A stretch of DNA of 64,000 nt from Streptomyces sp. PCS3-D2 (GTDB lineage: Bacteria; Actinomycetota; Actinomycetes; Streptomycetales; Streptomycetaceae), in assembly GCF_000612545.2 (NCBI RefSeq), contig NZ_CP097800.1, positions 4,588,501-4,652,500 of the forward strand. Direction: 5' to 3'. Of this stretch, positions 1 through 64,000 are shown in pieces; within the stretch, counting starts at the first letter, position 1, and the number at the start of each line of letters is the position of its first letter. The position numbers and the translations under genes were made by a program. Below the pieces are notes generated by a model. The model was not told the origin of the DNA. It searched no databases and was given only the letters and a program-made list of their open reading frames with translations.

Positions 1-504
1 GAGGGCGCGGGCCACCGCCACGCGCTGCTGCTGGCCGCCGGAGAGCTGGGTGGGCCGGTGGCCCAGGCGGCCGGAGAGGCCCACCATGTCCACCACGGTG
101 TCCAGCCACTGCTGGTCGGGCTTGCGGCCGGCGATGTCCATGGGGAGCGTGATGTTCTCCAGGGCCGTCAGCGTGGGCAGCAGGTTGAAGGCCTGGAAGA
201 TGAAGCCGATCTTGTCTCGGCGCAGCTGCGTGAGCTGCTTGTCCTTCAGGGAGCCCAGCTCGGTCTCGCCGATGCGGACGGAGCCCGAGGAGAAGGTGTC
301 CAGGCCGGCGACGCAGTGCATCAGGGTGGACTTGCCGGAGCCCGAGGGGCCCATGATCGCGGTGAACTGTCCCTGGCCGAAGTCCACGGAGACGTTGTCG
401 AGGGCGACCACCTGGGTCTCGCCCTGGCCGTACACCTTGGAGAGGCCGGTGGCGCGGGCGGCCACGGCCTGAGTGGTGTGCGGGGCGTGGTTCATGGTGG
501 TCAC
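1..504 (-). CDS. ABC transporter ATP-binding protein (MacB/LolD type), C-terminus cut by window edge
   Basis: This is the ATPase subunit of a MacB/LolD-like ABC exporter, which would energise a FtsX-like permease in the membrane. The visible 168 residues contain the Walker A motif GPSGSGKST, the Q-loop region IFQAFNLLPTLT and the ABC signature LSGGQQQR; the reading frame runs off the window shortly after the signature, so Walker B is not visible. I chose the GTG start at 504 because AGGAG lies 7 nt upstream; an in-frame ATG at 495 is the alternative. The permease gene is presumably just outside the window. The family is clear, the exported substrate is not. Confidence 0.9.
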   Translation of the reverse strand, partial: MTTMNHAPHTTQAVAARATGLSKVYGQGETQVVALDNVSVDFGQGQFTAIMGPSGSGKSTLMHCVAGLDTFSSGSVRIGETELGSLKDKQLTQLRRDKIGFIFQAFNLLPTLTALENITLPMDIAGRKPDQQWLDTVVDMVGLSGRLGHRPTQLSGGQQQRVAVARAL

Positions 505-925
505 GGGACGGCTCCTCGGTCTGTTGTGCGGGACTCCTCCATCCTCACCTCGCCCTTACCCGCCCCGGATCAGCCGCCGTGCCTGTTCCCGGGCCCACTC
601 CAGACTGACGGCGGACGGCCGCGCCTCCTCCTCTGGTATGACGGGAGCTCCGGCACGAGGGGACGGGACCCTGATCGGTGGAGGCGCGCCCGGGGTGGCG
701 CGGAGGGTGGCGCACGGGGTGGCGCGGGCCGTCGAAATCCCGTCATTCCCGTACAGGTGGTGATCGGTGTCCAGAGCGGGCCGACCGTGCGTTCTGGGGC
801 CTGACGTACCCTCAAGCGCCAATAAAATCAGACAACATCGGATGGACGGCCGGTCGGCGGCGAGTGTCTTCCGGATAGGCTCGGCACAGCGTTCAAGGCT
901 TTTTCCACGGGGGCCGCCATACCCT
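505..925. other. Intergenic region between the ABC ATPase and bldA
   Basis: These 421 bases separate the divergently oriented ABC ATPase and bldA and hold no gene I can support; the long frames through it are typical GC-rich artefacts. It should contain both promoters. An AT-richer island around 822-842 (AATAAAATCAG and following bases) stands out in the otherwise GC-rich stretch, and a three-copy direct repeat lies at 693-725. Confidence 0.5.
693..725. repeat. Three direct GGGTGGCGC repeats with exact 12-bp period
   Basis: The nonamer GGGTGGCGC occurs at 693-701, 705-713 and 717-725, so starts are exactly 12 bp apart. The repeats lie between the ABC ATPase start and bldA. They could be iterated regulator binding sites or simple GC-rich slippage products; nothing identifies a binding protein. 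Confidence 0.5.
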
Positions 926-1007
926 GCCCGGATGGTGGAATGCAGACACGGCGAGCTTAAACCTCGCTGGCCTTCGGGTCGTGCCGGTTCAAGTCCGGCT
1001 CCGGGCA
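926..1007 (+). tRNA. bldA: tRNA-Leu, anticodon UAA (reads UUA)
   Basis: The sequence folds as a class II tRNA: acceptor arms GCCCGGA (926-932) and TCCGGGC (1000-1006), discriminator A1007, an anticodon stem GCGAG/CTCGC around the loop CTTAAAC with anticodon TAA at 958-960, a long variable arm closed by TTCG, and a T arm GCCGG-TTCAAGT-CCGGC. CCA is not encoded. A leucine tRNA reading UUA in this genomic background is bldA, the developmental tRNA of Streptomyces: UUA codons are very rare there and concentrated in genes for aerial growth, antibiotic regulation and other late functions, so this tRNA acts as a translational switch. A strong terminator follows at 1033-1059. Confidence 0.97.
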
Positions 1008-1032
1008 CTCCGTAGCTCTGGCGAGGACTTCT

Positions 1033-1059
1033 GGCGGCTCCGATGAAGCCGCCGCTTTT
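1033..1059 (+). terminator. Rho-independent terminator after bldA
   Basis: A perfect 7-bp stem, GGCGGCT (1033-1039) with AGCCGCC (1047-1053) around a 7-nt loop, is followed by GC and a run of four T. A T-tract terminator is uncommon in such GC-rich DNA and fits a highly expressed stable RNA. Confidence 0.85.
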
Positions 1060-1175
1060 ATCCCCTGCGCCCCGCCGTGGCTTCTCCTAAGATCCTCCTC
1101 CAGCAGTAGGGTGCTTTCTTTGCGAGCACATTACTCTTGTTGCAAGGCCGCGCTCGGTGGCCACGGAGGAGTGAG

Positions 1176-2024
1176 ATGAGGAGCAGTAACCCGGTCTTCT
1201 CGCGACGGGGGTTCAGCCGCGACAACGGTGGCTACGCGGGCTTTGACGCGCAGCACCAGCAGGCCGGGACCAACCCGTACGCGACGAACCCCTACGCAGC
1301 CGACCCGGCCACGGGTATGCCGCAGGCGCCGGCGCGCACCCAGGCGATGACCATGGACGACGTCGTGAGCCGTACGGCCATGACGCTCGGCACGCTCATC
1401 GTGACGGCGACCCTCTCCTGGGTGCTGCTGCCCGTCGACCCGGCCAATCTCAACACGTCGTACGCGATCGGCATCGGCGCCGCCCTGGTGGCGTTCGTCC
1501 TCGCGATGGTCCAGTCGTTCAAGCAGAAGGCCGCCCCGGGCCTGATCCTGGCCTACGCCGCGTTCGAGGGCGTGTTCCTCGGCGTGATCAGCGCGGCCAC
1601 CAGCACCTACTTCGGTGCCGGTGTGGTCATCCAGGCGGTGCTGGGCACGATGTGCGTCTTCGCCGCCGTGCTCTTCGCGTACAAGATGGGCTGGATCCGG
1701 GTCACCCGCCGCTTCTACGGCTTCGTGATGGCCGCGGCCCTGGGCTTCGTCCTCCTCATGGTCGCGAACATGCTGTTCGCGGTCTTCGGCGGCGGTGACG
1801 GCCTCGGGTTCCGCAGCGGCGGCCTCGGCCTGCTGTTCGGTGCCATCGGCGTCATCCTCGGCGCCTGCTTCCTCGCCCTCGACTTCAAGCAGGTCGAGGA
1901 CGGCGTGGCGTACGGCGCCCCGCGCGAGGAGGCCTGGCTGGCGGCCTTCGGCCTCACCATGACCCTGGTGTGGATCTACATCGAGATGCTGCGCATCTTC
2001 CAGATCCTCTCGGGCGACGACTAG
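1176..2024 (+). CDS. Bax inhibitor-1/YccA-like integral membrane protein
   Basis: This 282-residue protein has a hydrophilic N-terminus of about 65 residues rich in Asn, Gln, Tyr and Pro, followed by roughly seven membrane-spanning segments up to the C-terminus. The arrangement and the short acidic tail (LSGDD) match the bacterial Bax-inhibitor-1-like family (PF12811 type), whose bacterial role is poorly defined; some relatives leak Ca2+ or modulate membrane proteases. The ATG at 1176 was chosen because GGAGGA sits 5 nt upstream. The gene stands alone after bldA. Family assignment is firm, function is not. Confidence 0.88.
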   Translation: MRSSNPVFSRRGFSRDNGGYAGFDAQHQQAGTNPYATNPYAADPATGMPQAPARTQAMTMDDVVSRTAMTLGTLIVTATLSWVLLPVDPANLNTSYAIGIGAALVAFVLAMVQSFKQKAAPGLILAYAAFEGVFLGVISAATSTYFGAGVVIQAVLGTMCVFAAVLFAYKMGWIRVTRRFYGFVMAAALGFVLLMVANMLFAVFGGGDGLGFRSGGLGLLFGAIGVILGACFLALDFKQVEDGVAYGAPREEAWLAAFGLTMTLVWIYIEMLRIFQILSGDD

Positions 2025-2080
2025 GAGCACCTGCGGGCCGCCCGGCCCGCGGTGAGGCCCACACGGCACGGGGAAGGGGG

Positions 2081-2311
2081 TCAGCCGAACCGGCGTGCGG
2101 CCCGGCGCAGGTCGTACTCGTGGATGATCGCCTTGGCCTGGCCGTACGACAGCTCGTGTGCGCCGCGCAGCCAGCTGACCTTCTCCTCGAACCGGACGAG
2201 GGAGGGGCCTTCGTCAACGGTGCGGAGCCAGTCGGACACCTCACGACCGGTGGTCTGGGGGATTCTGTCGATCATGTTGCGGTGGGTCTGCTCGGAGAAC
2301 TCTACGGACAT
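2081..2311 (-). CDS. DUF4287-type small protein
   Basis: This 76-residue soluble protein starts MSVEFSEQTHRNMIDRIPQT and contains an (F/Y)-x-x-(K/Q)-x-WL-like region (VSWLRGAHELSYGQAKAII) typical of the DUF4287 family, small conserved bacterial proteins of unknown role. GGAGG is 6 nt upstream of the ATG at 2311. It is convergent with the Bax-inhibitor-like gene and divergent from the next small gene. I know of no established function for the family. Confidence 0.75.
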   Translation of the reverse strand: MSVEFSEQTHRNMIDRIPQTTGREVSDWLRTVDEGPSLVRFEEKVSWLRGAHELSYGQAKAIIHEYDLRRAARRFG

Positions 2312-2411
2312 GGGCGCCTCCGGAATGTTGCCGTGCTGTTCTCTTCACGCCACCGTGCCGGAGAGTTCGCCCGTTGGCAATGGTGCCCGGGCGGCGCGTA
2401 GGGTCGGCCGA

Positions 2412-2756
2412 GTGCTTGATACATCGCCTCTGAGCGTCGCCGTGGAACGTTTCGCCGACCGGCTGCGGGCCGCCCCGCAGAGCCGCCTCCAGCAGGGAGC
2501 GGCCGCCGTGGCGCTGGAGCTGGCCCGCGAGCTCTCCGTACGGGCACAGCGGCTGGAGTCGCCCGGTGCGGCGCCGCGCGAGATGCCGGACGCGGGCATC
2601 TTCGTCGTCGGGGACCAGGTGGCGGTGGCCGGACTCGACCTCGCCCAGGCCCTGCGTGACGGATCGGGCACCCGGGGCAGCACGAAGGCCCCGTCCGAGA
2701 TGCTGGACGAGGCCCTTCGACTGGTGGAGCAGGCGGAGATCAGAGCGACGCGATGA
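2412..2756 (+). CDS. Conserved hypothetical protein, 114 aa
   Basis: This predicted soluble, mostly helical protein is rich in Ala, Arg and Glu and has no signal peptide or membrane segment. The GTG at 2412 was chosen because the coding pattern (strong third-position GC, plausible amphipathic helices starting with VLDTSPLSVAVERFADRL) begins there; no good ribosome binding site precedes it. Its last 17 bases overlap the convergent gene that ends at 2740. I do not recognise a domain. Alternative: an over-called frame, though its composition argues for a real gene. Confidence 0.6.
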   Translation: MLDTSPLSVAVERFADRLRAAPQSRLQQGAAAVALELARELSVRAQRLESPGAAPREMPDAGIFVVGDQVAVAGLDLAQALRDGSGTRGSTKAPSEMLDEALRLVEQAEIRATR

Positions 2757-3564
2757 CGCGGTCCGCGAGGATGTAGACGTTGCTGTCGGGGTCCTCGGAG
2801 TCGCCGCAGGAGAAGGTCAGGGCATAGGCGCCGGAGATCCCCGAGCCGCCCAGCAGCACCGGTGCGGTGCCCGAGCGCAGCGCCTCGGCGAGCCGCTCGG
2901 CCGTCTCCCGGTGCCCCGGGGTCATGCACAGCGTCGTGCCGTCGGTGAAGACGTAGACGTCGAGCGTGCCCAGCGGGCCGGGACGGACGTCCGCGAGAGC
3001 CGTACGGGCCTCGGCGAGCTCCTCCAGGCGGTTCACGGTGCGCTCATGGTCCGCGCCGGGGTGCGAGGCCTGGACCGGTACGAAGTCCGGGTGCGAGGGG
3101 TGGCGCCGGCGGGCGGCGGCCAGCTCTGCGGAGTCCTCCGGGTACCCGGGAAGCTCGTCCAGCGCCTCCTCACCCATGACCGGCTCCAGACCGACCAGGT
3201 CGGCCTGCCGGGGCAGGAAGACCGGGCTGTCCTCGCCGAGCCCGGACAGCCCGCCCAGCAGCGAAGGCGCGTCGGCGGCGTCGCGGGCTTCCTGCGCGGC
3301 CCAGAAGGCGCGCGCCTCGGCCAGCTCGCGCTCGCGCTCCTCGGCCAGGGCTTCGGCCACGGCGGCTCGTATCTCCGCGGCGGGGGACTCGACGGCGTTG
3401 CGGGCGTGCGGGACGGTCGTGCCGCGGGCGTGGACCGGCACCGCCAGCTCACTGCGCAGGGCGGCGACCTGCTTGCGCAGACCGTGGACGGCGTGCAGAG
3501 CAGCAGCGCCCACGGCCGTGGCAGCGGCCGTGGTCAGCAGCAGGGCAAGAGACATGGCGCTCAC
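2740..3564 (-). CDS. Conserved hypothetical protein with N-terminal membrane anchor
   Basis: The 274-residue product starts with a hydrophobic segment (about residues 3-27) that looks like a membrane anchor or uncleaved signal, then a charged helical region (about 30-100) that may form a coiled coil, then a soluble domain with an ...DVYVFTDGTTLCMTPGH... segment and a conserved-looking C-terminus ending VYILADRVIASL. The GTG at 3564 is supported by AGGAG 7 nt upstream; the ATG three codons later is the alternative. It overlaps the convergent gene by 17 bp. I do not recognise the family. Confidence 0.7.
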   Translation of the reverse strand: MSAMSLALLLTTAAATAVGAAALHAVHGLRKQVAALRSELAVPVHARGTTVPHARNAVESPAAEIRAAVAEALAEERERELAEARAFWAAQEARDAADAPSLLGGLSGLGEDSPVFLPRQADLVGLEPVMGEEALDELPGYPEDSAELAAARRRHPSHPDFVPVQASHPGADHERTVNRLEELAEARTALADVRPGPLGTLDVYVFTDGTTLCMTPGHRETAERLAEALRSGTAPVLLGGSGISGAYALTFSCGDSEDPDSNVYILADRVIASL

Positions 3565-3715
3565 TGACTAACTCCTGAGGTGATTCGATCCCCCGACTTC
3601 CTACATCAGAGTGTCCCGGCCTGGGAATGGCGTGCAGTGCATTACGTCACGAAATGGACAGGGCCTTCGTCACACCTTGCACCCCTGTGCAGGTTCTGAC
3701 CTGCGTAAACGTCGA

Positions 3716-3746
3716 TCCCCCAGGACATAGGTCACATCCTGGGGGA
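3716..3746. other. Perfect 10-bp inverted repeat with 11-nt loop
   Basis: TCCCCCAGGA (3716-3725) is the exact complement of TCCTGGGGGA (3737-3746), separated by 11 nt. It lies about 150 bp upstream of the gene starting at 3564 and is not followed by a T-run on either strand, so it could be a regulator site or an RNA hairpin as easily as a terminator. Confidence 0.6.
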
Positions 3747-3780
3747 GATTCGGTCACAGGTAGGCCGCGAGCGGATTAGA

Positions 3781-3827
3781 AACGGCGTCAGTACGGGCCA
3801 AGGGCCCTTGCGGCGCCTGACCCCGTT
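3781..3827 (-). terminator. Compound inverted repeat, candidate terminator of the thiolase transcript
   Basis: AACGGCGTCAG (3781-3791) pairs with CTGACCCCGTT (3817-3827) with one mismatch, and the interior holds the perfect palindrome CAAGGGCCCTTG (3799-3810). Read on the minus strand it follows the thiolase gene and is trailed by TTTCT, which suits a terminator, but it lies about 270 nt past the thiolase stop because a tandem duplication intervenes. Confidence 0.45.
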
Positions 3828-3890
3828 CTTGATCCAGTAGTCGGAGTCCTACGTTCGGCTAAGGCCGGCCGCGGCCCTGACCCCGTACCC

Positions 3891-4108
3891 CGGCTCAGCT
3901 CAGCCGCTTCGGATTGTGGTCGCGCTGGGCTTCGCCAGCGCTGCGGGCAGGTGCCGACCTCGTTCCTCGGCCGACCCCTACCCTCCGCTACGGCTCAGCT
4001 CAGCCGCTTCGGATTGTGGTCGCGCTGGGCTTCGCCACCGCTGCGGGCAGGTGCCGACCTCGTTCCTCGGCCGACCCCTACCCTCCGCTACGGCTCAGCT
4101 CAGCCGCT
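3891..4108. repeat. 100-bp tandem duplication, about 2.2 copies, running into the thiolase 3' end
   Basis: Bases 3901-4000 and 4001-4100 are identical except at one position (G3938 versus C4038), and the similarity extends to 3891 on one side and to 4108 on the other. The last partial copy includes the stop codon and final codons of the thiolase gene, so the unit appears to have arisen from the gene's 3' end plus its downstream flank. Each unit contains the potential hairpin GCGCTGG-GCTTCG-CCAGCGC; the single difference between copies falls in this stem and weakens it in the copy nearer the gene. Confidence 0.9.
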
Positions 4109-5315
4109 CGATGACCATCGCCATGCCCTGGCCGCCGCCCACGCACATCGTCTCCAGGCCGAACTGCTTGTCGTGGAACTGCAGGCTGTTGATCAGCGTG
4201 CCGGTCAGGCGGGCGCCGGTCATCCCGAAGGGGTGACCCACGGCGATGGCCCCGCCGTTGACGTTCAGCTTCTCAAGGGGGATCTCCAGATCCCGGTACG
4301 ACGGGATGACCTGGGCCGCGAAGGCCTCGTTGATCTCGAAGAGGTCGATGTCGCCGACCGTCAGGCCGGCCCGCTTCAGGGCCTGCTTCGACGCCTCGAC
4401 CGGGCCCAGGCCCATGATCTCGGGGGAGAGGCCGGTGACGCCGGTGGAGACGATCCGGGCCAGCGGGGTCAGACCCAGCTCGCGGGCCTTGGTGTCGCTC
4501 ATGATGACCAGCGCGGCGGCGCCGTCGTTCAGCGGGCAGCAGTTGCCGGCCGTGACCAGGCCGTCGGGCCGGAAGACCGGCTTGAGGCCCTGCACGCCCT
4601 CCAGGGTCACACCGGCGCGCGGGCCGTCGTCGGTGGAGACCACCGTGCCGTCCGGGGTGGTCACCGGGGTGATCTCGCGTGCCCAGAAGCCGTTCTTGAT
4701 GGCTTCCTCGGCCAGGTTCTGGGAGCGGACGCCGAACTCGTCCATGTCCTGGCGGGTCACGCCCTTGAGGCGGGCCAGGTTCTCCGCGGTCTGGCCCATG
4801 GAGATGTAGGCGTCGGGGACGAGGCCGTCCTCGCGGGGGTCGTGCCAGGACGAGCCCTCGCTCCCGGCGACGGCGGCCGTACGGGCCTCCGCGTCCGCGA
4901 AGAGCGGGTTGTGGGTGTCCGGCCAGGAGTCCGAGCTGCCCTTCGCGAAGCGCGACACCGTCTCCACGCCCGCGGAGATGAACACGTCGCCCTCGCCCGC
5001 CTTGATGGCGTGCAGGGCCATCCGCGAGGTCTGCAGGGAGGAGGAGCAGTACCGGGTGATGGTCGTGCCCGGGAGGAAGTCCATGCCCATCTGCACGGCC
5101 ACGATGCGGGCCAGGTTGTTGCCCTGCTCGCCGCCCGGGAGGCCGCAGCCCAGCATCAGGTCGTCGATCGCGCGCGGGTCCAGCTCGGGGACCTTGGCGA
5201 GCGCGGCCTGGATGATCGTCGCGGTCAGGTCGTCCGGGCGGACGTCCTTGAGGGATCCCTTGACGGCGCGCCCGATGGGAGAGCGTGCGGTGGAAACGAT
5301 GACGGCTTCGGGCAT
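4095..5315 (-). CDS. Acetyl-CoA C-acyltransferase (thiolase)
   Basis: This 406-residue thiolase condenses two acetyl-CoA or cleaves 3-ketoacyl-CoA in the cytoplasm. The nucleophilic Cys is residue 90 in RYCSSSLQ, the catalytic His lies in NGGAIAVGHPFGMTGAR, and the second Cys is in CVGGGQGMAM near the C-terminus, all in the standard thiolase order and at full length. The ATG at 5315 has GGAG 5 nt upstream. The gene stands alone between the duplicated DNA and an SGNH hydrolase, so context does not decide between a biosynthetic acetyl-CoA acetyltransferase and a beta-oxidation enzyme; FadA-type annotation is equally possible. Confidence 0.93.
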   Translation of the reverse strand: MPEAVIVSTARSPIGRAVKGSLKDVRPDDLTATIIQAALAKVPELDPRAIDDLMLGCGLPGGEQGNNLARIVAVQMGMDFLPGTTITRYCSSSLQTSRMALHAIKAGEGDVFISAGVETVSRFAKGSSDSWPDTHNPLFADAEARTAAVAGSEGSSWHDPREDGLVPDAYISMGQTAENLARLKGVTRQDMDEFGVRSQNLAEEAIKNGFWAREITPVTTPDGTVVSTDDGPRAGVTLEGVQGLKPVFRPDGLVTAGNCCPLNDGAAALVIMSDTKARELGLTPLARIVSTGVTGLSPEIMGLGPVEASKQALKRAGLTVGDIDLFEINEAFAAQVIPSYRDLEIPLEKLNVNGGAIAVGHPFGMTGARLTGTLINSLQFHDKQFGLETMCVGGGQGMAMVIERLS

Positions 5316-5487
5316 CGGGACTCCAAGGGGTGCGTCGTTGCGGGGACCGGATGCGAAGTTACCGCCCCGTATGGTCGAGGTCACCGGCCCGGGGGTGTGA
5401 TGCCGGTCGCTCCGGCCGGCCTCCCCGGCCGGGGGCCGCACCCCCAAGGGTGCGCCTCCCCGGCGTGAGCCGTGGGGAACCGCCCGG

Positions 5488-6504
5488 TTACGGGGCGAGC
5501 TCCGCCGTGTCCGGGGCGGCGGGGGCCGGATCCTCGCCCGGCACCCGCCGGCGCCGGCGGTGCTTGAGCAGGACCCAGGGACCGCGGGCCGCCGTGACCT
5601 CGGTACCCGCTTGGCCCGCGGCGGCCGACGCGGCCTTCGCCACCGGCAGCATGTCCTCGTCCCGCGACACGTCCAGCCGGTCCGACTCCGGCCACAGCCC
5701 GAGCGCGGCGCACAGCGTCGGCAGCACGGCCATCGCGGCCGTCGCGTAGCCCTCCGCCGACGGGTGATAGGAGTCCGGGCCGAACATCTCGCGCGGGTTC
5801 GCGGCGAACTCGGGGCCCAGCAGGTCCCCCATCGAGACCGTACGGGCGCCCAGCGCGACCACTCCTATGGTCTGCGCGGCGGCCAGTTGCCGGGACACCC
5901 GGCGCGCGAGCCAGCGCAGCGGCTGGTACACCGGCTCGATCGTGCCCAGGTCCGGGCAGGTTCCCACGACGACCTCGGAACCCGCCAGGCGCAGCCGGCG
6001 CACGGCCGACGTCAGCAGTCGCACCGATTGGGTCGGCGGCATCCGGCGGGTCACGTCGTTCGCGCCGATCATGATCACGCAAACGTCCGGCGGGGGTGCG
6101 TCCGGGTCCAGCAGCAGCCCCACCTGGCGGTCCAGGTCGTCCGACATGGCACCCGACAGGGCGACGTTGCGCAGCTCGACCGGCCGCTCCGCGACCGCCG
6201 CGAGCCCCGAGGCCAGCAGCGCCGCAGGAGTCTGCCGGGCCCGCCGGACCCCGAGCCCGGCGGCCGTGGAATCGCCCAGCATGCCCAGCCGCAGCGGGCC
6301 CGGGCTCTGCTCCGGGCCGCCGAACTCGCTTCCGTACAGTCCGTCCGCGCGCGGCGGGTCCGGGAGCCCGGATCCCACCGTGCGTTTGGCGAACTGCACC
6401 TCCGCCAGCACCAGCCCGACCGCGGCGGCCCCGACGAGTCCGAGGCCGCCTCCGCCGTACGCCGCCCCCGCCGCGATCCGGCGGGCTGTTCTCGCCCTGG
6501 ACAT
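5488..6504 (-). CDS. SGNH/GDSL hydrolase with N-terminal membrane anchor
   Basis: The 338-residue protein opens with a basic stretch (MSRARTARRIA) and one hydrophobic segment at about residues 12-35, consistent with a membrane anchor or signal. The hydrolase blocks follow in order: LGDSTAAGLG with the catalytic Ser, a Gly in the ALSGAM region, GANDVT with the Asn of the oxyanion hole, and DSYHPSAEGY with the catalytic Asp and His. The enzyme should be an esterase or lipase acting at or outside the membrane; the substrate is unknown. The basic C-terminal tail (KHRRRRRVPG) is not part of the fold. It is divergent from cystathionine beta-synthase. Confidence 0.88.
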   Translation of the reverse strand: MSRARTARRIAAGAAYGGGGLGLVGAAAVGLVLAEVQFAKRTVGSGLPDPPRADGLYGSEFGGPEQSPGPLRLGMLGDSTAAGLGVRRARQTPAALLASGLAAVAERPVELRNVALSGAMSDDLDRQVGLLLDPDAPPPDVCVIMIGANDVTRRMPPTQSVRLLTSAVRRLRLAGSEVVVGTCPDLGTIEPVYQPLRWLARRVSRQLAAAQTIGVVALGARTVSMGDLLGPEFAANPREMFGPDSYHPSAEGYATAAMAVLPTLCAALGLWPESDRLDVSRDEDMLPVAKAASAAAGQAGTEVTAARGPWVLLKHRRRRRVPGEDPAPAAPDTAELAP

Positions 6505-6529
6505 CCTTCAGGCCACCTCCTCGCGTCTC

Positions 6530-6567
6530 ATTGACCCCTACCTGCCCCGTACAAGCGGTCGGTCAAT
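6530..6567. promoter_or_regulatory. Inverted repeat ATTGACC/GGTCAAT in a divergent promoter region
   Basis: ATTGACC (6530-6536) and GGTCAAT (6561-6567) form a perfect 7-bp inverted repeat in the 125-bp space between the SGNH hydrolase and cystathionine beta-synthase genes. Each arm contains a TTGACC, a good -35 match pointing away on its own strand, and TACCCT at 6579-6584 could be a -10 for the + strand. I take it as overlapping divergent promoters; an operator is possible. Confidence 0.4.
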
Positions 6568-6629
6568 CCCTTTCCGCATACCCTGGCCGGACCTCCCGGA
6601 GAACCCGTGGAGTCCCCTCCTTGGAGAAC

Positions 6630-8018
6630 ATGGTGCAATTCCACGACTCGATGATCAGCCTCGTCGGCAACACCCCGCTGGTGAAGCTCAACCGTGTGAC
6701 CGAAGGCCTGCAGGCCACCGTCCTTGCGAAGGTCGAGTACTTCAATCCCGGTGGATCCGTGAAGGACCGGATCGCCGTACGGATGATCGAGGCCGCCGAG
6801 CAGAGCGGAGCCCTCAAGCCCGGTGGCACCATCGTGGAGCCGACCAGCGGCAACACGGGGGTAGGACTCGCCATCGTGGCCCAGCAGAAGGGCTACAAGT
6901 GCATCTTCGTCTGCCCTGACAAGGTGTCCATGGACAAGATCAACGTGCTGCGCGCCTACGGCGCCGACGTGGTCGTCTGCCCGACCGCCGTCGATCCCGA
7001 GCACCCGGACTCGTACTACAACGTGTCCGACCGCCTCGTGCGCGAGACCCCCGGTGCCTGGAAGCCCGACCAGTACAGCAACCCGAACAACCCCCGTTCG
7101 CACTACGAGACCACCGGTCCGGAGCTGTGGGAGCAGACGGAGGGGAAGATCACCCACTTCGTCGCGGGCGTCGGCACGGGCGGCACGATCTCCGGCACCG
7201 GCAACTACCTCAAGGAGGTCAGCGGCGGGAAGGTCAAGGTCATCGGCGCCGACCCGGAGGGCTCGGTCTACTCCGGCGGCTCCGGCCGCCCCTACCTCGT
7301 CGAGGGTGTCGGCGAGGACTTCTGGCCGACCGCCTACGACCCGAACGTCACCGACGAGATCATCGCCGTGTCCGACAAGGACTCCTTCCAGATGACCCGC
7401 CGGCTGGCCAAGGAGGAGGGCCTCCTGGTCGGCGGCTCCTGCGGCATGGCCGTCGTGGCCGCGCTCAAGGTCGCCGAGGGCCTCGGCCCGGACGACGTGG
7501 TCGTCGTCCTGCTGCCGGACAGCGGCCGCGGCTACATGAGCAAGATCTTCAGCGACGAGTGGATGGCGGGACACGGCTTCCTGGAGGAGGCCGGGCCCTC
7601 CGCCCGCATCGGCGACGTGCTGGACGACAAGGAGGGCGGCATCCCCTCCCTCGTCCACATGCACCCCGAGGAGACCGTCGGCGAGGCCATCGAGGTCCTG
7701 CGCGAGTACGGCGTCTCCCAGATGCCGATCGTCAAGCCCGGCGCCGGCCACCCCGACGTGATGGCGGCCGAGGTCATCGGCTCCGTGGTCGAGAAGGAGC
7801 TGCTCGCGGCGCTGTTCGCACAGCGCGCCTCGCTCTCCGACCCGCTGGAGAAGCACATGAGCTCGCCGCTGCCGCAGGTCGGCTCGGGCGAGCCGGTGTC
7901 CGAGCTGATGGCGGTGCTCGGCGAGGCCGACGCGGCGATCGTGCTGGTCGAGGGCAAGCCCACCGGTGTGGTGAGCCGCCAGGACCTCCTCGCCTTCCTG
8001 GCGAAGACCTCGAAGTAG
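6630..8018 (+). CDS. cbs: Cystathionine beta-synthase with C-terminal CBS domain pair
   Basis: This 462-residue PLP enzyme joins serine (or O-acetylserine) and homocysteine to cystathionine in the cytoplasm, feeding cysteine synthesis by transsulfuration. The PLP Lys is residue 45 in GGSVKDR, the substrate loop is EPTSGNTGVG, and the phosphate-binding loop is GVGTGGTISGTG. Residues from about 335 to the end form two CBS motifs (starting IGDVLDDKEGG), which in relatives bind adenosyl ligands; this tail separates it from plain cysteine synthase. The ATG at 6630 has GGAG 3-4 nt upstream; the ATG at residue 8 is less likely. Cysteine reappears as a theme at 52367-53077. Confidence 0.93.
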   Translation: MVQFHDSMISLVGNTPLVKLNRVTEGLQATVLAKVEYFNPGGSVKDRIAVRMIEAAEQSGALKPGGTIVEPTSGNTGVGLAIVAQQKGYKCIFVCPDKVSMDKINVLRAYGADVVVCPTAVDPEHPDSYYNVSDRLVRETPGAWKPDQYSNPNNPRSHYETTGPELWEQTEGKITHFVAGVGTGGTISGTGNYLKEVSGGKVKVIGADPEGSVYSGGSGRPYLVEGVGEDFWPTAYDPNVTDEIIAVSDKDSFQMTRRLAKEEGLLVGGSCGMAVVAALKVAEGLGPDDVVVVLLPDSGRGYMSKIFSDEWMAGHGFLEEAGPSARIGDVLDDKEGGIPSLVHMHPEETVGEAIEVLREYGVSQMPIVKPGAGHPDVMAAEVIGSVVEKELLAALFAQRASLSDPLEKHMSSPLPQVGSGEPVSELMAVLGEADAAIVLVEGKPTGVVSRQDLLAFLAKTSK

Positions 8019-8539
8019 CCCGCGACCCGCCCGGGGACGGGGCGAGGGGCCACGGCCCGCCGCCCGCCCCGGGCACCGGCGTTTTCCGGCCGTCGCGCAA
8101 ACGGTACGGGCCGGACACGTGACAGCAGCACGGCCTTAACACGGCTCCGGCACAGTGGTGGTTGTCGGCAGGGAGCCCGGGAGACCGGACCAGGCCGGCA
8201 TCACCGACGGTGTTCGCACACCCTCCGGAGCGGCTCCCGGACAGGCGAACACCACGGACGCGGACGGCCCTGACCCGGCCGTGTCCCGCGTGGGGACCGC
8301 CGTCGTCCCGCCCCTCGTCCGCGAGGGTGCGGCGGTCCCCGCGCACCACCTCCCGCTCGTCCGGGCCCGGCCCGCTTCCGGGGACCCCTGTGCAGGCTCC
8401 CGACGCCGGCCGCGCTCGAAGGCCGCCCGTGCCCTGCGGTGTCCCGCACCCGCCCTCATCGCCCCGAACGCCCCGGCGTACGCCCTCTGCGCAGGTGCGC
8501 GCCTCGTGTGCGGCGGAGGCCGCGTCCCGGACGGGGCGG
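8019..8539. other. 521-bp stretch without a supported gene
   Basis: The region between cystathionine beta-synthase and the small membrane protein has open frames on both strands, but none shows the codon pattern, start signals or protein-like composition of its neighbours. GC-rich hairpin-forming sequence directly after 8018 (GGGGACGGGGCG... around 8030-8080) may end the synthase transcript. I see no repeat or RNA gene. Confidence 0.5.
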
Positions 8540-8917
8540 TCAGTCCGCCTCGACGGGCCGGGCGCGCCGCAGGTGCGCGGCATGGACGAAGTTCACCCCC
8601 ACGATGCCGGCCCAGGCCACCACCAGCCCCTTGAAGCCCGCCTGCGTGGCGCCGATGGCCGACAGCGGGATCGCCAGCACCAGCGTGATGATCGCGAAGC
8701 CGAAGCGCTCGCCGAAGTTGCCGTCCACCGGGCCGCCGTACGGGCTCGCGCCGCGGGCCGCGGCCAGGCGTTCCTCGGCGAGCCGGCGCCTGACCTGGGT
8801 GTCGACCTTCTCGACGAAGGAGTCCACCAGTGCGGCCTCGTATTCCGGTCCCAGCTCCCGCCGGGCCTTCACGGTCGCGTCGAGTTGCTTCTTCAGCTCT
8901 TGGGCGTGGGTGTCCAT
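8540..8917 (-). CDS. Small membrane protein with two C-terminal transmembrane segments
   Basis: This 125-residue protein starts MDTHAQELKKQLDATVKARR, a charged helical N-terminal half (about residues 1-60, possible coiled coil), followed by two hydrophobic segments (about 73-92 and 95-112) and a short basic tail. The topology resembles small Streptomyces membrane proteins annotated as hypothetical or DUF1707-like in layout, but I cannot assign a family. The ATG at 8917 was chosen over upstream starts because GTGAGGG precedes it and the coding pattern starts there. It is divergent from the RpiR regulator. Confidence 0.7.
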   Translation of the reverse strand: MDTHAQELKKQLDATVKARRELGPEYEAALVDSFVEKVDTQVRRRLAEERLAAARGASPYGGPVDGNFGERFGFAIITLVLAIPLSAIGATQAGFKGLVVAWAGIVGVNFVHAAHLRRARPVEAD

Positions 8918-9023
8918 GCCCTCACCGTAGGAAGCGCCGCCTGCCCCGGCACTGGGGCTGGCCCCCGTATCCGCATCGCGGGCACCGGCTTGCCCCGCTG
9001 CATAACCGCATGCAGAGTGCTCC

Positions 9024-9040
9024 GTGACTGAATAAATCAC
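9024..9040. promoter_or_regulatory. TGACTGAAT element before the RpiR regulator gene
   Basis: The 17-bp sequence GTGACTGAATAAATCAC has inverted ends (GTGA/TCAC) and contains the nonamer TGACTGAAT (9025-9033), which recurs exactly at 13221-13229 before hutU. It lies 20 bp upstream of the regulator's start codon, a position suited to autoregulation. The link to hutU is inference from the shared sequence. Confidence 0.45.
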
Positions 9041-9059
9041 CGGGACGGAGGGGGACGGT

Positions 9060-9902
9060 ATGAGCGACAGCCCGGCGGCGCGGCTCCAGGCGCTGTTCGA
9101 GGGGCACCGGCTGACGCCGACCCAGCGGCGGATCGCGCACTGCATGGTGCGCGGGGCGGCGGAGGTCCCGTTCCTGTCGAGCGTCGAGCTCGCCGAGCTG
9201 GCCGGGGTGAGCCAGCCCTCGGTGACCCGGTTCGCCGTGGCGCTCGGCTTCGACGGCTACCCGGCGCTGCGCAGGCACCTGCGCGAGGTGGCTCCGGCCG
9301 AGCGGGCCGCCGCGCCCGGCGAGGACTCCTCCAACGAGTACCAGCAGGCCGTGCTGGGCGAGATCGAGAACCTGCGGCAGCTCGCCGAGATGCTCGCCGA
9401 CCCCGCGCCGGTCGAGGAGGCGGGGCGGCTGCTCGCGGCCTCGACCCCGCTGCCGGTGCTCGGCCTGCGGGCGGCCTCCTCGCAGGCGCGCGGGTTCGCG
9501 TACTTCGCCGCCAAGGTGCATCCGGACGTACGCCTCCTCGACGAGGGCGGCTCGATGATGGAGGACCGCATCGACGCGGCCCTCTACGAGGGCGCCACGG
9601 CCCTGCTGTGCTTCGCGCTGCCCCGCCACCCGCGGGAGGTCGTGGACACGCTGGAACGCGCACGGAAGGCCGGCCTGACCGTGGTGACGGTCGCGGACTC
9701 GGCCTTCGCCCCGGTGGCCCGCCACTCCGACCTCCTGATCCCCGCCCCGGTCGGCACCGGCCTGGCCTTCGACACGGCGTGCGCGCCGATGCTGCTGGGC
9801 CGGGTGCTGCTGGAGGCGATGGCGGACGCCCTGCCCGACGCCCAGGCCCGGCTGGAGGCCTTCGACGCCCGGGCCGCGGCCCGGGGGCTGTTCGTGGAGT
9901 GA
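9060..9902 (+). CDS. MurR/RpiR family transcriptional regulator
   Basis: The 280-residue protein has the RpiR layout: an N-terminal helix-turn-helix domain (about 1-78; SSVELAELAGVSQPSVTRFAVALGF is the recognition unit) and a C-terminal SIS domain (about 115-270) that usually senses a phosphosugar or other small ligand. The ATG at 9060 follows GGAGGGGG at a workable distance. It stands alone but shares an upstream sequence element with the hut operon 4 kb away, so it may regulate histidine use; RpiR regulators of amino-acid catabolism exist. Its ligand is unknown. Confidence 0.88.
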   Translation: MSDSPAARLQALFEGHRLTPTQRRIAHCMVRGAAEVPFLSSVELAELAGVSQPSVTRFAVALGFDGYPALRRHLREVAPAERAAAPGEDSSNEYQQAVLGEIENLRQLAEMLADPAPVEEAGRLLAASTPLPVLGLRAASSQARGFAYFAAKVHPDVRLLDEGGSMMEDRIDAALYEGATALLCFALPRHPREVVDTLERARKAGLTVVTVADSAFAPVARHSDLLIPAPVGTGLAFDTACAPMLLGRVLLEAMADALPDAQARLEAFDARAAARGLFVE

Positions 9903-9905
9903 GCC

Positions 9906-11078
9906 TCAGCGGTAGTCGAGCTCGGCCAGCTCGGTGGCGAGGCGCACGCGCAGCGCCGGGATGCGGGCGAGCAGGGGCAGCAGGGTGTTGCGCACGGCGC
10001 GCAGCGCCCCGTTCCGGGTGGTCGCGACGCGGGTCATCCGGTCGGTGAGGGCCACCACGCGCAGGGCCACGGGGCGGCGCGCGGCCTCGTAGCCGTCGAG
10101 GTCGCCGCCGGCCAGGGCGCGGCCGAGGGCGTGGCCGTCCTGGATGCCGGTGTTCATGCCCTGCCCGCCGGCCGGGCTGTGCACGTGGGCGGCGTCCCCG
10201 GCGAGGAGCAGGCGCCCGGCGCGGTAGCGGTCGGCGACGCGGTGGTGGATCCGGAACCGGGAGGACCAGACGAGTTCGCGGACGGCCGCCCCGTCGGGGA
10301 CGCGTTCCTCCAGCAGGCCCCGGACGAAGGCGAGGTCCGGCTCGGCGGGGGCCTCGGCGACGGTGGCGACGATCCGGTAGCGCCCGCAGGTCCCGGAGGT
10401 CTCCCCGGGCAGCGGGGCGATCACCATGAGGCCCGCCGCGCCGAAGACGAGCGAGACCTCCCGCGGGCCCGGAGCCCAGTCCATGACCACGTCGGCGAGG
10501 ACGAAGGACTCCCCGTACGCGCTGCCCTCGAAGGCGATGCCCGCGGCCGCGCGGACCGCGCTGTGCATCCCGTCGGCGCCGACGACGTGCGCGGCGCGCA
10601 GGGTCTCGCCGGTGGCGGTGGTCAGGGTGGCCCCGTCCGCGTCCTGGGTGACGCCGGTCACCTCGTACGGGCGGTGGACGTCGCCGCCGAGCGCCCGCAG
10701 GCGGCGCAGGAGGACGGCCTCGGTCTCGTACTGGGGGACCATCAGCGCGTAGGGGTGGGCCGTGGGGAGGCGGTCGAAGTCGACGGCCGCGAGCGGGCGG
10801 GCGCCGTCGCGGATCCGGAACCGGGAGACGGGCAGGCCGCGGCCGACGAGGTCGGCGGTCAGCGCCCCGCTCGGGTCGAGCTCGTCGAGGACCTCCAGGG
10901 TGCGGGCGTGGACGACCGCGGCCCGGGAGGTGTTGGCACCCTCGGCCTGCCGGTCGAGGAGCACGAAGTCGACGCCGGCCTCGGCCAAAGTCACGGCGAG
11001 GGCGAGGCCGGTGGGGCCGGCGCCGACGACGGCGACCTCGGTGCGGGCGGGGAGCGGGAGTGCGGCGGTGCTGGTCAT
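9906..11078 (-). CDS. FAD-dependent aromatic monooxygenase (PHBH/RdmE-like)
   Basis: This 390-residue flavoprotein has the FAD-binding GxGxxG motif near the N-terminus (VVGAGPTGLALAVTLAEAG), the middle DG motif (VVGADGMHSAVR) and the second FAD motif GRLLLAGDAAHVHSPAGGQGMN, the signature of the p-hydroxybenzoate-hydroxylase class that hydroxylates aromatic compounds with NAD(P)H. It ends before the extra thioredoxin-like domain of longer members. The ATG at 11078 has GGAGGA 7 nt upstream. It is divergent from a TetR regulator across five palindromic sites, which implies control by that regulator and a role in detoxifying or degrading an aromatic inducer. Confidence 0.9.
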   Translation of the reverse strand: MTSTAALPLPARTEVAVVGAGPTGLALAVTLAEAGVDFVLLDRQAEGANTSRAAVVHARTLEVLDELDPSGALTADLVGRGLPVSRFRIRDGARPLAAVDFDRLPTAHPYALMVPQYETEAVLLRRLRALGGDVHRPYEVTGVTQDADGATLTTATGETLRAAHVVGADGMHSAVRAAAGIAFEGSAYGESFVLADVVMDWAPGPREVSLVFGAAGLMVIAPLPGETSGTCGRYRIVATVAEAPAEPDLAFVRGLLEERVPDGAAVRELVWSSRFRIHHRVADRYRAGRLLLAGDAAHVHSPAGGQGMNTGIQDGHALGRALAGGDLDGYEAARRPVALRVVALTDRMTRVATTRNGALRAVRNTLLPLLARIPALRVRLATELAELDYR

Positions 11079-11096
11079 GAAGGCCTCCTCCGGCAT

Positions 11097-11197
11097 GCCA
11101 ACGTTTGTTGGCCAACGGCTGTTGACATCAGGATGCGCCTGCCCCGCTCACATGTCAACGGTTGTTGGCACACGCTTGTTGGCCTACGGTTGTTGAC
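11097..11197. promoter_or_regulatory. Five iterated TetR-type operators in the monooxygenase/TetR divergent region
   Basis: Five related 16-mers occur: GCCAACGTTTGTTGGC (11097-11112, a perfect palindrome in its arms), GCCAACGGCTGTTGAC (11111-11126), GTCAACGGTTGTTGGC (11154-11169), GCACACGCTTGTTGGC (11168-11183) and GCCTACGGTTGTTGAC (11182-11197). Within each cluster the starts are exactly 14 bp apart, so neighbouring sites overlap by 2 bp. The first two lie in the monooxygenase leader, and the last one touches the ATG of the TetR gene. This is the expected architecture for cooperative binding by the adjacent regulator, controlling both genes. Confidence 0.85.
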
Positions 11198-11755
11198 ATG
11201 ACAGAGCGACGCTCATCCGACCGGACCCGGGGTGTGATCCTGCGCGCCGCGCGCGAGCGGTTCGCCGCCCAGGGGTACGAGCGCACGACCATCCGGGCGG
11301 TGGCCTCGGACGCCGGGATCGACCCGTCGATGGTCATGCGGTACTTCGGCAGCAAGGAGCAGCTCTTCGGCGCCGCCCTGGCGGTGGACCTGCGCCTGCC
11401 CGATCTGGGCGCCGTGCCGGCCGGGGAGCTTCCCGCCGTCCTCGTGCGCCACTTCGTGCAGCGGTGGGAGGGCGACCCGGCCGACGACGCCCTGCTGGTG
11501 CTGCTGCGCTCGGCGGTCACCAACGAGCAGGCCGCGGACCGGATGCGGGAGATCTTCGCGGCGCAGGTCGCTCCGGCGCTGGCGGCGGCCCTCGGCCCCG
11601 AACGGGCGGCCCGCGTCGCCGGACTGGTCGCCGGCCAGCTGCTGGGCCTGGCCCTGACCCGCTACCTGCTGCGGCTGCCCGCGGTCACCGCGCTGAGCCC
11701 GGACGACCTGGTCGCGGGCCTGGCCCCGGCGCTGGCGGCCGTCCTGGCCGGGTGA
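11198..11755 (+). CDS. TetR family transcriptional regulator
   Basis: This 185-residue regulator has an N-terminal helix-turn-helix (about 8-55; TIRAVASDAGIDPSMVMRYFGSKEQLF), followed by an all-helical ligand domain. The MTERRSSDRTRGVILRAA start at 11198 matches the usual TetR beginning. No ribosome binding site precedes it, because an operator copy abuts the ATG, so the transcript may be leaderless. It likely represses itself and the divergent FAD monooxygenase through the five sites at 11097-11197. The inducer is not identifiable. Confidence 0.9.
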   Translation: MTERRSSDRTRGVILRAARERFAAQGYERTTIRAVASDAGIDPSMVMRYFGSKEQLFGAALAVDLRLPDLGAVPAGELPAVLVRHFVQRWEGDPADDALLVLLRSAVTNEQAADRMREIFAAQVAPALAAALGPERAARVAGLVAGQLLGLALTRYLLRLPAVTALSPDDLVAGLAPALAAVLAG

Positions 11756-11827
11756 GGCGGGGCGGGGGCCCGCGCCCGTCCGCGACGGCGGCCCGCTGCA
11801 GCAGTGCGCCGCGCAGACGGCGGCCCG

Positions 11828-13189
11828 CTACAGCAGCGCGTCGCGCAGGGCGCCGCCCGCCTCCGCCACGATGTCCGCGGCGGACTGCGCCGGCCTGGCG
11901 AGGCTGAAGCGGACCCGGCCCCGCGGGGTCACCGTGAAGCCGTGGACCGCCGGGCGCGGCAGGCTGTTGTAGCCGTAGTGGGCCGTGAAGAAGTACGCGC
12001 CGGTGTCCGGGATGCCGATCAGGTCGCCGGGGGCGAGCGGCGGCAGCTCGCGGGCCGCGGCGAGCAGGTCCCCCGCGAAGCAGGCCGGGCCGGCGACGTC
12101 CTGCGCCACCGGGCCGCCGGCCTTCGGGGCCCCCTTCGCGTCGTACGGCAGGATCCGCACCGGCCAGGTCGCCGGGGCGTAGGCGGTGCGGGTCGCCAGC
12201 TGGACACCGGCGTGGGTGAGCGCGATCGGCCGGGAGCCGCTGCTCTTGGTGTACTCCACCCGGGCCAGCACCAGGCCGTGTTTGGCCAGCAGGGACCGGC
12301 CGAACTCGGTGACCAGACCGTACGACCCGTCGAAGAGCGCCGGTACCGCCTCGCGCAGGACGGCCACGTACCGGGCGTAGGTCGGGGTCACCTCGTCGGA
12401 GGCGAAGTTGACCGGGAGCCCGCCGCCGATGTCGAGGGTGTCGATCCGGCGCCGCCCGGCCGCCGCGTTGATCTCCTCGGCCAGCACGTGCAGGTCCCGC
12501 ACGCCCTGCGCGATCAGCTCCAGCGGGACGCCCTGCGAGCCCGAGTGGATGTGCAGGCGGGTCAGCCACGGCCGGTCCAGGAAGGCCCGTACGAGCCACT
12601 CGCGCGCCCCGGGATCGCGCAGGGCGACGCCGAACTTCGAGGTCGACGTCGCCGTCGACAGCGCGGCGACGGCGCCCGCGCCGGTCTGCGGGTTGATCCG
12701 GACGCCGATCGGTGACGTCGTGGGCGCCGCGGCGACGAGGGCGTCGAGGCGTTCCAGCTCCTGGCCGTTGTCGGCGTTGACGGCGATGCCCAGTGCCAGT
12801 GCCTCGCGCAGCTCGGCCGTGGTCTTGGCGGGGGAGTCCAGGACGGTGCGGGCGGCGGGGACCCCGGCGGCTCGGGCCAGTGCCAGCTCGCCGGGGCTGG
12901 CGACCTCGCAGCCGAGCCCGGCGTCGGCGAGCAGCCGCAGCACCGGGACGAGCGGGGCGGCCTTCACCGCGAAGGCGTGCAGGACGGCCGTACCGGGTGC
13001 CAGGGCATCCGCGAAGGCGTGGGTCAGGGCGGCGGCCGAGGCCCTGATCCGGTCGGTGTCCAGCAGGCAGACCAGGGGCTCCGAGGAGTCGGCGCCGCCC
13101 ACCAGCCCCTGCTCGACGGCGGCCCGTACGACCAGATCCCGGCGCTCGGCGGCGCCCTCGCCCTCCGTGTCTGCGGCCATGTCGGCCAT
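11828..13189 (-). CDS. Fold-type III PLP-dependent decarboxylase (diaminopimelate/ornithine decarboxylase-like)
   Basis: The 453-residue protein has the alanine-racemase-type barrel with the PLP Lys in the HAFAVKAAP motif (about residue 74), HIHSGSQG, the glycine-rich phosphate loop TLDIGGGLPVNF, and a C-terminal beta domain with the substrate-contact motif TGAYFFTAHYGYNS. In ordinary LysA the C-terminal catalytic Cys lies in a CES(G/A)D segment; the related loop here, GPACFAGDLL, keeps the Cys. Substrate could be diaminopimelate, ornithine, arginine or a secondary-metabolite amino acid. Housekeeping lysA is probably elsewhere. The start at 13189 lacks a strong ribosome site; ATG 13180 is an alternative. 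It is divergent from hutU. Confidence 0.82.
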   Translation of the reverse strand: MADMAADTEGEGAAERRDLVVRAAVEQGLVGGADSSEPLVCLLDTDRIRASAAALTHAFADALAPGTAVLHAFAVKAAPLVPVLRLLADAGLGCEVASPGELALARAAGVPAARTVLDSPAKTTAELREALALGIAVNADNGQELERLDALVAAAPTTSPIGVRINPQTGAGAVAALSTATSTSKFGVALRDPGAREWLVRAFLDRPWLTRLHIHSGSQGVPLELIAQGVRDLHVLAEEINAAAGRRRIDTLDIGGGLPVNFASDEVTPTYARYVAVLREAVPALFDGSYGLVTEFGRSLLAKHGLVLARVEYTKSSGSRPIALTHAGVQLATRTAYAPATWPVRILPYDAKGAPKAGGPVAQDVAGPACFAGDLLAAARELPPLAPGDLIGIPDTGAYFFTAHYGYNSLPRPAVHGFTVTPRGRVRFSLARPAQSAADIVAEAGGALRDALL

Positions 13190-13220
13190 CCCATCATCCG
13201 GCGTGGCCGACCGCAGCTGT

Positions 13221-13237
13221 TGACTGAATCTATTCAG
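13221..13237. promoter_or_regulatory. Palindromic CTGAAT-CT-ATTCAG operator before hutU
   Basis: CTGAAT (13224-13229) and ATTCAG (13232-13237) form a perfect 6-bp inverted repeat around two bases, preceded by TGA, about 50 bp upstream of the hutU start. The left part, TGACTGAAT, is repeated exactly before the RpiR regulator gene at 9025-9033. Its position fits a repressor operator for the hut operon; the binding protein is inferred, not shown. Confidence 0.55.
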
Positions 13238-13285
13238 AGAGCGAGTATGTGAATGAAATCAACCACATCGGAGGAGGCACCCGCC

Positions 13286-14946
<1,661 letters not shown>

Positions 14947-14950
<4 letters not shown>

Positions 14951-16161
14951 CCAGCGTTTCCTTCCACCAGATGTGGGCCGACCTCGCGCCCGTCGGCCGC
15001 AGCGCCGACACCGGCGGCTACCGCCGCTACGCCTGGAGCGGGGCCGACGCCGACTGTCGGACCTGGTTCCAGGAGCAGGCCGAGGCGCGCGGACTCGCCT
15101 ACGAGACCGACCGCAACGGCAACCAGTGGGCCTGGCTCGGCGACCCCCTCGCCGGGGACGCCGTGGTCACCGGCTCACACCTGGACTCCGTCCCCGACGG
15201 CGGGGCCTTCGACGGCCCCCTCGGCGTGGTCTCCTCCTTCGCGGCCCTGGACGAACTCCGCAGGAGGGGCGCGGAGTTCTCCAGGCCGCTGGCCATCACC
15301 AACTTCGGCGACGAGGAGGGCGCCCGCTTCGGGCTCGCCTGCGTCGGCTCCCGGCTCACCGCCGGCCAGCTGACCAAGGAGAAGGCCCACGAGCTGCGCG
15401 ACGCCGACGGCGTCAGCCTGCCGCAGGCCATGGAGGCCGCCGGGTACGACCCCGAGGCGATCGGGGCCGACCCCGAACGGCTCGGCCGGATCGGCGCCTT
15501 CGTCGAGCTGCACGTCGAACAGGGCCGCGCCCTGGACCTGTCCGGGGACCGGGTGGGCATCGCCTCGGCGATCTGGCCGCACGGCCGCTGGCGGTTCGAC
15601 TTCCGCGGCGAGGCGAACCACGCAGGCACCACCCGCCTGGTGGACCGGCGCGACCCGATGCTGACGTACGCGGCGACCGTCCTGGCTGCCCGTACGGAGG
15701 CGGCCCTCGCCGGTGCCGTGGCCACCTTCGGGAAGATCTCCGTCGAACCCAACGGGGTCAACGCCATTCCGTCGCTGGTGCGCGGCTGGCTCGACTCCCG
15801 CGCCGCCGACCAGGCCACCCTCGACACGGTCGTCACCGCCATCGAGAAGGCCGCCCGCGAGCGCGCCGACCAGGACGGCGTCGACCTCGGGATCGTCCGG
15901 GAGTCCTTCACCCCGGTCGTCGAGTTCGAGCACGCCCTGCGCGACGAGATGAACCGGATCCTGGGCGGGTCCGTCCCCGTCCTGGGCACCGGGGCGGGAC
16001 ACGACGCCGGAATCCTCTCCGCCGCGGTCCCGACCGCCATGCTGTTCGTGCGCAACCCGACCGGCGTCTCCCACTCCCCGCGGGAGTTCGCCGCCGAGGA
16101 CGACTGCGTGGCCGGTGTCCTCGCCCTCGCCGACGTACTGGAGGGCCTGGCATGCCGCTGA
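14947..16161 (+). CDS. M20-family amidohydrolase (allantoate/hydantoin-carbamoylase type), candidate N-formylglutamate hydrolase
   Basis: This 404-residue dinuclear-zinc enzyme carries the M20/carbamoylase ligands: [18 protein letters not shown] (His and bridging Asp), DEEGARFG (Glu), HVEQGRAL (His) and SHSPREF (His), plus the dimerisation/active-site GANHAG-like motif EANHAGTTR and GHDAG. Family members hydrolyse allantoate, N-carbamoyl amino acids and similar amides. It starts inside the hutU stop (GTGA) and overlaps hutF by 10 bp, so it is part of the histidine pathway. Since the HutF product needs deformylation and no hutG lies here, I infer it releases formate from N-formylglutamate. Labelled allantoate amidohydrolase by homology alone. 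Confidence 0.85.
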
Positions 16162-17519
16162 CGACGTACTGGCTGGAGCACGCCTGGCTCGGCACCCGCC
16201 CCCGGCCGACACCGGGAGGCACCCCCGTCGAGCAGGGCGTCGCCCTGGAGGTCACCGAGGACGGGCGGATCGGCGCCCTGCGCACCGGGGTCGCCAGCCC
16301 GCCGCCCGGCGCGGAGCCGCTGCGCGGCCTGACGGTCCCGGGCCTGGCCAACGCGCACAGCCACGCCTTCCACCGGGCCCTGCGCGGGGTCGTCCAGATC
16401 GGCTCCGGCACCTTCTGGACCTGGCGCGAGCTCATGTACGAGGTCGCCCAGAACCTCACCCCCGACAGCTACTTCGCGCTCGCCCGCGCCGCGTACGCCG
16501 AGATGGCGCTGGCCGGCATCACCAACGTCGGCGAGTTCCACTACGTCCACCACGCGCCCGGCGGCACCCCGTACACCGACCCCAACGCCATGGGCGAGGC
16601 CCTGATCGAGGCCGCCGCCGCGGCGGGCATCCGCATCACCCTCCTCGACACCGCCTACCTCTCGTCCGGGTTCGGCGAGGCCCCCAACGCCCACCAGCGG
16701 CGCTTCTCGGACGGCACTGCCGACGCCTGGGCCGCACGCGTCTCGGCCCTCAAGCCCCGCGGTCACGCCCGGATCGGCGCGGCCGTCCACTCGGTGCGGG
16801 CCGTACCCGCGGACCAGCTGGCCACCGTCGCCCACTGGGCCGCGGAGCGGCAGGCCCCGCTGCACGTGCACCTCTCCGAGCAGACCGCCGAGAACGAGGC
16901 CTGCCAGGCCGCGCACGGCCGCACCCCGAGCCAACTGCTGGCCGACCACGGGGTGCTCGGCCCGCGCACCACCGGCGTCCACAACACCCACCTCACGGAC
17001 GCGGACATCGCCCTGCTCGGCGCCACCGGCACCGGCACCTGCATGTGCCCCACCACCGAACGCGACCTCGCCGACGGCATCGGCCCGGCCACCCGGCTCC
17101 AGCGGGCGGGCAGCCCGCTCTCCCTGGGCAGCGACAGCCACGCCGTGATCGACCTGCTCGAAGAGGCCCGTGCGATGGAGCTGAACGAGCGCCTGCGCAG
17201 CCGCACCCGGGGCCACTGGACGGCCGACGAGCTGCTCACCGCCGCCACCGGCGACGGGCACGCGGCGCTGGGGCTGCCCGACGCGGGCCGCCTGGAGGCG
17301 GGCGCGCTCGCGGACTTCACCACGATCGCGCTGGACTCCGTCCGCACCGCCGGCCCGCCGCCGCGGTTCGGCGCCGAGACGGCGGTCTTCGCCGCCACCG
17401 CCGCGGACGTCCGCCACACGGTGGTCGGCGGCCGCCACGTCGTCCGCGACGGCCACCACACCCTGGTCGAGGACGTACCGTCCGCCCTGTCCGAAGCGAT
17501 CGCGGCCCTCCGCGCCTGA
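16152..17519 (+). CDS. hutF: Formimidoylglutamate deiminase
   Basis: This 455-residue member of the amidohydrolase superfamily removes ammonia from N-formimino-glutamate to give N-formylglutamate. The metal-binding HxH is in [16 protein letters not shown], the substrate-binding His/Glu lie in [14 protein letters not shown], a further His in [10 protein letters not shown], and the metal Asp in [15 protein letters not shown]. The ERDLADG segment and length match HutF rather than guanine or chlorohydrolases. The ATG at 16152 overlaps the preceding gene by 10 bp. Its presence means this organism uses the two-step HutF route rather than direct formamide release by HutG-type formiminoglutamase. Confidence 0.9.
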
Positions 17520-17607
17520 CCCGGCCCGCCCCCGCCCCGCCCCTTCCCCGCTTCCCGGGGCTCCGGACGGAGCGGCGCGGGGGCGGGCGAGCTCTGAGAG
17601 GAACCCA

Positions 17608-18786
17608 GTGACCACCACGGCCATCACCCACATCGCCGCCCTCGTCACCAACGACCCGTCCGTCGGCGACGGCAGCCCCCTCGGTCTGATCGAGAACGCC
17701 GCCCTCGTCATCGACGGTGACACGGTCGCCTGGGTCGGTCCCGCGGACAAGGCTCCGGCCGCCGACACCGCGTACGACGCGCAGGGCCGCGCCGTCATCC
17801 CCGGCTTCGTCGACAGCCACAGCCACCTCGTCTTCGCCGGGGACCGCACGCAGGAGTTCAACGCCCGGATGTCCGGCCGCGCCTACTCCGCCGGAGGCAT
17901 CCGCACCACCGTCGCCGCGACCCGCGCCGCCTCCGACGCCGCGCTGGAGGCCAACCTCGTCCGCCACCTCGACGAGGCCCGCCGCCAGGGCACCACCACC
18001 TTCGAGACCAAGTCCGGCTACGGCCTCACCGTCGCCGACGAGGCCCGCGCCCTGCGCATCGCCGCCGCGCACACCGACGAGGTCACCTACCTCGGCGCGC
18101 ACATCGTCTCCCCGGACTACGCCGACGACCCCGCCGGCTACGTCGACCTCGTCACCGGCGAGATGCTGGCGGCCTGCGCCCCCTACGCGCGCTGGGTCGA
18201 CGTCTTCTGCGAGAAGGGCGCCTTCGACGGCGAACAGGCCCGCGCGATCCTCACCGCGGGCGCCGCCGCCGGGCTCATCCCGCGCGTCCACGCCAACCAG
18301 CTCTCCCACGGGCCCGGCGTGCAGCTCGCCGTCGAGCTGCGGGCCGCGTCCGCCGACCACTGCACCCACCTCACCGACGCCGACGTCGACGCCCTCGCCC
18401 AGGCGGCGGACACCACGGTCGCCACCCTGCTGCCCGGTGCCGAGTTCTCCACCCGCGCCCAGTGGCCCGATGCCCGCCGCCTGATCGACGCGGGTGCGAC
18501 CGTCGCCCTGTCCACGGACTGCAACCCCGGCTCCTCCTACACGAGTTCCATGCCCTTCTGCATCGCGCTCGCCGTCCGCGACATGCGGATGACCCCCGAC
18601 GAGGCCCTGTGGTCGGCGACCGCCGGCGGCGCCCGCGCGCTGCGCCGTGCGGACATCGGCGTCCTGACCCCGGGGGCCCGTGCGGACCTGGCCCTGCTGG
18701 ACGCCCCCAGCCACGTCCACCTGGCCTACCGGCCGGGCGTGCCGCTGGTTTCCGAGGTGTGGCACCGGGGCGTCCGCGCCTCCTGA
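17608..18786 (+). CDS. hutI: Imidazolonepropionase
   Basis: This 392-residue amidohydrolase opens the ring of imidazolone-5-propionate to formiminoglutamate. Its HxH metal motif is in [17 protein letters not shown], the characteristic hutI signature TRAASDA...FETKSGYGL follows, [10 protein letters not shown] provides a metal His, and STDCNPGSS the catalytic Asp. The GTG at 17608 follows GAGAGGA at 5-6 nt. An 88-bp gap separates it from hutF, still probably one operon. Histidine ammonia-lyase (hutH) is not in the window. Confidence 0.95.
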
Positions 18787-18899
18787 CGCACGGCCGATCC
18801 GGGCCTGTCCTTTGTCTTCCCTCCGCAAGGCCCCCGGCGTACCTTGAGCCACCGATCTGATGTGCCGTCAGGTATTTGTGGCCCGAGGGGAAGACGAAG

Positions 18900-19577
18900 G
18901 TGTCCGACCGCAAACGCTCCACCGCGCTCGCGCTGGCCTCCGCGCTGGCCGGATCGGCGGTGCTGTTCGCCGCCCCCACCGCCCACGCCGCGGTCGTCGA
19001 CGTGGCCTACGACTGCAAGACCCCGATCGGGGACAAGTCGGCGGTGTCGCCCATCGCCATCAAGGCCGTCAAGGCGGGCGACGGCTACACACTGACGATG
19101 TCCTTCCAGAAGGGCGTCTCGTCCAGCCCCATCGAGCTGGGCAAGGGCGCCATGAGCCCCAGCGCCGTCATCGTCGTCGGCGGGGCCGAGAAGGCCTCCG
19201 TACCGGTCGCCGGGCCGTCCAACCCCGAGGCCGTACCGCCCGACACCCCCATCAAGATCACCGACCTCTCGGGCACCTACACGCCGGGGAAGAGCGGCAG
19301 GGTCACCTTCACCGCAGGCGTGCTCACCATCAAGGCGATGGGCACCACGACCACCTGCACCCCCGGCAACCACCCCGGGCCCTCCCTCGAACTGGACGTC
19401 ACCGCCCCGGGCGGGGCCGGCACGCCGTCCGGCGGCGACTCCCCGCCCGACACCCTCCCGCAGACCGGACCGACCGATTCGGCCCTCGCCCTCGGCACCC
19501 TCGGCGGCACCGTGATGCTCACCGGCGCGGCCGGAGTGCTCTGGCTGACCCGGCGCGGCCGGCGGGCCCGGTCCTGA
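18900..19577 (+). CDS. Secreted cell-wall-anchored protein with LPQTG sorting signal
   Basis: This 225-residue protein has a signal peptide (about 1-32, ending AAPTAHA), one beta-rich domain with two Cys (about 33-175), a Pro/Gly/Ser linker and a C-terminal sorting signal: LPQTG, a hydrophobic helix and the basic tail RRGRRARS. A sortase would attach it to peptidoglycan. The domain (marked by GPSNPEAVPP, DLSGTYTPGKSGRVT and a late SLELDV) is clearly related to the repeated domain in the gene at 21749. I chose the GTG at 18900 because GAGGGGAAG precedes it. It heads a four-gene surface operon. The domain's function is unknown to me. Confidence 0.82.
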   Translation: MSDRKRSTALALASALAGSAVLFAAPTAHAAVVDVAYDCKTPIGDKSAVSPIAIKAVKAGDGYTLTMSFQKGVSSSPIELGKGAMSPSAVIVVGGAEKASVPVAGPSNPEAVPPDTPIKITDLSGTYTPGKSGRVTFTAGVLTIKAMGTTTTCTPGNHPGPSLELDVTAPGGAGTPSGGDSPPDTLPQTGPTDSALALGTLGGTVMLTGAAGVLWLTRRGRRARS

Positions 19578-19593
19578 ACGGGGCACCCCGGCC

Positions 19594-20622
19594 ATGCCCG
19601 TGCCGCACACCCCCCGGACCGTCCGCCGCCTCCTGGTCCTGCTCGCGGCGGCCGCACTGCACACGGTCCCCGCCGTGCCCGCGGCCGCCGACGCACCGGG
19701 CTGGACCGCCGAACCCGCCGCCGGAGCGGCCGCGGCCCGGCCCGGCGGCGCCCGCCCGTACTTCTACCTGGAGGGCGCCCCCGCCACCGTGCTGGAGGAC
19801 CGCCTCGCCCTGACCAACACCTCCGACCGGGAACACACCGTCACCCTGCGCGGATCCGACGCCGTCGACGGCGTCCCCGCGGTGCCCCCGGCCGCTCCCG
19901 CCCCCGGTGCGGGCGGCGCCGGGTCCTGGTTCAGCTTCGGCGCCGGGGCCACCGTGACGATCCCGCCCCGCACCCGCGCGGTGGTCCCGTTCACCGTCAC
20001 CGTGCCGCCCACGGCACCGCCCGGCGACCACCCCGCCGCCGTGATCGCCGCCGAAGCGGGCCGGGAGGCGGGCGTACGGGTCCACCTGCGGGTCTCCGGC
20101 CCCACCCTGGCGGCCCTCACCGTCGAGGACGTCGCCATACGGGGCCGGGGCACGGCCGCGGTCGTCGCCTACACCCTGGTCAACCGCGGCAACGTGGCCC
20201 TCGTCCCCGAGCTGTACCTCCGCGCCGAGGGCGCCTTCGGCGAGCTTCCGGGCCGCGGGCCGCGCCCCGTTCCGGTCGAACTGCCGCCCGGCCGGAGGGT
20301 CGAGTTGACCGAGCCCTGGCCCGGCGCCCCGGTCTTCGACCGGGTGCGCGTCACCGTCACCGCCACCGCTCCGGGCGGCGCCGCGTCCACCGCGTCCGCG
20401 TCGGCCTGGTGCGTGCCCTGGCGGGCCGCCGGCCGGACCGGTCTCGGCCTGCTCGGCCTCGGCGGGACCGCGCTGGTCACGCTGACCCTCGTACGCGGCC
20501 GGCGGCGCCTGCGACGGGGGCCGGCGGACGGCGGGGCCGACGGCGCCGGTGGCGGACCCGGCGGGAAGCCCGGAGCGGCGACCCCCGCACCGGAACACGA
20601 ACGGACGGGAGCCTCCAGGTGA
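19594..20622 (+). CDS. Membrane-anchored DUF916/WxLIP-like surface protein
   Basis: This 342-residue protein has a signal peptide (about 1-32), two immunoglobulin-like beta domains (about 45-150 and 155-265), one transmembrane segment (about 278-298) and a basic, Gly-rich cytoplasmic tail. The first domain, with LTNTSDREHTVTLR, SWFSFG and VPFTVTVPPTAPPGDHPAAV, resembles the DUF916 domain of WxL-interacting proteins, which in Firmicutes bind peptidoglycan and hold WxL surface proteins. Resemblance is by pattern and needs a profile search. It is 16 bp after the LPQTG gene and overlaps the next gene by 4 bp, so the products are likely co-translated partners. Confidence 0.72.
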   Translation: MPVPHTPRTVRRLLVLLAAAALHTVPAVPAAADAPGWTAEPAAGAAAARPGGARPYFYLEGAPATVLEDRLALTNTSDREHTVTLRGSDAVDGVPAVPPAAPAPGAGGAGSWFSFGAGATVTIPPRTRAVVPFTVTVPPTAPPGDHPAAVIAAEAGREAGVRVHLRVSGPTLAALTVEDVAIRGRGTAAVVAYTLVNRGNVALVPELYLRAEGAFGELPGRGPRPVPVELPPGRRVELTEPWPGAPVFDRVRVTVTATAPGGAASTASASAWCVPWRAAGRTGLGLLGLGGTALVTLTLVRGRRRLRRGPADGGADGAGGGPGGKPGAATPAPEHERTGASR

Positions 20623-21752
20623 GCGCCATGGTCGGCGGCACAGCACGGGGCAGGGCCGGCGGCACCACCCGGTCCCTGCTCGCGGCGCTCGCGGCATGCG
20701 TCCTCGTACTCCTTCCCGCCGCCCCCTCCGCCGCGGACGGGGCAGAACCCACCGCCGCGCTCTCCCTCCAGGAGGCCGCCCGGGGCAGCGAGATCACCGT
20801 GACCGGCACCGGCTGGCGGGCCAAGACCCTCGTGATGCTGCTGGTCTGCGGGCAGAACATGATCGGCGGCACCAACAGCTGCGCCAACGCCGACGGGGCG
20901 GCCGTCTCCGTCGCCGAGGACGGGCACTTCGCGGCCCGGCTGCCCGTGGCACCCCCGCCGAAGCCCTGCCCCTGCGTCGTCAACGTCACCTCCGTCAACG
21001 GGGACGGGGCCACGGTCGCCGTCCCCCTGAAGATCACCGGCCATCCGGTGGCCGAACTGCCGGCCGCATCCGGCACGGGCCGCCTCGCCCTGCTCACCGG
21101 GGTCCGGCTGGAGGGCGAGGACGGCGTCCTGACCTGGTTCGGAGCCCCACCCGCCCGGAAGTTCAAGGTCACCGTCGGCAACCTCGGCACGGCCCCCGTC
21201 AAGGACCCCGTCTTCCAGCTCGGCACCGCCCACGGCGTGTTCGCACCGCTCTGGGAGGAGGCCCGCTGGAAGGGGACCGTCCCGCCCGGCGGCAGGGCGG
21301 AGGTCGCGCTCGACGTCGTCCTGCCCGCGGGGGCCCACGGCGACTACACGGTCTCCCTCAAGTACGGCGAGACCGTCATGGCCACCCAGCCCTGGGGCGT
21401 GGCCCGCCCCTACGGGGTCGTGCTCTTCTGGGGCCTGCTCCTCGTGGTGGTCCCGGCCGCCCTCTTCCGCATCGGCATGGCCGTCGTCGACAGGGTCCGG
21501 CCGCACACCGCGGGCGGCGCCGGGCACCGCCGGGGCGCACGACGGGCCGGGGCCGCGGCCGCGGTGACGGCCCGGCTTCCCCGGCTCCCGCGTCCGCGCC
21601 CGGCCGGGCCGGCCCGTAGCGGGCGGCCGGAGCAGCCCTCCGCGACCTCCACGGCGGTCCTGCCGTGGTTCACCCCGGACAACGCGCCGGAGACGCCACC
21701 CCAGACGTCCGCACCGTCTGAGAACCGTTCGACGACGAAGGGACCATCGTGA
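20619..21752 (+). CDS. Secreted membrane-anchored beta-domain protein (neocarzinostatin-like fold proposed)
   Basis: The 377-residue product has a signal peptide (about 1-40), a first domain with paired Cys (LLVCGQNMIGGTNSCANADG, PKPCPCVVNVTS) that resembles the neocarzinostatin/IPT-like fold seen in other actinobacterial surface proteins, a second beta domain (about 145-255), one transmembrane helix (about 262-285) and a long basic/Pro-rich cytoplasmic tail. The GTG at 20619 overlaps the previous stop (GTGA) and has GGGAG 7-8 nt upstream, better than the internal ATG at 20628. It overlaps the next gene by 4 bp. Function unknown; context says surface complex. Confidence 0.72.
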   Translation: MSAMVGGTARGRAGGTTRSLLAALAACVLVLLPAAPSAADGAEPTAALSLQEAARGSEITVTGTGWRAKTLVMLLVCGQNMIGGTNSCANADGAAVSVAEDGHFAARLPVAPPPKPCPCVVNVTSVNGDGATVAVPLKITGHPVAELPAASGTGRLALLTGVRLEGEDGVLTWFGAPPARKFKVTVGNLGTAPVKDPVFQLGTAHGVFAPLWEEARWKGTVPPGGRAEVALDVVLPAGAHGDYTVSLKYGETVMATQPWGVARPYGVVLFWGLLLVVVPAALFRIGMAVVDRVRPHTAGGAGHRRGARRAGAAAAVTARLPRLPRPRPAGPARSGRPEQPSATSTAVLPWFTPDNAPETPPQTSAPSENRSTTKGPS

Positions 21753-23092
21753 AGAACCGACGGAGGGCGACCGCGGCCCTGGTCGCGCTGCTGCTCGGCG
21801 GCGCGGGCCTCGCCATCACGGCTCCAACCGCCCAGGCCGCCGAGGCCACGTTCAAGGTCAGGTGCGTGCCGCCGGCCGGCGGCGGCTCCCCGGTGGAGGG
21901 CGAGACCACCGCGAAGATCACCGCACCGGCCGCGGCCAAGGTCGGCGACGAGGTCGACGTGTCCTGGGAGACGCTCAAGCCGGCCTCGAACAACACCGAC
22001 CTGATGGACATCCCGAAGGACTCCGTCCAGCCCACCGGCTGGATCACCGTGGGCGGCGGTGGCGGGGAGCTGAAGGTCGTCGGGGAGAAGAAGAACCCGC
22101 CGATCCCGAAGAAGGCCCCCATGCAGATGTCCACGATGAAGGGCAAGCTCAAGCTCACCAAGGCCGGCCGGATCACCCTGACGCCCGGCAGGTACGACGT
22201 CGCCGTCACCTTCTCCTTCGGCACCTTCGTCACCAAGTGCGCGCCGGTCGGCGAGGTCGCCGGCGGAGCGGCCATCGACGTGTCGGGCGACTCCAGCGCG
22301 GGCACGACCACCGGCGGCACCACCACCGGCGGCACCACCACCGCCGGCGGAACGGCGAACGGCGGCACCACCGGCGGCACCACGTCGGGCGGCACCACGT
22401 CGGGCGGCTCCACCACCGGCGGCTCCACCGCCTCGGGCGGCAGCGGCGGCGGAGGCGGTCAGAGCGACTTCCCGGGCACGGCGGTCGAGGTGACCTTCGA
22501 CTGCGGGGCGGTCGTCCCGGGCGGGATCAAGACCCCCGTCACGATCAACGCCAGGAAGAACGGCGGCAGCTACGGCCTCACCGTCAAGACCGCCAAGGGC
22601 GCGATGGCGGCGCCCATGGCCCTGCCCGCGGGCGCCCTCAAGCCCTCGATGGACGTCAGGCTCGGCGGGGCGGACAGCGGCACGGTCAAGGTCTCCGGCC
22701 CGGCCAACGCCGAGCCGATCCCGGACAAGGCCCCGGTCAGCCTCAGCGACATGACCGGCACCTACACACCCGGTGGGTCCGGCAGGGTGACGCTCAGCCC
22801 GGACCGGCTGACCATCGACGTCACGATGGCCCCCGGCTCCACGCCCATCAACGTCCCCTGCCGGGCGACGAGCAGCGGCGTCTCGCTGGAACTGGACACC
22901 ACCGCCCAGCCGGGCGGCTCCGGCTCCGCGACCGGCACCACCGGCAGCACCGCCTCGGGCGGCCTGGCCGAGACCGGCGCGCGGGACGGCGGCGGCGTCA
23001 AGGCCCTCGCGCTGGTCGCCGGCACGGTGATCCTGCTCGGCGGCGCGGTGTTCACCTTCACCCCGTGGCGCCGCCTGCGCGGCACCCGCTGA
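21749..23092 (+). CDS. Two-domain cell-wall-anchored surface protein with LAETG sorting signal
   Basis: This 447-residue protein has a signal peptide (about 1-31), a first Cys-containing beta domain (about 32-170), a Gly/Thr/Ser linker built from GGTT/GGST repeats (about 180-240), a second domain (about 245-390) closely similar to the domain of the LPQTG protein at 18900 (GPANAEPIP, DMTGTYTPGGSGRVT, SLELDTTA), and a sorting signal LAETG plus hydrophobic helix and basic tail. LAxTG is the motif of class E sortases in Streptomyces. The GTG start overlaps the previous stop and has GAAGGGA upstream. A strong terminator follows, closing the operon. Confidence 0.82.
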   Translation: MKNRRRATAALVALLLGGAGLAITAPTAQAAEATFKVRCVPPAGGGSPVEGETTAKITAPAAAKVGDEVDVSWETLKPASNNTDLMDIPKDSVQPTGWITVGGGGGELKVVGEKKNPPIPKKAPMQMSTMKGKLKLTKAGRITLTPGRYDVAVTFSFGTFVTKCAPVGEVAGGAAIDVSGDSSAGTTTGGTTTGGTTTAGGTANGGTTGGTTSGGTTSGGSTTGGSTASGGSGGGGGQSDFPGTAVEVTFDCGAVVPGGIKTPVTINARKNGGSYGLTVKTAKGAMAAPMALPAGALKPSMDVRLGGADSGTVKVSGPANAEPIPDKAPVSLSDMTGTYTPGGSGRVTLSPDRLTIDVTMAPGSTPINVPCRATSSGVSLELDTTAQPGGSGSATGTTGSTASGGLAETGARDGGGVKALALVAGTVILLGGAVFTFTPWRRLRGTR

Positions 23093-23099
23093 CACGGGA

Positions 23100-23133
23100 A
23101 CGGCCCGGCACACCTTCCGGTGTGCCGGGCCGT
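23100..23133. terminator. 15-bp stem terminator between convergent genes
   Basis: ACGGCCCGGCACACC (23100-23114) pairs perfectly with GGTGTGCCGGGCCGT (23119-23133) around the loop TTCC. It lies between the surface operon and the convergent POT transporter and should stop transcription from both sides. Confidence 0.85.
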
Positions 23134-23155
23134 CGTCCCGCCGGGGCGGGACGGG

Positions 23156-24676
23156 TCAGTTCATGCCGCCCATCAGCATGTTGACCTTCTTGCGGTACAT
23201 GAAGATCGCGACACCGGCGAGGACGGCGGCGAACGCCTGGAAGAGGATCACGCCGACACCGTTCAGCTGGACGTCGGCCAGGCTGAGCAGACCGGTGACG
23301 CAGTCACCGGCGGTGACCGCCAGGAACCAGACGCCCATCATCTGGGAGCCGTACTTCTGCGGCGCCATCTTCGTGGTGACCGACAGGCCGACCGGGGAGA
23401 GGCACAGCTCGGCGAGCGTGTGCATCAGGAAGATCAGCACCAGCCACCACATGGTGACCTTGGTGTCGTTGCCGGCGGTCTGGCTCAGCGGGATGGCGAA
23501 GACGAAGAACGAGGCACCGACGATGATCAGGGCCGTGGAGAACTTCGCGATGGTGCTGGGCTCGCGGTTGCGGCGGGCCAGCGCCACCCACACGGCGGCG
23601 AAGACCGGGGCCAGGGCCACCACGAAGAGCGGGTTCAGCGACTGGAAGATCGTGGTCGGGACCTCCCAGCCGAACAGGCTGCGCTCGGAGTTCTTGTCAC
23701 CGAACAGCGAGAGGGTCGAACCGCCCTGGTCGTAGATCATCCAGAAGACGGCGGCGGCCACGAAGAACCAGATGTAGGCGCTCATCCGGGTCTGCTCGCC
23801 GGGGCTGAGGTCCTTGTCCCGCTTGATGCGGGCCAGGACGGCGACCGGGATGACCAGACCGGCGATGGTGATCGGGTACAGCGCCCACTTGATGGTGAAC
23901 ATGTCCGCCGCGACCACGGCGCCGTAGAAGACGGCGACGACGGCGAGGACGGCCAGGGCCTTGGTGATCACGGCCTTGCGCTCGGCCGGGCTCAGCGGGT
24001 TCGGGACGATGCTGCTCTTCGGGCTCAGGGTGCGGCCGGCCAGCAGGAAGACGGCCAGGCCGATGCCCATGCCGACGGCGGCGAGCGCGAAGCCGAGGTG
24101 CCAGTTCACCGTCTCGCCGACGATGCCGATGCCGACCGGGGCGAGGAGGGCACCCACGTTGATGCCGATGTAGAAGATCGTGAAGCCGCTGTCGCGACGC
24201 GGGTCGTCCGCGTCCTTGTACAGGTGGCCGACCATCGTGGAGATGTTGGCCTTCAGCAGACCGGAGCCGACCGCGACCAGCAGCAGACCGACGAAGAACG
24301 CCAGCTGGCCGGGGACGGCGAGCGCCACGTGGCCCGCCATGATGACGAAGCTGGCGATGGCGACCGTCTTGCGGGCGCCCCAGACGCGGTCACCGAACCA
24401 GCCGCCGGGCATGGCCATCAGGTAGACCATGGCCACGTACACGGAGTAGATCGCCGTGGCCGTCGCCGCGGTGAAGCCGAGGCCGCCGCCCTGGCTGCCG
24501 GTCGCGGCGTCGACGCCGCCGGAGACCAGGTACAGAACGAGAAGCGCACGCATGCCGTAGTAGGAGAAGCGCTCCCACATCTCGGTCATGAACAGCGTGG
24601 CCAGGCCGATCGGGTGGCCGAGGACGGTCTTCTCGTGAGCGGGGCTCGGTGAGGCCGTCGTCAGGCTGGAAGCCAT
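23156..24676 (-). CDS. POT-family proton-coupled oligopeptide transporter
   Basis: This 506-residue integral membrane protein has the POT/PTR features: the TM1 motif EMWERFSYYGMRALLVLYL (E-x-x-E-R-F-x-Y-Y), GDRVWGARKT between TM2 and TM3, the FIFYIGINVGAL-type motif (TIFYIGINVGALLAP) in TM5 and about 14 transmembrane segments. It would import di- and tripeptides with protons. The ATG at 24676 has AAGGA 6 nt upstream. It is monocistronic with a long upstream region, and convergent with the surface operon. Peptide uptake is relevant to development in Streptomyces, but nothing here ties it to a particular peptide. Confidence 0.93.
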   Translation of the reverse strand: MASSLTTASPSPAHEKTVLGHPIGLATLFMTEMWERFSYYGMRALLVLYLVSGGVDAATGSQGGGLGFTAATATAIYSVYVAMVYLMAMPGGWFGDRVWGARKTVAIASFVIMAGHVALAVPGQLAFFVGLLLVAVGSGLLKANISTMVGHLYKDADDPRRDSGFTIFYIGINVGALLAPVGIGIVGETVNWHLGFALAAVGMGIGLAVFLLAGRTLSPKSSIVPNPLSPAERKAVITKALAVLAVVAVFYGAVVAADMFTIKWALYPITIAGLVIPVAVLARIKRDKDLSPGEQTRMSAYIWFFVAAAVFWMIYDQGGSTLSLFGDKNSERSLFGWEVPTTIFQSLNPLFVVALAPVFAAVWVALARRNREPSTIAKFSTALIIVGASFFVFAIPLSQTAGNDTKVTMWWLVLIFLMHTLAELCLSPVGLSVTTKMAPQKYGSQMMGVWFLAVTAGDCVTGLLSLADVQLNGVGVILFQAFAAVLAGVAIFMYRKKVNMLMGGMN

Positions 24677-25044
24677 GGTCGATCCTTGCTTGCTCGGGAC
24701 GCTTCGGCTTCGTGAGCCCATCCGCGCCCGGTGGGGGGTGGCCGGCACCGGCGGACGGAGTCCCGCCCCACGCCCCGGGGGTCTCACCCCCCGTCGAACA
24801 GGGGGCGAGGGGAATCCGCTACCGGGATCCACGCCCACCCGCGCACCATCACGCGAGGGGCCCGGCCAACAGGTCATTCACGTCGAGTCCGGCCGGTTCG
24901 GTCCCTCTGGGGGCCGCCCGTCCGGTTACAGGACAGAAACAGAGACCCATGTGCTGCTTTTCGGCACAGAGGTCCCTGAGGTATTGCATCAGGCGTCTCG
25001 CCACCATACGACACGACACTGCGGCATATGAAAGGACTTGAGAG
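24677..25044. other. Intergenic region between the POT transporter and the two-component locus
   Basis: These 368 bases separate divergent transcription units. No RNA gene or convincing protein-coding frame is visible. The right part (about 24940-25044) is AT-richer and probably holds the promoter of the downstream small ORF and response regulator. Confidence 0.5.
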
Positions 25045-25176
25045 ATGGATCACAAGGTGAGTCGGGAACCGTTCGGCCATATTCGAAGGCGTTCAGCAGC
25101 TCATAAGACCAGATCGGAAGGGGCGTGCACGCAGGCCTCTCGACCAGGTCGCCTCGGACTACCATCACCCACATGA
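25045..25176 (+). CDS. 43-codon small ORF overlapping the response regulator start
   Basis: An ATG at 25045 with AAAGGA 8 nt upstream opens a 43-residue frame (starts MDHKVSREPF; Arg-rich, one Cys, no membrane segment) whose TGA (25174-25176) overlaps the ATG of the response regulator (25173-25175) as ATGA. The regulator itself has no clear ribosome binding site, so this frame could couple translation to it or act as a leader peptide. Its composition does not identify a function. Alternatively the regulator mRNA starts downstream and this frame is not translated. Confidence 0.5.
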   Translation: MDHKVSREPFGHIRRRSAAHKTRSEGACTQASRPGRLGLPSPT

Positions 25177-25850
25177 CGCGTGTACTGCTCGCCGAGGACG
25201 ACGCATCCATCTCGGAGCCCCTGGCCCGCGCCCTGCGCCGGGAGGGGTACGAGGTCGAGGTCCGGGAGGACGGCCCCACCGCCCTGGACGCGGGACTTCA
25301 GGGAGGAGTCGACCTCGTCGTCCTGGACCTGGGCCTGCCGGGCATGGACGGACTGGAAGTCGCCCGCAGACTGCGCGCCGAAGGCCACGGCTTCCCGATC
25401 CTGGTCCTCACCGCCCGGGCGGACGAGGTCGACACGGTCGTCGGCCTTGACGCGGGCGCCGACGACTACGTGACCAAGCCCTTCCGCCTGGCCGAGCTCC
25501 TGGCCCGGGTCCGGGCCCTGCTCCGGCGCGGCGCCACCGAGGCCGCCCAGCCCCCCGCCACCCACGGCGTACGGATCGACGTCGAGTCGCACCGTGCCTG
25601 GATGGGCGAGGAGGAGCTCCAGCTCACCGCCAAGGAGTTCGACCTGCTGCGCGTCCTGGTGCGCGACGCCGGCCGCGTCGTCACTCGGGACCAGCTCATG
25701 CGGGAGGTCTGGGACACCACCTGGTGGTCCTCCACCAAGACCCTCGACATGCACATCTCCTGGCTGCGCAAGAAGCTGGGCGACGACGCCGCCAACCCGC
25801 GCTACATCGCCACCGTCCGCGGCGTCGGCTTCCGCTTCGAGAAGAGCTGA
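25173..25850 (+). CDS. OmpR-family response regulator
   Basis: This 225-residue regulator has a receiver domain (about 1-115; acidic pair D9-D10, phosphoacceptor D52 in VVLDLGLPGMDG, T80, K102 in VTKPF) and a winged-helix DNA-binding domain (about 128-224) with ELQLTAKEFDLLRVL and RYIATVRGVGFRFE. It should bind promoters after phosphorylation by the histidine kinase encoded 146 bp downstream. The start MTRVLLAEDD is fixed by the receiver fold. It lacks a good ribosome site and overlaps the stop of the 43-codon ORF, suggesting translational coupling. The stimulus is not evident. Confidence 0.94.
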   Translation: MTRVLLAEDDASISEPLARALRREGYEVEVREDGPTALDAGLQGGVDLVVLDLGLPGMDGLEVARRLRAEGHGFPILVLTARADEVDTVVGLDAGADDYVTKPFRLAELLARVRALLRRGATEAAQPPATHGVRIDVESHRAWMGEEELQLTAKEFDLLRVLVRDAGRVVTRDQLMREVWDTTWWSSTKTLDMHISWLRKKLGDDAANPRYIATVRGVGFRFEKS

Positions 25851-25996
25851 CCCCCGGGGCCTTCCTCCCGGATCCGGCCGGGCCCGCGTGCTCCGCCGCG
25901 CCCGCTCACCGCGTCGTCCCCCTCCTCCGCCTGACGACCGGGCGCACCGGACCCCGCCCCCCGATCCGGCCTGATCCGGAAGAAAGGCCCCAGCCC

Positions 25997-27262
25997 ATGC
26001 GCCGCCGCCTCATCCAGTCCACGCTCGCCGTGGTGCTCGTGGTGATCGCCGTCTTCGGGGTCTCCCTCGTCATCGTGGAGACCCGGACCATCACCAGCAG
26101 CGCCCAGGACCGGGTCGAGGCCGAGGCGCTGCGCCTGGTGGGCATCGTCGAGGCGAACGTCCTTGAGAAGAAGCCCAACGACCCCTCCACCCTCGCCGAG
26201 CAGCTCGACGCCGGCCACTTCGCGCGCATCACGATCCCCGGGCAGCCGGCCCTGGAAGTGGGCGTGTCGATCCCCGACAGCGTCGTGCGCGGCACCGCGC
26301 GCGGCGAACAGGGCGAGATCGTCGTCGTGGAGGAGGCCCGCGCCACCGTGACCAGGGAGGTCGTACGGACCCTGGCCGTCGTCGGCGCGGTGGCCCTGCT
26401 GGCCGTCGTGGCGGCCGTACTGCTCGCCGTACGGCAGGCGAACCGGCTGGCCTCCCCGCTCACCGACCTCGCCGAGACCGCGGAGCGGCTCGGCTCGGGC
26501 GACCCGCGGCCCCGGCACAAGCGTTACGGGGTACCCGAGCTCGACCGGGTCGCGGACGTGCTGGACTCCAGCGCCGAACGGATCGGCCGGATGCTCACCG
26601 CCGAGCGACGCCTCGCGGCCGACGCCTCCCACCAGCTGCGCACCCCGCTCACGGCGCTGTCGATGCGACTGGAGGAGATCACGGTCACCGACGACCTGGA
26701 GACCGTACGGGAAGAGGCCACGATCGCCCTGACCCAGGTCGAGCGGCTCACCGACGTGGTGCAGCGGCTGCTCACGAACTCGCGGGACCCGCGCACGGGC
26801 TCCGCGGTCCCCTTCGACCTCGACGAGGTCGTCAAACAGCAGGTGGAGGAGTGGCGGCCGGCCTACCGCAGCGCGGGACGGGCCATCGTGCGCTCCGGGA
26901 AGCAGGGCGTACGGGCCGTCGGCACCCCCGGCGCGGTCTCCCAGGTCCTGGCCACCCTCGTGGAGAACGCCCTGATGCACGGCGGCGGCACCGTCGCCCT
27001 GCGCACCAGGGTGATCGGCAACCAGGCGGTGCTGGAGGTCACGGACGAGGGCCCGGGTGTCCCGCCCGACCTCGGGAACCGCATCTTCGAGCGGGCCATC
27101 AGCGGCCGGAACTCCACCGGGATCGGCCTCGCGGTCGCCCGTGACCTCGCCGAGGCCGACGGCGGGCGCCTGGAGCTGCTCCAAACGCAGCCCCCGGTGT
27201 TCGCGCTGTTCCTCAGCCGTACGGCCCCGCCGCCCGCCGAGCGCGAGAAGACGGTGCGTTAG
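25997..27262 (+). CDS. Sensor histidine kinase
   Basis: This 421-residue kinase has two transmembrane segments (about 8-27 and 124-146) flanking a roughly 95-residue extracytoplasmic sensor region, a HAMP linker (about 147-200), the H-box with phosphorylated H212 in ASHQLRTPLTAL, and a C-terminal ATPase domain with N-box LVENALMHGGG, G1-box DEGPGVP and G2-box STGIGLAVARDLAEADGG. It pairs with the preceding OmpR regulator. The ATG at 25997 has GAAAGG about 9 nt upstream. The gene ends 10 bp from the convergent gtrA-like gene. The small extracellular domain has no recognisable ligand motif. Confidence 0.92.
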   Translation: MRRRLIQSTLAVVLVVIAVFGVSLVIVETRTITSSAQDRVEAEALRLVGIVEANVLEKKPNDPSTLAEQLDAGHFARITIPGQPALEVGVSIPDSVVRGTARGEQGEIVVVEEARATVTREVVRTLAVVGAVALLAVVAAVLLAVRQANRLASPLTDLAETAERLGSGDPRPRHKRYGVPELDRVADVLDSSAERIGRMLTAERRLAADASHQLRTPLTALSMRLEEITVTDDLETVREEATIALTQVERLTDVVQRLLTNSRDPRTGSAVPFDLDEVVKQQVEEWRPAYRSAGRAIVRSGKQGVRAVGTPGAVSQVLATLVENALMHGGGTVALRTRVIGNQAVLEVTDEGPGVPPDLGNRIFERAISGRNSTGIGLAVARDLAEADGGRLELLQTQPPVFALFLSRTAPPPAEREKTVR

Positions 27263-27272
27263 ACCAGGACGG

Positions 27273-27800
27273 CTAGTTGTTCGCGGGCTCCGGCAGCGGC
27301 TCGGACCTGCGCTCCGGCCGGGGCAGCGGCGCCGGTGCCGCTTCGGCGGCGGGCGGGGGGACGGGCGGCAGGGCCTTGAAGACCCAGGTCCGGTACGACC
27401 AGAAGCGGAAGACGGTGGCCGTGCCGATCCCGATGAACTTGAAGACGTTGCTGGCGAGCGGGCCGTCCCAGCCGAAGCCGTAGGTGGCGGTGTAGAGCAC
27501 GCCGTTCTCGATGACCAGGCCGAGCGCGCTGAAGCCGGCGAAGAGCGCCATTTCGCGGGTGCGGCCGCGCTGGGCGCGGTCCCGGTAGGCGAAGTAGCGG
27601 AAGCCGAGGTAGTTCGTGGCGATGGCCACGGTGGTGGCTATCACGCTCGCGCGGACCACCTGGAGGTCGGTGGTGCTGCGGATCAGGTTGAAGACACCCA
27701 GGTTGACCAGGACCCCCAGTCCGCCGACCGCCCCGAACTTGGCCACCTCGCGCACGAGGCCCCGTACGCGTGCGAGGACCGATCCGCGCTGCGTGGTCAT
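27273..27800 (-). CDS. GtrA-family membrane protein
   Basis: The 175-residue protein has four transmembrane helices in the GtrA arrangement, with KFGAVGGLGVLVNLGVFN in TM1, TNYLGFRYFAYRDR after TM2 and RFWSYRTWVFK near the end, followed by a Pro/Ala-rich cytoplasmic tail. GtrA-like proteins are thought to help move lipid-linked sugars across the membrane or to recruit glycosyltransferases. I used the ATG at 27800; a GTG at 27824 with GAGGGGG just upstream is a fair alternative. It is divergent from purK. Confidence 0.87.
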   Translation of the reverse strand: MTTQRGSVLARVRGLVREVAKFGAVGGLGVLVNLGVFNLIRSTTDLQVVRASVIATTVAIATNYLGFRYFAYRDRAQRGRTREMALFAGFSALGLVIENGVLYTATYGFGWDGPLASNVFKFIGIGTATVFRFWSYRTWVFKALPPVPPPAAEAAPAPLPRPERRSEPLPEPANN

Positions 27801-27997
27801 CAGTAGGCCAGTCCTGTCGGTCACCGCCCCCTCACGGGGCGTCCGGTCTCCGTCAACCCACCCATGCTAAGTCTCCTCCCCGCGCTCCGTCTGTGCCTTC
27901 CCGCACCGTGCGACGCACGGCACACCGGGGGCGATGCCGGAGGGACACCCCCGGGGCCACGTCCGGATGGCGGAATACCGGCGGATACCCTGGAGGA

Positions 27998-29137
27998 GTG
28001 ACGTTCCCGGTAGTCGGCATGGTCGGCGGCGGTCAGCTCGCCCGCATGACCCACGAGGCGGGTATCCCCCTCGGCATCAGATTCAAGCTCCTCAGTGACA
28101 CACCACAGGACTCGGCGGCCCAGGTCGTGAGCGAGGTCGTCATCGGCGACTATCGCGACCTGGAGACGTTGCGTGCCTTCGCGCACGGCTGTGACGTGAT
28201 CACCTTCGACCACGAGCATGTACCCACGGAGCACCTTCGGGCCCTGGAAGCGGACGGCATCCCCGTCCGCCCGGGGCCCGACGCCTTGGTACACGCCCAG
28301 GACAAGGGGGTGATGCGCGCCAAACTCGACGAGATCGGCGCGCCCAGCCCCCGCCACCGGATCGTGAGCGATCCGGCGGACGTGACCGCCTTCGCGGACG
28401 AGGTGGGCGGCTTCCCCGTCATCCTCAAGACCGTGCGCGGCGGCTACGACGGCAAAGGGGTGTGGTTCGTCCGCACCCCGCAGGACGCCGAGGCCCCGTT
28501 CAAGGCGGGCGTCCCGGTCCTCGCCGAGGAGAAGGTGGACTTCGTCCGCGAGCTCGCGGCGAACATCGTCCGCTCCCCGCACGGGCAGGCGGTCGCCTAT
28601 CCCGTCGTCGAGTCCCGCCAGGTGGACGGGGTCTGCGACACGGTGATCGCTCCCGCGCCGGACCTCTCCGAGGAGCTGGCCGGCGAGGCCCAGGCCCTCG
28701 CCCTGCGCATCGCGCAGGAACTCGGCGTGACCGGTCACCTGGCCGTGGAGCTGTTCGAGACCACCGATGGCCGGATCCTCGTCAACGAACTGGCGATGCG
28801 TCCGCACAACAGCGGTCACTGGACCCAGGACGGGGCCGTGACCTCCCAGTTCGCCAACCACGTGCGCGCGGTCCTGGACCTGCCGCTGGGCGACCCGCGC
28901 GCCCGCGCCCCGTGGACCGTCATGGCGAACGTGCTGGGCGGGGACTACCCCGACATGTACGCGGCCTACCTGCACTGCATGGCCCACGACCCCCAGCTGA
29001 AGATCCACATGTACGGCAAGGACGTGAAACACGGTCGCAAGGTCGGCCACGTCAACACCTACGGCGACGACCTGGACGATGTGCTGGAGCGCGCACGCCA
29101 CGCCGCCGACTACCTCAGAGGAACGGTCACGGAATGA
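27998..29137 (+). CDS. purK: 5-(carboxyamino)imidazole ribonucleotide synthase
   Basis: This 379-residue ATP-grasp enzyme adds bicarbonate to aminoimidazole ribonucleotide in purine synthesis. The N-terminal [11 protein letters not shown] loop, [25 protein letters not shown], and the metal/ATP site [24 protein letters not shown] are diagnostic for PurK. The GTG at 27998 is directly preceded by GGAGGA without a spacer, so the start is a little uncertain, but the fold needs [13 protein letters not shown]. It overlaps purE by 4 bp (ATGA). Confidence 0.96.
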
Positions 29138-29670
29138 GCACCACCGCCGCAGGCCCCGTCATCGGCATCGTCATGGGGTCCGACTCGGACTGGCCCGTGA
29201 TGGAGGCCGCCGCCCAGGCCCTCGACGAGTTCGAGATCCCCTACGAGGTCGACGTCGTCTCCGCCCACCGGATGCCGCGCGAGATGATCGAGTACGGGGA
29301 GCAGGCCGCCGAGCGCGGCCTGAAGGCGATCATCGCGGGCGCGGGCGGAGCCGCCCACCTGCCCGGCATGCTCGCCTCGGTCACCCCGCTGCCGGTCATC
29401 GGCGTGCCGGTGCCGCTGAAGCACCTCGACGGCATGGACTCCCTGCTGTCGATCGTCCAGATGCCGGCCGGGGTTCCCGTCGCCACCGTCTCGGTCGCCG
29501 GCGCGCGCAACGCGGGCCTGCTGGCCGTACGGATGCTGGCCGCCCACGACACGGAGCTGCTGGCCCGGATGCGCGACTTCCAGCAGGAGCTCCGCGACCA
29601 GGCCACCGAGAAGGGCAAGCGGCTGCGCACCAAGGTCGCGAACTCGGAGTCCTTCGGGTTCGGCAAGTGA
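29134..29670 (+). CDS. purE: N5-carboxyaminoimidazole ribonucleotide mutase
   Basis: This 178-residue enzyme moves the carboxylate from N5 to C4, the step after PurK. It has the class I PurE motifs [32 protein letters not shown] and PLPVIGVPV. It overlaps purK (ATGA) and the following dipeptidase gene (GTGA), so the three are likely one transcript. Confidence 0.97.
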
Positions 29671-30845
29671 GCGCGGCGCAGCGCCTGGCGGAGGCGCGCG
29701 AGCTGCTGGCCGAGCACCCCGTCGTGGACGGTCACAACGACCTGCCCTGGGCGCTGCGCCAGCAGGTGCGCTACGACCTCGCGCAGCGGGACATCGCGGG
29801 CGACCAGTCCGCACACCTGCACACCGACATCCCCCGGCTGCGCGCCGGGGGGGTCGGGGCCCAGTTCTGGTCGGTCTACGTCAGGTCCGACTACGCGGGC
29901 GACGAAGCGGTCAGCGCCACCCTGGAGCAGATCGACGCCGTGGCCCAGCTGATCGACCGCTATCCCGGCGACCTGGTGCGGGCGCTGACGGCGGACGACA
30001 TGGAGCAGGCCCGAGCCGGCGGCCGGATCGCCTCGCTGATGGGCGCCGAGGGCGGCCACTCCATCAACAACTCGCTCGCCACGCTGCGCGCCCTGCACCG
30101 GCTGGGCGTGCGGTACATGACGCTCACCCACAACGACACCATCGACTGGGCGGACTCGGCGACCGACGAGCCCCGGCACGGCGGCCTGACCGCATTCGGC
30201 CGTGAGGTCGTCCGCGAGATGAACCGCGTCGGCATGCTGGTGGACCTCTCGCACGTCGCCGAGACGACGATGCGGGACGCCCTCGCCGTCTCGTCCGCGC
30301 CGGTGGTCTTCTCGCACTCCTCGGCGCGCGCGGTCTGTGACCACCCGCGCAACATCCCCGACGACGTGCTGGCGCTGCTTGCGGCCAATGGCGGGGTGGC
30401 GATGGCCACCTTCGTGCCGAAGTTCATCCTGCCGGAGGCGGTCGAGTGGACCCTCGCCGCGGACGAGAACCTGCGGACGCACGGCTTCCACCACCTGGAC
30501 ACCACCCCCGCGGCGATGGCCCTGCACCGGGCGTTCGAGGCGGACCGCCCGCGGCCGGTGGCCACGGCCGCCACCGTGGCCGACCACCTGGACCACATGC
30601 GGGAGGTGGCCGGCGTCGACCACATCGGCATCGGCGGGGACTACGACGGGACGGCCTTCACCCCGTCCGGCCTGGACGACGTGGCCGGCTATCCGAACCT
30701 GGTCGCCGAACTCCTGGCGCGCGGCTGGTCCAGGGCCGACCTGGCGAAGCTGACCTGGTCCAACGCGGTCCGCGCGCTGCGCGACGCGGAAGCGGTGGCG
30801 CGCGACCTGTCGGCGACCCGGGGACCGTCGAACGCGGTGATCTAG
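29667..30845 (+). CDS. M19 membrane-dipeptidase-type zinc dipeptidase
   Basis: This 392-residue enzyme belongs to the renal dipeptidase family, which cleaves dipeptides, including some with D-residues. The zinc ligands are all present: H23 and D25 in [10 protein letters not shown], the bridging Glu in GAEGGHS, His in [19 protein letters not shown], and the GIGGDYDGT motif. No signal peptide is visible, so it is probably cytoplasmic. It begins inside the purE stop codon (GTGA). A terminator hairpin at 30917-30946 follows, and then a degenerate relative of this gene. Confidence 0.93.
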
Positions 30846-30916
30846 GGCCCGTCCGGCAGATCGGGGGGCGGGCGCGCCGCCGGGTTCGCCGGGCCGCGGC
30901 ACCGGTGCGGAACGGC

Positions 30917-30946
30917 CCCCGTCACCGCCCCAGTGCGGTGACGGGG
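30917..30946 (+). terminator. 12-bp stem terminator after the purKE-dipeptidase operon
   Basis: CCCCGTCACCGC (30917-30928) pairs with GCGGTGACGGGG (30935-30946) around a 6-nt loop. There is no T-run, as is usual in this kind of genome. It separates the active dipeptidase gene from its degenerate relative. Confidence 0.75.
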
Positions 30947-31053
30947 TGTGACCGAGGTTCACTCGAACGCCGCACCTACCGGGCGTCCGCGGCGTGGCAC
31001 GTGTCACGGTGTCAGCACCTCTCCCTGCTGCCGCCGAGACCGGAGCGAACGCC

Positions 31054-32136
31054 ATGGCCGACCTGCAGGATGAACCCCACTCCGCGGGCATCGGGGCCCA
31101 GGACCTCCCGGCCCCCGCCGGACCCGAGACGAGGGCGAGCGCTCTCGAACGGGCCGCCGCGCTGCTGTCCGCCCACCCCGTGGCCGACGGGTGCAACACC
31201 CTGGTGTGGACCCTGCGTCAGAGCCCGTACCACGACATCGAGACCTCCGAAGCGGGCGTCGACACCGACATCCCGCGGCTGCGCGCGGGGGGAGTGGGGG
31301 CCCAGTTCTGGTCCCTGCTCGTGCCGCCGGAGGCCCCGTCCCGCGAGGACGCGGCCGGCGACTGGGCGGTCGCCGACACCCTGGAGCAGATCGATGCCGC
31401 GCTGTCCCTGGTCCGCCGCTACCCCGACAGCCTCCGCCTCGCGCTCAGCGCCGACGACATGGCGGACGCCCGCAACCGCGGCCGCATCGCCTCGTTCCTC
31501 GGCCCCGTGCCGGGCCGGACGCTGACCGGTTCGCTGGGCGCGCTGCGCGCCTTTCACGCGCTGGGCGTACGGGCCCTGGCGCCGGCGGGAGCGCCCTGGG
31601 CGCAGGAGACGCTGACGGCCTTCGGTCACGAGGTCGTGCGGGAGGCGAACCGGCTGGGGATCCTGCTGGACCTCACGGGATGCGTGCCGGCGGTGGGCCG
31701 CCGGCTCACGGAGGCATCCAAGGCTCCGGTGGTCATCTCGAACACGGCGGCTGCGGCGCTGAACCCGCATCCGGGGAACGTACCCGACGAGGTGCTCGCC
31801 CTGCTGCGCGAGGCGAACGGCCTCGCGATGGTCACCTTCGACGCCGCGCGCACCGGGGACTCCCTGCACGCGGTGGCGGACCACCTCGACCACGTACGGG
31901 CGGTCGCGGGCCCCGAGGGCGTCGGACTGGGAGCGGCCTTCGGAACCGAGCCGCCGGGCCCCCGCCCGACCGGTCTGACCGACCCCTCGGGCTATCCGCG
32001 GCTGATCGCGGAACTCCTGGACCGCGGCTGGCCGGAGTCCGATCTCGCCCTGCTCACCTGGGGCAACGCCCTCCGCGTGGTCCGCGACGCGGAATTCACC
32101 GCGCGCCGCCACCCCGGCCCCACCGCCCCCGTCTAG
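31054..32136 (+). CDS. M19 dipeptidase homologue lacking the zinc ligands (pseudoenzyme)
   Basis: The 360-residue product aligns with the dipeptidase encoded just upstream along its whole length (for example [17 protein letters not shown] in both) and keeps a clean open frame and good codon pattern. Every zinc-binding position has changed: GHND becomes GCNT (C47, T49), GAEGGHS becomes GPVPGRT, SHSSA becomes SNTAA, and GGDYDGT becomes GAAFGTE. It also lost an internal segment before the C-terminal part. It therefore cannot be an ordinary metallodipeptidase and is likely a binding or regulatory protein, or an enzyme with new chemistry. The ATG at 31054 has GGAG 8 nt upstream. Probably arisen by duplication of 29667-30845. 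Confidence 0.88.
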   Translation: MADLQDEPHSAGIGAQDLPAPAGPETRASALERAAALLSAHPVADGCNTLVWTLRQSPYHDIETSEAGVDTDIPRLRAGGVGAQFWSLLVPPEAPSREDAAGDWAVADTLEQIDAALSLVRRYPDSLRLALSADDMADARNRGRIASFLGPVPGRTLTGSLGALRAFHALGVRALAPAGAPWAQETLTAFGHEVVREANRLGILLDLTGCVPAVGRRLTEASKAPVVISNTAAAALNPHPGNVPDEVLALLREANGLAMVTFDAARTGDSLHAVADHLDHVRAVAGPEGVGLGAAFGTEPPGPRPTGLTDPSGYPRLIAELLDRGWPESDLALLTWGNALRVVRDAEFTARRHPGPTAPV

Positions 32137-32271
32137 AGCCTGGCCGGCAGATCAAGGCGCGGTACTCGGGCACCCCCCGGCGACGCCTCCGGGCCCGGGG
32201 GTACGCGTCCGGGGCGCGCGTCCGGGGGCACGCGCCGGGCCGGGCGGACCCGCGCAGCCTCCCCGCAGGGG

Positions 32272-33615
32272 TCAGGCCCGGGGCCGGCCCATCGCCCGGT
32301 AGGTCCAGCCGGCGGCACGCCACCGCACCGGGTCCAGCGCGTTGCGACCGTCCAGCACGAGCCGGTCGGTGACGACGGAGGCGAGCTCCGCCGGGTCGAG
32401 GTCGCGGAACTCGCGCCACTCGGTGAGGTGGAGGACCACCTCCGCGCCCCGGGCCGCCGCGAGCGCGGAGTCCGCGTACCCGAGGGTCGGGAAGACCTGC
32501 CGGGCGTTGTCCATGCCCTTGGGGTCGTAGACGGTGACCTGGCCGCCCTGCAGGTGGATCTGGCCCGCCACGTTCAGGGCGGGCGAGTCGCGCACGTCGT
32601 CCGAGTCGGGCTTGAAGGTGGCGCCGAGTACGGCGACCCGCTTGCCGAGGAAGGACCCGCCGACGGCCTCGCGGGCCAGCTCCACCATGTGGCCGCGCCG
32701 CCGCATGTTGATGGAGTCCACCTCGCGCAGGAAGGTCAGTGCCTGGTCCGCGCCGAGCTCGCCTGCGCGGGCCATGAAGGCCCGGATGTCCTTGGGCAGG
32801 CAGCCGCCGCCGAAGCCGATTCCGGCGCGCAGGAACTTCGCGCCGATCCGCTCGTCGTAGCCGATGGCCTCCGCCAACTTGACCACGTCACCGCCGGCGG
32901 CCTCACAGACCTCCGCCATCGCGTTGATGAAGGAGATCTTGGTGGCGAGGAAGGAGTTGGCGGCGGTCTTCACCAGCTCGGAGGTCGGGAAGTCGGTGAC
33001 GACCAGCGGGGACCCCTCCGACACGGGGGTTTCGTACACCTCGCGCAGCAGCTTCTCGCCGCGCTCGCCCTGGACGCCGATGACGATCCGGTCGGGGTGC
33101 AGGGTGTCCTGGACGGCGAAGCCCTCCCGAAGGAACTCCGGGTTCCAGGCCAGCTCCACGCCGTCGCCCGCCGGGGCCAGCTCCGTCAGCTTCGCCGCCA
33201 GCCGCTGCGCGGAACCGACCGGCACCGTGGACTTGCCCACGACCAGCACCGGTCGCGTCAGGTGCGGGGCCAGCGAGGCCATCGCGGAGTCGACGTAGGA
33301 CATGTCGCACGCGTACTCGCCGTGCTTCTGCGGAGTGTTCACGCAGACGAAGTGGACGTCGCCGAAGGCGCCCACCTCCTCGTAGGAGGTGGTGAACCGC
33401 AGCCGCCCGGTCGAGCCGGGCAGTCCGGCCACGTGCTTGGCCAGGAGTTCCTCCAGGCCGGGCTCGTACATCGGCACCCGGCCCGCGGCCAACATCTCGA
33501 TCTTCTCCGGCACCACGTCCAGGCCCAGCACCTCGAAGCCCAGCTCCGCCATCGCCGCGGCGTGGGTCGCGCCGAGGTAGCCGGTGCCGATCACAGTGAT
33601 CCTGAGGGGGGCCAT
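32272..33615 (-). CDS. UDP-glucose/GDP-mannose dehydrogenase family protein
   Basis: This 447-residue enzyme oxidises C6 of a nucleotide sugar twice with NAD+ to the uronic acid. It has the N-terminal Rossmann motif VIGTGYLGATHAAAMAELG, STVPVGSAQRLA, the WNPEFLREG loop and the catalytic Cys (residue 272) in GFGGGCLPKD, with a C-terminal domain containing LGATFKPDSDDVRDSPAL. UDP-glucose is the commoner substrate; GDP-mannose is possible given the mannose genes nearby. The ATG at 33615 has GGAG 5 nt upstream. The product would feed surface polysaccharide made by the neighbouring envelope genes. Confidence 0.9.
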   Translation of the reverse strand: MAPLRITVIGTGYLGATHAAAMAELGFEVLGLDVVPEKIEMLAAGRVPMYEPGLEELLAKHVAGLPGSTGRLRFTTSYEEVGAFGDVHFVCVNTPQKHGEYACDMSYVDSAMASLAPHLTRPVLVVGKSTVPVGSAQRLAAKLTELAPAGDGVELAWNPEFLREGFAVQDTLHPDRIVIGVQGERGEKLLREVYETPVSEGSPLVVTDFPTSELVKTAANSFLATKISFINAMAEVCEAAGGDVVKLAEAIGYDERIGAKFLRAGIGFGGGCLPKDIRAFMARAGELGADQALTFLREVDSINMRRRGHMVELAREAVGGSFLGKRVAVLGATFKPDSDDVRDSPALNVAGQIHLQGGQVTVYDPKGMDNARQVFPTLGYADSALAAARGAEVVLHLTEWREFRDLDPAELASVVTDRLVLDGRNALDPVRWRAAGWTYRAMGRPRA

Positions 33616-33817
33616 GGGTGCTCCAGAGGTGCGGGGCCGTGTGCGGCCACTGAGCATAGTCGGGCCGACACACGGGGAGGTTCCCCAGGAGCACCGTCTC
33701 TGTCACGCAGCTCACGTGGCCTTTCCATATCGCCATCCGTGACCGGGACACTAAACTTGGGTTACTTAACGGTAGTTAGCATCACGTATCGCGTATCACC
33801 CTGGGGAGTGAGAGATC

Positions 33818-34975
33818 TTGGCGGGTTCTGCCGACTTCGACCTGTACCGCCCGGCCGAGGAGCACGACATGCTCCGCGAGTCGGTCCGCTCGCTCGCCGA
33901 GGCGAAGATCCTGCCGTTCGCAGCCGCCGTCGACGAGGAGTCCCGCTTCCCGCAGGAGGCCCTCGACGCGCTGGTCGCCAACGACCTGCACGCCGTCCAC
34001 GTGCCCGAGAGCTACGGCGGTGCGGGCGCCGACGCCCTCGCCACCGTGATCGTGATCGAGGAAGTGGCCCGCGTCTGCGCCTCCTCCTCCCTCATTCCGG
34101 CCGTGAACAAGCTCGGCTCCCTCCCGGTGATCCTCTCCGGCTCCGAGGAGCTCAAGGCCAAGTACCTCGGCCCGCTCGCCAAGGGCGACGCGATGTTCTC
34201 GTACGCCCTCTCCGAGCCGGACGCGGGCTCCGACGCCGCCGGCATGAAGACCCGCGCCGTCCGCGACGGGGACTTCTGGGTGCTCAACGGCGTCAAGCGC
34301 TGGATCACCAACGCGGGCGTCTCCGAGTACTACACGGTCATGGCCGTCACCGACCCCGAGAAGCGCTCCAAGGGCATCAGCGCCTTCGTCGTCGAGAAGT
34401 CCGACGAGGGCGTGTCCTTCGGCGCCCCGGAGAAGAAGCTCGGCATCAAGGGCTCCCCGACCCGCGAGGTCTACCTCGACAACGTCCGGATCCCCGCCGA
34501 CCGCATGATCGGCGCCGAGGGCACCGGCTTCGCCACCGCGATGAAGACCCTCGACCACACCCGCATCACGATCGCCGCCCAGGCGCTCGGCATCGCCCAG
34601 GGCGCCCTGGACTACGCCAAGGGCTACGTCCAGGAGCGCAAGCAGTTCGGCAAGCCGATCGGCGACTTCCAGGGCGTGCAGTTCATGCTCGCGGACATGG
34701 CCATGAAGATCGAGGCCGCCCGCCAGCTGACCTACGCGGCCGCCGCCAAGTCCGAGCGCGTCGACTCCGACCTGACCTTCTTCGGTGCCGCGGCCAAGTG
34801 CTACGCCTCCGACGTGGCCATGGAGGTCACCACGGACGCCGTCCAGCTCCTCGGCGGCTACGGCTACACCCGTGACTACCCGGTGGAGCGCATGATGCGC
34901 GACGCCAAGATCACGCAGATTTATGAAGGCACGAACCAGGTTCAGCGGATCGTCATGGCGAGGAACCTGCCGTAG
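33818..34975 (+). CDS. Acyl-CoA dehydrogenase
   Basis: This 385-residue flavoenzyme oxidises acyl-CoA to enoyl-CoA, passing electrons to ETF. It shows the FAD/substrate signatures SEPDAGSDAAGMKT and WITNAG, the RKQFGKPIGDFQGVQ segment, QLLGGYGYTRDYPVERMMRD and the catalytic Glu in IYEGTNQVQRIVMARNL. The start is a TTG at 33818 with GGAG 9-10 nt upstream. The 200-bp upstream gap contains an AT-rich element TTACTTAACGGTAGTTAGC (33761-33779), likely promoter/operator. Chain-length preference cannot be read from sequence. Confidence 0.94.
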   Translation: MAGSADFDLYRPAEEHDMLRESVRSLAEAKILPFAAAVDEESRFPQEALDALVANDLHAVHVPESYGGAGADALATVIVIEEVARVCASSSLIPAVNKLGSLPVILSGSEELKAKYLGPLAKGDAMFSYALSEPDAGSDAAGMKTRAVRDGDFWVLNGVKRWITNAGVSEYYTVMAVTDPEKRSKGISAFVVEKSDEGVSFGAPEKKLGIKGSPTREVYLDNVRIPADRMIGAEGTGFATAMKTLDHTRITIAAQALGIAQGALDYAKGYVQERKQFGKPIGDFQGVQFMLADMAMKIEAARQLTYAAAAKSERVDSDLTFFGAAAKCYASDVAMEVTTDAVQLLGGYGYTRDYPVERMMRDAKITQIYEGTNQVQRIVMARNLP

Positions 34976-35000
34976 CCGCAGGGCTCCGGCCGGCGTGAAC

Positions 35001-35036
35001 CAGGACGACCCCCGGCCACGGCCGGGGGTCGTCCTG
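35001..35036. terminator. 16-bp stem terminator after acyl-CoA dehydrogenase
   Basis: CAGGACGACCCCCGGC (35001-35016) pairs perfectly with GCCGGGGGTCGTCCTG (35021-35036) around CACG. It ends the acyl-CoA dehydrogenase unit and isolates it from the nucleotidyltransferase gene. Confidence 0.85.
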
Positions 35037-35324
35037 TGCGGGATCCGCCGCGGCGGAGCGCCCCTCGGGCTCGCCGTCGCCGGGTTCGTCCCGGTACGGG
35101 GCGCCTGCGGAGGGACCGGCTCCGGGCGGCCCGGGCGGCAACTGCCCGCCCCCGCCGGTCCGTTCACTCCCTGGCAGGGTGAACACCCGGTCATTCCATG
35201 ACATACCGAGCGCGGAGCCCGTGCGGTGCGCGCGCAGTTCGACACATCCGGCACCGGCCTGAGGGCGCCCCCGGATGGGCTAAATTTGGACCTTCGTACG
35301 CCGGAATCGGTTGGGGAGAACGCA

Positions 35325-36407
35325 ATGACGGAAGCGATCCTGCTGGTCGGCGGACAGGGGACACGGCTGCGTCCCGTGACGGTGAACACGCCCAAGCCCA
35401 TGGTCCCCACGGCAGGCGTCCCGTTCCTCGCGCACCAGATAGCCAGGGCCGCCGCCGCCGGTGTCACCCACATCGTCATGGCCACCTGCTACCTCGCCGA
35501 GGTCTTCGAGCCCTACTTCGGGGACGGTTCCGATTTCGGTCTCGGCCTGGAGTACGTGGTCGAGGACGAGCCCCTGGGAACCGGCGGCGCCATCCGCAAC
35601 GCCGGGCAGCGCCTGACCGGCGGCCCCGACTCCTCCGTCCTCGTCTTCAACGGCGACATCCTCACCGGCCTGGACATCCGCGGCCTCGTGGACGCGCACG
35701 AGGCGGCCGACGCCGACGTCTCCCTGCACCTGGTGCGGGTCGAGGACCCGCGTGCGTTCGGCCTCGTCCCCACCGATCCCGACGGGCGGGTGCTCGCCTT
35801 CACCGAGAAGCCGCAGACGCCCGAGGAGATCATCACCGACCAGATCAACGCCGGCTGCTACGTCTTCCGCCGCAGCGTCATCGACGCCATCCCGGCCGGC
35901 CGGCCGGTCTCCGTCGAGCGCGAGACCTTCCCGGGCCTGCTCGCCTCCGGTGCCACGCTGCACGGAGTCACCGAGAACACCTACTGGATGGACCTCGGCA
36001 AGCCCGAGTCCATCATCCAGGCCTCGTCCGACCTCGTCCGCGGCGTCGTCCCCTCCCCGGCCGTTCCCGGCCGCCGCGGCGAGTCCCTGGTGCTGCCCGG
36101 CGCGCAGGTCGCCGCCGGAGCCAAGCTGTCGGGCGGCACCGTCGTCGGCGCCGGCGCCCGGATCGAGGCCGGTGCGGACGTCCAGGGCACCATCGTGCTC
36201 GGCGACGCGTTCATCGGCCCCGACGCGCAGGTGAACGCCAGCCTGATCGGCGCCCGCGCCCGTGTGGGTGCGCGGACCGTGCTGGACGGCGTCGTCGTCG
36301 GTGACGGCGCCGTCGTCGGCGCCGACAACGAACTGCGGGCCGGTGCCCGGGTGTGGTGCGAGGCGGAGCTGCCCGCCGCCGCCATCCGCTTCTCCCCGGA
36401 CGCCTGA
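35325..36407 (+). CDS. manC: Mannose-1-phosphate guanylyltransferase-like nucleotidyltransferase
   Basis: This 360-residue protein has an N-terminal nucleotidyltransferase domain (LLVGGQGTRLRPVTVNTPKPMVPTAG with the catalytic GxGTRLRP and PKPM motifs; EDEPLGTGGAIRNA; VFNGDIL) and a C-terminal left-handed beta-helix (about 255-345) built from hexapeptide repeats. This architecture is that of actinobacterial GDP-mannose pyrophosphorylases (ManB/ManC types), making GDP-mannose from mannose-1-phosphate and GTP. GGGGAG lies 7 nt before the ATG at 35325. manB and manA occur 25 kb downstream in the same window. Glucose-1-phosphate specificity cannot be excluded by eye. Confidence 0.85.
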   Translation: MTEAILLVGGQGTRLRPVTVNTPKPMVPTAGVPFLAHQIARAAAAGVTHIVMATCYLAEVFEPYFGDGSDFGLGLEYVVEDEPLGTGGAIRNAGQRLTGGPDSSVLVFNGDILTGLDIRGLVDAHEAADADVSLHLVRVEDPRAFGLVPTDPDGRVLAFTEKPQTPEEIITDQINAGCYVFRRSVIDAIPAGRPVSVERETFPGLLASGATLHGVTENTYWMDLGKPESIIQASSDLVRGVVPSPAVPGRRGESLVLPGAQVAAGAKLSGGTVVGAGARIEAGADVQGTIVLGDAFIGPDAQVNASLIGARARVGARTVLDGVVVGDGAVVGADNELRAGARVWCEAELPAAAIRFSPDA

Positions 36408-36444
36408 AGCCCGGCCCGGGGAGGCGGACGGGTCGCCGCCGCGG

Positions 36445-37758
36445 TCAGTTGCCGCGGACGGTGACCTTCTCGTCGTTCTGGATCTGCTTCACCAGCTGCT
36501 GCACCTTCGCCTTGTCCCAGACGAGGTTGCCGCCGCGCTGGCCGGAGATCGGGATGTTCATCGACACACCGTCACCACCGTTGACGCCCTTCATCGCGAA
36601 GAACATCTGGCCCATGTCGTACAGGCTCATGTCCTTGTCGACGATGAGGGTGTCCAGGCCTGCACCGAGCATCGGGTAGAGCGCGAACGGGTTCAGGATC
36701 GTGGAGGGGGTCGCGGCCTGGTTGGCGAGCGCCGCCAGGAACTTCTGCTGGTTCTTCGTCCGCTGGAGGTCCGACTCGGCGAAGGCGTAGCGGGTCCGTA
36801 CGAAGGCCAGCGACTGCTCGCCGTTCAGCGTCTGCCTGCCCGCCTTGAAGTCGGCGCCCGACTTCTCGTCCTTGAAGCCCTGCTCGATGTCGAGTTCGAC
36901 GCCGCCCAGCGCGTCCACGATGTTCGCGAAGCCGGCGAATCCGATCTCCGCGTAGTGGTCGATCCGCAACCCCGTGTTGTGCTCGACCGTCCGCACCAGC
37001 AGCTCGGGGCCGTCCTCCGCGTACGCCGCGTTCAGCTTGACCCGCCGCCCCGTCCCGGCGAACTTCTTGCCGGACTCGGAGCCGACGAAGGAGGGGATCT
37101 CCACGTCCGAGTCGCGCGGCAGCGAGACCATCGTGTTCCCGCTGGAGCACTTCGCCAGGATCATCATCGAGTCGGTCCGCTTGCCCTCGGCCGAGCCGGT
37201 GTGGAGCTTCTTCTTCTCCTCGTCGGACATGCCCTCACGGCTGTCCGAGCCCACGATCAGGTACGTCGTGCAGTCGCCCTCCTTCGGCCGCTCGATGACC
37301 TTGGAGAGGTCCACCTCGCGGCGCACCTTGGAATCGGCCCAGAAGTAGGTGGAGACGGACGTCACGAGGAGCGCGGAGCCCAGCACGATCGAGCCGATCT
37401 TGATGCGCTTGCGCCAGTCCGGGGCCGGACCGGGCGCGCGCCCGGGGCCTGCGGGGCCCGACGGTCCGCCGGGACCCTGCGGCCGGCCCGGGGCGCCGCC
37501 CGAGGGCGAGCCGTACACCTGGCCGGTGTTGTAGCCGCTGTCGAAACCGCCGTACGCGTCATGGCCGCCGGCCTGCTGCTGGGGGACGCCGGGCGGCGGC
37601 CCGGCCGGGCGCTGCGGCCGCGGCGGCGCGGGCTGCGGGGGCCTGGGCGGCTGCTGGGGCTGCCGCTGGATGTGCCGCATCCGCTGCACGCCTTCGGGCT
37701 GCGGACGCGCGCTGCCGCGTCCGTAGGCGTCGTCACGACCTTCTGGCCAGTCATTCAT
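36445..37758 (-). CDS. LytR-CpsA-Psr (LCP) family protein 1
   Basis: This 437-residue membrane protein has a long Pro/Gln/Gly-rich cytoplasmic N-terminus (about 1-112), one transmembrane helix (about 118-140) and an extracellular LCP domain: LIVGSDSREG, KRTDSMMILA, SLPRDSDVEIP, KLNAAYAEDGPELLVRTVE and LAFVRTRYAFAESDLQRTKNQQ. LCP proteins transfer lipid-linked glycopolymers such as teichoic acids to peptidoglycan. The key Arg and Asp residues are all present. It has no LytR_C domain. It is the first of five LCP genes in 10 kb and is convergent with manC. Confidence 0.9.
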   Translation of the reverse strand: MNDWPEGRDDAYGRGSARPQPEGVQRMRHIQRQPQQPPRPPQPAPPRPQRPAGPPPGVPQQQAGGHDAYGGFDSGYNTGQVYGSPSGGAPGRPQGPGGPSGPAGPGRAPGPAPDWRKRIKIGSIVLGSALLVTSVSTYFWADSKVRREVDLSKVIERPKEGDCTTYLIVGSDSREGMSDEEKKKLHTGSAEGKRTDSMMILAKCSSGNTMVSLPRDSDVEIPSFVGSESGKKFAGTGRRVKLNAAYAEDGPELLVRTVEHNTGLRIDHYAEIGFAGFANIVDALGGVELDIEQGFKDEKSGADFKAGRQTLNGEQSLAFVRTRYAFAESDLQRTKNQQKFLAALANQAATPSTILNPFALYPMLGAGLDTLIVDKDMSLYDMGQMFFAMKGVNGGDGVSMNIPISGQRGGNLVWDKAKVQQLVKQIQNDEKVTVRGN

Positions 37759-37863
37759 GGGCCAAGGATGCCCGGCCGGGCAGCGCCTCCGACAGCCCGG
37801 GGGAGATTCCGTACCGGTGCTGTTGCAGAGCTGATGCCTCCACGACCCAACTAAGGTGTCCGT

Positions 37864-38400
37864 ATGACACAGATACCGGGCGAGCTGCCCGGGAAGCCGA
37901 CCGCCGCCTCCCGGACGACCCTCAGCCACATCATGACCGCCAACGACACCAACCTCCTCGGCACGGTGCACGGTGGCGTCATCATGAAGCTGGTCGACGA
38001 CGCCGCAGGCGCCGTGGCGGGCCGTCACTCCGGCGGTGCGGCGGTCACCGCCTCCATGGACGAGATGGCCTTCCTCGCCCCCGTGCGGGTGGGTGACCTC
38101 GTCCACGTGAAGGCCCAGTGCAACTGGACCGGCCGCTCCTCCATGGAGATCGGTGTGCGCGTCCTGGCCGAGCGGTGGAACGAGTCCACCCCCGCCACCC
38201 AGGTCGGCAGCGCCTACCTGGTCTTCACCGCGGTGGACTCCGACGGCAAGCCCCGCCGGGTCCCGCCGGTGCTCCCGGAGACGGAGCAGGACGAGCGCCG
38301 CTACCAGGAGGCCCAGATCCGCCGCACCCACCGGCTCGCCCGCCGCCAGGCCATCGTGGCCCTGCGCGAGGAGCGCGCCGCCCAGGGCTTCGACGACTGA
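37864..38400 (+). CDS. Acyl-CoA thioesterase (hot-dog fold, YciA/BFIT type)
   Basis: The 178-residue protein has one hot-dog domain with the helix motif GTVHGGVIMKLVDDAAGAVAGRH, the TASMDEMAFLAPVRVGDLVHV strand region and a basic C-terminal helix (RRTHRLARRQAIVALREERA). Enzymes of this family hydrolyse acyl-CoAs to free acid and CoA in the cytoplasm, often as hexamers. It lies between two LCP genes transcribed the other way, so it is probably a separate unit. Confidence 0.9.
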   Translation: MTQIPGELPGKPTAASRTTLSHIMTANDTNLLGTVHGGVIMKLVDDAAGAVAGRHSGGAAVTASMDEMAFLAPVRVGDLVHVKAQCNWTGRSSMEIGVRVLAERWNESTPATQVGSAYLVFTAVDSDGKPRRVPPVLPETEQDERRYQEAQIRRTHRLARRQAIVALREERAAQGFDD

Positions 38401-38500
38401 CCTGCGACGACTGAGCTCCCGGGGCCCGTACGGCGCGGGCCCGGGACGGCGGCGCCCGCGGACCCTCCGGGGTCTCCGGCGGCCCGGGGCGGGAGCCTCC

Positions 38501-39994
38501 TCAGCCGCCGCAGACCACCTGGTCGCCGCTGACGACACCGAGGGAGCCCTGGTAGGGGTCCTCCGCGCGCACCGGCACCACCTTGCGGTAGTCGGTGCCC
38601 GCGATCACGGTGACCGTCCGGCCCTGCCCGGCGACCGCCCGCAGCTCACTGCCCGGGAGCGCCGTCGCCACCGACCGCGCCGAGCGGTCCCAGCGGGGGT
38701 CGTAGGTGATCACCGTGCGCTTGACGTCGCGGCTCGCGCCGTTGCCCGGGGCCCGCGTGGTGTCGAAACCGGTGGCGCGCAGCGCGGAGTCGACGCGCCC
38801 GCCCAGCCCGTCGATCCGGGTCCCGTTCTCCACCTGGACCCGGACCTGCGCGGGGGGTACATCCACCGGTACCGCCGCGGGGCGGCCGGCGGCCCCCTTC
38901 CCGGTCCGGGCCGGGGCCAGCGGCCGGTCCTCGCGCAGCGCCTCGAAGAGCTTGGCGGCCTTCGGCTCGTCCCACTTCACGGTGGACCCGATGCCCTTGA
39001 CGCGGAAGGAGGGGCTGCCGATCGGCACCGAGGCGAACTCGGAGGAGGAGGGGGTGAAGCCCCGCATCGCCTGCCCGAGCGCCAGCAGCTGTTCCGAGCC
39101 GAAGCCCCGGTCGGCGCGGACCGAGCCCAGCAGGGTGGAACTGAGCTCCTTGAACTTGACCGGGTTCAGCAGCACCCCGCCGGCGGTCGCCTGCTTGATC
39201 AGCGCGGCGACGAACCGCTGCTGGCGCTGCATCCGGCCGAGGTCGGAGGCACCGTCGACATGGCGCGAGCGCACGTACTGAAGGGCCTGCCCGCCGGTCA
39301 GCCGATGGGTGCCGGGCAGCAGGTCGAGGCCGGTGTTCGGGTCGCGCATGGTCTTGGCGGTGCAGATCTCCACGCCGCCCATGGCGTCGACCGTCTTCAT
39401 GAAGCTGGTGAAGTCGACCTCCAGGTAGTGGTCGATCTTCACCCGGGTCATGTTCTCGACCGTCCGCACGGTGAGGTTGGGCCCGCCCTCCGCGTACGCC
39501 GCGTTCAGCCGCACGGGGTGCGGCTTGTGCTCCTTGCCGGTGACGAGGTCATGGTGCGCGGGCACCTCGGCGTAGCTGTCGCGGGGCAGGCTGACGACGC
39601 TCGCCCGCTCCTTGTCCGCCGACAGGTGCACCAGCATGATCGTGTCCGTGCAGTGGCAGGGCGCCCCGCCCAGGCGGTACTCGCGCTTCTCCTCGGGGCT
39701 GATCTTCTCCCGGCCGTCGGTGCCCACCAGCAGGAAGTTGATGCCGTGTCCGGCCTGCGGGCGGTTCTTCATGTCCTTGAACGGGTCCACCCGCTCGATC
39801 CCGGTGTCCAATCCGGTCATCACGGCGTGCCCGATGGCCCCGGAGCCCAGCACCGCCACCGACAGCCCGGCCGCGATCCGCAGCCCCCAGCGGGGCCGGC
39901 CCTCCCGGGGCCGGGCCGGTCCGCCGCCGCCGCGCCGCACGCGCTGCGGCCGGGGCGGGCCGGCGGGACGGATGGGGCGGTGCGGTTGGGGCAC
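38501..39994 (-). CDS. LCP family protein 2 with LytR_C domain
   Basis: This 497-residue protein has a basic Pro-rich cytoplasmic leader, one transmembrane helix (about 35-55), an LCP domain (FLLVGTDGREKI, CTDTIMLVHLSADKER, SLPRDSYAEVP, RLNAAYAEGGPNLTVRTVE, LQYVRSRHVDGASDLGRMQRQQ) and a C-terminal LytR_C domain (about 385-490; VRVQVENGTRIDGLGGRVDSAL). The Arg commonly preceding the TD motif is Cys here. I chose the GTG at 39994 because GGAGG is 8 nt upstream; GTG 40003 and an ATG at 40090 are alternatives. It is divergent from the glycosyltransferase gene. Confidence 0.88.
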   Translation of the reverse strand: MPQPHRPIRPAGPPRPQRVRRGGGGPARPREGRPRWGLRIAAGLSVAVLGSGAIGHAVMTGLDTGIERVDPFKDMKNRPQAGHGINFLLVGTDGREKISPEEKREYRLGGAPCHCTDTIMLVHLSADKERASVVSLPRDSYAEVPAHHDLVTGKEHKPHPVRLNAAYAEGGPNLTVRTVENMTRVKIDHYLEVDFTSFMKTVDAMGGVEICTAKTMRDPNTGLDLLPGTHRLTGGQALQYVRSRHVDGASDLGRMQRQQRFVAALIKQATAGGVLLNPVKFKELSSTLLGSVRADRGFGSEQLLALGQAMRGFTPSSSEFASVPIGSPSFRVKGIGSTVKWDEPKAAKLFEALREDRPLAPARTGKGAAGRPAAVPVDVPPAQVRVQVENGTRIDGLGGRVDSALRATGFDTTRAPGNGASRDVKRTVITYDPRWDRSARSVATALPGSELRAVAGQGRTVTVIAGTDYRKVVPVRAEDPYQGSLGVVSGDQVVCGG

Positions 39995-40183
39995 GGTGGA
40001 CACCTCCGCGGGAGCACAGGGATACCGGTCGAAGGACGGGCCGGCCTTCGGGTGGCTCAGCCGGCTGATTCGACAGAACAGTAGGCCCATACGATCAGCC
40101 TCTGTCCTTACCGGTCGCTCGGCGCGCACCCGGTTCCCCCGTACGCGGTAACGTGACACCGATACCCGACCTTGAAGGACCAC

Positions 40184-41209
40184 ATGCCCGCCCAGCAGCC
40201 CGCAGTCTCGGTGATCATGCCGGTGCTCGACGAGGAGCACTACCTCCGCGAGTCCGTCCGCCACATCCTGGAACAGGAGTACGCGGGCGAGATGGAGGTG
40301 GTGATCGCACTCGGGCCGTCCACGGACCGCACCGACGAGATCGCCGCCGAACTCGTCGCCGAGGATCCCCGAGTCCACACCGTCCCGAATCCCACCGGCC
40401 GGACCCCGGCGGCGCTCAACGCCGCGATCAAGGCCTCGCGTCACCCGATCGTGGTACGCGTCGACGGCCACGGCATGCTCTCACCGAACTACATCGCCAC
40501 CGCCGTCCGCCTTCTGGAGGAGACCGGTGCGCAGAACGTCGGCGGGATCATGCACGCCGAGGGCGAGAACGCCTGGGAGGAGGCCGTCGCCGCCGCGATG
40601 ACCTCGAAGATCGGCGTCGGTAACGCCCCCTTCCACACCGGTGGTCGGGCCGGCCCGGCCGAGACCGTCTACCTCGGCGTCTTCCGCCGCGAGGCGCTGG
40701 AGCAGCAGGGCGGCTACAACGAGGAGTTCATCCGCGCCCAGGACTGGGAGCTGAACTTCCGCATCCGCGAAGCCGGCGGGCTGATCTGGTTCTCGCCCGA
40801 GCTGAAGGTCCAGTACCGTCCGCGCCGCTCGGTCAGGGCGCTGGCCAAGCAGTACAAGGACTACGGCCGGTGGCGGCACGTGGTGGCCCGCTACCACTCG
40901 GGCTCCATCAACCTGCGCTACCTGGCCCCGCCGGCCCTCGTCTGTGCGATCGCCGCGGGCGTGGTCGTGGGTGTGACCGTCAGCCCGCTGGGCTTCGCCG
41001 TGCCGGCCGGCTACCTCGCGGCCATCGCCGCGGGCTCCGTCCCGGCGGGCAGGGGGCTGTCGCCGAAGGCCCGGGTGCAGATCCCCCTCGCCCTGGCGAC
41101 CATGCACCTGTCCTGGGGCTTCGGCTTCCTGACCAGCCCGCGCGCCCTGGCCGACAAGCTCATCGCGAGCCGCCGCCCGGCCGTTGCCCCCGGTGTCCCG
41201 CAGGCCTGA
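40184..41209 (+). CDS. Family 2 glycosyltransferase with C-terminal membrane segments
   Basis: The 341-residue protein has a GT2 domain (about 8-230): VSVIMPVLDEEHYL, the DxD-like VRVDGHG, GRAGPAETVYLGVFRREAL and the catalytic-loop ED-type motif AQDWELNFRIREAGG, followed by QYRPRRSVRALAKQYKDYGRWR. Two or three hydrophobic segments near the C-terminus (about 247-285) anchor it to the membrane. It should add a sugar from a nucleotide donor to a lipid-linked or surface glycan. The ATG at 40184 has AAGGA upstream; position among LCP genes suggests a role in the polymer they transfer. Confidence 0.88.
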   Translation: MPAQQPAVSVIMPVLDEEHYLRESVRHILEQEYAGEMEVVIALGPSTDRTDEIAAELVAEDPRVHTVPNPTGRTPAALNAAIKASRHPIVVRVDGHGMLSPNYIATAVRLLEETGAQNVGGIMHAEGENAWEEAVAAAMTSKIGVGNAPFHTGGRAGPAETVYLGVFRREALEQQGGYNEEFIRAQDWELNFRIREAGGLIWFSPELKVQYRPRRSVRALAKQYKDYGRWRHVVARYHSGSINLRYLAPPALVCAIAAGVVVGVTVSPLGFAVPAGYLAAIAAGSVPAGRGLSPKARVQIPLALATMHLSWGFGFLTSPRALADKLIASRRPAVAPGVPQA

Positions 41210-41270
41210 GGCACAGCAGGTCCTGTCGTCGAAGCAGCGCCGTCCGGGCGGGACTTCGACGGCAGGGACC

Positions 41271-41324
41271 GAGGGGCCCGGCGGGGAGAGCGCGCTCGTG
41301 CGCGGCCTCCCCACCGGGCCCCTC
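41271..41324. terminator. Long imperfect stem between convergent glycosyltransferase and LCP genes
   Basis: The 18-mers starting at 41271 (GAGGGGCCCGG...) and ending at 41324 (...CCGGGCCCCTC) pair with a single mismatch around an 18-nt loop. It lies between convergent genes and can end transcription from both sides. Confidence 0.75.
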
Positions 41325-41335
41325 CTGTGTGCCCG

Positions 41336-43042
41336 CTACCAGGTGAAGCCGGGCTGGACCGCCATGCAGGCCTGGTCGTTGTCGCCGTTGAGCGCGTGGG
41401 CGGAGTCCGGCGCCTTGGTCGGGGCCGGCGGCGGCGGGGTGGGCGTGGCGCCGGTCCGCCAGTCCTTGCCGACGAACACGACGATCCCGGCGACCTGGTC
41501 GGACCTCTGCACCGAGCCGGCGGGCAGGCCGAGCGCGGTGGCCACGGCGGCCGCGTCGGCCGCCTGGGCGTCGGTGGCGTAGCGGACCACCGAGGTGTCC
41601 TCGGCGCCCGTCCGGTTGTCGGCGACGGCCTTGGTGAAGCCCTTGCCGGTGAGCAGGGCGGCGACCTCGCTCGCCCGGCCCTTCGCGACGGACTGGGCGC
41701 CGTCCTTGCCCCCGGTCGCGTTCCGGACGGCCACCGCGATCTTCGCGGGCGGCGCGGTCGTGGCGGCGGCCGCCGGTGCCGAGGTCGCCGGCTGGGCCGG
41801 GGCGGAGGGCGACGCGGGCGTGCCCGGGGTCGCGGTGGCCGCCGGGTTGCCCGAGCCCTGGCCGTCGAGGGGGATGTCCTCGCGGACCATCCGGAACAGG
41901 TCCTCGGCCTCGCCCGGCTTGGGCTCGACACGGCCGTCCAGGCCGGGCTTGGAGCTGTAGACCCAGGGCATGGTGGTCATGGTGATCCGGCCCGGCGGGA
42001 CCTTCTTCAGCTCCATGCTGAGGTCGAACAGTTTGTCGATCTTGTTCAGGCCGGTGTCCACCACCATCGCCTCGATCGCCGCCTGGGCCAGGCTGTTGAG
42101 CTTGACCGGGTTGCTGAGCTTGGCGTTCTTGCGGAACTCCCGGGCCATCGAGTTCATGTACTGGTGCTGGGCGTGGGTACGGCCTATGTCGGTGCCGTCC
42201 TCGAAGCCGTACCGGGTGCGCAGCCACTGCAGGGCCGTCTCGCCCTGGATGACGCTCGTGCCCTTGGGCAGCTTCAGGCCGGAGCCCTTGCCGTCCCGGG
42301 TGCGGGAGTGCACGTTCTGCTCGACGCAGACCGGGACACCGCCGATGGCGTCGGCCATGCGGACCACGCCCTTGAAGTCGATCATCATGAAGTGATCGAT
42401 GGGGATCTTGGTCAGTTCGGTCCAGGCGGCGACCGTGCAGCCCGGCCCACCGCGCTGGATCGACTCGTTCGTCTGGACGAGGCCCTTGCTGGCCGGGTGC
42501 ACCGTCCCGCCCGGCTCGGTGCACTTGGGCATCATCAGCATCGTGTCGCGGGGCATCGAGACCACGGACATGTTGCTGCGGTCCGCGGACAGGTGCACCA
42601 GCATCTGGACGTCCGCGAGCGGCGGGCCGTCGAAGGTGTCCCTGGCTCCGCCGAGGGCCTGGTTCTCCGCGTCGTCGCGCGCGTCGGAACCGATGAGCAG
42701 GATGTTCAGCGGGGTCTGCCCGAAGGCGTTGGGCTTGGAACCGCCCAGCTTGTTCTCGCCGAGGTTCAGCGCGTCCGTCTGGATGCTGCCGTTCAGGTGC
42801 CGGTAGTAGAGGTAGCCGGCCGCCGCCGTCCCGAGTATGAGCAGGGACAGGATCGCGGAGACCCAGCGCAGCACGCGCCGGCGGCTCCTCGCGGGGGGAC
42901 GGGTGCCGGCCGTGCGGGTCGGATCCGAGCCGTTCCGCTGGCGGGGCACCGTGCCGGGCGCGCCGGCCCCGCCGTCGGGTATGTCCCCGTCGGCCTGGGC
43001 GCCCGCCCCCTCCTCCCGCACGTCGCTGTGCCTCACGCGCAT
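41336..43042 (-). CDS. LCP family protein 3 with LytR_C domain
   Basis: This 568-residue protein has a cytoplasmic N-terminus of about 57 residues, a transmembrane helix (about 60-80), an LCP domain (LLIGSDARDDAENQALGGARD, LADVQMLVHLSADRSN, SMPRDTMLMMP, LQWLRTRYGFEDGTDIGRTHAQHQ), an Ala/Pro/Thr linker and a LytR_C domain (about 445-530). The Arg before AD in the second motif is Leu, as in other divergent members. I used the ATG at 43042; a TTG three codons upstream is possible. It is 56 bp downstream of the next LCP gene in the same direction, likely co-transcribed. Confidence 0.88.
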   Translation of the reverse strand: MRVRHSDVREEGAGAQADGDIPDGGAGAPGTVPRQRNGSDPTRTAGTRPPARSRRRVLRWVSAILSLLILGTAAAGYLYYRHLNGSIQTDALNLGENKLGGSKPNAFGQTPLNILLIGSDARDDAENQALGGARDTFDGPPLADVQMLVHLSADRSNMSVVSMPRDTMLMMPKCTEPGGTVHPASKGLVQTNESIQRGGPGCTVAAWTELTKIPIDHFMMIDFKGVVRMADAIGGVPVCVEQNVHSRTRDGKGSGLKLPKGTSVIQGETALQWLRTRYGFEDGTDIGRTHAQHQYMNSMAREFRKNAKLSNPVKLNSLAQAAIEAMVVDTGLNKIDKLFDLSMELKKVPPGRITMTTMPWVYSSKPGLDGRVEPKPGEAEDLFRMVREDIPLDGQGSGNPAATATPGTPASPSAPAQPATSAPAAAATTAPPAKIAVAVRNATGGKDGAQSVAKGRASEVAALLTGKGFTKAVADNRTGAEDTSVVRYATDAQAADAAAVATALGLPAGSVQRSDQVAGIVVFVGKDWRTGATPTPPPPAPTKAPDSAHALNGDNDQACMAVQPGFTW

Positions 43043-43098
43043 CCCCCTCAAAGGTCCTACTTGGTCATGGGTGTCCCGGTGCGACCGGGCACGTACCG

Positions 43099-44832
43099 CT
43101 ACTTGGCGCAGACGGACTTGTCGGCCTGCGCCTGCTGGACGTCCTTGGACAGCTCCTGCGGCACCGGCGGCGCCAGCGGGGAACCCGCCTGCTGGAAGTC
43201 CGGACCCAGGGTCAGCTTCATCGGGGTCTTCGCCGCCGCGTCCGCCGTGCCCATCTTCAGCGCGGTGGCCGGGAGTCCCAGGGCGTCCGCGAGCGCGCGG
43301 GCCTGGGCGGCCTGGTTGGGGGCGTACTCCAGCTGCGTGGCGTCCACCTTCGACGGGGCGTTGCCCTCGTTGCTGGCCTTTGACATCCCCTTGGTGTTCT
43401 GCAGCCAGTTCAGCGTGCCGGAGGCGGCGCCCTTGGGGCCGCCGCCGTTGTAGATGTTCACCCGTACGTCCCCGGCGGGCGCCCGGTCGCCCTGGAGCAG
43501 CGCGTCCTGCTTGGCCTTCGCGTCGGCGTCGGCCGCGTCCTTGGCGGCCTGCTCCTTCTTCTCGACCTCCGTGAGCGAGACGTCCCCCCGGATCATCTGC
43601 AACAGGGGATCGGCCAGCGCCTTGTTGACCACCACGGTCGCCTTGCGGTTCGCGGGCTCGGCCGGGTTGTCAAGGACCGGCAGGGTGGTGAAGGTGATGT
43701 TCTTGAGGTCGATGTCCTTCAACTCGCTGGCGAGATCGGTGAGTTTGCCGATGGAACCCAAGCCCGGGTCCACGGTCAGCGACTTGGTGGCCGCCTCCGC
43801 CAGCGAGAAGAACTTCTTCGGACTGGTCAGCGTCTCCTTGGACTTCATCTCGCGCATCATCGAACCGAGGAACTGCTGCTGGGTCTTGATGCGGTCCAGG
43901 TCGCTCTGGTTGCCGAAGGCGTGCCGGGTCCGCACGAAGGCCAGCGCCTGCTCGCCCTCCAGCCGGTGCTCGCCCTCGGGGAGCTTCAGCTTGGAGTCCT
44001 TGTCGTCGACGGCCTTCTCCAGGCACACGGGCACGCCGCCCACCGCGGTGCTCAGGGTCTTCACCGCGTTGAAGTCGACCATCATGAAGTTGTCGACCTC
44101 GATGCCGGTGACCTCCTTGACCGTGCGCATCGTGCAGCCCGCGTCGCGGCCCTCCTGGCCCAGGCTGGTGTTGAAGCGCGTGCCCTTCGTGCCGCGGATG
44201 GTCTTGGTGGTGCCGTCCGGCTGCTTCGTCGGGCAGTCGGGGATGTTGGTGATCAGGTCGCGGGGGATGGACAGCGCGGTGGCGTTGGAGCGGTCCTTGG
44301 CGATGTGGAAGAGGATCGTGGTGTCGGCGTGGCCGACGCTGTCCTTGTCGCCGTACCCCTCGTTGCCCGCACCGCTGCGCTTGTCGGTGCCGATGACCAG
44401 GATGTTGATGGCCTGGTCCTTCTTGAACCCGCCGGTGCCCGCGCCCGCGATGTCGGTGACGCTGAGGTTGCCGTTGAGGTGGTCGTAGTAGAGGTACGCG
44501 GCGGCGGCGCCGCCGACCAGCAGCAGGGCCAGGCTGCCGCTGGTGATCAGCAGGGCCTTCTTGCGCCGTCCGCCACCGCCGCCGCCCTTGCGCGAGCGGC
44601 CGCTCCTGCGGCCGCCGGGCGGGGCGTCGCCACGGCGCGGCTTGGGTACGCCGGGGGAGGGCGCGGTGGGGGCGGTGGGGGCCGACGAGGATCTACGGGG
44701 CGCGGCGACCTTGGGTCGCTCTCGCGCTGCGGAGTCGTTCAGTTGCAGCTCGTAGTGGCCGGTGCGGGGATTGAGCACCCACTGGTCTGCGGGGTCGATC
44801 TCGTCCGCCCGCCCACGGCTTTGCGCATCCAC
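43099..44832 (-). CDS. LCP family protein 4 with LytR_C domain
   Basis: This 577-residue protein starts GTG (44832) and contains a conserved-looking cytoplasmic head (DPADQWVLNPRTGHYELQL), a basic Gly/Arg stretch, one transmembrane helix (about 92-115), an LCP domain (ILVIGTDKRSGAGNEGYGDKD, HADTTILFHIAKDRSN, SIPRDLITNIPDCP, ALAFVRTRHAFGNQSDLDRIKTQQQ) and a LytR_C domain (about 450-520; VRVNIYNGGGPKGAASGTL) separated by a charged coiled-coil-like insert (about 425-450). GGAGG lies 12 nt upstream. The NPRTGHYEL segment is typical of actinobacterial LCP proteins. Confidence 0.9.
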   Translation of the reverse strand: MDAQSRGRADEIDPADQWVLNPRTGHYELQLNDSAARERPKVAAPRRSSSAPTAPTAPSPGVPKPRRGDAPPGGRRSGRSRKGGGGGGRRKKALLITSGSLALLLVGGAAAAYLYYDHLNGNLSVTDIAGAGTGGFKKDQAINILVIGTDKRSGAGNEGYGDKDSVGHADTTILFHIAKDRSNATALSIPRDLITNIPDCPTKQPDGTTKTIRGTKGTRFNTSLGQEGRDAGCTMRTVKEVTGIEVDNFMMVDFNAVKTLSTAVGGVPVCLEKAVDDKDSKLKLPEGEHRLEGEQALAFVRTRHAFGNQSDLDRIKTQQQFLGSMMREMKSKETLTSPKKFFSLAEAATKSLTVDPGLGSIGKLTDLASELKDIDLKNITFTTLPVLDNPAEPANRKATVVVNKALADPLLQMIRGDVSLTEVEKKEQAAKDAADADAKAKQDALLQGDRAPAGDVRVNIYNGGGPKGAASGTLNWLQNTKGMSKASNEGNAPSKVDATQLEYAPNQAAQARALADALGLPATALKMGTADAAAKTPMKLTLGPDFQQAGSPLAPPVPQELSKDVQQAQADKSVCAK

Positions 44833-45054
44833 GGTTGCTCGAATCCTCCGTCGGGTGCCTCGCGACGCGCCTCCCCAAGGCGCACGGTCAACGATCCGGC
44901 TGGTGGTACCCGGTCTCCGGTCCGGCCGGGCACCGGATCGCTCACCTTATCCGTCCTGTTCGGCCGCAAACCATGGTGGTGACACATTCCACTGCCCTTA
45001 TAACGGGGTGAACAGCCCATTCCACTCGGTCCGGTCGCCGGCTTTTGGATTGCT

Positions 45055-46296
45055 TTACCGGCACCCGGTGTGCCCTGCGGTCGTTCCTGTGAAGGTAGGG
45101 ATGGGCGCGGAGGGGGTCGGGGTTCCCTCGCCGGCCGAATTCCCTTCCGGAGCGGCGTCCGTTGCCGTCGCGGCCGGGGTCGGGGCGGCGTTCCCGGGGG
45201 TCCGAGGCCGCGCCGAGGCCGTCGCCCCGGGCGGGGTCACCGTCAGCGGCCCGTCCTCCCTCAGCTGTCGGAACAGTCGCCCGGCGTCGGGCTCCACCAG
45301 TTCGTCCCGGTTGGGGTCGGGGGCGTAGGGGCGGCGCGGCACCGTCAGGAACGTCATGCGATCGGTCGGTATGTCCCGTATACCTCGGACGAGTTCGTAC
45401 ATGTCGCGCAGCGACGCCAGCCCGGGGTCGGTGGTCAGCGAGGAGGTGGCGGCGCTCAGCAGCGGGTACAGCCGTGCCGGGTTCAGCAGGACGCCGTTGC
45501 TCTGCACCTTCGTGACGAGCGAGCCGAGGAACTGCTGCTGACGCTCCATCCGTTCGGTGTCGCTGCCGTTGCCCAGGCTGTGCCGGGCCCGGACGAACCC
45601 CAGTGCCTGCTCGCCCCGCAGGGTCTGCCGGCCGGCGGGCAGCTTCAGCTTGGCCTGCACGTCGTCGATCGGCTGGGTGAGGCAGACGTCCACCCCGCCG
45701 ACGGCGTCGACCATCCGCTTGAACCCGCTGAAGTCGATGACCATGTGGTGGTCGATGCGGATACCCGTGAGCTTCTCCACCGTCCGGATCGTGCAGGCGG
45801 CCCCGCCCCACTCGAACGCCCAGTTGAACTGAGCGAAGGAGCCCCCGGTGCGGCTTCCGTCCGGCTGCAGGCAGGAGGGGATCTCCGTCATCAGGTCCCG
45901 GGGGATCGACACGGCGGTCGCGCTCCGGCGCTCCTTCGGCAGGTGCAGCAGGATGGTGGTGTCCGAGCGCTGGGTGCCCTTGTCCTCCCCGTAGCCGGCG
46001 TTGCCCCTGCCCGCACGCGAGTCGGAGCCGATCAGCAGGATGTTCTGGGCGCCCGTGGCGAGGCGCGCCGGGCGTTCGCGCTCGTAGCGCTCCAGCTCGG
46101 CAGCGGCGGAGGTGTCCTCGGTGATGTTCGCGTCGAGCTTGCCGTAGAGCCACCACCCGGTGGCCGCCCCCGCCAGCACCAGCAGTGCGAGCCCCAGGCC
46201 GATCCAGCGCAGCAACCGGTGCCTGCGGTCCCGCGGAGGCCGTCGCCCGCCTCCGGCCGCATCGCTGCCGTCCGGTATGCCTGAGCTGTCCGTCAC
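45055..46296 (-). CDS. LCP family protein 5
   Basis: The 413-residue product has a short basic cytoplasmic N-terminus, a transmembrane helix (about 30-52) and a complete LCP domain with all usual residues: NILLIGSDSRAGRGNAGYGED, QRSDTTILLHLPKERRSA, SIPRDLMTEIPSC, IRIDHHMVIDFSGF, LGFVRARHSLGNGSDTERMERQQQ. It ends in a Pro/Thr/Ala-rich tail without LytR_C. The GTG at 46296 has GAGGGG about 10 nt upstream. Of the five LCP proteins here, this is the one whose catalytic motifs look most canonical. Confidence 0.9.
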   Translation of the reverse strand: MTDSSGIPDGSDAAGGGRRPPRDRRHRLLRWIGLGLALLVLAGAATGWWLYGKLDANITEDTSAAAELERYERERPARLATGAQNILLIGSDSRAGRGNAGYGEDKGTQRSDTTILLHLPKERRSATAVSIPRDLMTEIPSCLQPDGSRTGGSFAQFNWAFEWGGAACTIRTVEKLTGIRIDHHMVIDFSGFKRMVDAVGGVDVCLTQPIDDVQAKLKLPAGRQTLRGEQALGFVRARHSLGNGSDTERMERQQQFLGSLVTKVQSNGVLLNPARLYPLLSAATSSLTTDPGLASLRDMYELVRGIRDIPTDRMTFLTVPRRPYAPDPNRDELVEPDAGRLFRQLREDGPLTVTPPGATASARPRTPGNAAPTPAATATDAAPEGNSAGEGTPTPSAPIPTFTGTTAGHTGCR

Positions 46297-46470
46297 TGGC
46301 GTGTGTCCCCTCGCCGCTGCGAGCAGCCGTACGGGTGAGCACGGCCACTGCCGATCCTGCCCCCGGGGTGCCGGAGCGGCCCGGGGGCGGGGTCGTGTCT
46401 AGGGCCGTACGGGTGACAGATCGGCCGTTCCCGACATTGATCGGTCCGGGTGACGGAGCGCGCCCCGGTA

Positions 46471-47220
46471 TCAGGCCGTGTGGGTGACGCGCTCGCTCTC
46501 GGTGCGCTGGGCCAGCGCCTCGGCGGACAGCCGCTCCAGGTTCCGGCAGAGCACCACGGAGGCCCCCGCGGCCAGTGCGGCGTACAGCCCCGCGGACAGC
46601 CCTTCCCAGGTGTCGTAGCCGAGGCCGGTCAGGATCCGCGACCCCTCGCCGAGGCCGAGCCCGGCCGCGTCCTCGCGGGCCCGGGCGACCAGCGCCGTGT
46701 GCGAGAGCTCCTCGCCGCCGACGACCAGCGCGGGACCCTCGGGCTGCACCGGGACGAAGGGGGCGAAACGGTCGCCCTGTCCCGGCACCTCCACCGCGTA
46801 GTCCGCGAACCCCGCCGGAGGCTGCGGGAAGCGCCCGCCCAGCGGCCGCAGGGCCAGCGCCACCCGCTCGCCGTCGCACTCCAGCGCTCGTTCCAGCGTG
46901 TCCGGACCGCTGACGACGAGATCGGCGTCACCCGGTTCCCCGCCCACCGAGGCGACGACCCCGACCGCGTCGCAGGCGAGCAGCCACACGGCGCTCTGCC
47001 AGTGCGCGGGCAGCAGCAGCGCGAGCCGGTCCCCGGGCTCGGCTCCCAGGTCGCCCTGGAGCAGGTTCGCGGTCTTGGCCACCCAATTGGCGAAGGTCGC
47101 GACGGACAATTCGACGCGTTCGCCGGTGGCGTCGTCGTAGAAGGTGACGAGCGGGCGGCCCGGATCGGCCGCGAGCGCGGATTGCAGCAGGTCGGCAGGG
47201 GTGCGGTCAGTGGCGTTCAC
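46471..47220 (-). CDS. TIGR03089-type truncated acyl-CoA-synthetase-like protein
   Basis: The 249-residue protein resembles the N-terminal part of AMP-binding acyl-CoA synthetases (TPADLLQSALAADPGRPLVTFYDDATGERVELS, ANWVAKTANLLQGDLG, GDRLALLLPAHWQSAVWLLACDAVG) but stops before the adenylation motifs and C-terminal domain. A stand-alone family of such half-proteins is known in Actinobacteria (TIGR03089); no activity is established to my knowledge. The frame is clean, so this is a real short protein, not a broken gene. The GTG at 47220 is the most plausible start. It lies downstream of the amidase on the opposite strand. Confidence 0.8.
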   Translation of the reverse strand: MNATDRTPADLLQSALAADPGRPLVTFYDDATGERVELSVATFANWVAKTANLLQGDLGAEPGDRLALLLPAHWQSAVWLLACDAVGVVASVGGEPGDADLVVSGPDTLERALECDGERVALALRPLGGRFPQPPAGFADYAVEVPGQGDRFAPFVPVQPEGPALVVGGEELSHTALVARAREDAAGLGLGEGSRILTGLGYDTWEGLSAGLYAALAAGASVVLCRNLERLSAEALAQRTESERVTHTA

Positions 47221-47336
47221 CCGGCACAGGGTACGCGGGCGCCCTCCTCCGTACGGGGGGCGCCGGTACCTCCGTACGGAGGAGGGGTGTCCGCGGGGCA
47301 GCGGACGGAGCATCAGATCTCGGATGGCGCCCCGCG

Positions 47337-48740
47337 GTGAGCGTGCCCACCATCCTTGTCATGCGTGGATTCCTTGCTTCCTCGATCGGCGTCGCGACGG
47401 CCGCCGCACTGGCCCTGCCCCTCGCGCTCCCGACTCCAGCACTCGCCGAAACCGTCCCCGTAACCCCGGCCGGGTCCACCCAGTCGCTGCCGCTCGTCCC
47501 CATGGGGGCCGCGGCGGACCGCATGCCCGGCGTCCCCGGGATGAGCGCCTCGCCCCGCGGCCCGGAGACGCAGGGGCTGCCCGCCCGTGAGGTCAGGACG
47601 TTCTCCCTCGTCGGTGTCGTCTGGGACGACGTCACCACCCAGCTCAACGGCCGCGTCCAGGTCCGTACGCGTTCCGTCCGGACCGCCACCTGGTCCGACT
47701 GGCAGGACGTCGAGGTCCACAACAGCGAGCACGCGGCCGACCCCGACGCGGTGGAGCGCGACTCCGGCCGGGTGCGCGGCGCCACCGCCCCCCTGTGGGT
47801 CGGTGAGTCCGACGGCGTGGAGGTCCGCGTCCAGGCGGAACCGGACGCCCCGGCCACTGCGGAGGGCACCGGGCTCCCCTCGGGCATGCGCATCGAACTC
47901 GTCGACCCGGGCGCGCAGGTGCCGGCCGGGTCCACCGACGGCAAGAACAGCGGCCCGGCCGACGACAAGGGCGAGGTGGTCGCGCCCGGCCTGACCATGG
48001 AGATGGCGGAGGCCTCCGCGGCGAACGTGCCGCACGCCCCGCTCGGCGCGAACGAGATCACCGAGCTCAACAAGGCCGACTCCACCGCCGACGCCGTCTT
48101 CGCCGGCGAACTCACCGCGGCAGCCGCCCCCTACATCGGGCCGCGCCCGCGGATCGTCACCCGCAGGGGGTGGGGCGCGGACGAGTCCCTGCGCGAGAAG
48201 GCCTTCGCCTACACGCGCACCGTCAAGGCGGCGTTCGTCCACCACAGCGCCTCCGGCAACAACTACGCCTGCAAGGACGCCCCGGCGGTGCTGCGCAGCC
48301 TGTACCGCTACCACGTGGTCAGCAGCGGCTGGCGCGACTTCGGCTACAACTTCGCCGTCGACAAGTGCGGCACGGTCTACGAGGGCCGCGCGGGCGGTGT
48401 CTCCAAGCCGGTCCTCGGAGCGCACACCATGGGCTTCAACACGGACAGCATGGGCGTGGCGGTGCTCGGCACCTTCACGAACTCGGCGCCGCCGGCGGCC
48501 GCCGTCGACGCGGTCGCCCGCCTCACCGCCTGGAAGCTCGGCCTCTTCGGCCGGGACCCGCGCGCCAAGACCACCCTCAAGTCGGGTGGCGGCAACCGCT
48601 ACCCGAAGGGCAGGAACGTCTCGATGAACGTCATCTCGGGCCACCGGGACGGCTTCGCGACGGAATGCCCCGGCAGGCAGCTGTACGGCAAGCTCCCCAC
48701 CACCCGCACCTCCTCGGCCAAGCTCCAGGGCCGCCCGTAG
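47337..48740 (+). CDS. Secreted N-acetylmuramoyl-L-alanine amidase (peptidoglycan recognition protein domain)
   Basis: The 467-residue protein has a signal peptide (best from the ATG at 47361: MRGFLASSIGVATAAALALP...), a Ser/Ala-rich middle region with a beta domain of unknown role (about 80-200), and a C-terminal PGRP/amidase_2 domain (about 270-440): TRRGWGADE, AFVHHSASGNNYAC, GYNFAVDKCGTVYEGRAGGV, GAHTMGFNTDSMGVAVLG and SGHRDGFATECPG supply the zinc-ligand His and Cys residues. It would cleave the bond between MurNAc and L-Ala. The GTG at 47337 is the longest start. Its place next to five LCP genes suits cell-wall remodelling. Confidence 0.9.
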   Translation: MSVPTILVMRGFLASSIGVATAAALALPLALPTPALAETVPVTPAGSTQSLPLVPMGAAADRMPGVPGMSASPRGPETQGLPAREVRTFSLVGVVWDDVTTQLNGRVQVRTRSVRTATWSDWQDVEVHNSEHAADPDAVERDSGRVRGATAPLWVGESDGVEVRVQAEPDAPATAEGTGLPSGMRIELVDPGAQVPAGSTDGKNSGPADDKGEVVAPGLTMEMAEASAANVPHAPLGANEITELNKADSTADAVFAGELTAAAAPYIGPRPRIVTRRGWGADESLREKAFAYTRTVKAAFVHHSASGNNYACKDAPAVLRSLYRYHVVSSGWRDFGYNFAVDKCGTVYEGRAGGVSKPVLGAHTMGFNTDSMGVAVLGTFTNSAPPAAAVDAVARLTAWKLGLFGRDPRAKTTLKSGGGNRYPKGRNVSMNVISGHRDGFATECPGRQLYGKLPTTRTSSAKLQGRP

Positions 48741-48872
48741 TCCCCGGGGCGGGCCGGGACGGCGGGCTCCGCCCGGAACCCGACGGCCCCGCCGCCCCGC
48801 CCCGACCCGCCCCGACCCGCCCCGGGCATGGCGACCGGGGCCGCAACACGGTTGCCGCGTCCGCGTCCGCGT

Positions 48873-48902
48873 CCGTGGCTTCGCCCGCGGACGAAGCCAC
48901 GG
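48873..48902. terminator. 11-bp perfect hairpin between the amidase and glycosylase genes
   Basis: CCGTGGCTTCG (48873-48883) pairs with CGAAGCCACGG (48892-48902) around an 8-nt loop. It follows the amidase gene by about 130 bp and precedes the DNA glycosylase by 37 bp. Upstream lie low-complexity runs (CCCCGACCCG and GCGTCC repeats, about 48795-48872). Confidence 0.7.
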
Positions 48903-48939
48903 CTCCGGGGCGGGCCGGCCGGCGGGCTACGCTCGACCC

Positions 48940-49938
48940 ATGGCCGGCCGCTTCGACCCCCTCGACCGGACCGCCGTACGCGGCGGCCGCACCGACGTGC
49001 CCCCGGGCCGAGGCCGAGCCGCCGGCGCGGGTGCGAAGGAACGCCGCTGGACCCCCGACGGCCCCGTCGACCTCGGCCTCACGCTCGGTCCGCTCCGCCG
49101 CGGCCCCGCCGACCCCACCTTCCGCACCACGCCCGACGGCTCCGTCTGGCGCGCCACCCGCACCCCCGACGGGCCCGCCACCCTCCGGGTCTCCCGGACC
49201 GGCACGGAGATCGAGGCCGAGGCATGGGGAGCCGGCGGTGCCTGGCTGCTCGACCAGCTGCCCGCACTGCTCGGCGCGGGCGACGACCCGGCGGTCTTCG
49301 TGCCGCGCCACCGCCTCGTGCACGCCAGCCACCGCCGCCGCCCGGGCCTGCGCCTGACGCGTACCGGCCTGGTGCTGGAGTCCCTGATTCCCACGGTGCT
49401 GGAACAGAAGGTCACCGCCGACGAGGCGTACCGGGCCTGGCGCCGACTCGTACAGCAGTACGGCGAGCCCGCGCCCGGCCCCCACGGGCAGAACCTGCAC
49501 GTCATGCCCGACCCCCGCACCTGGGCGATGATCCCGTCCTGGGACTGGCACCGGGCCGGTGTCGACGCCAAGCGCTCCGACACCATCGTCCGGGCCGTAC
49601 GCGTCGCGAACCGTCTGGAGGAGGCGGCGGCCATGGACCTGGCCGGGGCCGCGCGCCGGCTGGAGGCCGTGCCCGGCATCGGCCCGTGGACCTCCGCCGA
49701 GACCCTCCAGCGCAGCAACGGCCACCCCGACGCCGTCACCACCGGCGATCTGCACCTGCCCGGCATCATCGGCTTCGCCCTCGCCGGCGACCGCGACGCC
49801 GACGACGCCGCCATGCTGGAACTCCTCGCGCCGTACGCCGGCCAGCGCCACCGGGCGGCCCGCCTCGTCCTCCTCGCGGGCCGCACCCCGCCCCGCCGCA
49901 CCCCCCGCATGCCCCGCGGCGACATCGGCCGCTTCTGA
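48940..49938 (+). CDS. HhH-GPD DNA-3-methyladenine glycosylase
   Basis: This 332-residue protein belongs to the AlkA-like HhH-GPD superfamily. The helix-hairpin-helix with its Gly-rich turn is LEAVPGIGPWTSAETLQRS and the catalytic Asp is in HPDAVTTGDLHLPGIIG. It has an N-terminal extension (about 1-60) rich in Gly, Pro and Arg and lacks the iron-sulfur Cys cluster of MutY/Nth relatives. It should excise alkylated purines. A homologous gene sits in the equivalent mycobacterial neighbourhood. The substrate range cannot be read from sequence. Confidence 0.88.
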   Translation: MAGRFDPLDRTAVRGGRTDVPPGRGRAAGAGAKERRWTPDGPVDLGLTLGPLRRGPADPTFRTTPDGSVWRATRTPDGPATLRVSRTGTEIEAEAWGAGGAWLLDQLPALLGAGDDPAVFVPRHRLVHASHRRRPGLRLTRTGLVLESLIPTVLEQKVTADEAYRAWRRLVQQYGEPAPGPHGQNLHVMPDPRTWAMIPSWDWHRAGVDAKRSDTIVRAVRVANRLEEAAAMDLAGAARRLEAVPGIGPWTSAETLQRSNGHPDAVTTGDLHLPGIIGFALAGDRDADDAAMLELLAPYAGQRHRAARLVLLAGRTPPRRTPRMPRGDIGRF

Positions 49939-49979
49939 GGGGCAGGGCAGGGCAGGGGGAGGAGGGGGCACGGCGGTCG

Positions 49980-51278
49980 TCAGCGGACCTCGACGAAGTC
50001 CTCCGCGGAGCGGCTCGGCCGCTGCGGCGGGGCCGCCGCCGGGTGGCCCACCGCCACCGCCCCCATCGGATCCCAGTCCGGCGGCAGCTCCAGGACCTCC
50101 CGCACCACGTCCCGGCAGAACATGGTCGAGGACACCCACGCCGATCCCAGCCGCTCACCGGCCAGCGCGACCAGCAGGTTCTGCACGCCGGCGCCCATGG
50201 CCACCACGAACATCTCCCGCTCAGCGGCGTCCCGCCGGGCGTGCCCGTAGTGGTGCGCCCCGTCCGTCACCAGACACGGCACCACCAGGTACGGGGCGGC
50301 CCGCAGCACGTCCCCGCGCCGCACCCGCTTCGCGATGGACTCCTCGGACCTGCCGTCCGACCGCAGGTCCGCGATCCATGCGTCGCGCATCGCGTCGAGC
50401 AACCGCAGCCGTGCGGGCTCGGACTCCAGCAGCACGAACCGCCACGGCGTCGTGTGGTGGGGTGCCGGGGCGGTCACGGCCGCCGCCACCGCCCGCCGCA
50501 CCGCGCCCGGGTCCACCGGCTCCGCCGTGAAGGCCCGTACGGTGCGGCGCTGCGTCACGGCTTCCCGTACCGCCTCCGAGGTGCCCAGCCGGAACATGTC
50601 GTCGGCCGGCGTGCGCACCAGGTCCCGCGCCGTCGCCCCCTCGCCCAGGACGTGCGCCAGTCCGCGCACGACGGCCACCGGCAGGCCGGCGGCCTTGCCC
50701 TTGACCAGGTCGCCGGCGGCGGCGAGCTCGTCCGCCGTCGCCACCACGGTCGCGCTGAGCGGGTTGCCGTGGGCGTCGGTGGCGCCGCGCAGGTCGTCCA
50801 GGACCCGCACGCCGGCCGAGCCGATGGCCACGTCCGTCAGCCCGTTGCGCCACGGCCGCCCGAAGGTGTCCGTGACGACCACGCCCACGTCCACGCAGAG
50901 CGCGTCGCGCACTCCGGCGCGGATCGCGGCGGCCGAGGCGTCCGGATCCTCCGGGAGCAACAGCACGGTGCCGGGGGCGGTGTTGGAGGCGTCCACACCG
51001 GCCGCGGCCATCACCAGGCCCTGCCGGTTCTCGACGATCCGCAGGGTGCCCCGCCGCGCGACCACCCGTACGGTTTCCGCGTCGACGGCGGCCTCGCGTG
51101 ACTCCGCCCGTACGATCCGCCCCTCGGCCTTGGACACGATCTTCGAGGTGACGAGCAGGACGTCGCCGTCGCACAGATCGGGGGCGGCCGTCGTGATCAG
51201 CTTGGCCAGGTCGTCGCCCGGCCTGACCTCCGGTATCCCGTCGACGGCCCGCACCTCGTACGAGGGGGCCGCCGTCAC
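49980..51278 (-). CDS. fbiB: Bifunctional coenzyme F420 gamma-glutamyl ligase / nitroreductase-domain protein
   Basis: This 432-residue fusion has an N-terminal CofE domain (about 1-245; [49 protein letters not shown]) that adds glutamates to F420, and a C-terminal FMN nitroreductase-like domain (about 250-430; [44 protein letters not shown]) needed in Actinobacteria for the final steps from dehydro-F420-0 and for long-chain F420. Full-length FbiB is about this size. The GTG at 51278 overlaps the fbiA stop by 4 bp (GTGA), so the pair is co-translated. Confidence 0.93.
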
Positions 51279-52234
51279 CGGGAGGCCTCCGCCAGCTCCA
51301 GCGCGGCCCGGGCCATCACGGCGGTGGCCGCCAGGTCGGTCATCATCAGCGGCACCGCGCGGCAGGTGATGCCGGCCGCCTCGACCTCGGCGACGGCGTC
51401 CGCGTCGGAGGTGTCGACGAGCCAGGCGTCGAGCAGTTCGGTCCCGTAGTGCAGGGCGACCGCGGCGGCGGTGGACTCGACGCCCACCGCGGCGAGCACC
51501 TTGTCGGCCATCCCGCGCACGGGCGCGCCGCCGACGATGGGGGAGAGGCCCACGACGGGGGCCCGGGCGGCGGCGACGGCGTCCCGGATGCCGGGCACGG
51601 CGAGGATCGTGCCGACCGAGACCACGGGGTTGGACGGCGGGAAGACGATCACGTCGGCCGCGGCGATGGCCTCCAGCACGCCGGGCGCGGGCTTGGCCTG
51701 CTCGGCCCCCACGGGTACGACGGCTTCCGCGTCCACCGAGGCGCGCAGCCGGACCCAGTACTCCTGGAAGTGGATGACCCGGCGCTCGCCCGTTCCGGCC
51801 TCGGTGATCGCGACGTGGGTCTCGACGCGGTCGTCGGACATCGGCAGCAGCCGCACCCCGGGCTGCCAGCGGTCGCAGAGTGCCTCGGTGACGGCACTGA
51901 GCGGGTAGCCGGCGCCGAGCATCTGCGTGCGGACGATGTGGGTGGCGAAGTCGCGGTCCCCGAGGCCGAACCAGGTGGGTCCGACCCCGTAGGCGGCGAG
52001 TTCCTCCTTGACGGTGAAGGACTCGTCGGTGCGGCCCCACCCCTGGTCCTCGTTGATGCCACCGCCGAGGGTGTACATCACCGTGTCCAGGTCGGGGCAG
52101 ACCTTGAGCCCGAAGAGGTGAATGTCGTCACCGGTGTTGCCGATGACCGTGATGTCCGCGTCGGGCACCGCCGACTTGAGTCCGCGAAGGAACCGGGCGC
52201 CGCCTATACCGCCGGCCAGAACAACAATGCGCAT
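51275..52234 (-). CDS. fbiA: 2-phospho-L-lactate/phosphoenolpyruvate transferase (F420 biosynthesis)
   Basis: The 319-residue CofD/FbiA protein joins the guanylylated three-carbon unit to the deazaflavin Fo, making (dehydro-)F420-0. Its signatures are [53 protein letters not shown] and [14 protein letters not shown]. The ATG at 52234 lies 10 nt from the tandem repeat at 52244-52347 on the same strand, and fbiB follows with a 4-bp overlap. F420 serves flavin-like reductases in secondary metabolism and stress. Confidence 0.95.
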
Positions 52235-52243
52235 GCAGACAGT

Positions 52244-52347
52244 CTGTCAGCCGAAGGCTGTCATGCGAGGGGTGGTGGTCGGGCGGCGGGTGGGACTGTC
52301 AGCCGAAGGCTGTCATGCGAGGGGTGGTGGTCGGGCGGCGGGTGGGG
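52244..52347. repeat. 52-bp tandem duplication immediately upstream of fbiA
   Basis: Bases 52244-52295 and 52296-52347 are identical except at the last position. Each unit contains a small hairpin, CAGCC-GAA-GGCTG. The repeat sits between the cysteine dioxygenase stop (52367) and the fbiA start, so in the fbiA direction each copy of the hairpin could act as a weak terminator for the upstream gene or as part of the fbiA leader. The near-identity of the copies indicates a recent duplication. Confidence 0.92.
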
Positions 52348-52366
52348 AGCCGGGGGCCGGTCGTGC

Positions 52367-52903
52367 TCAGGCGGGGACGGACTCGGACGCGGACGCGGCC
52401 GGGGAGCAGTTGTGCATCGGCATCTGGGTGAGCCCGGGGAAGTAGACGTGCAGGCTGACCGCGCCTTCGAGGGTGTCGTTGACGACCTCGTGGGTGTAGC
52501 CGGGGGCGAAGACGCGCTGGCCGCCGGCGCGGTGGGTGAGCCGTCCGCGGGAGGTGTGTTCGGTGAGCTCGCCCTCCAGGACCGTCAGGACGCCGGAGGA
52601 GGCGCCGTGGTCGTGCAGGCCGCTTCCCTGGCCGGGGACCCAGCTGAGCAGCCAGACCTCGTAGCCGGGGCCGGTGCGCAGCCGGTGGTACCAGCGGGTG
52701 GTGGCGTCGTACTGGACGAGGTGCTGCCAGGAGGCGCGGTCCTCGGCGATGGAGCGGGCCAGACCGACGAACTCGGCGACGGTGGCCGGATGTTCGCGGG
52801 CCGGCTGGAGGAGGTGCTGGACGGCGAGGATGTCGCCGGCGATCTGCAGGTCGCTTTCGACGGTCGCGGGGGCGGCGGTCGTGCTGGTGGTGGTGCTGTT
52901 CAT
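52367..52903 (-). CDS. Cysteine dioxygenase
   Basis: This 178-residue cupin oxidises cysteine to cysteine sulfinate with O2 and one Fe(II). The iron ligands appear as H97 and H99 in GLHDHGASSGVLTVLEGEL and H138 in APGYTHEVVND, the arrangement of the type I bacterial enzyme. The Cys of the mammalian Cys-Tyr crosslink is Gly in this family, as in other bacteria. GAGG lies 9-10 nt upstream of the ATG at 52903. Upstream on the same strand is a 28-codon leader ending in six Cys codons, so expression is probably tuned by cysteine supply. The product leads towards taurine or sulfite. Confidence 0.92.
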   Translation of the reverse strand: MNSTTTSTTAAPATVESDLQIAGDILAVQHLLQPAREHPATVAEFVGLARSIAEDRASWQHLVQYDATTRWYHRLRTGPGYEVWLLSWVPGQGSGLHDHGASSGVLTVLEGELTEHTSRGRLTHRAGGQRVFAPGYTHEVVNDTLEGAVSLHVYFPGLTQMPMHNCSPAASASESVPA

Positions 52904-52990
52904 CGGGGTGTACCTCGACGGATGTCAGTTGTGCTGGCGGTCGCTGTGGGGGGAGGGCCGGAGCTCTGGGGAGCCGGGGCTCCACGGGCA
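52904..52990 (-). promoter_or_regulatory. Leader-to-cysteine-dioxygenase intercistronic region with competing hairpins
   Basis: These 87 nt, read on the minus strand, follow the leader peptide stop directly. GGAGC early in the segment (in GTGGAGCCCCGG) can pair with the GCTCC immediately after it (GGAGC-CCCG-GCTCC) or with the second GCTCC in CAGAGCTCCGG, so two mutually exclusive hairpins are possible. A C-rich run (CCCTCCCCCC) could also pair with the GAGG ribosome site. A ribosome stalled on the Cys codons or released at the stop would favour different folds. The structures are drawn by eye. Confidence 0.5.
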
Positions 52991-53077
52991 TCAACAGCAG
53001 CAACAGCAACAGCGAACCTGGGCAGCGCACAGGAACCCACGAATGGGGGTCCGGGTGGTGGCTGCGGGCGCTGACAT
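52991..53077 (-). CDS. Polycysteine leader peptide (28 aa) upstream of cysteine dioxygenase
   Basis: The frame starts at ATG 53077-53075, begins MSAPAATTRT, has one Cys at residue 17, and ends with six consecutive Cys codons (residues 23-28, alternating TGT and TGC, bases 52994-53011) followed at once by TGA (52991-52993). No Shine-Dalgarno sequence precedes the ATG; instead a promoter-like pair places the likely transcription start at the ATG, so the message would be leaderless. This is the design of amino-acid attenuation leaders, and leaderless polycysteine ORFs acting as cysteine-responsive attenuators have been described in mycobacteria. Here the regulated gene would be cysteine dioxygenase, 87 nt downstream. 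The peptide itself is presumably disposable. Confidence 0.85.
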   Translation of the reverse strand: MSAPAATTRTPIRGFLCAAQVRCCCCCC

Positions 53078-53084
53078 GCGAATA

Positions 53085-53114
53085 AGGAGAACGGGTGAGG
53101 GGTCCGGCTGTCAA
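53085..53114 (-). promoter_or_regulatory. Promoter for the polycysteine leader / cysteine dioxygenase transcript
   Basis: On the minus strand a perfect -35 TTGACA (53114-53109) is followed after 18 nt by TCTCCT (53090-53085), a weak -10 match with T at the first and last positions. Seven nt separate this hexamer from the A of the leader ATG (53077), the spacing expected when transcription starts at the start codon. The -35 is strong evidence; the -10 is only suggestive. Confidence 0.6.
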
Positions 53115-53532
53115 CTCAATGTCCGGTTTGGGGGAAAAGTTTCACCTCATCCGGTTGTCGCGCATGGAGAAAGGTTTGTGCAGTCTGCGGCGGGGCATAC
53201 GGCGCTGCATCGGAAGTCAAACCTGATCCGGCCATGTCGTGACCTGAATGTGATCTACGCCGCTCTTCGGGATGCGCCGCAACCTCGTGTCGGGGTGGCG
53301 CGTGCATTACGGGTGAAGGTGACATCTGATGGCGCCGATGGCATGTGTCACGATTTTTGGCGATATGAACACTTTCTGCATAGGCTTGGTTCCGCAGAGT
53401 GAATAAGGGGCCCGATAGCAGATCCCGGCTTGACTGCCCCGGAGCCACGCACTTGTAATTTCACTCGTGTCGTTACGTAGCTATGAGTGACGACGTGACC
53501 ACGGGGACGCACCAACAGAGCGAGGGGCGCAC
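53115..53532. other. Long AT-richer upstream region of whiB
   Basis: These 418 bases hold no supported gene and are distinctly less GC-rich than their surroundings, typical of a regulated promoter region. An inverted GTGACA/TGTCAC pair (53319-53324 and 53346-53351) flanks a GGCGCC palindrome. whiB in Streptomyces is transcribed from separate vegetative and developmental promoters; I could not place either with confidence. Confidence 0.5.
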
Positions 53533-53796
53533 ATGACCGAGCTGTTTCAGGAACTGCTGGTCGAGGAAGCGGACGAGGAGCTCGGATGGCAGGAGCGCGC
53601 CCTGTGCGCCCAGACCGACCCCGAATCCTTCTTTCCCGAGAAGGGCGGCTCCACCCGCGAGGCCAAGAAGGTCTGCCTCGCCTGTGAGGTCCGCTCCGAA
53701 TGCCTTGAGTACGCCCTCGCCAACGACGAGCGATTCGGTATCTGGGGCGGCCTGTCCGAGCGCGAGCGCCGCCGCCTGAAAAAGGCGGCCGTCTGA
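53533..53796 (+). CDS. whiB: WhiB iron-sulfur transcriptional regulator
   Basis: This 87-residue protein has the four cluster-binding cysteines C25, C48, C51 and C57, the GIWGG turn (69-73) and the basic C-terminal helix ERERRRLKKAAV. Length and sequence match WhiB of Streptomyces, which works with WhiA to start sporulation septation in aerial hyphae and carries a 4Fe-4S cluster; it corresponds to WhiB2 of mycobacteria. The long AT-richer upstream region and the strong terminator at 53906-53944 indicate a monocistronic unit. Confidence 0.96.
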   Translation: MTELFQELLVEEADEELGWQERALCAQTDPESFFPEKGGSTREAKKVCLACEVRSECLEYALANDERFGIWGGLSERERRRLKKAAV

Positions 53797-53905
53797 CACC
53801 GCCGGAGCCCCACCGGCCCGGCACCCGCAGTACCCCGCACGACATATCCGAACATCGGAGCACGGCGTCGAACGCGACGCACGGCCGAACACAGAGCACC
53901 GCACA

Positions 53906-53944
53906 CGGTCCGCCTCCTGCACCTTCCCCGCAGGAGGCGGACCG
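53906..53944 (+). terminator. 15-bp stem terminator after whiB
   Basis: CGGTCCGCCTCCTGC (53906-53920) pairs perfectly with GCAGGAGGCGGACCG (53930-53944) around a 9-nt loop, 110 nt after the whiB stop. It separates whiB from the glycosyltransferase gene. Confidence 0.85.
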
Positions 53945-54034
53945 CTGCTGTGGCAGCCGTTAGGGTGGGGCGCTGTCCAGCAGCCTCCGAGGGCACACCA
54001 CCCCCGGACCCCCGGCCGGAGGGCCCGTACCGCG

Positions 54035-57000
54035 ATGTCCCTGCACAGCCAGTCGACGGCCTCCTACCAGGCGCCCGTCACACCCGAGTTCCCCCGGCAC
54101 GTCGTCACCGCGGTCCTCGTGGCCCACGACGGCGCCCGCTGGCTGCCCCGGACGCTCGCCGGCCTCCTCGGCCAGGAACGCCCCGCCCAGAGCCACGTCG
54201 CCGCCGACACCGGCAGCGCCGACGACTCCGCCCGGCTGCTCACCGAGGCCCTCGGCGACGACCGCGTCCTGCACCTCGCCCGCCGCACCGGATTCGGCAC
54301 CGCCGTCGACGAATCCGCCCGCACCGCCGGCACCCTGACCCCCGAGGACCTCCCGTACCTCAAGCGCCCCAGCGGCTGGGACCCGGTCAGCCGCACCTGG
54401 CGCGACGACGCCTACGACCTCCCCGACCTGCCCCACGGCGAACCCGTCCAATGGCTCTGGCTCCTCCACGACGACAGCGCCCCCGAACCCGACGCCCTCG
54501 CCGAACTGCTCCGCGTCGCCGACGAGAACCCCGACGCAGCGATCATCGGCCCCAAGCTCCGCGGCTGGTACGACAACAAGCAGCTCCTCGAAGCCGGCGT
54601 CACCATCGCCCGCAGCGGCCGCCGCTGGACCGGGCTCGACCGCCGCGAACAGGACCAGGGCCAGCACGACCAGGTCCGCCCCGTCCTGTCCGTGTCCACC
54701 GCCGGCATGCTCGTGCGCCGCGACGTCTACGAAGAGCTCGGCGGCTTCGACCGGCGCCTGCCCCTCATGCGCGACGACGTCGACCTGTGCTGGCGCGCCC
54801 AGAGCGCCGGCCACACCGTCCTGGTCGCCCCGGACGCCGTCCTGCGCCACGCCGAGGCCTCCGCCCGCGAACGCCGCACCGTCGACTGCGCCGGCCGCAC
54901 CACCGCCAGCCCGCACCGCGTCGACAAGGCCGGCGCCGTCTACACGATCCTCGCCAACAGCTCCGGCCGCGCCCTGCCCTACGTCCTGCTGCGCGTCCTG
55001 TTCGGCACCGTGCTGCGCACCCTCGCCTACCTCGTCGGCAAGGCCCCCGGCCAGGCCGTCGACGAGATCACCGGCCTCCTCGGCACACTGCTGCGCCCCG
55101 GCCGCCTCCTCGCCGCCCGCAGGGCCCGCCGCCGCCCCGCCGTCCCCGCCTCCGAACTGCGCCGGCTGTTCCCCCCGCCGGGAGCCTCCCTGCGGGCCAA
55201 CGCCGACCAGCTCGCCGGCTACTTCGGCGGCGACCGCCACACCACCGCCGCCCCCGCCGGCCGGCACGGTGGCGGCAGCATCCTGAACGCGCCCGGCGAG
55301 GACGGCCCCTACGAGGAGACCGAGCGCTTCGCGCGCCTCAAGCGGATCGCCCGCAACCCGGCGCCCCTCCTCTTCGGACTCCTCCTCCTGGTCTCCCTCG
55401 CCGCCTGCCGCGCCCTGATCGGCGGAGGATCCCTCATGGGCGGCGCCCTGCTGCCCGCCCCCGCCGGCGGCCTGGACCTGTGGAGCATCCACACCGACGG
55501 CTGGCACCCCGTGGGCACCGGCTCCACCGCCGCCGCCCCGCCCTACCTGGCCGTCCTCGGCGCCCTCTCCACCCTGCTCCTCGGCTCCACCCAGGCCGCC
55601 CTGACCCTCCTGCTCGTCGGCTCCGTCCCGCTGGCCGGCCTCACCGCCTACTTCGCCTCCCGGCCGCTCGTCGAGTCCCGGCTGCTGCGCGCCTGGGCCG
55701 CCACCGCCTACGCCTTCCTCCCCGCCGTCACCGGCGCCCTCGCCGGCGGCCGCCTCGGCACCGCCGTCCTCGCCCTCGTGCTCCCCCTCATCGCCCGCTC
55801 CGCGATCGCCGCCTTCGGCCTCGGCGAGCCGGCGGCCACCGCCGAACAGCGGGGCGGCTGGCGCGCGGTGTGGACCTACACACTCCTGCTGACCCTCGCC
55901 ACCGCCTTCACCCCGGCCGTCTGGCCGCTCGCCGTCCTCCTCGGCGCCGCCGCGCTCGTCCTGCGCCGCGCGCAGTGGAAGACGTACGGTCTGCGGCTGC
56001 TCGCCACCCTCACCGTCCCCCTCGTCGTCCTCGCCCCCTGGTCGCTCGGCCTGCTCACCCACCCGGGCCGCCTCCTCCAGGAGGCCGGACTGCCCTACGG
56101 AGCCGGCTCCGCGGGCGCGCTGGACCTGCTCGGCATCAGCCCCGGCGGTCCCGGCACCGGCGCGCGCCTGATCCTCGCCGGCATCGTCCTGGCCGCCCTG
56201 GCCGCCCTGCTCCGCGCCGACCGGCAGTTCGCCGTCCGCACCGCCTGGGCCACCGCCCTGGCCGCCCTCCTCCTTGCGGTCCTCGCCAACCGGACCGCCT
56301 GGGCCGGACCGGCCACCCTCGTGTACGGGGCCGCCCTCCTCGCTGCCGCCATGGTCGGCGCGGACGGCGCCAAGGACCGCGTCGCCGCCCGCAACTTCGG
56401 CTGGCGCCAGCCACTGGCCGCGCTGATCGCCCTCGCCGCCGCCGCGGGCCCGCTGATCGCCGCGGCCACCTGGACGCTCGCCGGCGCCGACGGCCCGCTC
56501 CAGCGGCGCGACCCGGTGCAGGTACCGGCCTTCGTCGCCGACGCCGGCGACGACGACAACCAGACCCGCACCCTGCTCCTCGACCTCGACGGCCCCGCCA
56601 AGGTCTCCTACAGCCTCGTCCGCGGCCCGGGCGGCCGCCTCGGCGACGCCGAGATCGCCGCCCGGACCGGCGACGACCCCCGGCTCGACAAGGTCGTCTC
56701 CAACCTCGTCGCAGGCTCCGGCGCCGACCAGTCCAGCCAGCTCAGCGCCTATGCCATCCGCTTCGTGATGTTCCGCCCCGGCGGTCCCGAGGAGATCCGC
56801 CGGGTCCTCGACGCCACCCCGGGCCTGAGCCGCCGCCACCAGCAGGACGGCACCGCCCTGTGGGGCGTCGAGCCCTGGCTGCCGCGCGCCGTCATCGTCT
56901 CCGCCCAGCCGGGCGAGGCCCCGATTCCGGTCGCCGCGGGCCCCGTCGAGGTTCACGGCAAGATCCCCGCGGGCGAGGCGGGCCGCGTCCTGCGCATCGC

Positions 57001-57667
57001 CGACCGGGCCGACGGCGGCTGGCAGGCCACCCTCGACGGCAAGCCGCTCACGTCGAAGACCCTCGACGGCTGGGCCCAGGGCTTCGAGCTCCCCGCCGGC
57101 GGAGGCAGCCTCGACCTCGTCCACGAGACGTCCCTGCTGCGGACCGCCTGGAACTGGACCCAGGGCCTGCTCGCCCTGGTCCTGCTGGTCATGGCCCTGC
57201 CCGGCCGACGGGCCGAGCTCGACGACGACCTGCCCGAGGAGGAGGTCGCGACCGCCTCGGGGCCCGGCCCCGGCGAAGCCTCGGAGGGCCGCCGCGCCCG
57301 CAGGCTCCGCGCCGAGGCCGAGGCGGACACCGCCCCCGGACCGGTGGAGACCGCGGCCGCCGCCGACCCCTACGCCCAGATTCCCGCGCAGTCGGCGTAC
57401 GGCGAGGACTCCTATGCCTATCAGGCCTACGGCGACCCGAGCGGCTACGCGTACGAGCCCCAGCAGCCCCAGCAGCCCCAGGAGCAGTACCCGTACGAGC
57501 AGTACCCCGGGTACGACCAGCAGCAGGACGGCGCCGCCTACGAGACCCCCTACCCGCAGCACCACCCACAGCAGTACCCCTACCCGTACGAGCCCCACGA
57601 GCAGTACCCACCGCACGACGTCCACGCACAGCACGACCCGCGTCCCGACGGGAGCCCCCAGCAGTGA
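54035..57667 (+). CDS. Large multispanning membrane glycosyltransferase (GT2 domain, 1210 aa)
   Basis: The protein has an N-terminal GT2 domain (about 20-280; VTAVLVAHDGARWLPRTLAGLL, WLWLLHDDSAPEPDALAEL with the DDS metal motif, SVSTAGMLVRRDVYEELGGFD, RDDVDLCWRAQSAGH), followed by a membrane part with roughly twelve to fourteen helices (about 305-340 and 445-830), a soluble domain (about 830-1040), a last helix (about 1045-1065) and a tail of about 100 residues rich in Tyr, Gln and Pro. It likely transfers or exports an envelope sugar. The stop overlaps the next gene (GTGA), so the two proteins are probably partners. Related proteins sit next to whiB2 in other Actinobacteria. Confidence 0.87.
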   Translation: MSLHSQSTASYQAPVTPEFPRHVVTAVLVAHDGARWLPRTLAGLLGQERPAQSHVAADTGSADDSARLLTEALGDDRVLHLARRTGFGTAVDESARTAGTLTPEDLPYLKRPSGWDPVSRTWRDDAYDLPDLPHGEPVQWLWLLHDDSAPEPDALAELLRVADENPDAAIIGPKLRGWYDNKQLLEAGVTIARSGRRWTGLDRREQDQGQHDQVRPVLSVSTAGMLVRRDVYEELGGFDRRLPLMRDDVDLCWRAQSAGHTVLVAPDAVLRHAEASARERRTVDCAGRTTASPHRVDKAGAVYTILANSSGRALPYVLLRVLFGTVLRTLAYLVGKAPGQAVDEITGLLGTLLRPGRLLAARRARRRPAVPASELRRLFPPPGASLRANADQLAGYFGGDRHTTAAPAGRHGGGSILNAPGEDGPYEETERFARLKRIARNPAPLLFGLLLLVSLAACRALIGGGSLMGGALLPAPAGGLDLWSIHTDGWHPVGTGSTAAAPPYLAVLGALSTLLLGSTQAALTLLLVGSVPLAGLTAYFASRPLVESRLLRAWAATAYAFLPAVTGALAGGRLGTAVLALVLPLIARSAIAAFGLGEPAATAEQRGGWRAVWTYTLLLTLATAFTPAVWPLAVLLGAAALVLRRAQWKTYGLRLLATLTVPLVVLAPWSLGLLTHPGRLLQEAGLPYGAGSAGALDLLGISPGGPGTGARLILAGIVLAALAALLRADRQFAVRTAWATALAALLLAVLANRTAWAGPATLVYGAALLAAAMVGADGAKDRVAARNFGWRQPLAALIALAAAAGPLIAAATWTLAGADGPLQRRDPVQVPAFVADAGDDDNQTRTLLLDLDGPAKVSYSLVRGPGGRLGDAEIAARTGDDPRLDKVVSNLVAGSGADQSSQLSAYAIRFVMFRPGGPEEIRRVLDATPGLSRRHQQDGTALWGVEPWLPRAVIVSAQPGEAPIPVAAGPVEVHGKIPAGEAGRVLRIADRADGGWQATLDGKPLTSKTLDGWAQGFELPAGGGSLDLVHETSLLRTAWNWTQGLLALVLLVMALPGRRAELDDDLPEEEVATASGPGPGEASEGRRARRLRAEAEADTAPGPVETAAAADPYAQIPAQSAYGEDSYAYQAYGDPSGYAYEPQQPQQPQEQYPYEQYPGYDQQQDGAAYETPYPQHHPQQYPYPYEPHEQYPPHDVHAQHDPRPDGSPQQ

Positions 57668-59148
57668 AGCAGCGCGCACCCCTGACGCTGGCGGCCGTGG
57701 TCGCGGCACTGGCCGCCCTCACCGGCGCGGCCGCCCTCACCGCGCCCGCCCCCGCGGGCGGGGCCCCCGACGCCAAGGCGGCGGCCTCGGCCCGGATGCC
57801 GGTCGAGCGATCCCTCCTGGTGTGCCCGGGGCCCAGCTCCTCGGACATCGCCGAGACCACGTACACCTCCTTCACGCCGGGTTCCCCCGCCGGCCAGGGC
57901 AAGGGCTCGGCCCGGCTGCTCGGCGCGACCAAGGACGCCAAACCCGTCCTGGAACCCAAAGAACCCGGCAAGCCGGTCGGCGCCACGGCCAGTGGTGCCG
58001 ACGCCCCCGCACTCACCGGCAGCGCCGACGGGGTCCTCGCCCCCGGCTGGACGGCCCAGCTGACCACCAGGATCTCGGTCGGCCGGGCCCGGGGCCTGCT
58101 CGGCGTCGGCTGCACGGAGCCCGGCACCGACTTCTGGTTCCCCGGGGTCAGCACCGCCAAGGGGCGCGAGGACTACGTCCACCTCACCAACCCCGACGAC
58201 GCGGCCGCCGTCGTCGACATCGCGCTCTTCGGCCCCGACGGCGCGGCCAAGACCGACGCGGGCGCCGGCGAGAACATCCGCGTCGACCCGAAGTCCACCA
58301 AGACCGTCCTGCTCTCCTCCCTCCTCCCGGCCACCCAGCTCGCCGACGCCACCGCCCACGTGACGACCCGGGCCGGTCGGGTGGGCGCCTCCGTGCAGGT
58401 CTCCGAGGAGAGCGTCGGCGCCGACTGGCTGCCCGCCTCCACCGACCCGGCGGGCTCGCTGGTGCTGCCCGGCATCCCGGCGGACGCCGCCTCCGTACGG
58501 CTGGTCGCCTTCGTGCCCGGCGAGGAGGACGCGGACCTGAAGCTGCGCCTGGCCGGACCGGGCGGCGCCATCAGCCCGGCGGGCAGTGAGCAGCTGCACG
58601 TCAAGGCGGGCATGACGGCGGTCATGGACCTCAAGGACCTGACCCGGGGCGAGCCGGGCTCGCTGCTGCTGGCCCCGGCGGACGCCAAGAAGACCACACC
58701 GCTGGTCGCCGCGGTCCGAGTGGTCCGCGGCAGCGGCGCCAAGCAGGAGCTCGGCTTCATCCCGGCCACCGGGCCGGTCGGCGATCGGGCCACCGTGGCC
58801 GACAACCGGCCCGAGGAGAACACCACCCTGCTGTCGCTGACCGCGCCGGGCGCTGATGCGAAGGTCAGGGTGACGGCGTCCCCGGGCACCGCAGGAGGCG
58901 AGCCCGCCTCCCAGGAGGTCACGGTCAAGGCGGGCACCACCCAGACGCTGACCCTGGCCCCCGCGGGCGGAAAGGGCTCCTACGCCCTCACCGTCGAAAC
59001 CCTCTCGGGCGGCCCGGTCCACGCGGCCCGCACCCTTTCCCTCCCGAACGACGGCATCGCGATGTTCACCGTCCAGGCCCTCTCCGACGACCACTCCACG
59101 GTGTCGGTCCCCGAGGCCGAGCAGGACCTCTCCGTCCTGACCAGGTGA
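57664..59148 (+). CDS. Secreted DUF5719-family protein
   Basis: The 494-residue protein has a signal peptide or N-terminal anchor (about 1-32, Ala-rich) and a series of beta-sandwich repeats without transmembrane helix at the C-terminus. Pairs such as LLVCPGPSSSD and GLLGVGCTEPGTDFWFPG match the DUF5719 family of Actinobacteria, of unknown role. The GTG at 57664 overlaps the glycosyltransferase stop, indicating translational coupling, so I infer an extracytoplasmic partner of that enzyme. Confidence 0.82.
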   Translation: MKQRAPLTLAAVVAALAALTGAAALTAPAPAGGAPDAKAAASARMPVERSLLVCPGPSSSDIAETTYTSFTPGSPAGQGKGSARLLGATKDAKPVLEPKEPGKPVGATASGADAPALTGSADGVLAPGWTAQLTTRISVGRARGLLGVGCTEPGTDFWFPGVSTAKGREDYVHLTNPDDAAAVVDIALFGPDGAAKTDAGAGENIRVDPKSTKTVLLSSLLPATQLADATAHVTTRAGRVGASVQVSEESVGADWLPASTDPAGSLVLPGIPADAASVRLVAFVPGEEDADLKLRLAGPGGAISPAGSEQLHVKAGMTAVMDLKDLTRGEPGSLLLAPADAKKTTPLVAAVRVVRGSGAKQELGFIPATGPVGDRATVADNRPEENTTLLSLTAPGADAKVRVTASPGTAGGEPASQEVTVKAGTTQTLTLAPAGGKGSYALTVETLSGGPVHAARTLSLPNDGIAMFTVQALSDDHSTVSVPEAEQDLSVLTR

Positions 59149-59174
59149 CGGGCCGGGACCCCGCCGCGGCCGGA

Positions 59175-59654
59175 TCAGTCCTGGCCGTAGCGGGGGTCCA
59201 CCGTCTCCGGAGTGAGTCCGAGCAGCTCCGCCACCTGCTCCACCACGATCTCGTGCACCAGCAGCGCCTTCTCGTCGCGCGTCTTCGTACGGATCTCCAC
59301 CGGCCGCCGGAAGACCATGATCCGGGCCGGCCGTCCCGGCCGGGACTCCGACACCGCACCGAGCGGCACCGCCTCGTCGTTCCAGCCGCCGTCGGCACCG
59401 CCCGGAGGCCCCGGCACGTCGCCGACCAGGAACTCCACCTCGGACAGCTGCGGCCAGCGCCGCTCCAGCCGCTCCACGGAGTCCCGCACGAGATCCCCGA
59501 ACAGCTCCGCCCGGCTCGCCGCCAGGGGTACCTGGGGAGGAGCCAGCGGACCGCGCATCCCGCGCCCGTGCCGGTCCCGCCGACGCGTTCTGGGCTCGAC
59601 GGGGACCCCCGCGGGAGGCTCGGCGGGGCAGGGGGGAAGAGGCGTGTCCGTCAC
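59175..59654 (-). CDS. Metallopeptidase-family protein (zincin-like, PF06262 type) with altered HExxH
   Basis: This 159-residue soluble protein matches the small zincin-like family by layout: SRAELFGDLVRDSVERLERRWPQLSEVEFLVGDVP, RIMVFRRPVEIRTKTRDEKALLVHEIVVEQVAELLGLTPE. The motif that should read HExxH is H134-E135-I-V-V, so the second His is Val and the usual zinc site is incomplete. I used the GTG at 59654. It is convergent with the DUF5719 gene and divergent from the DUF3499 gene, the same local order as in mycobacteria near whiB2. Confidence 0.78.
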   Translation of the reverse strand: MTDTPLPPCPAEPPAGVPVEPRTRRRDRHGRGMRGPLAPPQVPLAASRAELFGDLVRDSVERLERRWPQLSEVEFLVGDVPGPPGGADGGWNDEAVPLGAVSESRPGRPARIMVFRRPVEIRTKTRDEKALLVHEIVVEQVAELLGLTPETVDPRYGQD

Positions 59655-59744
59655 CCCCGCAGGGTAGCTCCGAGCACGACACGGGGGAGTGAGCAGCGGT
59701 GGAGTCGTCGCGGCCCGGTCAAGAGTGCGGTACCGTCCAACGTC

Positions 59745-60128
59745 GTGAGCCTTGTACGTCGCTGTTCGCGCACCGCGTGCGGCCGCCCTGCCGTCGCGAC
59801 ACTGACGTACGTCTACGCCGATTCGACCGCAGTTCTCGGCCCGCTCGCCACATACGCCGAACCCCACTGCTACGACCTGTGCGCCGAGCACTCGGAGCGC
59901 CTGACGGCCCCGCGGGGCTGGGAGGTCGTCCGTCTGTCCGACGGGTCCGGTCCGTCGCGCCCCAGCGGCGACGACCTCGAAGCCCTGGCCAACGCCGTTC
60001 GCGAAGCCGCGCGCCCGCCGGCCCGTCCGGCCGGTCCCGGCGGATCCGGCACGTCCGGCAGGGGCGGCCAGAGCACCGGCGAGACCCGCCGCGGACACCT
60101 GCGCGTCCTCAGATCGCCGGATTCCTGA
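59745..60128 (+). CDS. DUF3499 family protein
   Basis: This 127-residue protein begins VSLVRRCSRTACGRPAVATL and has Cys and His residues (C7, C12, then HCYDLCAEHSERLT) that look like a small zinc site, typical of DUF3499, a conserved actinobacterial family of unknown role. The GTG at 59745 fits the family start. No ribosome binding site precedes it, and TACCGT lies 8 nt upstream, so the transcript may be leaderless. It precedes manB by 78 bp. Confidence 0.82.
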   Translation: MSLVRRCSRTACGRPAVATLTYVYADSTAVLGPLATYAEPHCYDLCAEHSERLTAPRGWEVVRLSDGSGPSRPSGDDLEALANAVREAARPPARPAGPGGSGTSGRGGQSTGETRRGHLRVLRSPDS

Positions 60129-60206
60129 CGCTCGGGCCATCTGCGGAACAGCTGTGGGTTCAAGGTAGGTTTTGCCGAACCGCACAGAACCTCAGGAGGG
60201 CAGGCA

Positions 60207-61577
60207 GTGGCCGCAGATCTTTCGAACATCGTCAAGGCGTATGACGTGCGTGGCGTTGTGCCGGACGAGTGGGACGAGTCGCTGGCGGAGCTGTTTGGTG
60301 GTGCTTTCGTCGAGGTCGTGGGTGGGTCGGCGATCGTGGTGGGGCATGACATGCGTCCGTCGTCGCCGGGGTTGTCGGCGGCGTTTGCGCGGGGTGCTGC
60401 GGCGCGTGGTGTGGATGTGACGTTGATCGGTTTGTGTTCGACGGATCAGTTGTATTACGCGTCGGGTGCGATGGGTCTGCCGGGTGCGATGTTCACGGCG
60501 TCGCATAATCCGGCGCGGTACAACGGGATCAAGATGTGTCGTGCGGGTGCGGCGCCGGTGGGTCGGGACACGGGGTTGTCGCAGATCCGGGTGTTGGTGG
60601 AGGGGTGGCTGGACGGGGGTGTTCCGGAGGTTCCGGCGGGGACGGTGCCGGGGGCGGTGACGGAGCGGGACTCCTTGAAGGGGTATGCGGAGCATCTGCG
60701 GTCTTTGGTGGATCTGGCGTCGATCCGTCCGTTGAAGGTGGTTGTGGACGCGGGCAACGGCATGGGCGGTCACACCGTCCCGACGGTGTTCGAGGGTCTG
60801 CCGCTGGAGGTGACGGAGATGTACTTCGAGCTGGACGGGACGTTCCCGAACCATGAGGCGAATCCGTTGGATCCGAAGAACATCGTGGATCTGCAGGCGC
60901 GGGTGTTGGCGGAGGGTGCGGATCTGGGGATCGCCTTCGACGGGGACGCGGACCGTTGTTTCATCGTGGACGAGCGTGGTGTGGGGGTGTCGCCGTCGGC
61001 GATCACGGCTCTGGTGGCGTCGCGTGAGCTGGCGCGTCACGGTGGGTCGGGCACGGTGATCCACAATCTGATCACGTCGTGGTCGGTGCCGGAGGTGGTG
61101 CGGGAGTGCGGTGGGACGCCGGTGCGTACTCGGGTGGGTCATTCCTTCATCAAGGAGGAGATGGCGAGGACGGGTGCGATCTTCGGTGGTGAGCATTCGG
61201 CGCACTACTACTTCAAGGACTTCTGGAACGCGGATACGGGGATGCTGGCGGCGTTGCATGTGTTGGCGGCTCTGGGGGGTCAGGACGGTCCGTTGTCGGA
61301 GTTGGTGGCGTCGTATGACCGGTATGAGGGGTCGGGGGAGATCAATTCGACGGTGGCGGACCAGGCGGGCCGGTTGGTGGCGGTGCGGGAGGCGTTCGCG
61401 GGTCGTGAGGGTGTGGAGCTGGATGAGTTGGACGGTTTGACGGTGACGGGTGCGGGGTGGTGGTTCAACGTGCGTGCTTCGAACACGGAGCCGTTGCTGC
61501 GGTTGAACGTTGAGGCTCGTGACGTGGACACGCTGTCCCGGGTCCGGGACGAGGCCCTGGCCCTGATCCGGGCCTGA
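60207..61577 (+). CDS. manB: Phosphomannomutase/phosphoglucomutase with atypical codon usage
   Basis: This 456-residue enzyme interconverts mannose-6- and mannose-1-phosphate (often also glucose phosphates). The phosphorylated Ser is residue 99 in TASHNPARYNG, the Mg loop is AFDGDADRCF, the sugar-binding motif is GGEHSAHYYFKDF and the phosphate-binding loop is RASNTEPLLRLN. AGGAGGG is 5-7 nt before the GTG at 60207. Codon use differs sharply from all neighbours from about 60240 to 61520: GGT, CGT, GTT and TTG are frequent and third positions favour G and T over C, returning to the usual C-rich pattern in the last twenty codons. This suggests gene conversion or transfer. It works with manA and manC. 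Confidence 0.95.
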   Translation: MAADLSNIVKAYDVRGVVPDEWDESLAELFGGAFVEVVGGSAIVVGHDMRPSSPGLSAAFARGAAARGVDVTLIGLCSTDQLYYASGAMGLPGAMFTASHNPARYNGIKMCRAGAAPVGRDTGLSQIRVLVEGWLDGGVPEVPAGTVPGAVTERDSLKGYAEHLRSLVDLASIRPLKVVVDAGNGMGGHTVPTVFEGLPLEVTEMYFELDGTFPNHEANPLDPKNIVDLQARVLAEGADLGIAFDGDADRCFIVDERGVGVSPSAITALVASRELARHGGSGTVIHNLITSWSVPEVVRECGGTPVRTRVGHSFIKEEMARTGAIFGGEHSAHYYFKDFWNADTGMLAALHVLAALGGQDGPLSELVASYDRYEGSGEINSTVADQAGRLVAVREAFAGREGVELDELDGLTVTGAGWWFNVRASNTEPLLRLNVEARDVDTLSRVRDEALALIRA

Positions 61578-61582
61578 CCCCC

Positions 61583-61616
61583 GGCCCGGGGGCCCTGCCG
61601 GGGGCCGGGCCCTTTC
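61583..61616 (+). terminator. GC-rich hairpin after manB
   Basis: GGCCCGG (61583-61589) pairs with CCGGGCC (61605-61611), followed by CTTTCC. The whole 296-bp gap to the next gene (61578-61873) is extremely GC-rich with several further CCCCGGGG-type self-complementary stretches and holds no gene. Confidence 0.6.
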
Positions 61617-61873
61617 CGACCCCCGGGCCCCCGGGCCCCCGCGCCCTCCGACCCGGGCCGGACCCCCGGCCCCGCCCTGAGTCCCTCCCCACCCCGGCCG
61701 GGCGGGCCCCGGGGCGCGGATCCGGCGGAGCGGAGATCCGCAACACCCGCCCCAGCGGTCCCGGCGCCCCCGCGCAGCCGGCCTCCCACCCCCGCCCGCC
61801 CCAAGCCGCACCGGCGGAGCCCCAGCGGTACGCTGACCACGCCCCACCCGCATCCCCGAAGGGAACCCACCCC

Positions 61874-62056
61874 ATGCCGCTCGAAGCCGGCCTCCTGCAG
61901 ATCCTGGCCTGCCCCGCCTGCCACGCGCCCCTCGAGGACAAGACGGCCGACGAGACCCCCGAGCTGCTCTGCACGGGCCAGGACTGCGGTCTCGCCTACC
62001 CGGTCCGCGACGGCATCCCGGTCCTCCTCGTGGACGAGGCCCGCCGACCCGCCTGA
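61874..62056 (+). CDS. Trm112-like zinc-ribbon protein
   Basis: This 60-residue protein has the Trm112/UPF0434 pattern: ILACPACHAPLE with CxxC, then ELLCTGQDCGLAYPVRDGIPVLLVDEAR with the second Cys pair. Bacterial members are small zinc-binding proteins; eukaryotic Trm112 activates methyltransferases. GAAGGGA precedes the ATG. It lies between manB and the SIS-domain gene, as its relative does in other Actinobacteria. Confidence 0.88.
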   Translation: MPLEAGLLQILACPACHAPLEDKTADETPELLCTGQDCGLAYPVRDGIPVLLVDEARRPA

Positions 62057-62149
62057 CCGGCACCACCGCACCATCCGCAGATCACCGCACGACACCCGCA
62101 CCGCAACACGCGCAGACAGGTTCCCGTCACCCAACAGCCGGAGGCCGCC

Positions 62150-63283
62150 ATGCTCGACGAGTCGCTCCTCGACGCACCGGACGATCTCGCCCGCGTCGAC
62201 CGACGGGGCCTGCTCCGCGGCGCGGCCGAGGCCGGGGCCAGGGTCCGTACGGCGGCCCGGCACGCGAGCGAGGCGGGCATCGCCACCCTGCGCCCCGACG
62301 GCCGACCGCGCGCGGTCCTGATCGCCGGGCCCGGCACCGCCGCCACCGGGGTCGCCGACCTGCTCGGAGCCCTCGCCGGCGCCTCCGCGCCGGTGATCCG
62401 CCTCGACCCCACCGGGGTCGCCCACGCCGCCGGGGCACTGCGCTGGTCCCTGCCCGGCTGGGCCGGGTCCGTCGACCTGCTGCTGGTGACCACCACCGAC
62501 GGCACCGAGCCCGGGCTCGCCCTGCTCGCCGAGCAGGCCTACCGGCGCGGCTGCACCGTCGTCGCCGTCGCCCCCGAACGCTCACCGCTGAGCGAGGCGG
62601 TGGACGGCGCGCACGGCCTCCTCGTACCGATGGCCAAGGCCCCGTACCAGGAGTTCGACGAGTCCGCAGCCGCGGGCCCGGGCGCCCTGTGGGCCCTGCT
62701 GACACCCCTGCTGCTGCTCCTCGACAAGGTCGGCCTGATCACCGCGGCCCCCGACACCCTCCAGCTCGTCGCCGACCGGCTCGACCGGACGGCCGAACGC
62801 TGCGGGCCCGCCATCGCCACCTACTCCAACCCGGCCAAGACCCTCGCCGCCGAGCTCGCGGACTCGCTGCCGCTCATCTGGACCGAGGGAACCGGCGCCG
62901 GCCCCGCCGGCCGCCGCTTCGCCGCCACCCTCGCCGAGCTCGCCGGCCGCCCCGCGCTGGCCGCCGCGCTCCCCGAGGCACTGCCCGCCCACGGTGTCCT
63001 GCTCGCCGGCGACTTCGCCGCAGGTGCCGACCCCGACGACTTCTTCCGGGACCGGGTCGAAGAGCCCCAGGCCCTTCGCGCCCGTGTCGTTCTGCTGCGG
63101 GACCGGCCGGCCGGCGGCCTCACCGCCGCCCCCGCCGCACGCGAGCTCGCCCTCAGCCACGACACGGCGATCAGCGAGCTCGAACCGGAGGAAGGCGCCG
63201 AGCTGGAGCAGCTCGCCGAGCTGCTCGCCGTCACGGACTTCGCCACCGCCTACCTGGCGCTGGCGTCCGGGGGACACGGCTGA
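62150..63283 (+). CDS. SIS-domain phosphosugar isomerase-like protein
   Basis: The 377-residue protein has an N-terminal SIS half (about 55-200; VLIAGPGTAATGVADLLGAL, VDLLLVTTTDGTEPGLALLAEQA) and a C-terminal half like bacterial bifunctional phosphoglucose/phosphomannose isomerases (about 215-375; LPLIWTEGTGAGPAGRRFAATLAEL, DDFFRDRVEEPQALRARVVLLRD). Several Ser/Thr usually contacting the phosphate are changed, so activity is uncertain. Between manB and manA it could be a regulator or isomerase of mannose-6-phosphate. Confidence 0.8.
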   Translation: MLDESLLDAPDDLARVDRRGLLRGAAEAGARVRTAARHASEAGIATLRPDGRPRAVLIAGPGTAATGVADLLGALAGASAPVIRLDPTGVAHAAGALRWSLPGWAGSVDLLLVTTTDGTEPGLALLAEQAYRRGCTVVAVAPERSPLSEAVDGAHGLLVPMAKAPYQEFDESAAAGPGALWALLTPLLLLLDKVGLITAAPDTLQLVADRLDRTAERCGPAIATYSNPAKTLAAELADSLPLIWTEGTGAGPAGRRFAATLAELAGRPALAAALPEALPAHGVLLAGDFAAGADPDDFFRDRVEEPQALRARVVLLRDRPAGGLTAAPAARELALSHDTAISELEPEEGAELEQLAELLAVTDFATAYLALASGGHG

Positions 63284-63322
63284 CAACCGCGCACGTGCCC
63301 GGATCTCTCCAGGAAGACGACG

Positions 63323-64000
63323 ATGGACCGCCTGACCAACACGATCCGCCCCTACGCCTGGGGATCCACCACGGCCCTGCCCGCGCTCCTCGGTGTCGAA
63401 CCCACCGGTGAGCCGCAGGCCGAGCTGTGGATGGGAGCCCACCCGGGCGCCCCGTCGCGCGTCGACCGCGGTGCCGGGGTCAGGACGCTCGCGGAGGTCA
63501 TCGCCGCCGACCCCGTGGGGGAGCTCGGTGCCGCCACCGTGGCCAAGTTCGGCCCCCGGCTGCCCTTCCTCTTCAAGATCCTCGCCGCCGGCGCTCCGCT
63601 CTCCCTCCAGGTCCACCCCGACGAGACCCGGGCGAAGGCGGGATTCGAGGACGAGGAGCGGCGCGGCATCCCGATCGACGCGGCGCACCGCAACTACAAG
63701 GACCCCCACCACAAGCCCGAGATGATCTGCGCGATCACCACCTTCGAGGGGCTGTGCGGCTTCCGCTCCCCGCGGGCGTCCGCGGACCTCTTCGAAGGGC
63801 TGGGCGTGGGCTCCCTCAAGCCGTACGCCGACCTGCTGCGCGCGCACCCCGAAGAGGCCGCGCTGCGCGAGGTGCTGACCGCCGTACTGAGCGCGGACCG
63901 CGAGCAGATGGCCCGTACGGTCGCCGAGACCGCGGCCGCCGCCGAGCGCCTGGGCGGCGAGTACGCCACGTACGCCGCCCTGGTCCACGAGTACCCGGGG
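63323..64000 (+). CDS. manA: Mannose-6-phosphate isomerase, truncated by window end
   Basis: The visible 226 residues start MDRLTNTIRPYAWGSTTALP and contain the type I phosphomannose isomerase landmarks: AELWMGAHPGAPS, FLFKILAAGAPLSLQVHPDETRA (zinc ligands Gln and His) and NYKDPHHKPEMICAITTFEGLCGFR (zinc Glu). The enzyme links fructose-6-phosphate to mannose-6-phosphate, feeding manB and manC. AGGAAG lies upstream of the ATG at 63323. The frame runs off the window; the final zinc His is not visible. Confidence 0.95.
   Translation, partial: MDRLTNTIRPYAWGSTTALPALLGVEPTGEPQAELWMGAHPGAPSRVDRGAGVRTLAEVIAADPVGELGAATVAKFGPRLPFLFKILAAGAPLSLQVHPDETRAKAGFEDEERRGIPIDAAHRNYKDPHHKPEMICAITTFEGLCGFRSPRASADLFEGLGVGSLKPYADLLRAHPEEAALREVLTAVLSADREQMARTVAETAAAAERLGGEYATYAALVHEYPG

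Follow-up and report, generated by a model that had tools for sequence, protein, structure and literature searches.

A cysteine-codon upstream ORF before the Streptomyces cysteine dioxygenase gene, best read as a leaderless cysteine-sensing ribosome attenuator

Attenuators built on a run of codons for one amino acid are textbook devices for making that amino acid. Leaderless polycysteine short ORF (sORF) attenuators of mycobacteria are reportedly the subject of Canestrari et al. 2020 (Mol Microbiol). Leaderless polycysteine upstream ORFs (uORFs) are known in mycobacteria, according to the cited passages of PMC9031893, PMC9094748, and PMC13236596. When a codon-run sensor is found before an enzyme that destroys the amino acid, one may ask whether, and by what means, such a part could work the other way round. 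This question is raised by a locus in Streptomyces sp. PCS3-D2. In the window (the whole stretch of 64,000 nucleotides analysed here, contig NZ_CP097800.1, positions 4,588,501 to 4,652,500), a 28-codon uORF, 52991-53077(-), encodes MSAPAATTRTPIRGFLCAAQVRCCCCCC and is closed by the six Cys codons TGT TGC TGT TGC TGC TGT and then TGA. From this stop to the ATG of the gene encoding cysteine dioxygenase (CDO) is a distance of 87 nt (Table 1).

The downstream protein (52367-52903(-)) matched Pfam CDO_I at 70.8 bits (cut-off 23) and was also matched to solved cysteine dioxygenases (best E 1.7e-9); it was without an NCBIfam match. A CofD-like gene lies downstream of CDO, and a divergent WhiB-like gene lies upstream. 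Between CDO and the cofD-like gene, two tandem copies of a ~52-nt unit ending TGACAGCCTTCGGCTGACAG were noticed by eye at 52244-52347(-); the unit perhaps resembles a duplicated hairpin, possibly a terminator. The arrangement described in the first-pass annotation, a minus-strand frame of 28 codons with six Cys codons and TGA 87 nt before CDO, was confirmed by translation and by the CDO_I match. That annotation had also judged such a Cys run extremely unlikely by chance. When the whole genome was searched for four Cys codons followed by TAA or TGA (TGY x4 + TRA), a single occurrence was found, namely the window uORF, and the reversed control of the pattern gave 0, in agreement with that view.

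Table 1. Features of the CDO leader region, in window coordinates.
Feature	Position	Strand	Basis
TTGACA, predicted -35 box for the uORF, 37 nt ahead of its ATG	53109..53114	-	spacing in relatives
Weak -10-like hexamer, TCTCCT, lacking A at position 2 and 7 nt ahead of the ATG	53085..53090	-	columns kept in an ATG-anchored alignment of 41 promoters
uORF, 28 codons, MSAPAATTRTPIRGFLCAAQVRCCCCCC then stop	52991..53077	-	translation and conservation across relatives
Six Cys codons of the uORF	52994..53011	-	translation; TGY x4 + TRA unique in genome
5' arm of proposed stem P1, GCUG UU GA u GC (end of last Cys codons, TGA, 3 nt beyond)	52988..52998	-	motifs in three Streptomyces groups
Additional hairpin within the P1 loop, GGAGC-CCCG-GCUCC, in the window's own Streptomyces group	52970..52983	-	by eye, MS alignment
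Proposed 3' arm of P1, GCTCCGGC	52957..52964	-	motif GCTCCnGC
Spacer of 74 nt, rich in C (37) and poor in G (17), where Rho might load	52917..52990	-	composition
GAGG, Shine-Dalgarno-like sequence of CDO	52913..52916	-	sequence
Cysteine dioxygenase (CDO), 178 aa	52367..52903	-	Pfam CDO_I; solved cysteine dioxygenases

Conservation was assessed by an anchored rule that called for at least three Cys in the last 12 residues and a uORF start 35-38 nt after TTGAC. Under this rule, a Cys-rich uORF was found before CDO at 151/155 Streptomycetaceae loci, compared with 0/155 on the antisense strand and 0/775 among dinucleotide shuffles; when the promoter anchor was removed, the Cys rule was satisfied by 152/155 sense, 1/155 antisense, and 23/775 shuffled sequences. 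Three samples contributed. The window together with the best 80 of 492 Streptomyces loci, obtained from a scan with the CDO protein, gave 81/81. Streptomyces loci from an even genome draw of the class, used to lessen best-hit bias, gave 26/27. A likewise even draw of the family, in which CDO was present at E<=1e-40 in 140/150 genomes, supplied 10 Streptomyces loci and 37 loci of other genera, picked partly by score and partly for spread, and gave 44/47. The loci that failed the rule were L107, L227, L231 (607 bases, at the end of a contig), and L238. L107, from Streptomyces, has TTGACA upstream of CDO, but no start 34-40 nt after it and no uORF, and is perhaps a natural leader deletion; the uORFs of L056, L097, L103, L105, and L109 look eroded. 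Three second CDO copies of Streptomyces carried no short ORF with CC near the stop. Among the Streptomyces sampled, the uORF is nearly genus-wide, and the conservation of the Cys run in related strains, set against the antisense and shuffled controls, is upheld.

Two features were kept among these leaders: the spacing between promoter and start, and a Cys cluster at the stop. As the first-pass annotation had anticipated, the cluster persists while the remaining peptide changes: the N-termini vary (MSAP, MPAT, MLAN, MPAEHH, MSEF, etc.), the peptides are 26-49 residues long, some contain LRRAASALC, and the last residue is C, S, R, I, or L. Six consecutive Cys, as described there, are present in the window but prove to be one variant, as relatives usually end in a Cys cluster with Ser or Arg inside (e.g., CCCCSC or CSCCCCSSC). 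C, S, and R account for 1088/1296 of the last nine residues, and as many as seven Cys occur in the last 12. The first Cys codon of the cluster lies 5-12 codons before the stop, which is TGA in 129/144 leaders and TAG in 15/144. The distance from uORF to CDO, likewise expected to be kept, held among near relatives (most members of the window's own group have about 82-96 nt) but ranged from 65 to 302 nt over 144 loci. Codon choice within the uORFs was strongly skewed, with TGT making up 531/754 Cys codons versus 9/106 in 36 ORFs of the window that were taken as genes by base composition; moreover, the last Cys codon was TGT in 132/144 leaders. TGT, rarer in these control genes, would suit slow decoding; in the last position it is also part of the proposed stem P1, described below.

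The position of the uORF start relative to its promoter was the other constant. An in-frame ATG was found 36 or 37 nt after TTGAC in 81/81 loci (35-39 allowed), and because of this spacing the promoter geometry predicts a leaderless transcript beginning at the uORF ATG, with a weak -10 element. In 144 loci the distance from TTGAC to the start was 35-37 nt (35-38 allowed). A sigma-70 scan that required A at position 2 of the -10 element found no promoter. Despite a perfect -35 TTGACA, the conserved -10 region reads TCTCCT, TCACCT, or TGTCCT and not TAnnnT. The promoter may require an unusual factor or an activator.

The uORF is very probably Cys-responsive and acts in cis, and the most fitting reading of the arrangement is a ribosome-based attenuator before CDO that senses cysteine through a leaderless uORF, for which we infer leaderless translation, stalling, termination, and a direction of response. 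As the first cistron of the CDO transcript, the uORF would be translated from leaderless mRNA, and its Cys cluster would let the leading ribosome measure the supply of Cys-tRNA(Cys). With Cys-tRNA in good supply, this ribosome would reach the stop close behind RNA polymerase and cover the RNA around the stop codon, and CDO would be transcribed. When Cys-tRNA is scarce, the ribosome would halt at the first Cys codons, uncoupled from RNA polymerase; a stem at the stop codon (P1 in Streptomyces) could form, and the C-rich, G-poor spacer would lie bare. The bare spacer would lead to an early end of transcription, most likely by Rho, and no CDO would be made. That CDO is turned on when Cys-tRNA is plentiful, via a transcription termination step, has in our judgment not quite an even chance of being correct; this direction, also put forward as one option in the first-pass annotation, is preferred mainly because of the catabolic role of CDO and the geometry of the ribosome and P1.

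To judge by its motifs, a stem (P1) probably forms over the last Cys codon and the stop codon in Streptomyces. These motifs, (C A/G) GCUG UU GA(n)GC with GCUC C(A/G)GC(U/C) beyond the stop, are common to three Streptomyces groups, and GCTCCnGC was found no more than 75 nt from the stop in 93/116 Streptomyces loci, with 5 occurrences in 7127 nt of remaining spacers. Pairs were counted in the ML group only, where 98.1% of cells were paired across 31 distinct chosen sequences. Both-sided changes amounted to 7 cells compared with a shuffle mean of 1.8 (0/500 shuffles reached 7), all of them in one base pair (six A-U to G-C, one U-A), and consistent one-sided changes were present in three other pairs of the ML group. 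RNAalifold, when run unaided, picked out P1 for group ML but for neither MP nor MS, and in the minimum-energy fold of the window leader the Cys run pairs with other spacer RNA, not as P1. Computation lends P1 partial support. Outside Streptomyces, folding models are suggestive of a stop-codon stem. Over the whole set of leaders, those of Streptomyces included, pairing of the stop region with downstream RNA was above the shuffle mean in 117/144, with p<0.1 in 12 only, and a local stem around the stop in family f4 (see below) had a mean z of -1.19, with p<0.05 in 6/19. When RNAalifold was applied to the whole leader, no clean consensus emerged, and the window RNA folded only somewhat better than shuffles (z -2.08 for the whole leader, -0.70 for the spacer). 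Rfam gave no match in the window at gathering thresholds. A different pairing, between the Cys run GTTGCTGT and an ACAGC(A/G)AC further downstream, was seen in the predicted fold of the near relative L010 and similarly in that of the window; it was rejected as a general switch, the partner not being kept in other Streptomyces groups.

The geometry of a ribosome on these leaders was then set against P1, with an assumed footprint reaching P-site +15. A ribosome at the first Cys codon would end at or before stop-5, where the 5' arm of P1 begins, in 140/144 leaders, 28 of the 144 being from genera without an established P1, whereas one at a later Cys of the cluster would cover the arm. For the six-Cys run of the window, the ribosome edge would fall at stop-6, just short of the P1 arm. 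With regard to the spacer, C exceeded G in 144/144 leaders (mean C 0.48, G 0.24), compared with 24/36 in a rough control made of the upstream regions of window genes (C 0.36, G 0.33). The genome encodes Rho (661 bits), and C-rich, G-poor RNA after the uORF and Rho, both expected of a Rho-dependent uORF attenuator, are present together. It has been reported that ribosome stalling on messages with Rho sites leads to early termination, and that stalling at polyproline combined with rut sites lowers translation about 30-fold, an effect reversed by a Rho inhibitor (PMC5021804, in the passages cited). Six other leaders of the cis_reg_atten type in the genus are likewise followed by C-rich spacers, so that the direction of the response cannot be read from the spacer.

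Two other outputs were tried and rejected. For an intrinsic terminator of the trp type, the uORF is indeed rich in the relevant (Cys) codons; 0 terminator-like sites were found in 52850-53600, with 0.4 expected in shuffles. No U-tract follows P1: the T fraction in the 12 nt after P1 was 0.11 in MS, 0.30 in MP, and 0.24 in ML, versus 0.09, 0.20, and 0.20 further on, a slight excess in one group only. For sequestration of the CDO Shine-Dalgarno (SD) site in Streptomycetaceae, 144 leaders were folded with the ribosome absent, at the first Cys, at the last Cys, or at the stop. In this purely thermodynamic model, the energy needed to open the SD site differed by 0.03 kcal/mol between ribosomes at the first Cys and at the stop, compared with 0.08 for shuffled spacers.

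The device had been proposed as a possible switch of Streptomyces, but similar uORFs precede CDO in other actinobacterial families as well. Among 101 further CDO loci (98 outside Streptomycetaceae and the 3 second Streptomyces copies), short ORFs with CC near the stop numbered 26 in sense and 3 in antisense. In family f4, of which 19 loci were examined out of 21 genomes with a CDO match, 18/19 had a uORF with Cys-Cys near the stop, mostly ending ECCR, GCCR, or alike, and the nineteenth (L191) had a single Cys. Family f4 is probably Mycobacteriaceae, since PPE genes were present in 8/8 f4 genomes tested. In genus g37 of family f19, the five-residue leader MRCCC, followed directly by a stop, preceded CDO in 5/8 loci, the others having MQSCR and a stop (L126) or a leader of the RRHIDL type (L150, with L192 beginning like it); in f26 g39, an ending ..RCCRCC before the stop was found in 1/6 loci (L122). 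The CC-near-stop ORFs of L147 and L170 were taken as chance. Inspected by eye, the promoters of these other families likewise suggest leaderless transcripts. For the MRCCC genus, a CTCCGG directly behind the uORF stop is, by eye, the complement of CCGGAG at the SD site of CDO in the 4/5 MRCCC loci that show this site; the match spans 7 nt in L131 and L140 and 6 nt in L128 and L193. The spacer could hide the SD site in that genus, which points to translational control there, and because of this stretch different families may have different outputs. In L200 and L204 (f4 g31), three segments, GTCGAGGC at the uORF end, GCCTCGAC, and TTCGAGGC, were seen by eye to be able to pair 1:2 or 2:3, which by eye is the classical alternative-hairpin layout.

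When placed among known systems, the CDO leader is closest to the mycobacterial polycysteine sORFs, a likeness in design that the first-pass annotation had pointed out. It shares with them a short ORF that is leaderless (here by prediction), adjacent Cys codons, the position of first cistron, and presumably ribosome speed as the sensor; like them, it is a conserved Cys-cluster ORF before a gene of cysteine metabolism, CDO, at 151 of the 155 loci. It differs from them in its catabolic target, as those mycobacterial sORFs that have been described control genes of cysteine biosynthesis by way of the ribosome-binding site (PMC13236596, in the passage cited). Masking of that site was not supported for the CDO leader, which has a C-rich spacer of 65-302 nt, and in the thermodynamic model of the 144 Streptomycetaceae leaders a ribosome on the Cys codons did not open a structure hiding it. 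An earlier survey by Seliverstov et al. 2005 predicted cys leaders in Mycobacterium and P. acnes, where they precede cys operons, and in B. longum, where the gene is cbs. As in the CDO leader, the Cys runs lie close to the stop, a conserved terminator hairpin is lacking, and Rho is suggested (PMC1262725, in the part of the text cited). Two Streptomyces genomes were included in that survey; the word "dioxygenase" is absent from its text, and in the part cited no CDO leader is reported (PMC1262725). A reannotation of S. lividans lists, in the portion cited, eight leader peptides, none of them Cys-dependent (PMC8079986). The uORFC-8-2 motif before cysS in Rhodobacterales likewise has a uORF with two adjacent Cys codons but differs in its intrinsic terminator with a U-run, its cysteinyl-tRNA synthetase gene, and its occurrence in alpha-proteobacteria (PMC8632094, passage cited). 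With orf34 of Salmonella speF, the CDO leader shares a uORF with tandem cognate codons and, in the reading proposed here, a Rho step and the importance of the stop-codon position; orf34 differs in that it senses arginine, precedes another enzyme, is favoured when Arg is absent, and is subject to multi-level control with RNase G (PMC6386406, passage cited).

The NCBIfam collection, including NF042934, did not match the window peptide or 11 relatives at E up to 10. NF042934 (cis_reg_atten) and NF042936 (Ms4527A) resemble the CDO leader of L150, MQASALVLVMRRHIDLKRTCTAICR, which is outside Streptomycetaceae; it scored 23.8 and 36.7 bits against them, below the respective cut-offs of 27 and 45. Four matches to NF042934 above cut-off were found in the window's own genome. 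In that genome, L260, L261, and L262 are other cis_reg_atten-type leaders before three genes, which we presume, from the starts of their proteins, to encode a flavin reductase, a sulfite reductase, and a thiosulfate sulfurtransferase.

The strongest rival to the preferred direction is the classical one, in which a ribosome held up at the Cys codons prevents an inhibitory structure from closing and CDO is made when Cys-tRNA is scarce. This is possible but doubtful. It is the described logic of the closest known system, the mycobacterial polycysteine uORFs (PMC13236596 and PMC9031893, in the passages cited), and known Cys leaders and speF, being on when the amino acid is scarce, respond in the way opposite to the one we prefer. 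The six other cis_reg_atten-type leaders also have C-rich spacers, and in the MRCCC genus the CDO SD site could, by eye, be freed by a ribosome occupying the last Cys codons. On the other hand, CDO destroys cysteine, so that a shortage would be made worse, and in the 144 Streptomycetaceae leaders the SD opening energy was no different for a ribosome at the first Cys and at the stop. We hold, tentatively, to an inverted amino-acid attenuator: a Cys-codon uORF of the sort that switches on cysteine supply genes during shortage would here turn on a cysteine-destroying enzyme in times of plenty, and the ribosome, by covering the region of the stop codon, would keep Rho off.

The remaining explanations concern what the ribosome, the peptide, or the DNA itself might be doing. 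In the tna operon, TnaC stands before a catabolic gene as a uORF followed by a Rho-loading region, and its action depends on conserved peptide residues; arrest peptides in general require particular residues in the exit tunnel. The CDO leader is like TnaC in its catabolic target, its uORF with the Cys cluster beside the stop, and the C-rich spacer that follows, and high free cysteine might stall the finished peptide at its own stop, shield the spacer from Rho, and so turn CDO on. Unlike in TnaC, however, the peptide varies outside the cluster, even in its last residue, which makes such an arrest unlikely. It is very improbable that the peptide itself is the product, a small Cys-rich molecule acting in trans, e.g., by binding metal or thiols: its Cys content would fit such a role, but Cys spacing and length are not fixed (the MRCCC version has five residues only), the TGT bias is strong, the uORF is linked to CDO, and 12 family peptides were without an NCBIfam match. 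Least credible of all is a simple trinucleotide repeat, or a DNA or operator site, read as an ORF by chance. The TGT/TGC runs are repetitive, and the divergent whiB-like gene shares the intergenic region; however, the cluster is in frame, with a start fixed from TTGAC, and lies directly before the stop in the 151 loci, a pattern that neither control reproduced, while lengths differ by whole codons and the stop is either TGA or TAG.

With regard to what is new, no described CDO leader was present among the literature matches listed, and novelty in print is not certain. As far as the literature was searched, the sensor is known, the target gene and the peptide family are new, and the direction of response is probably new as well. 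The analysis adds leader peptides that NCBIfam and Rfam, as searched, do not contain. If the preferred reading is true, cysteine supply and cysteine breakdown in actinobacteria would come under one sensor, the ribosome.
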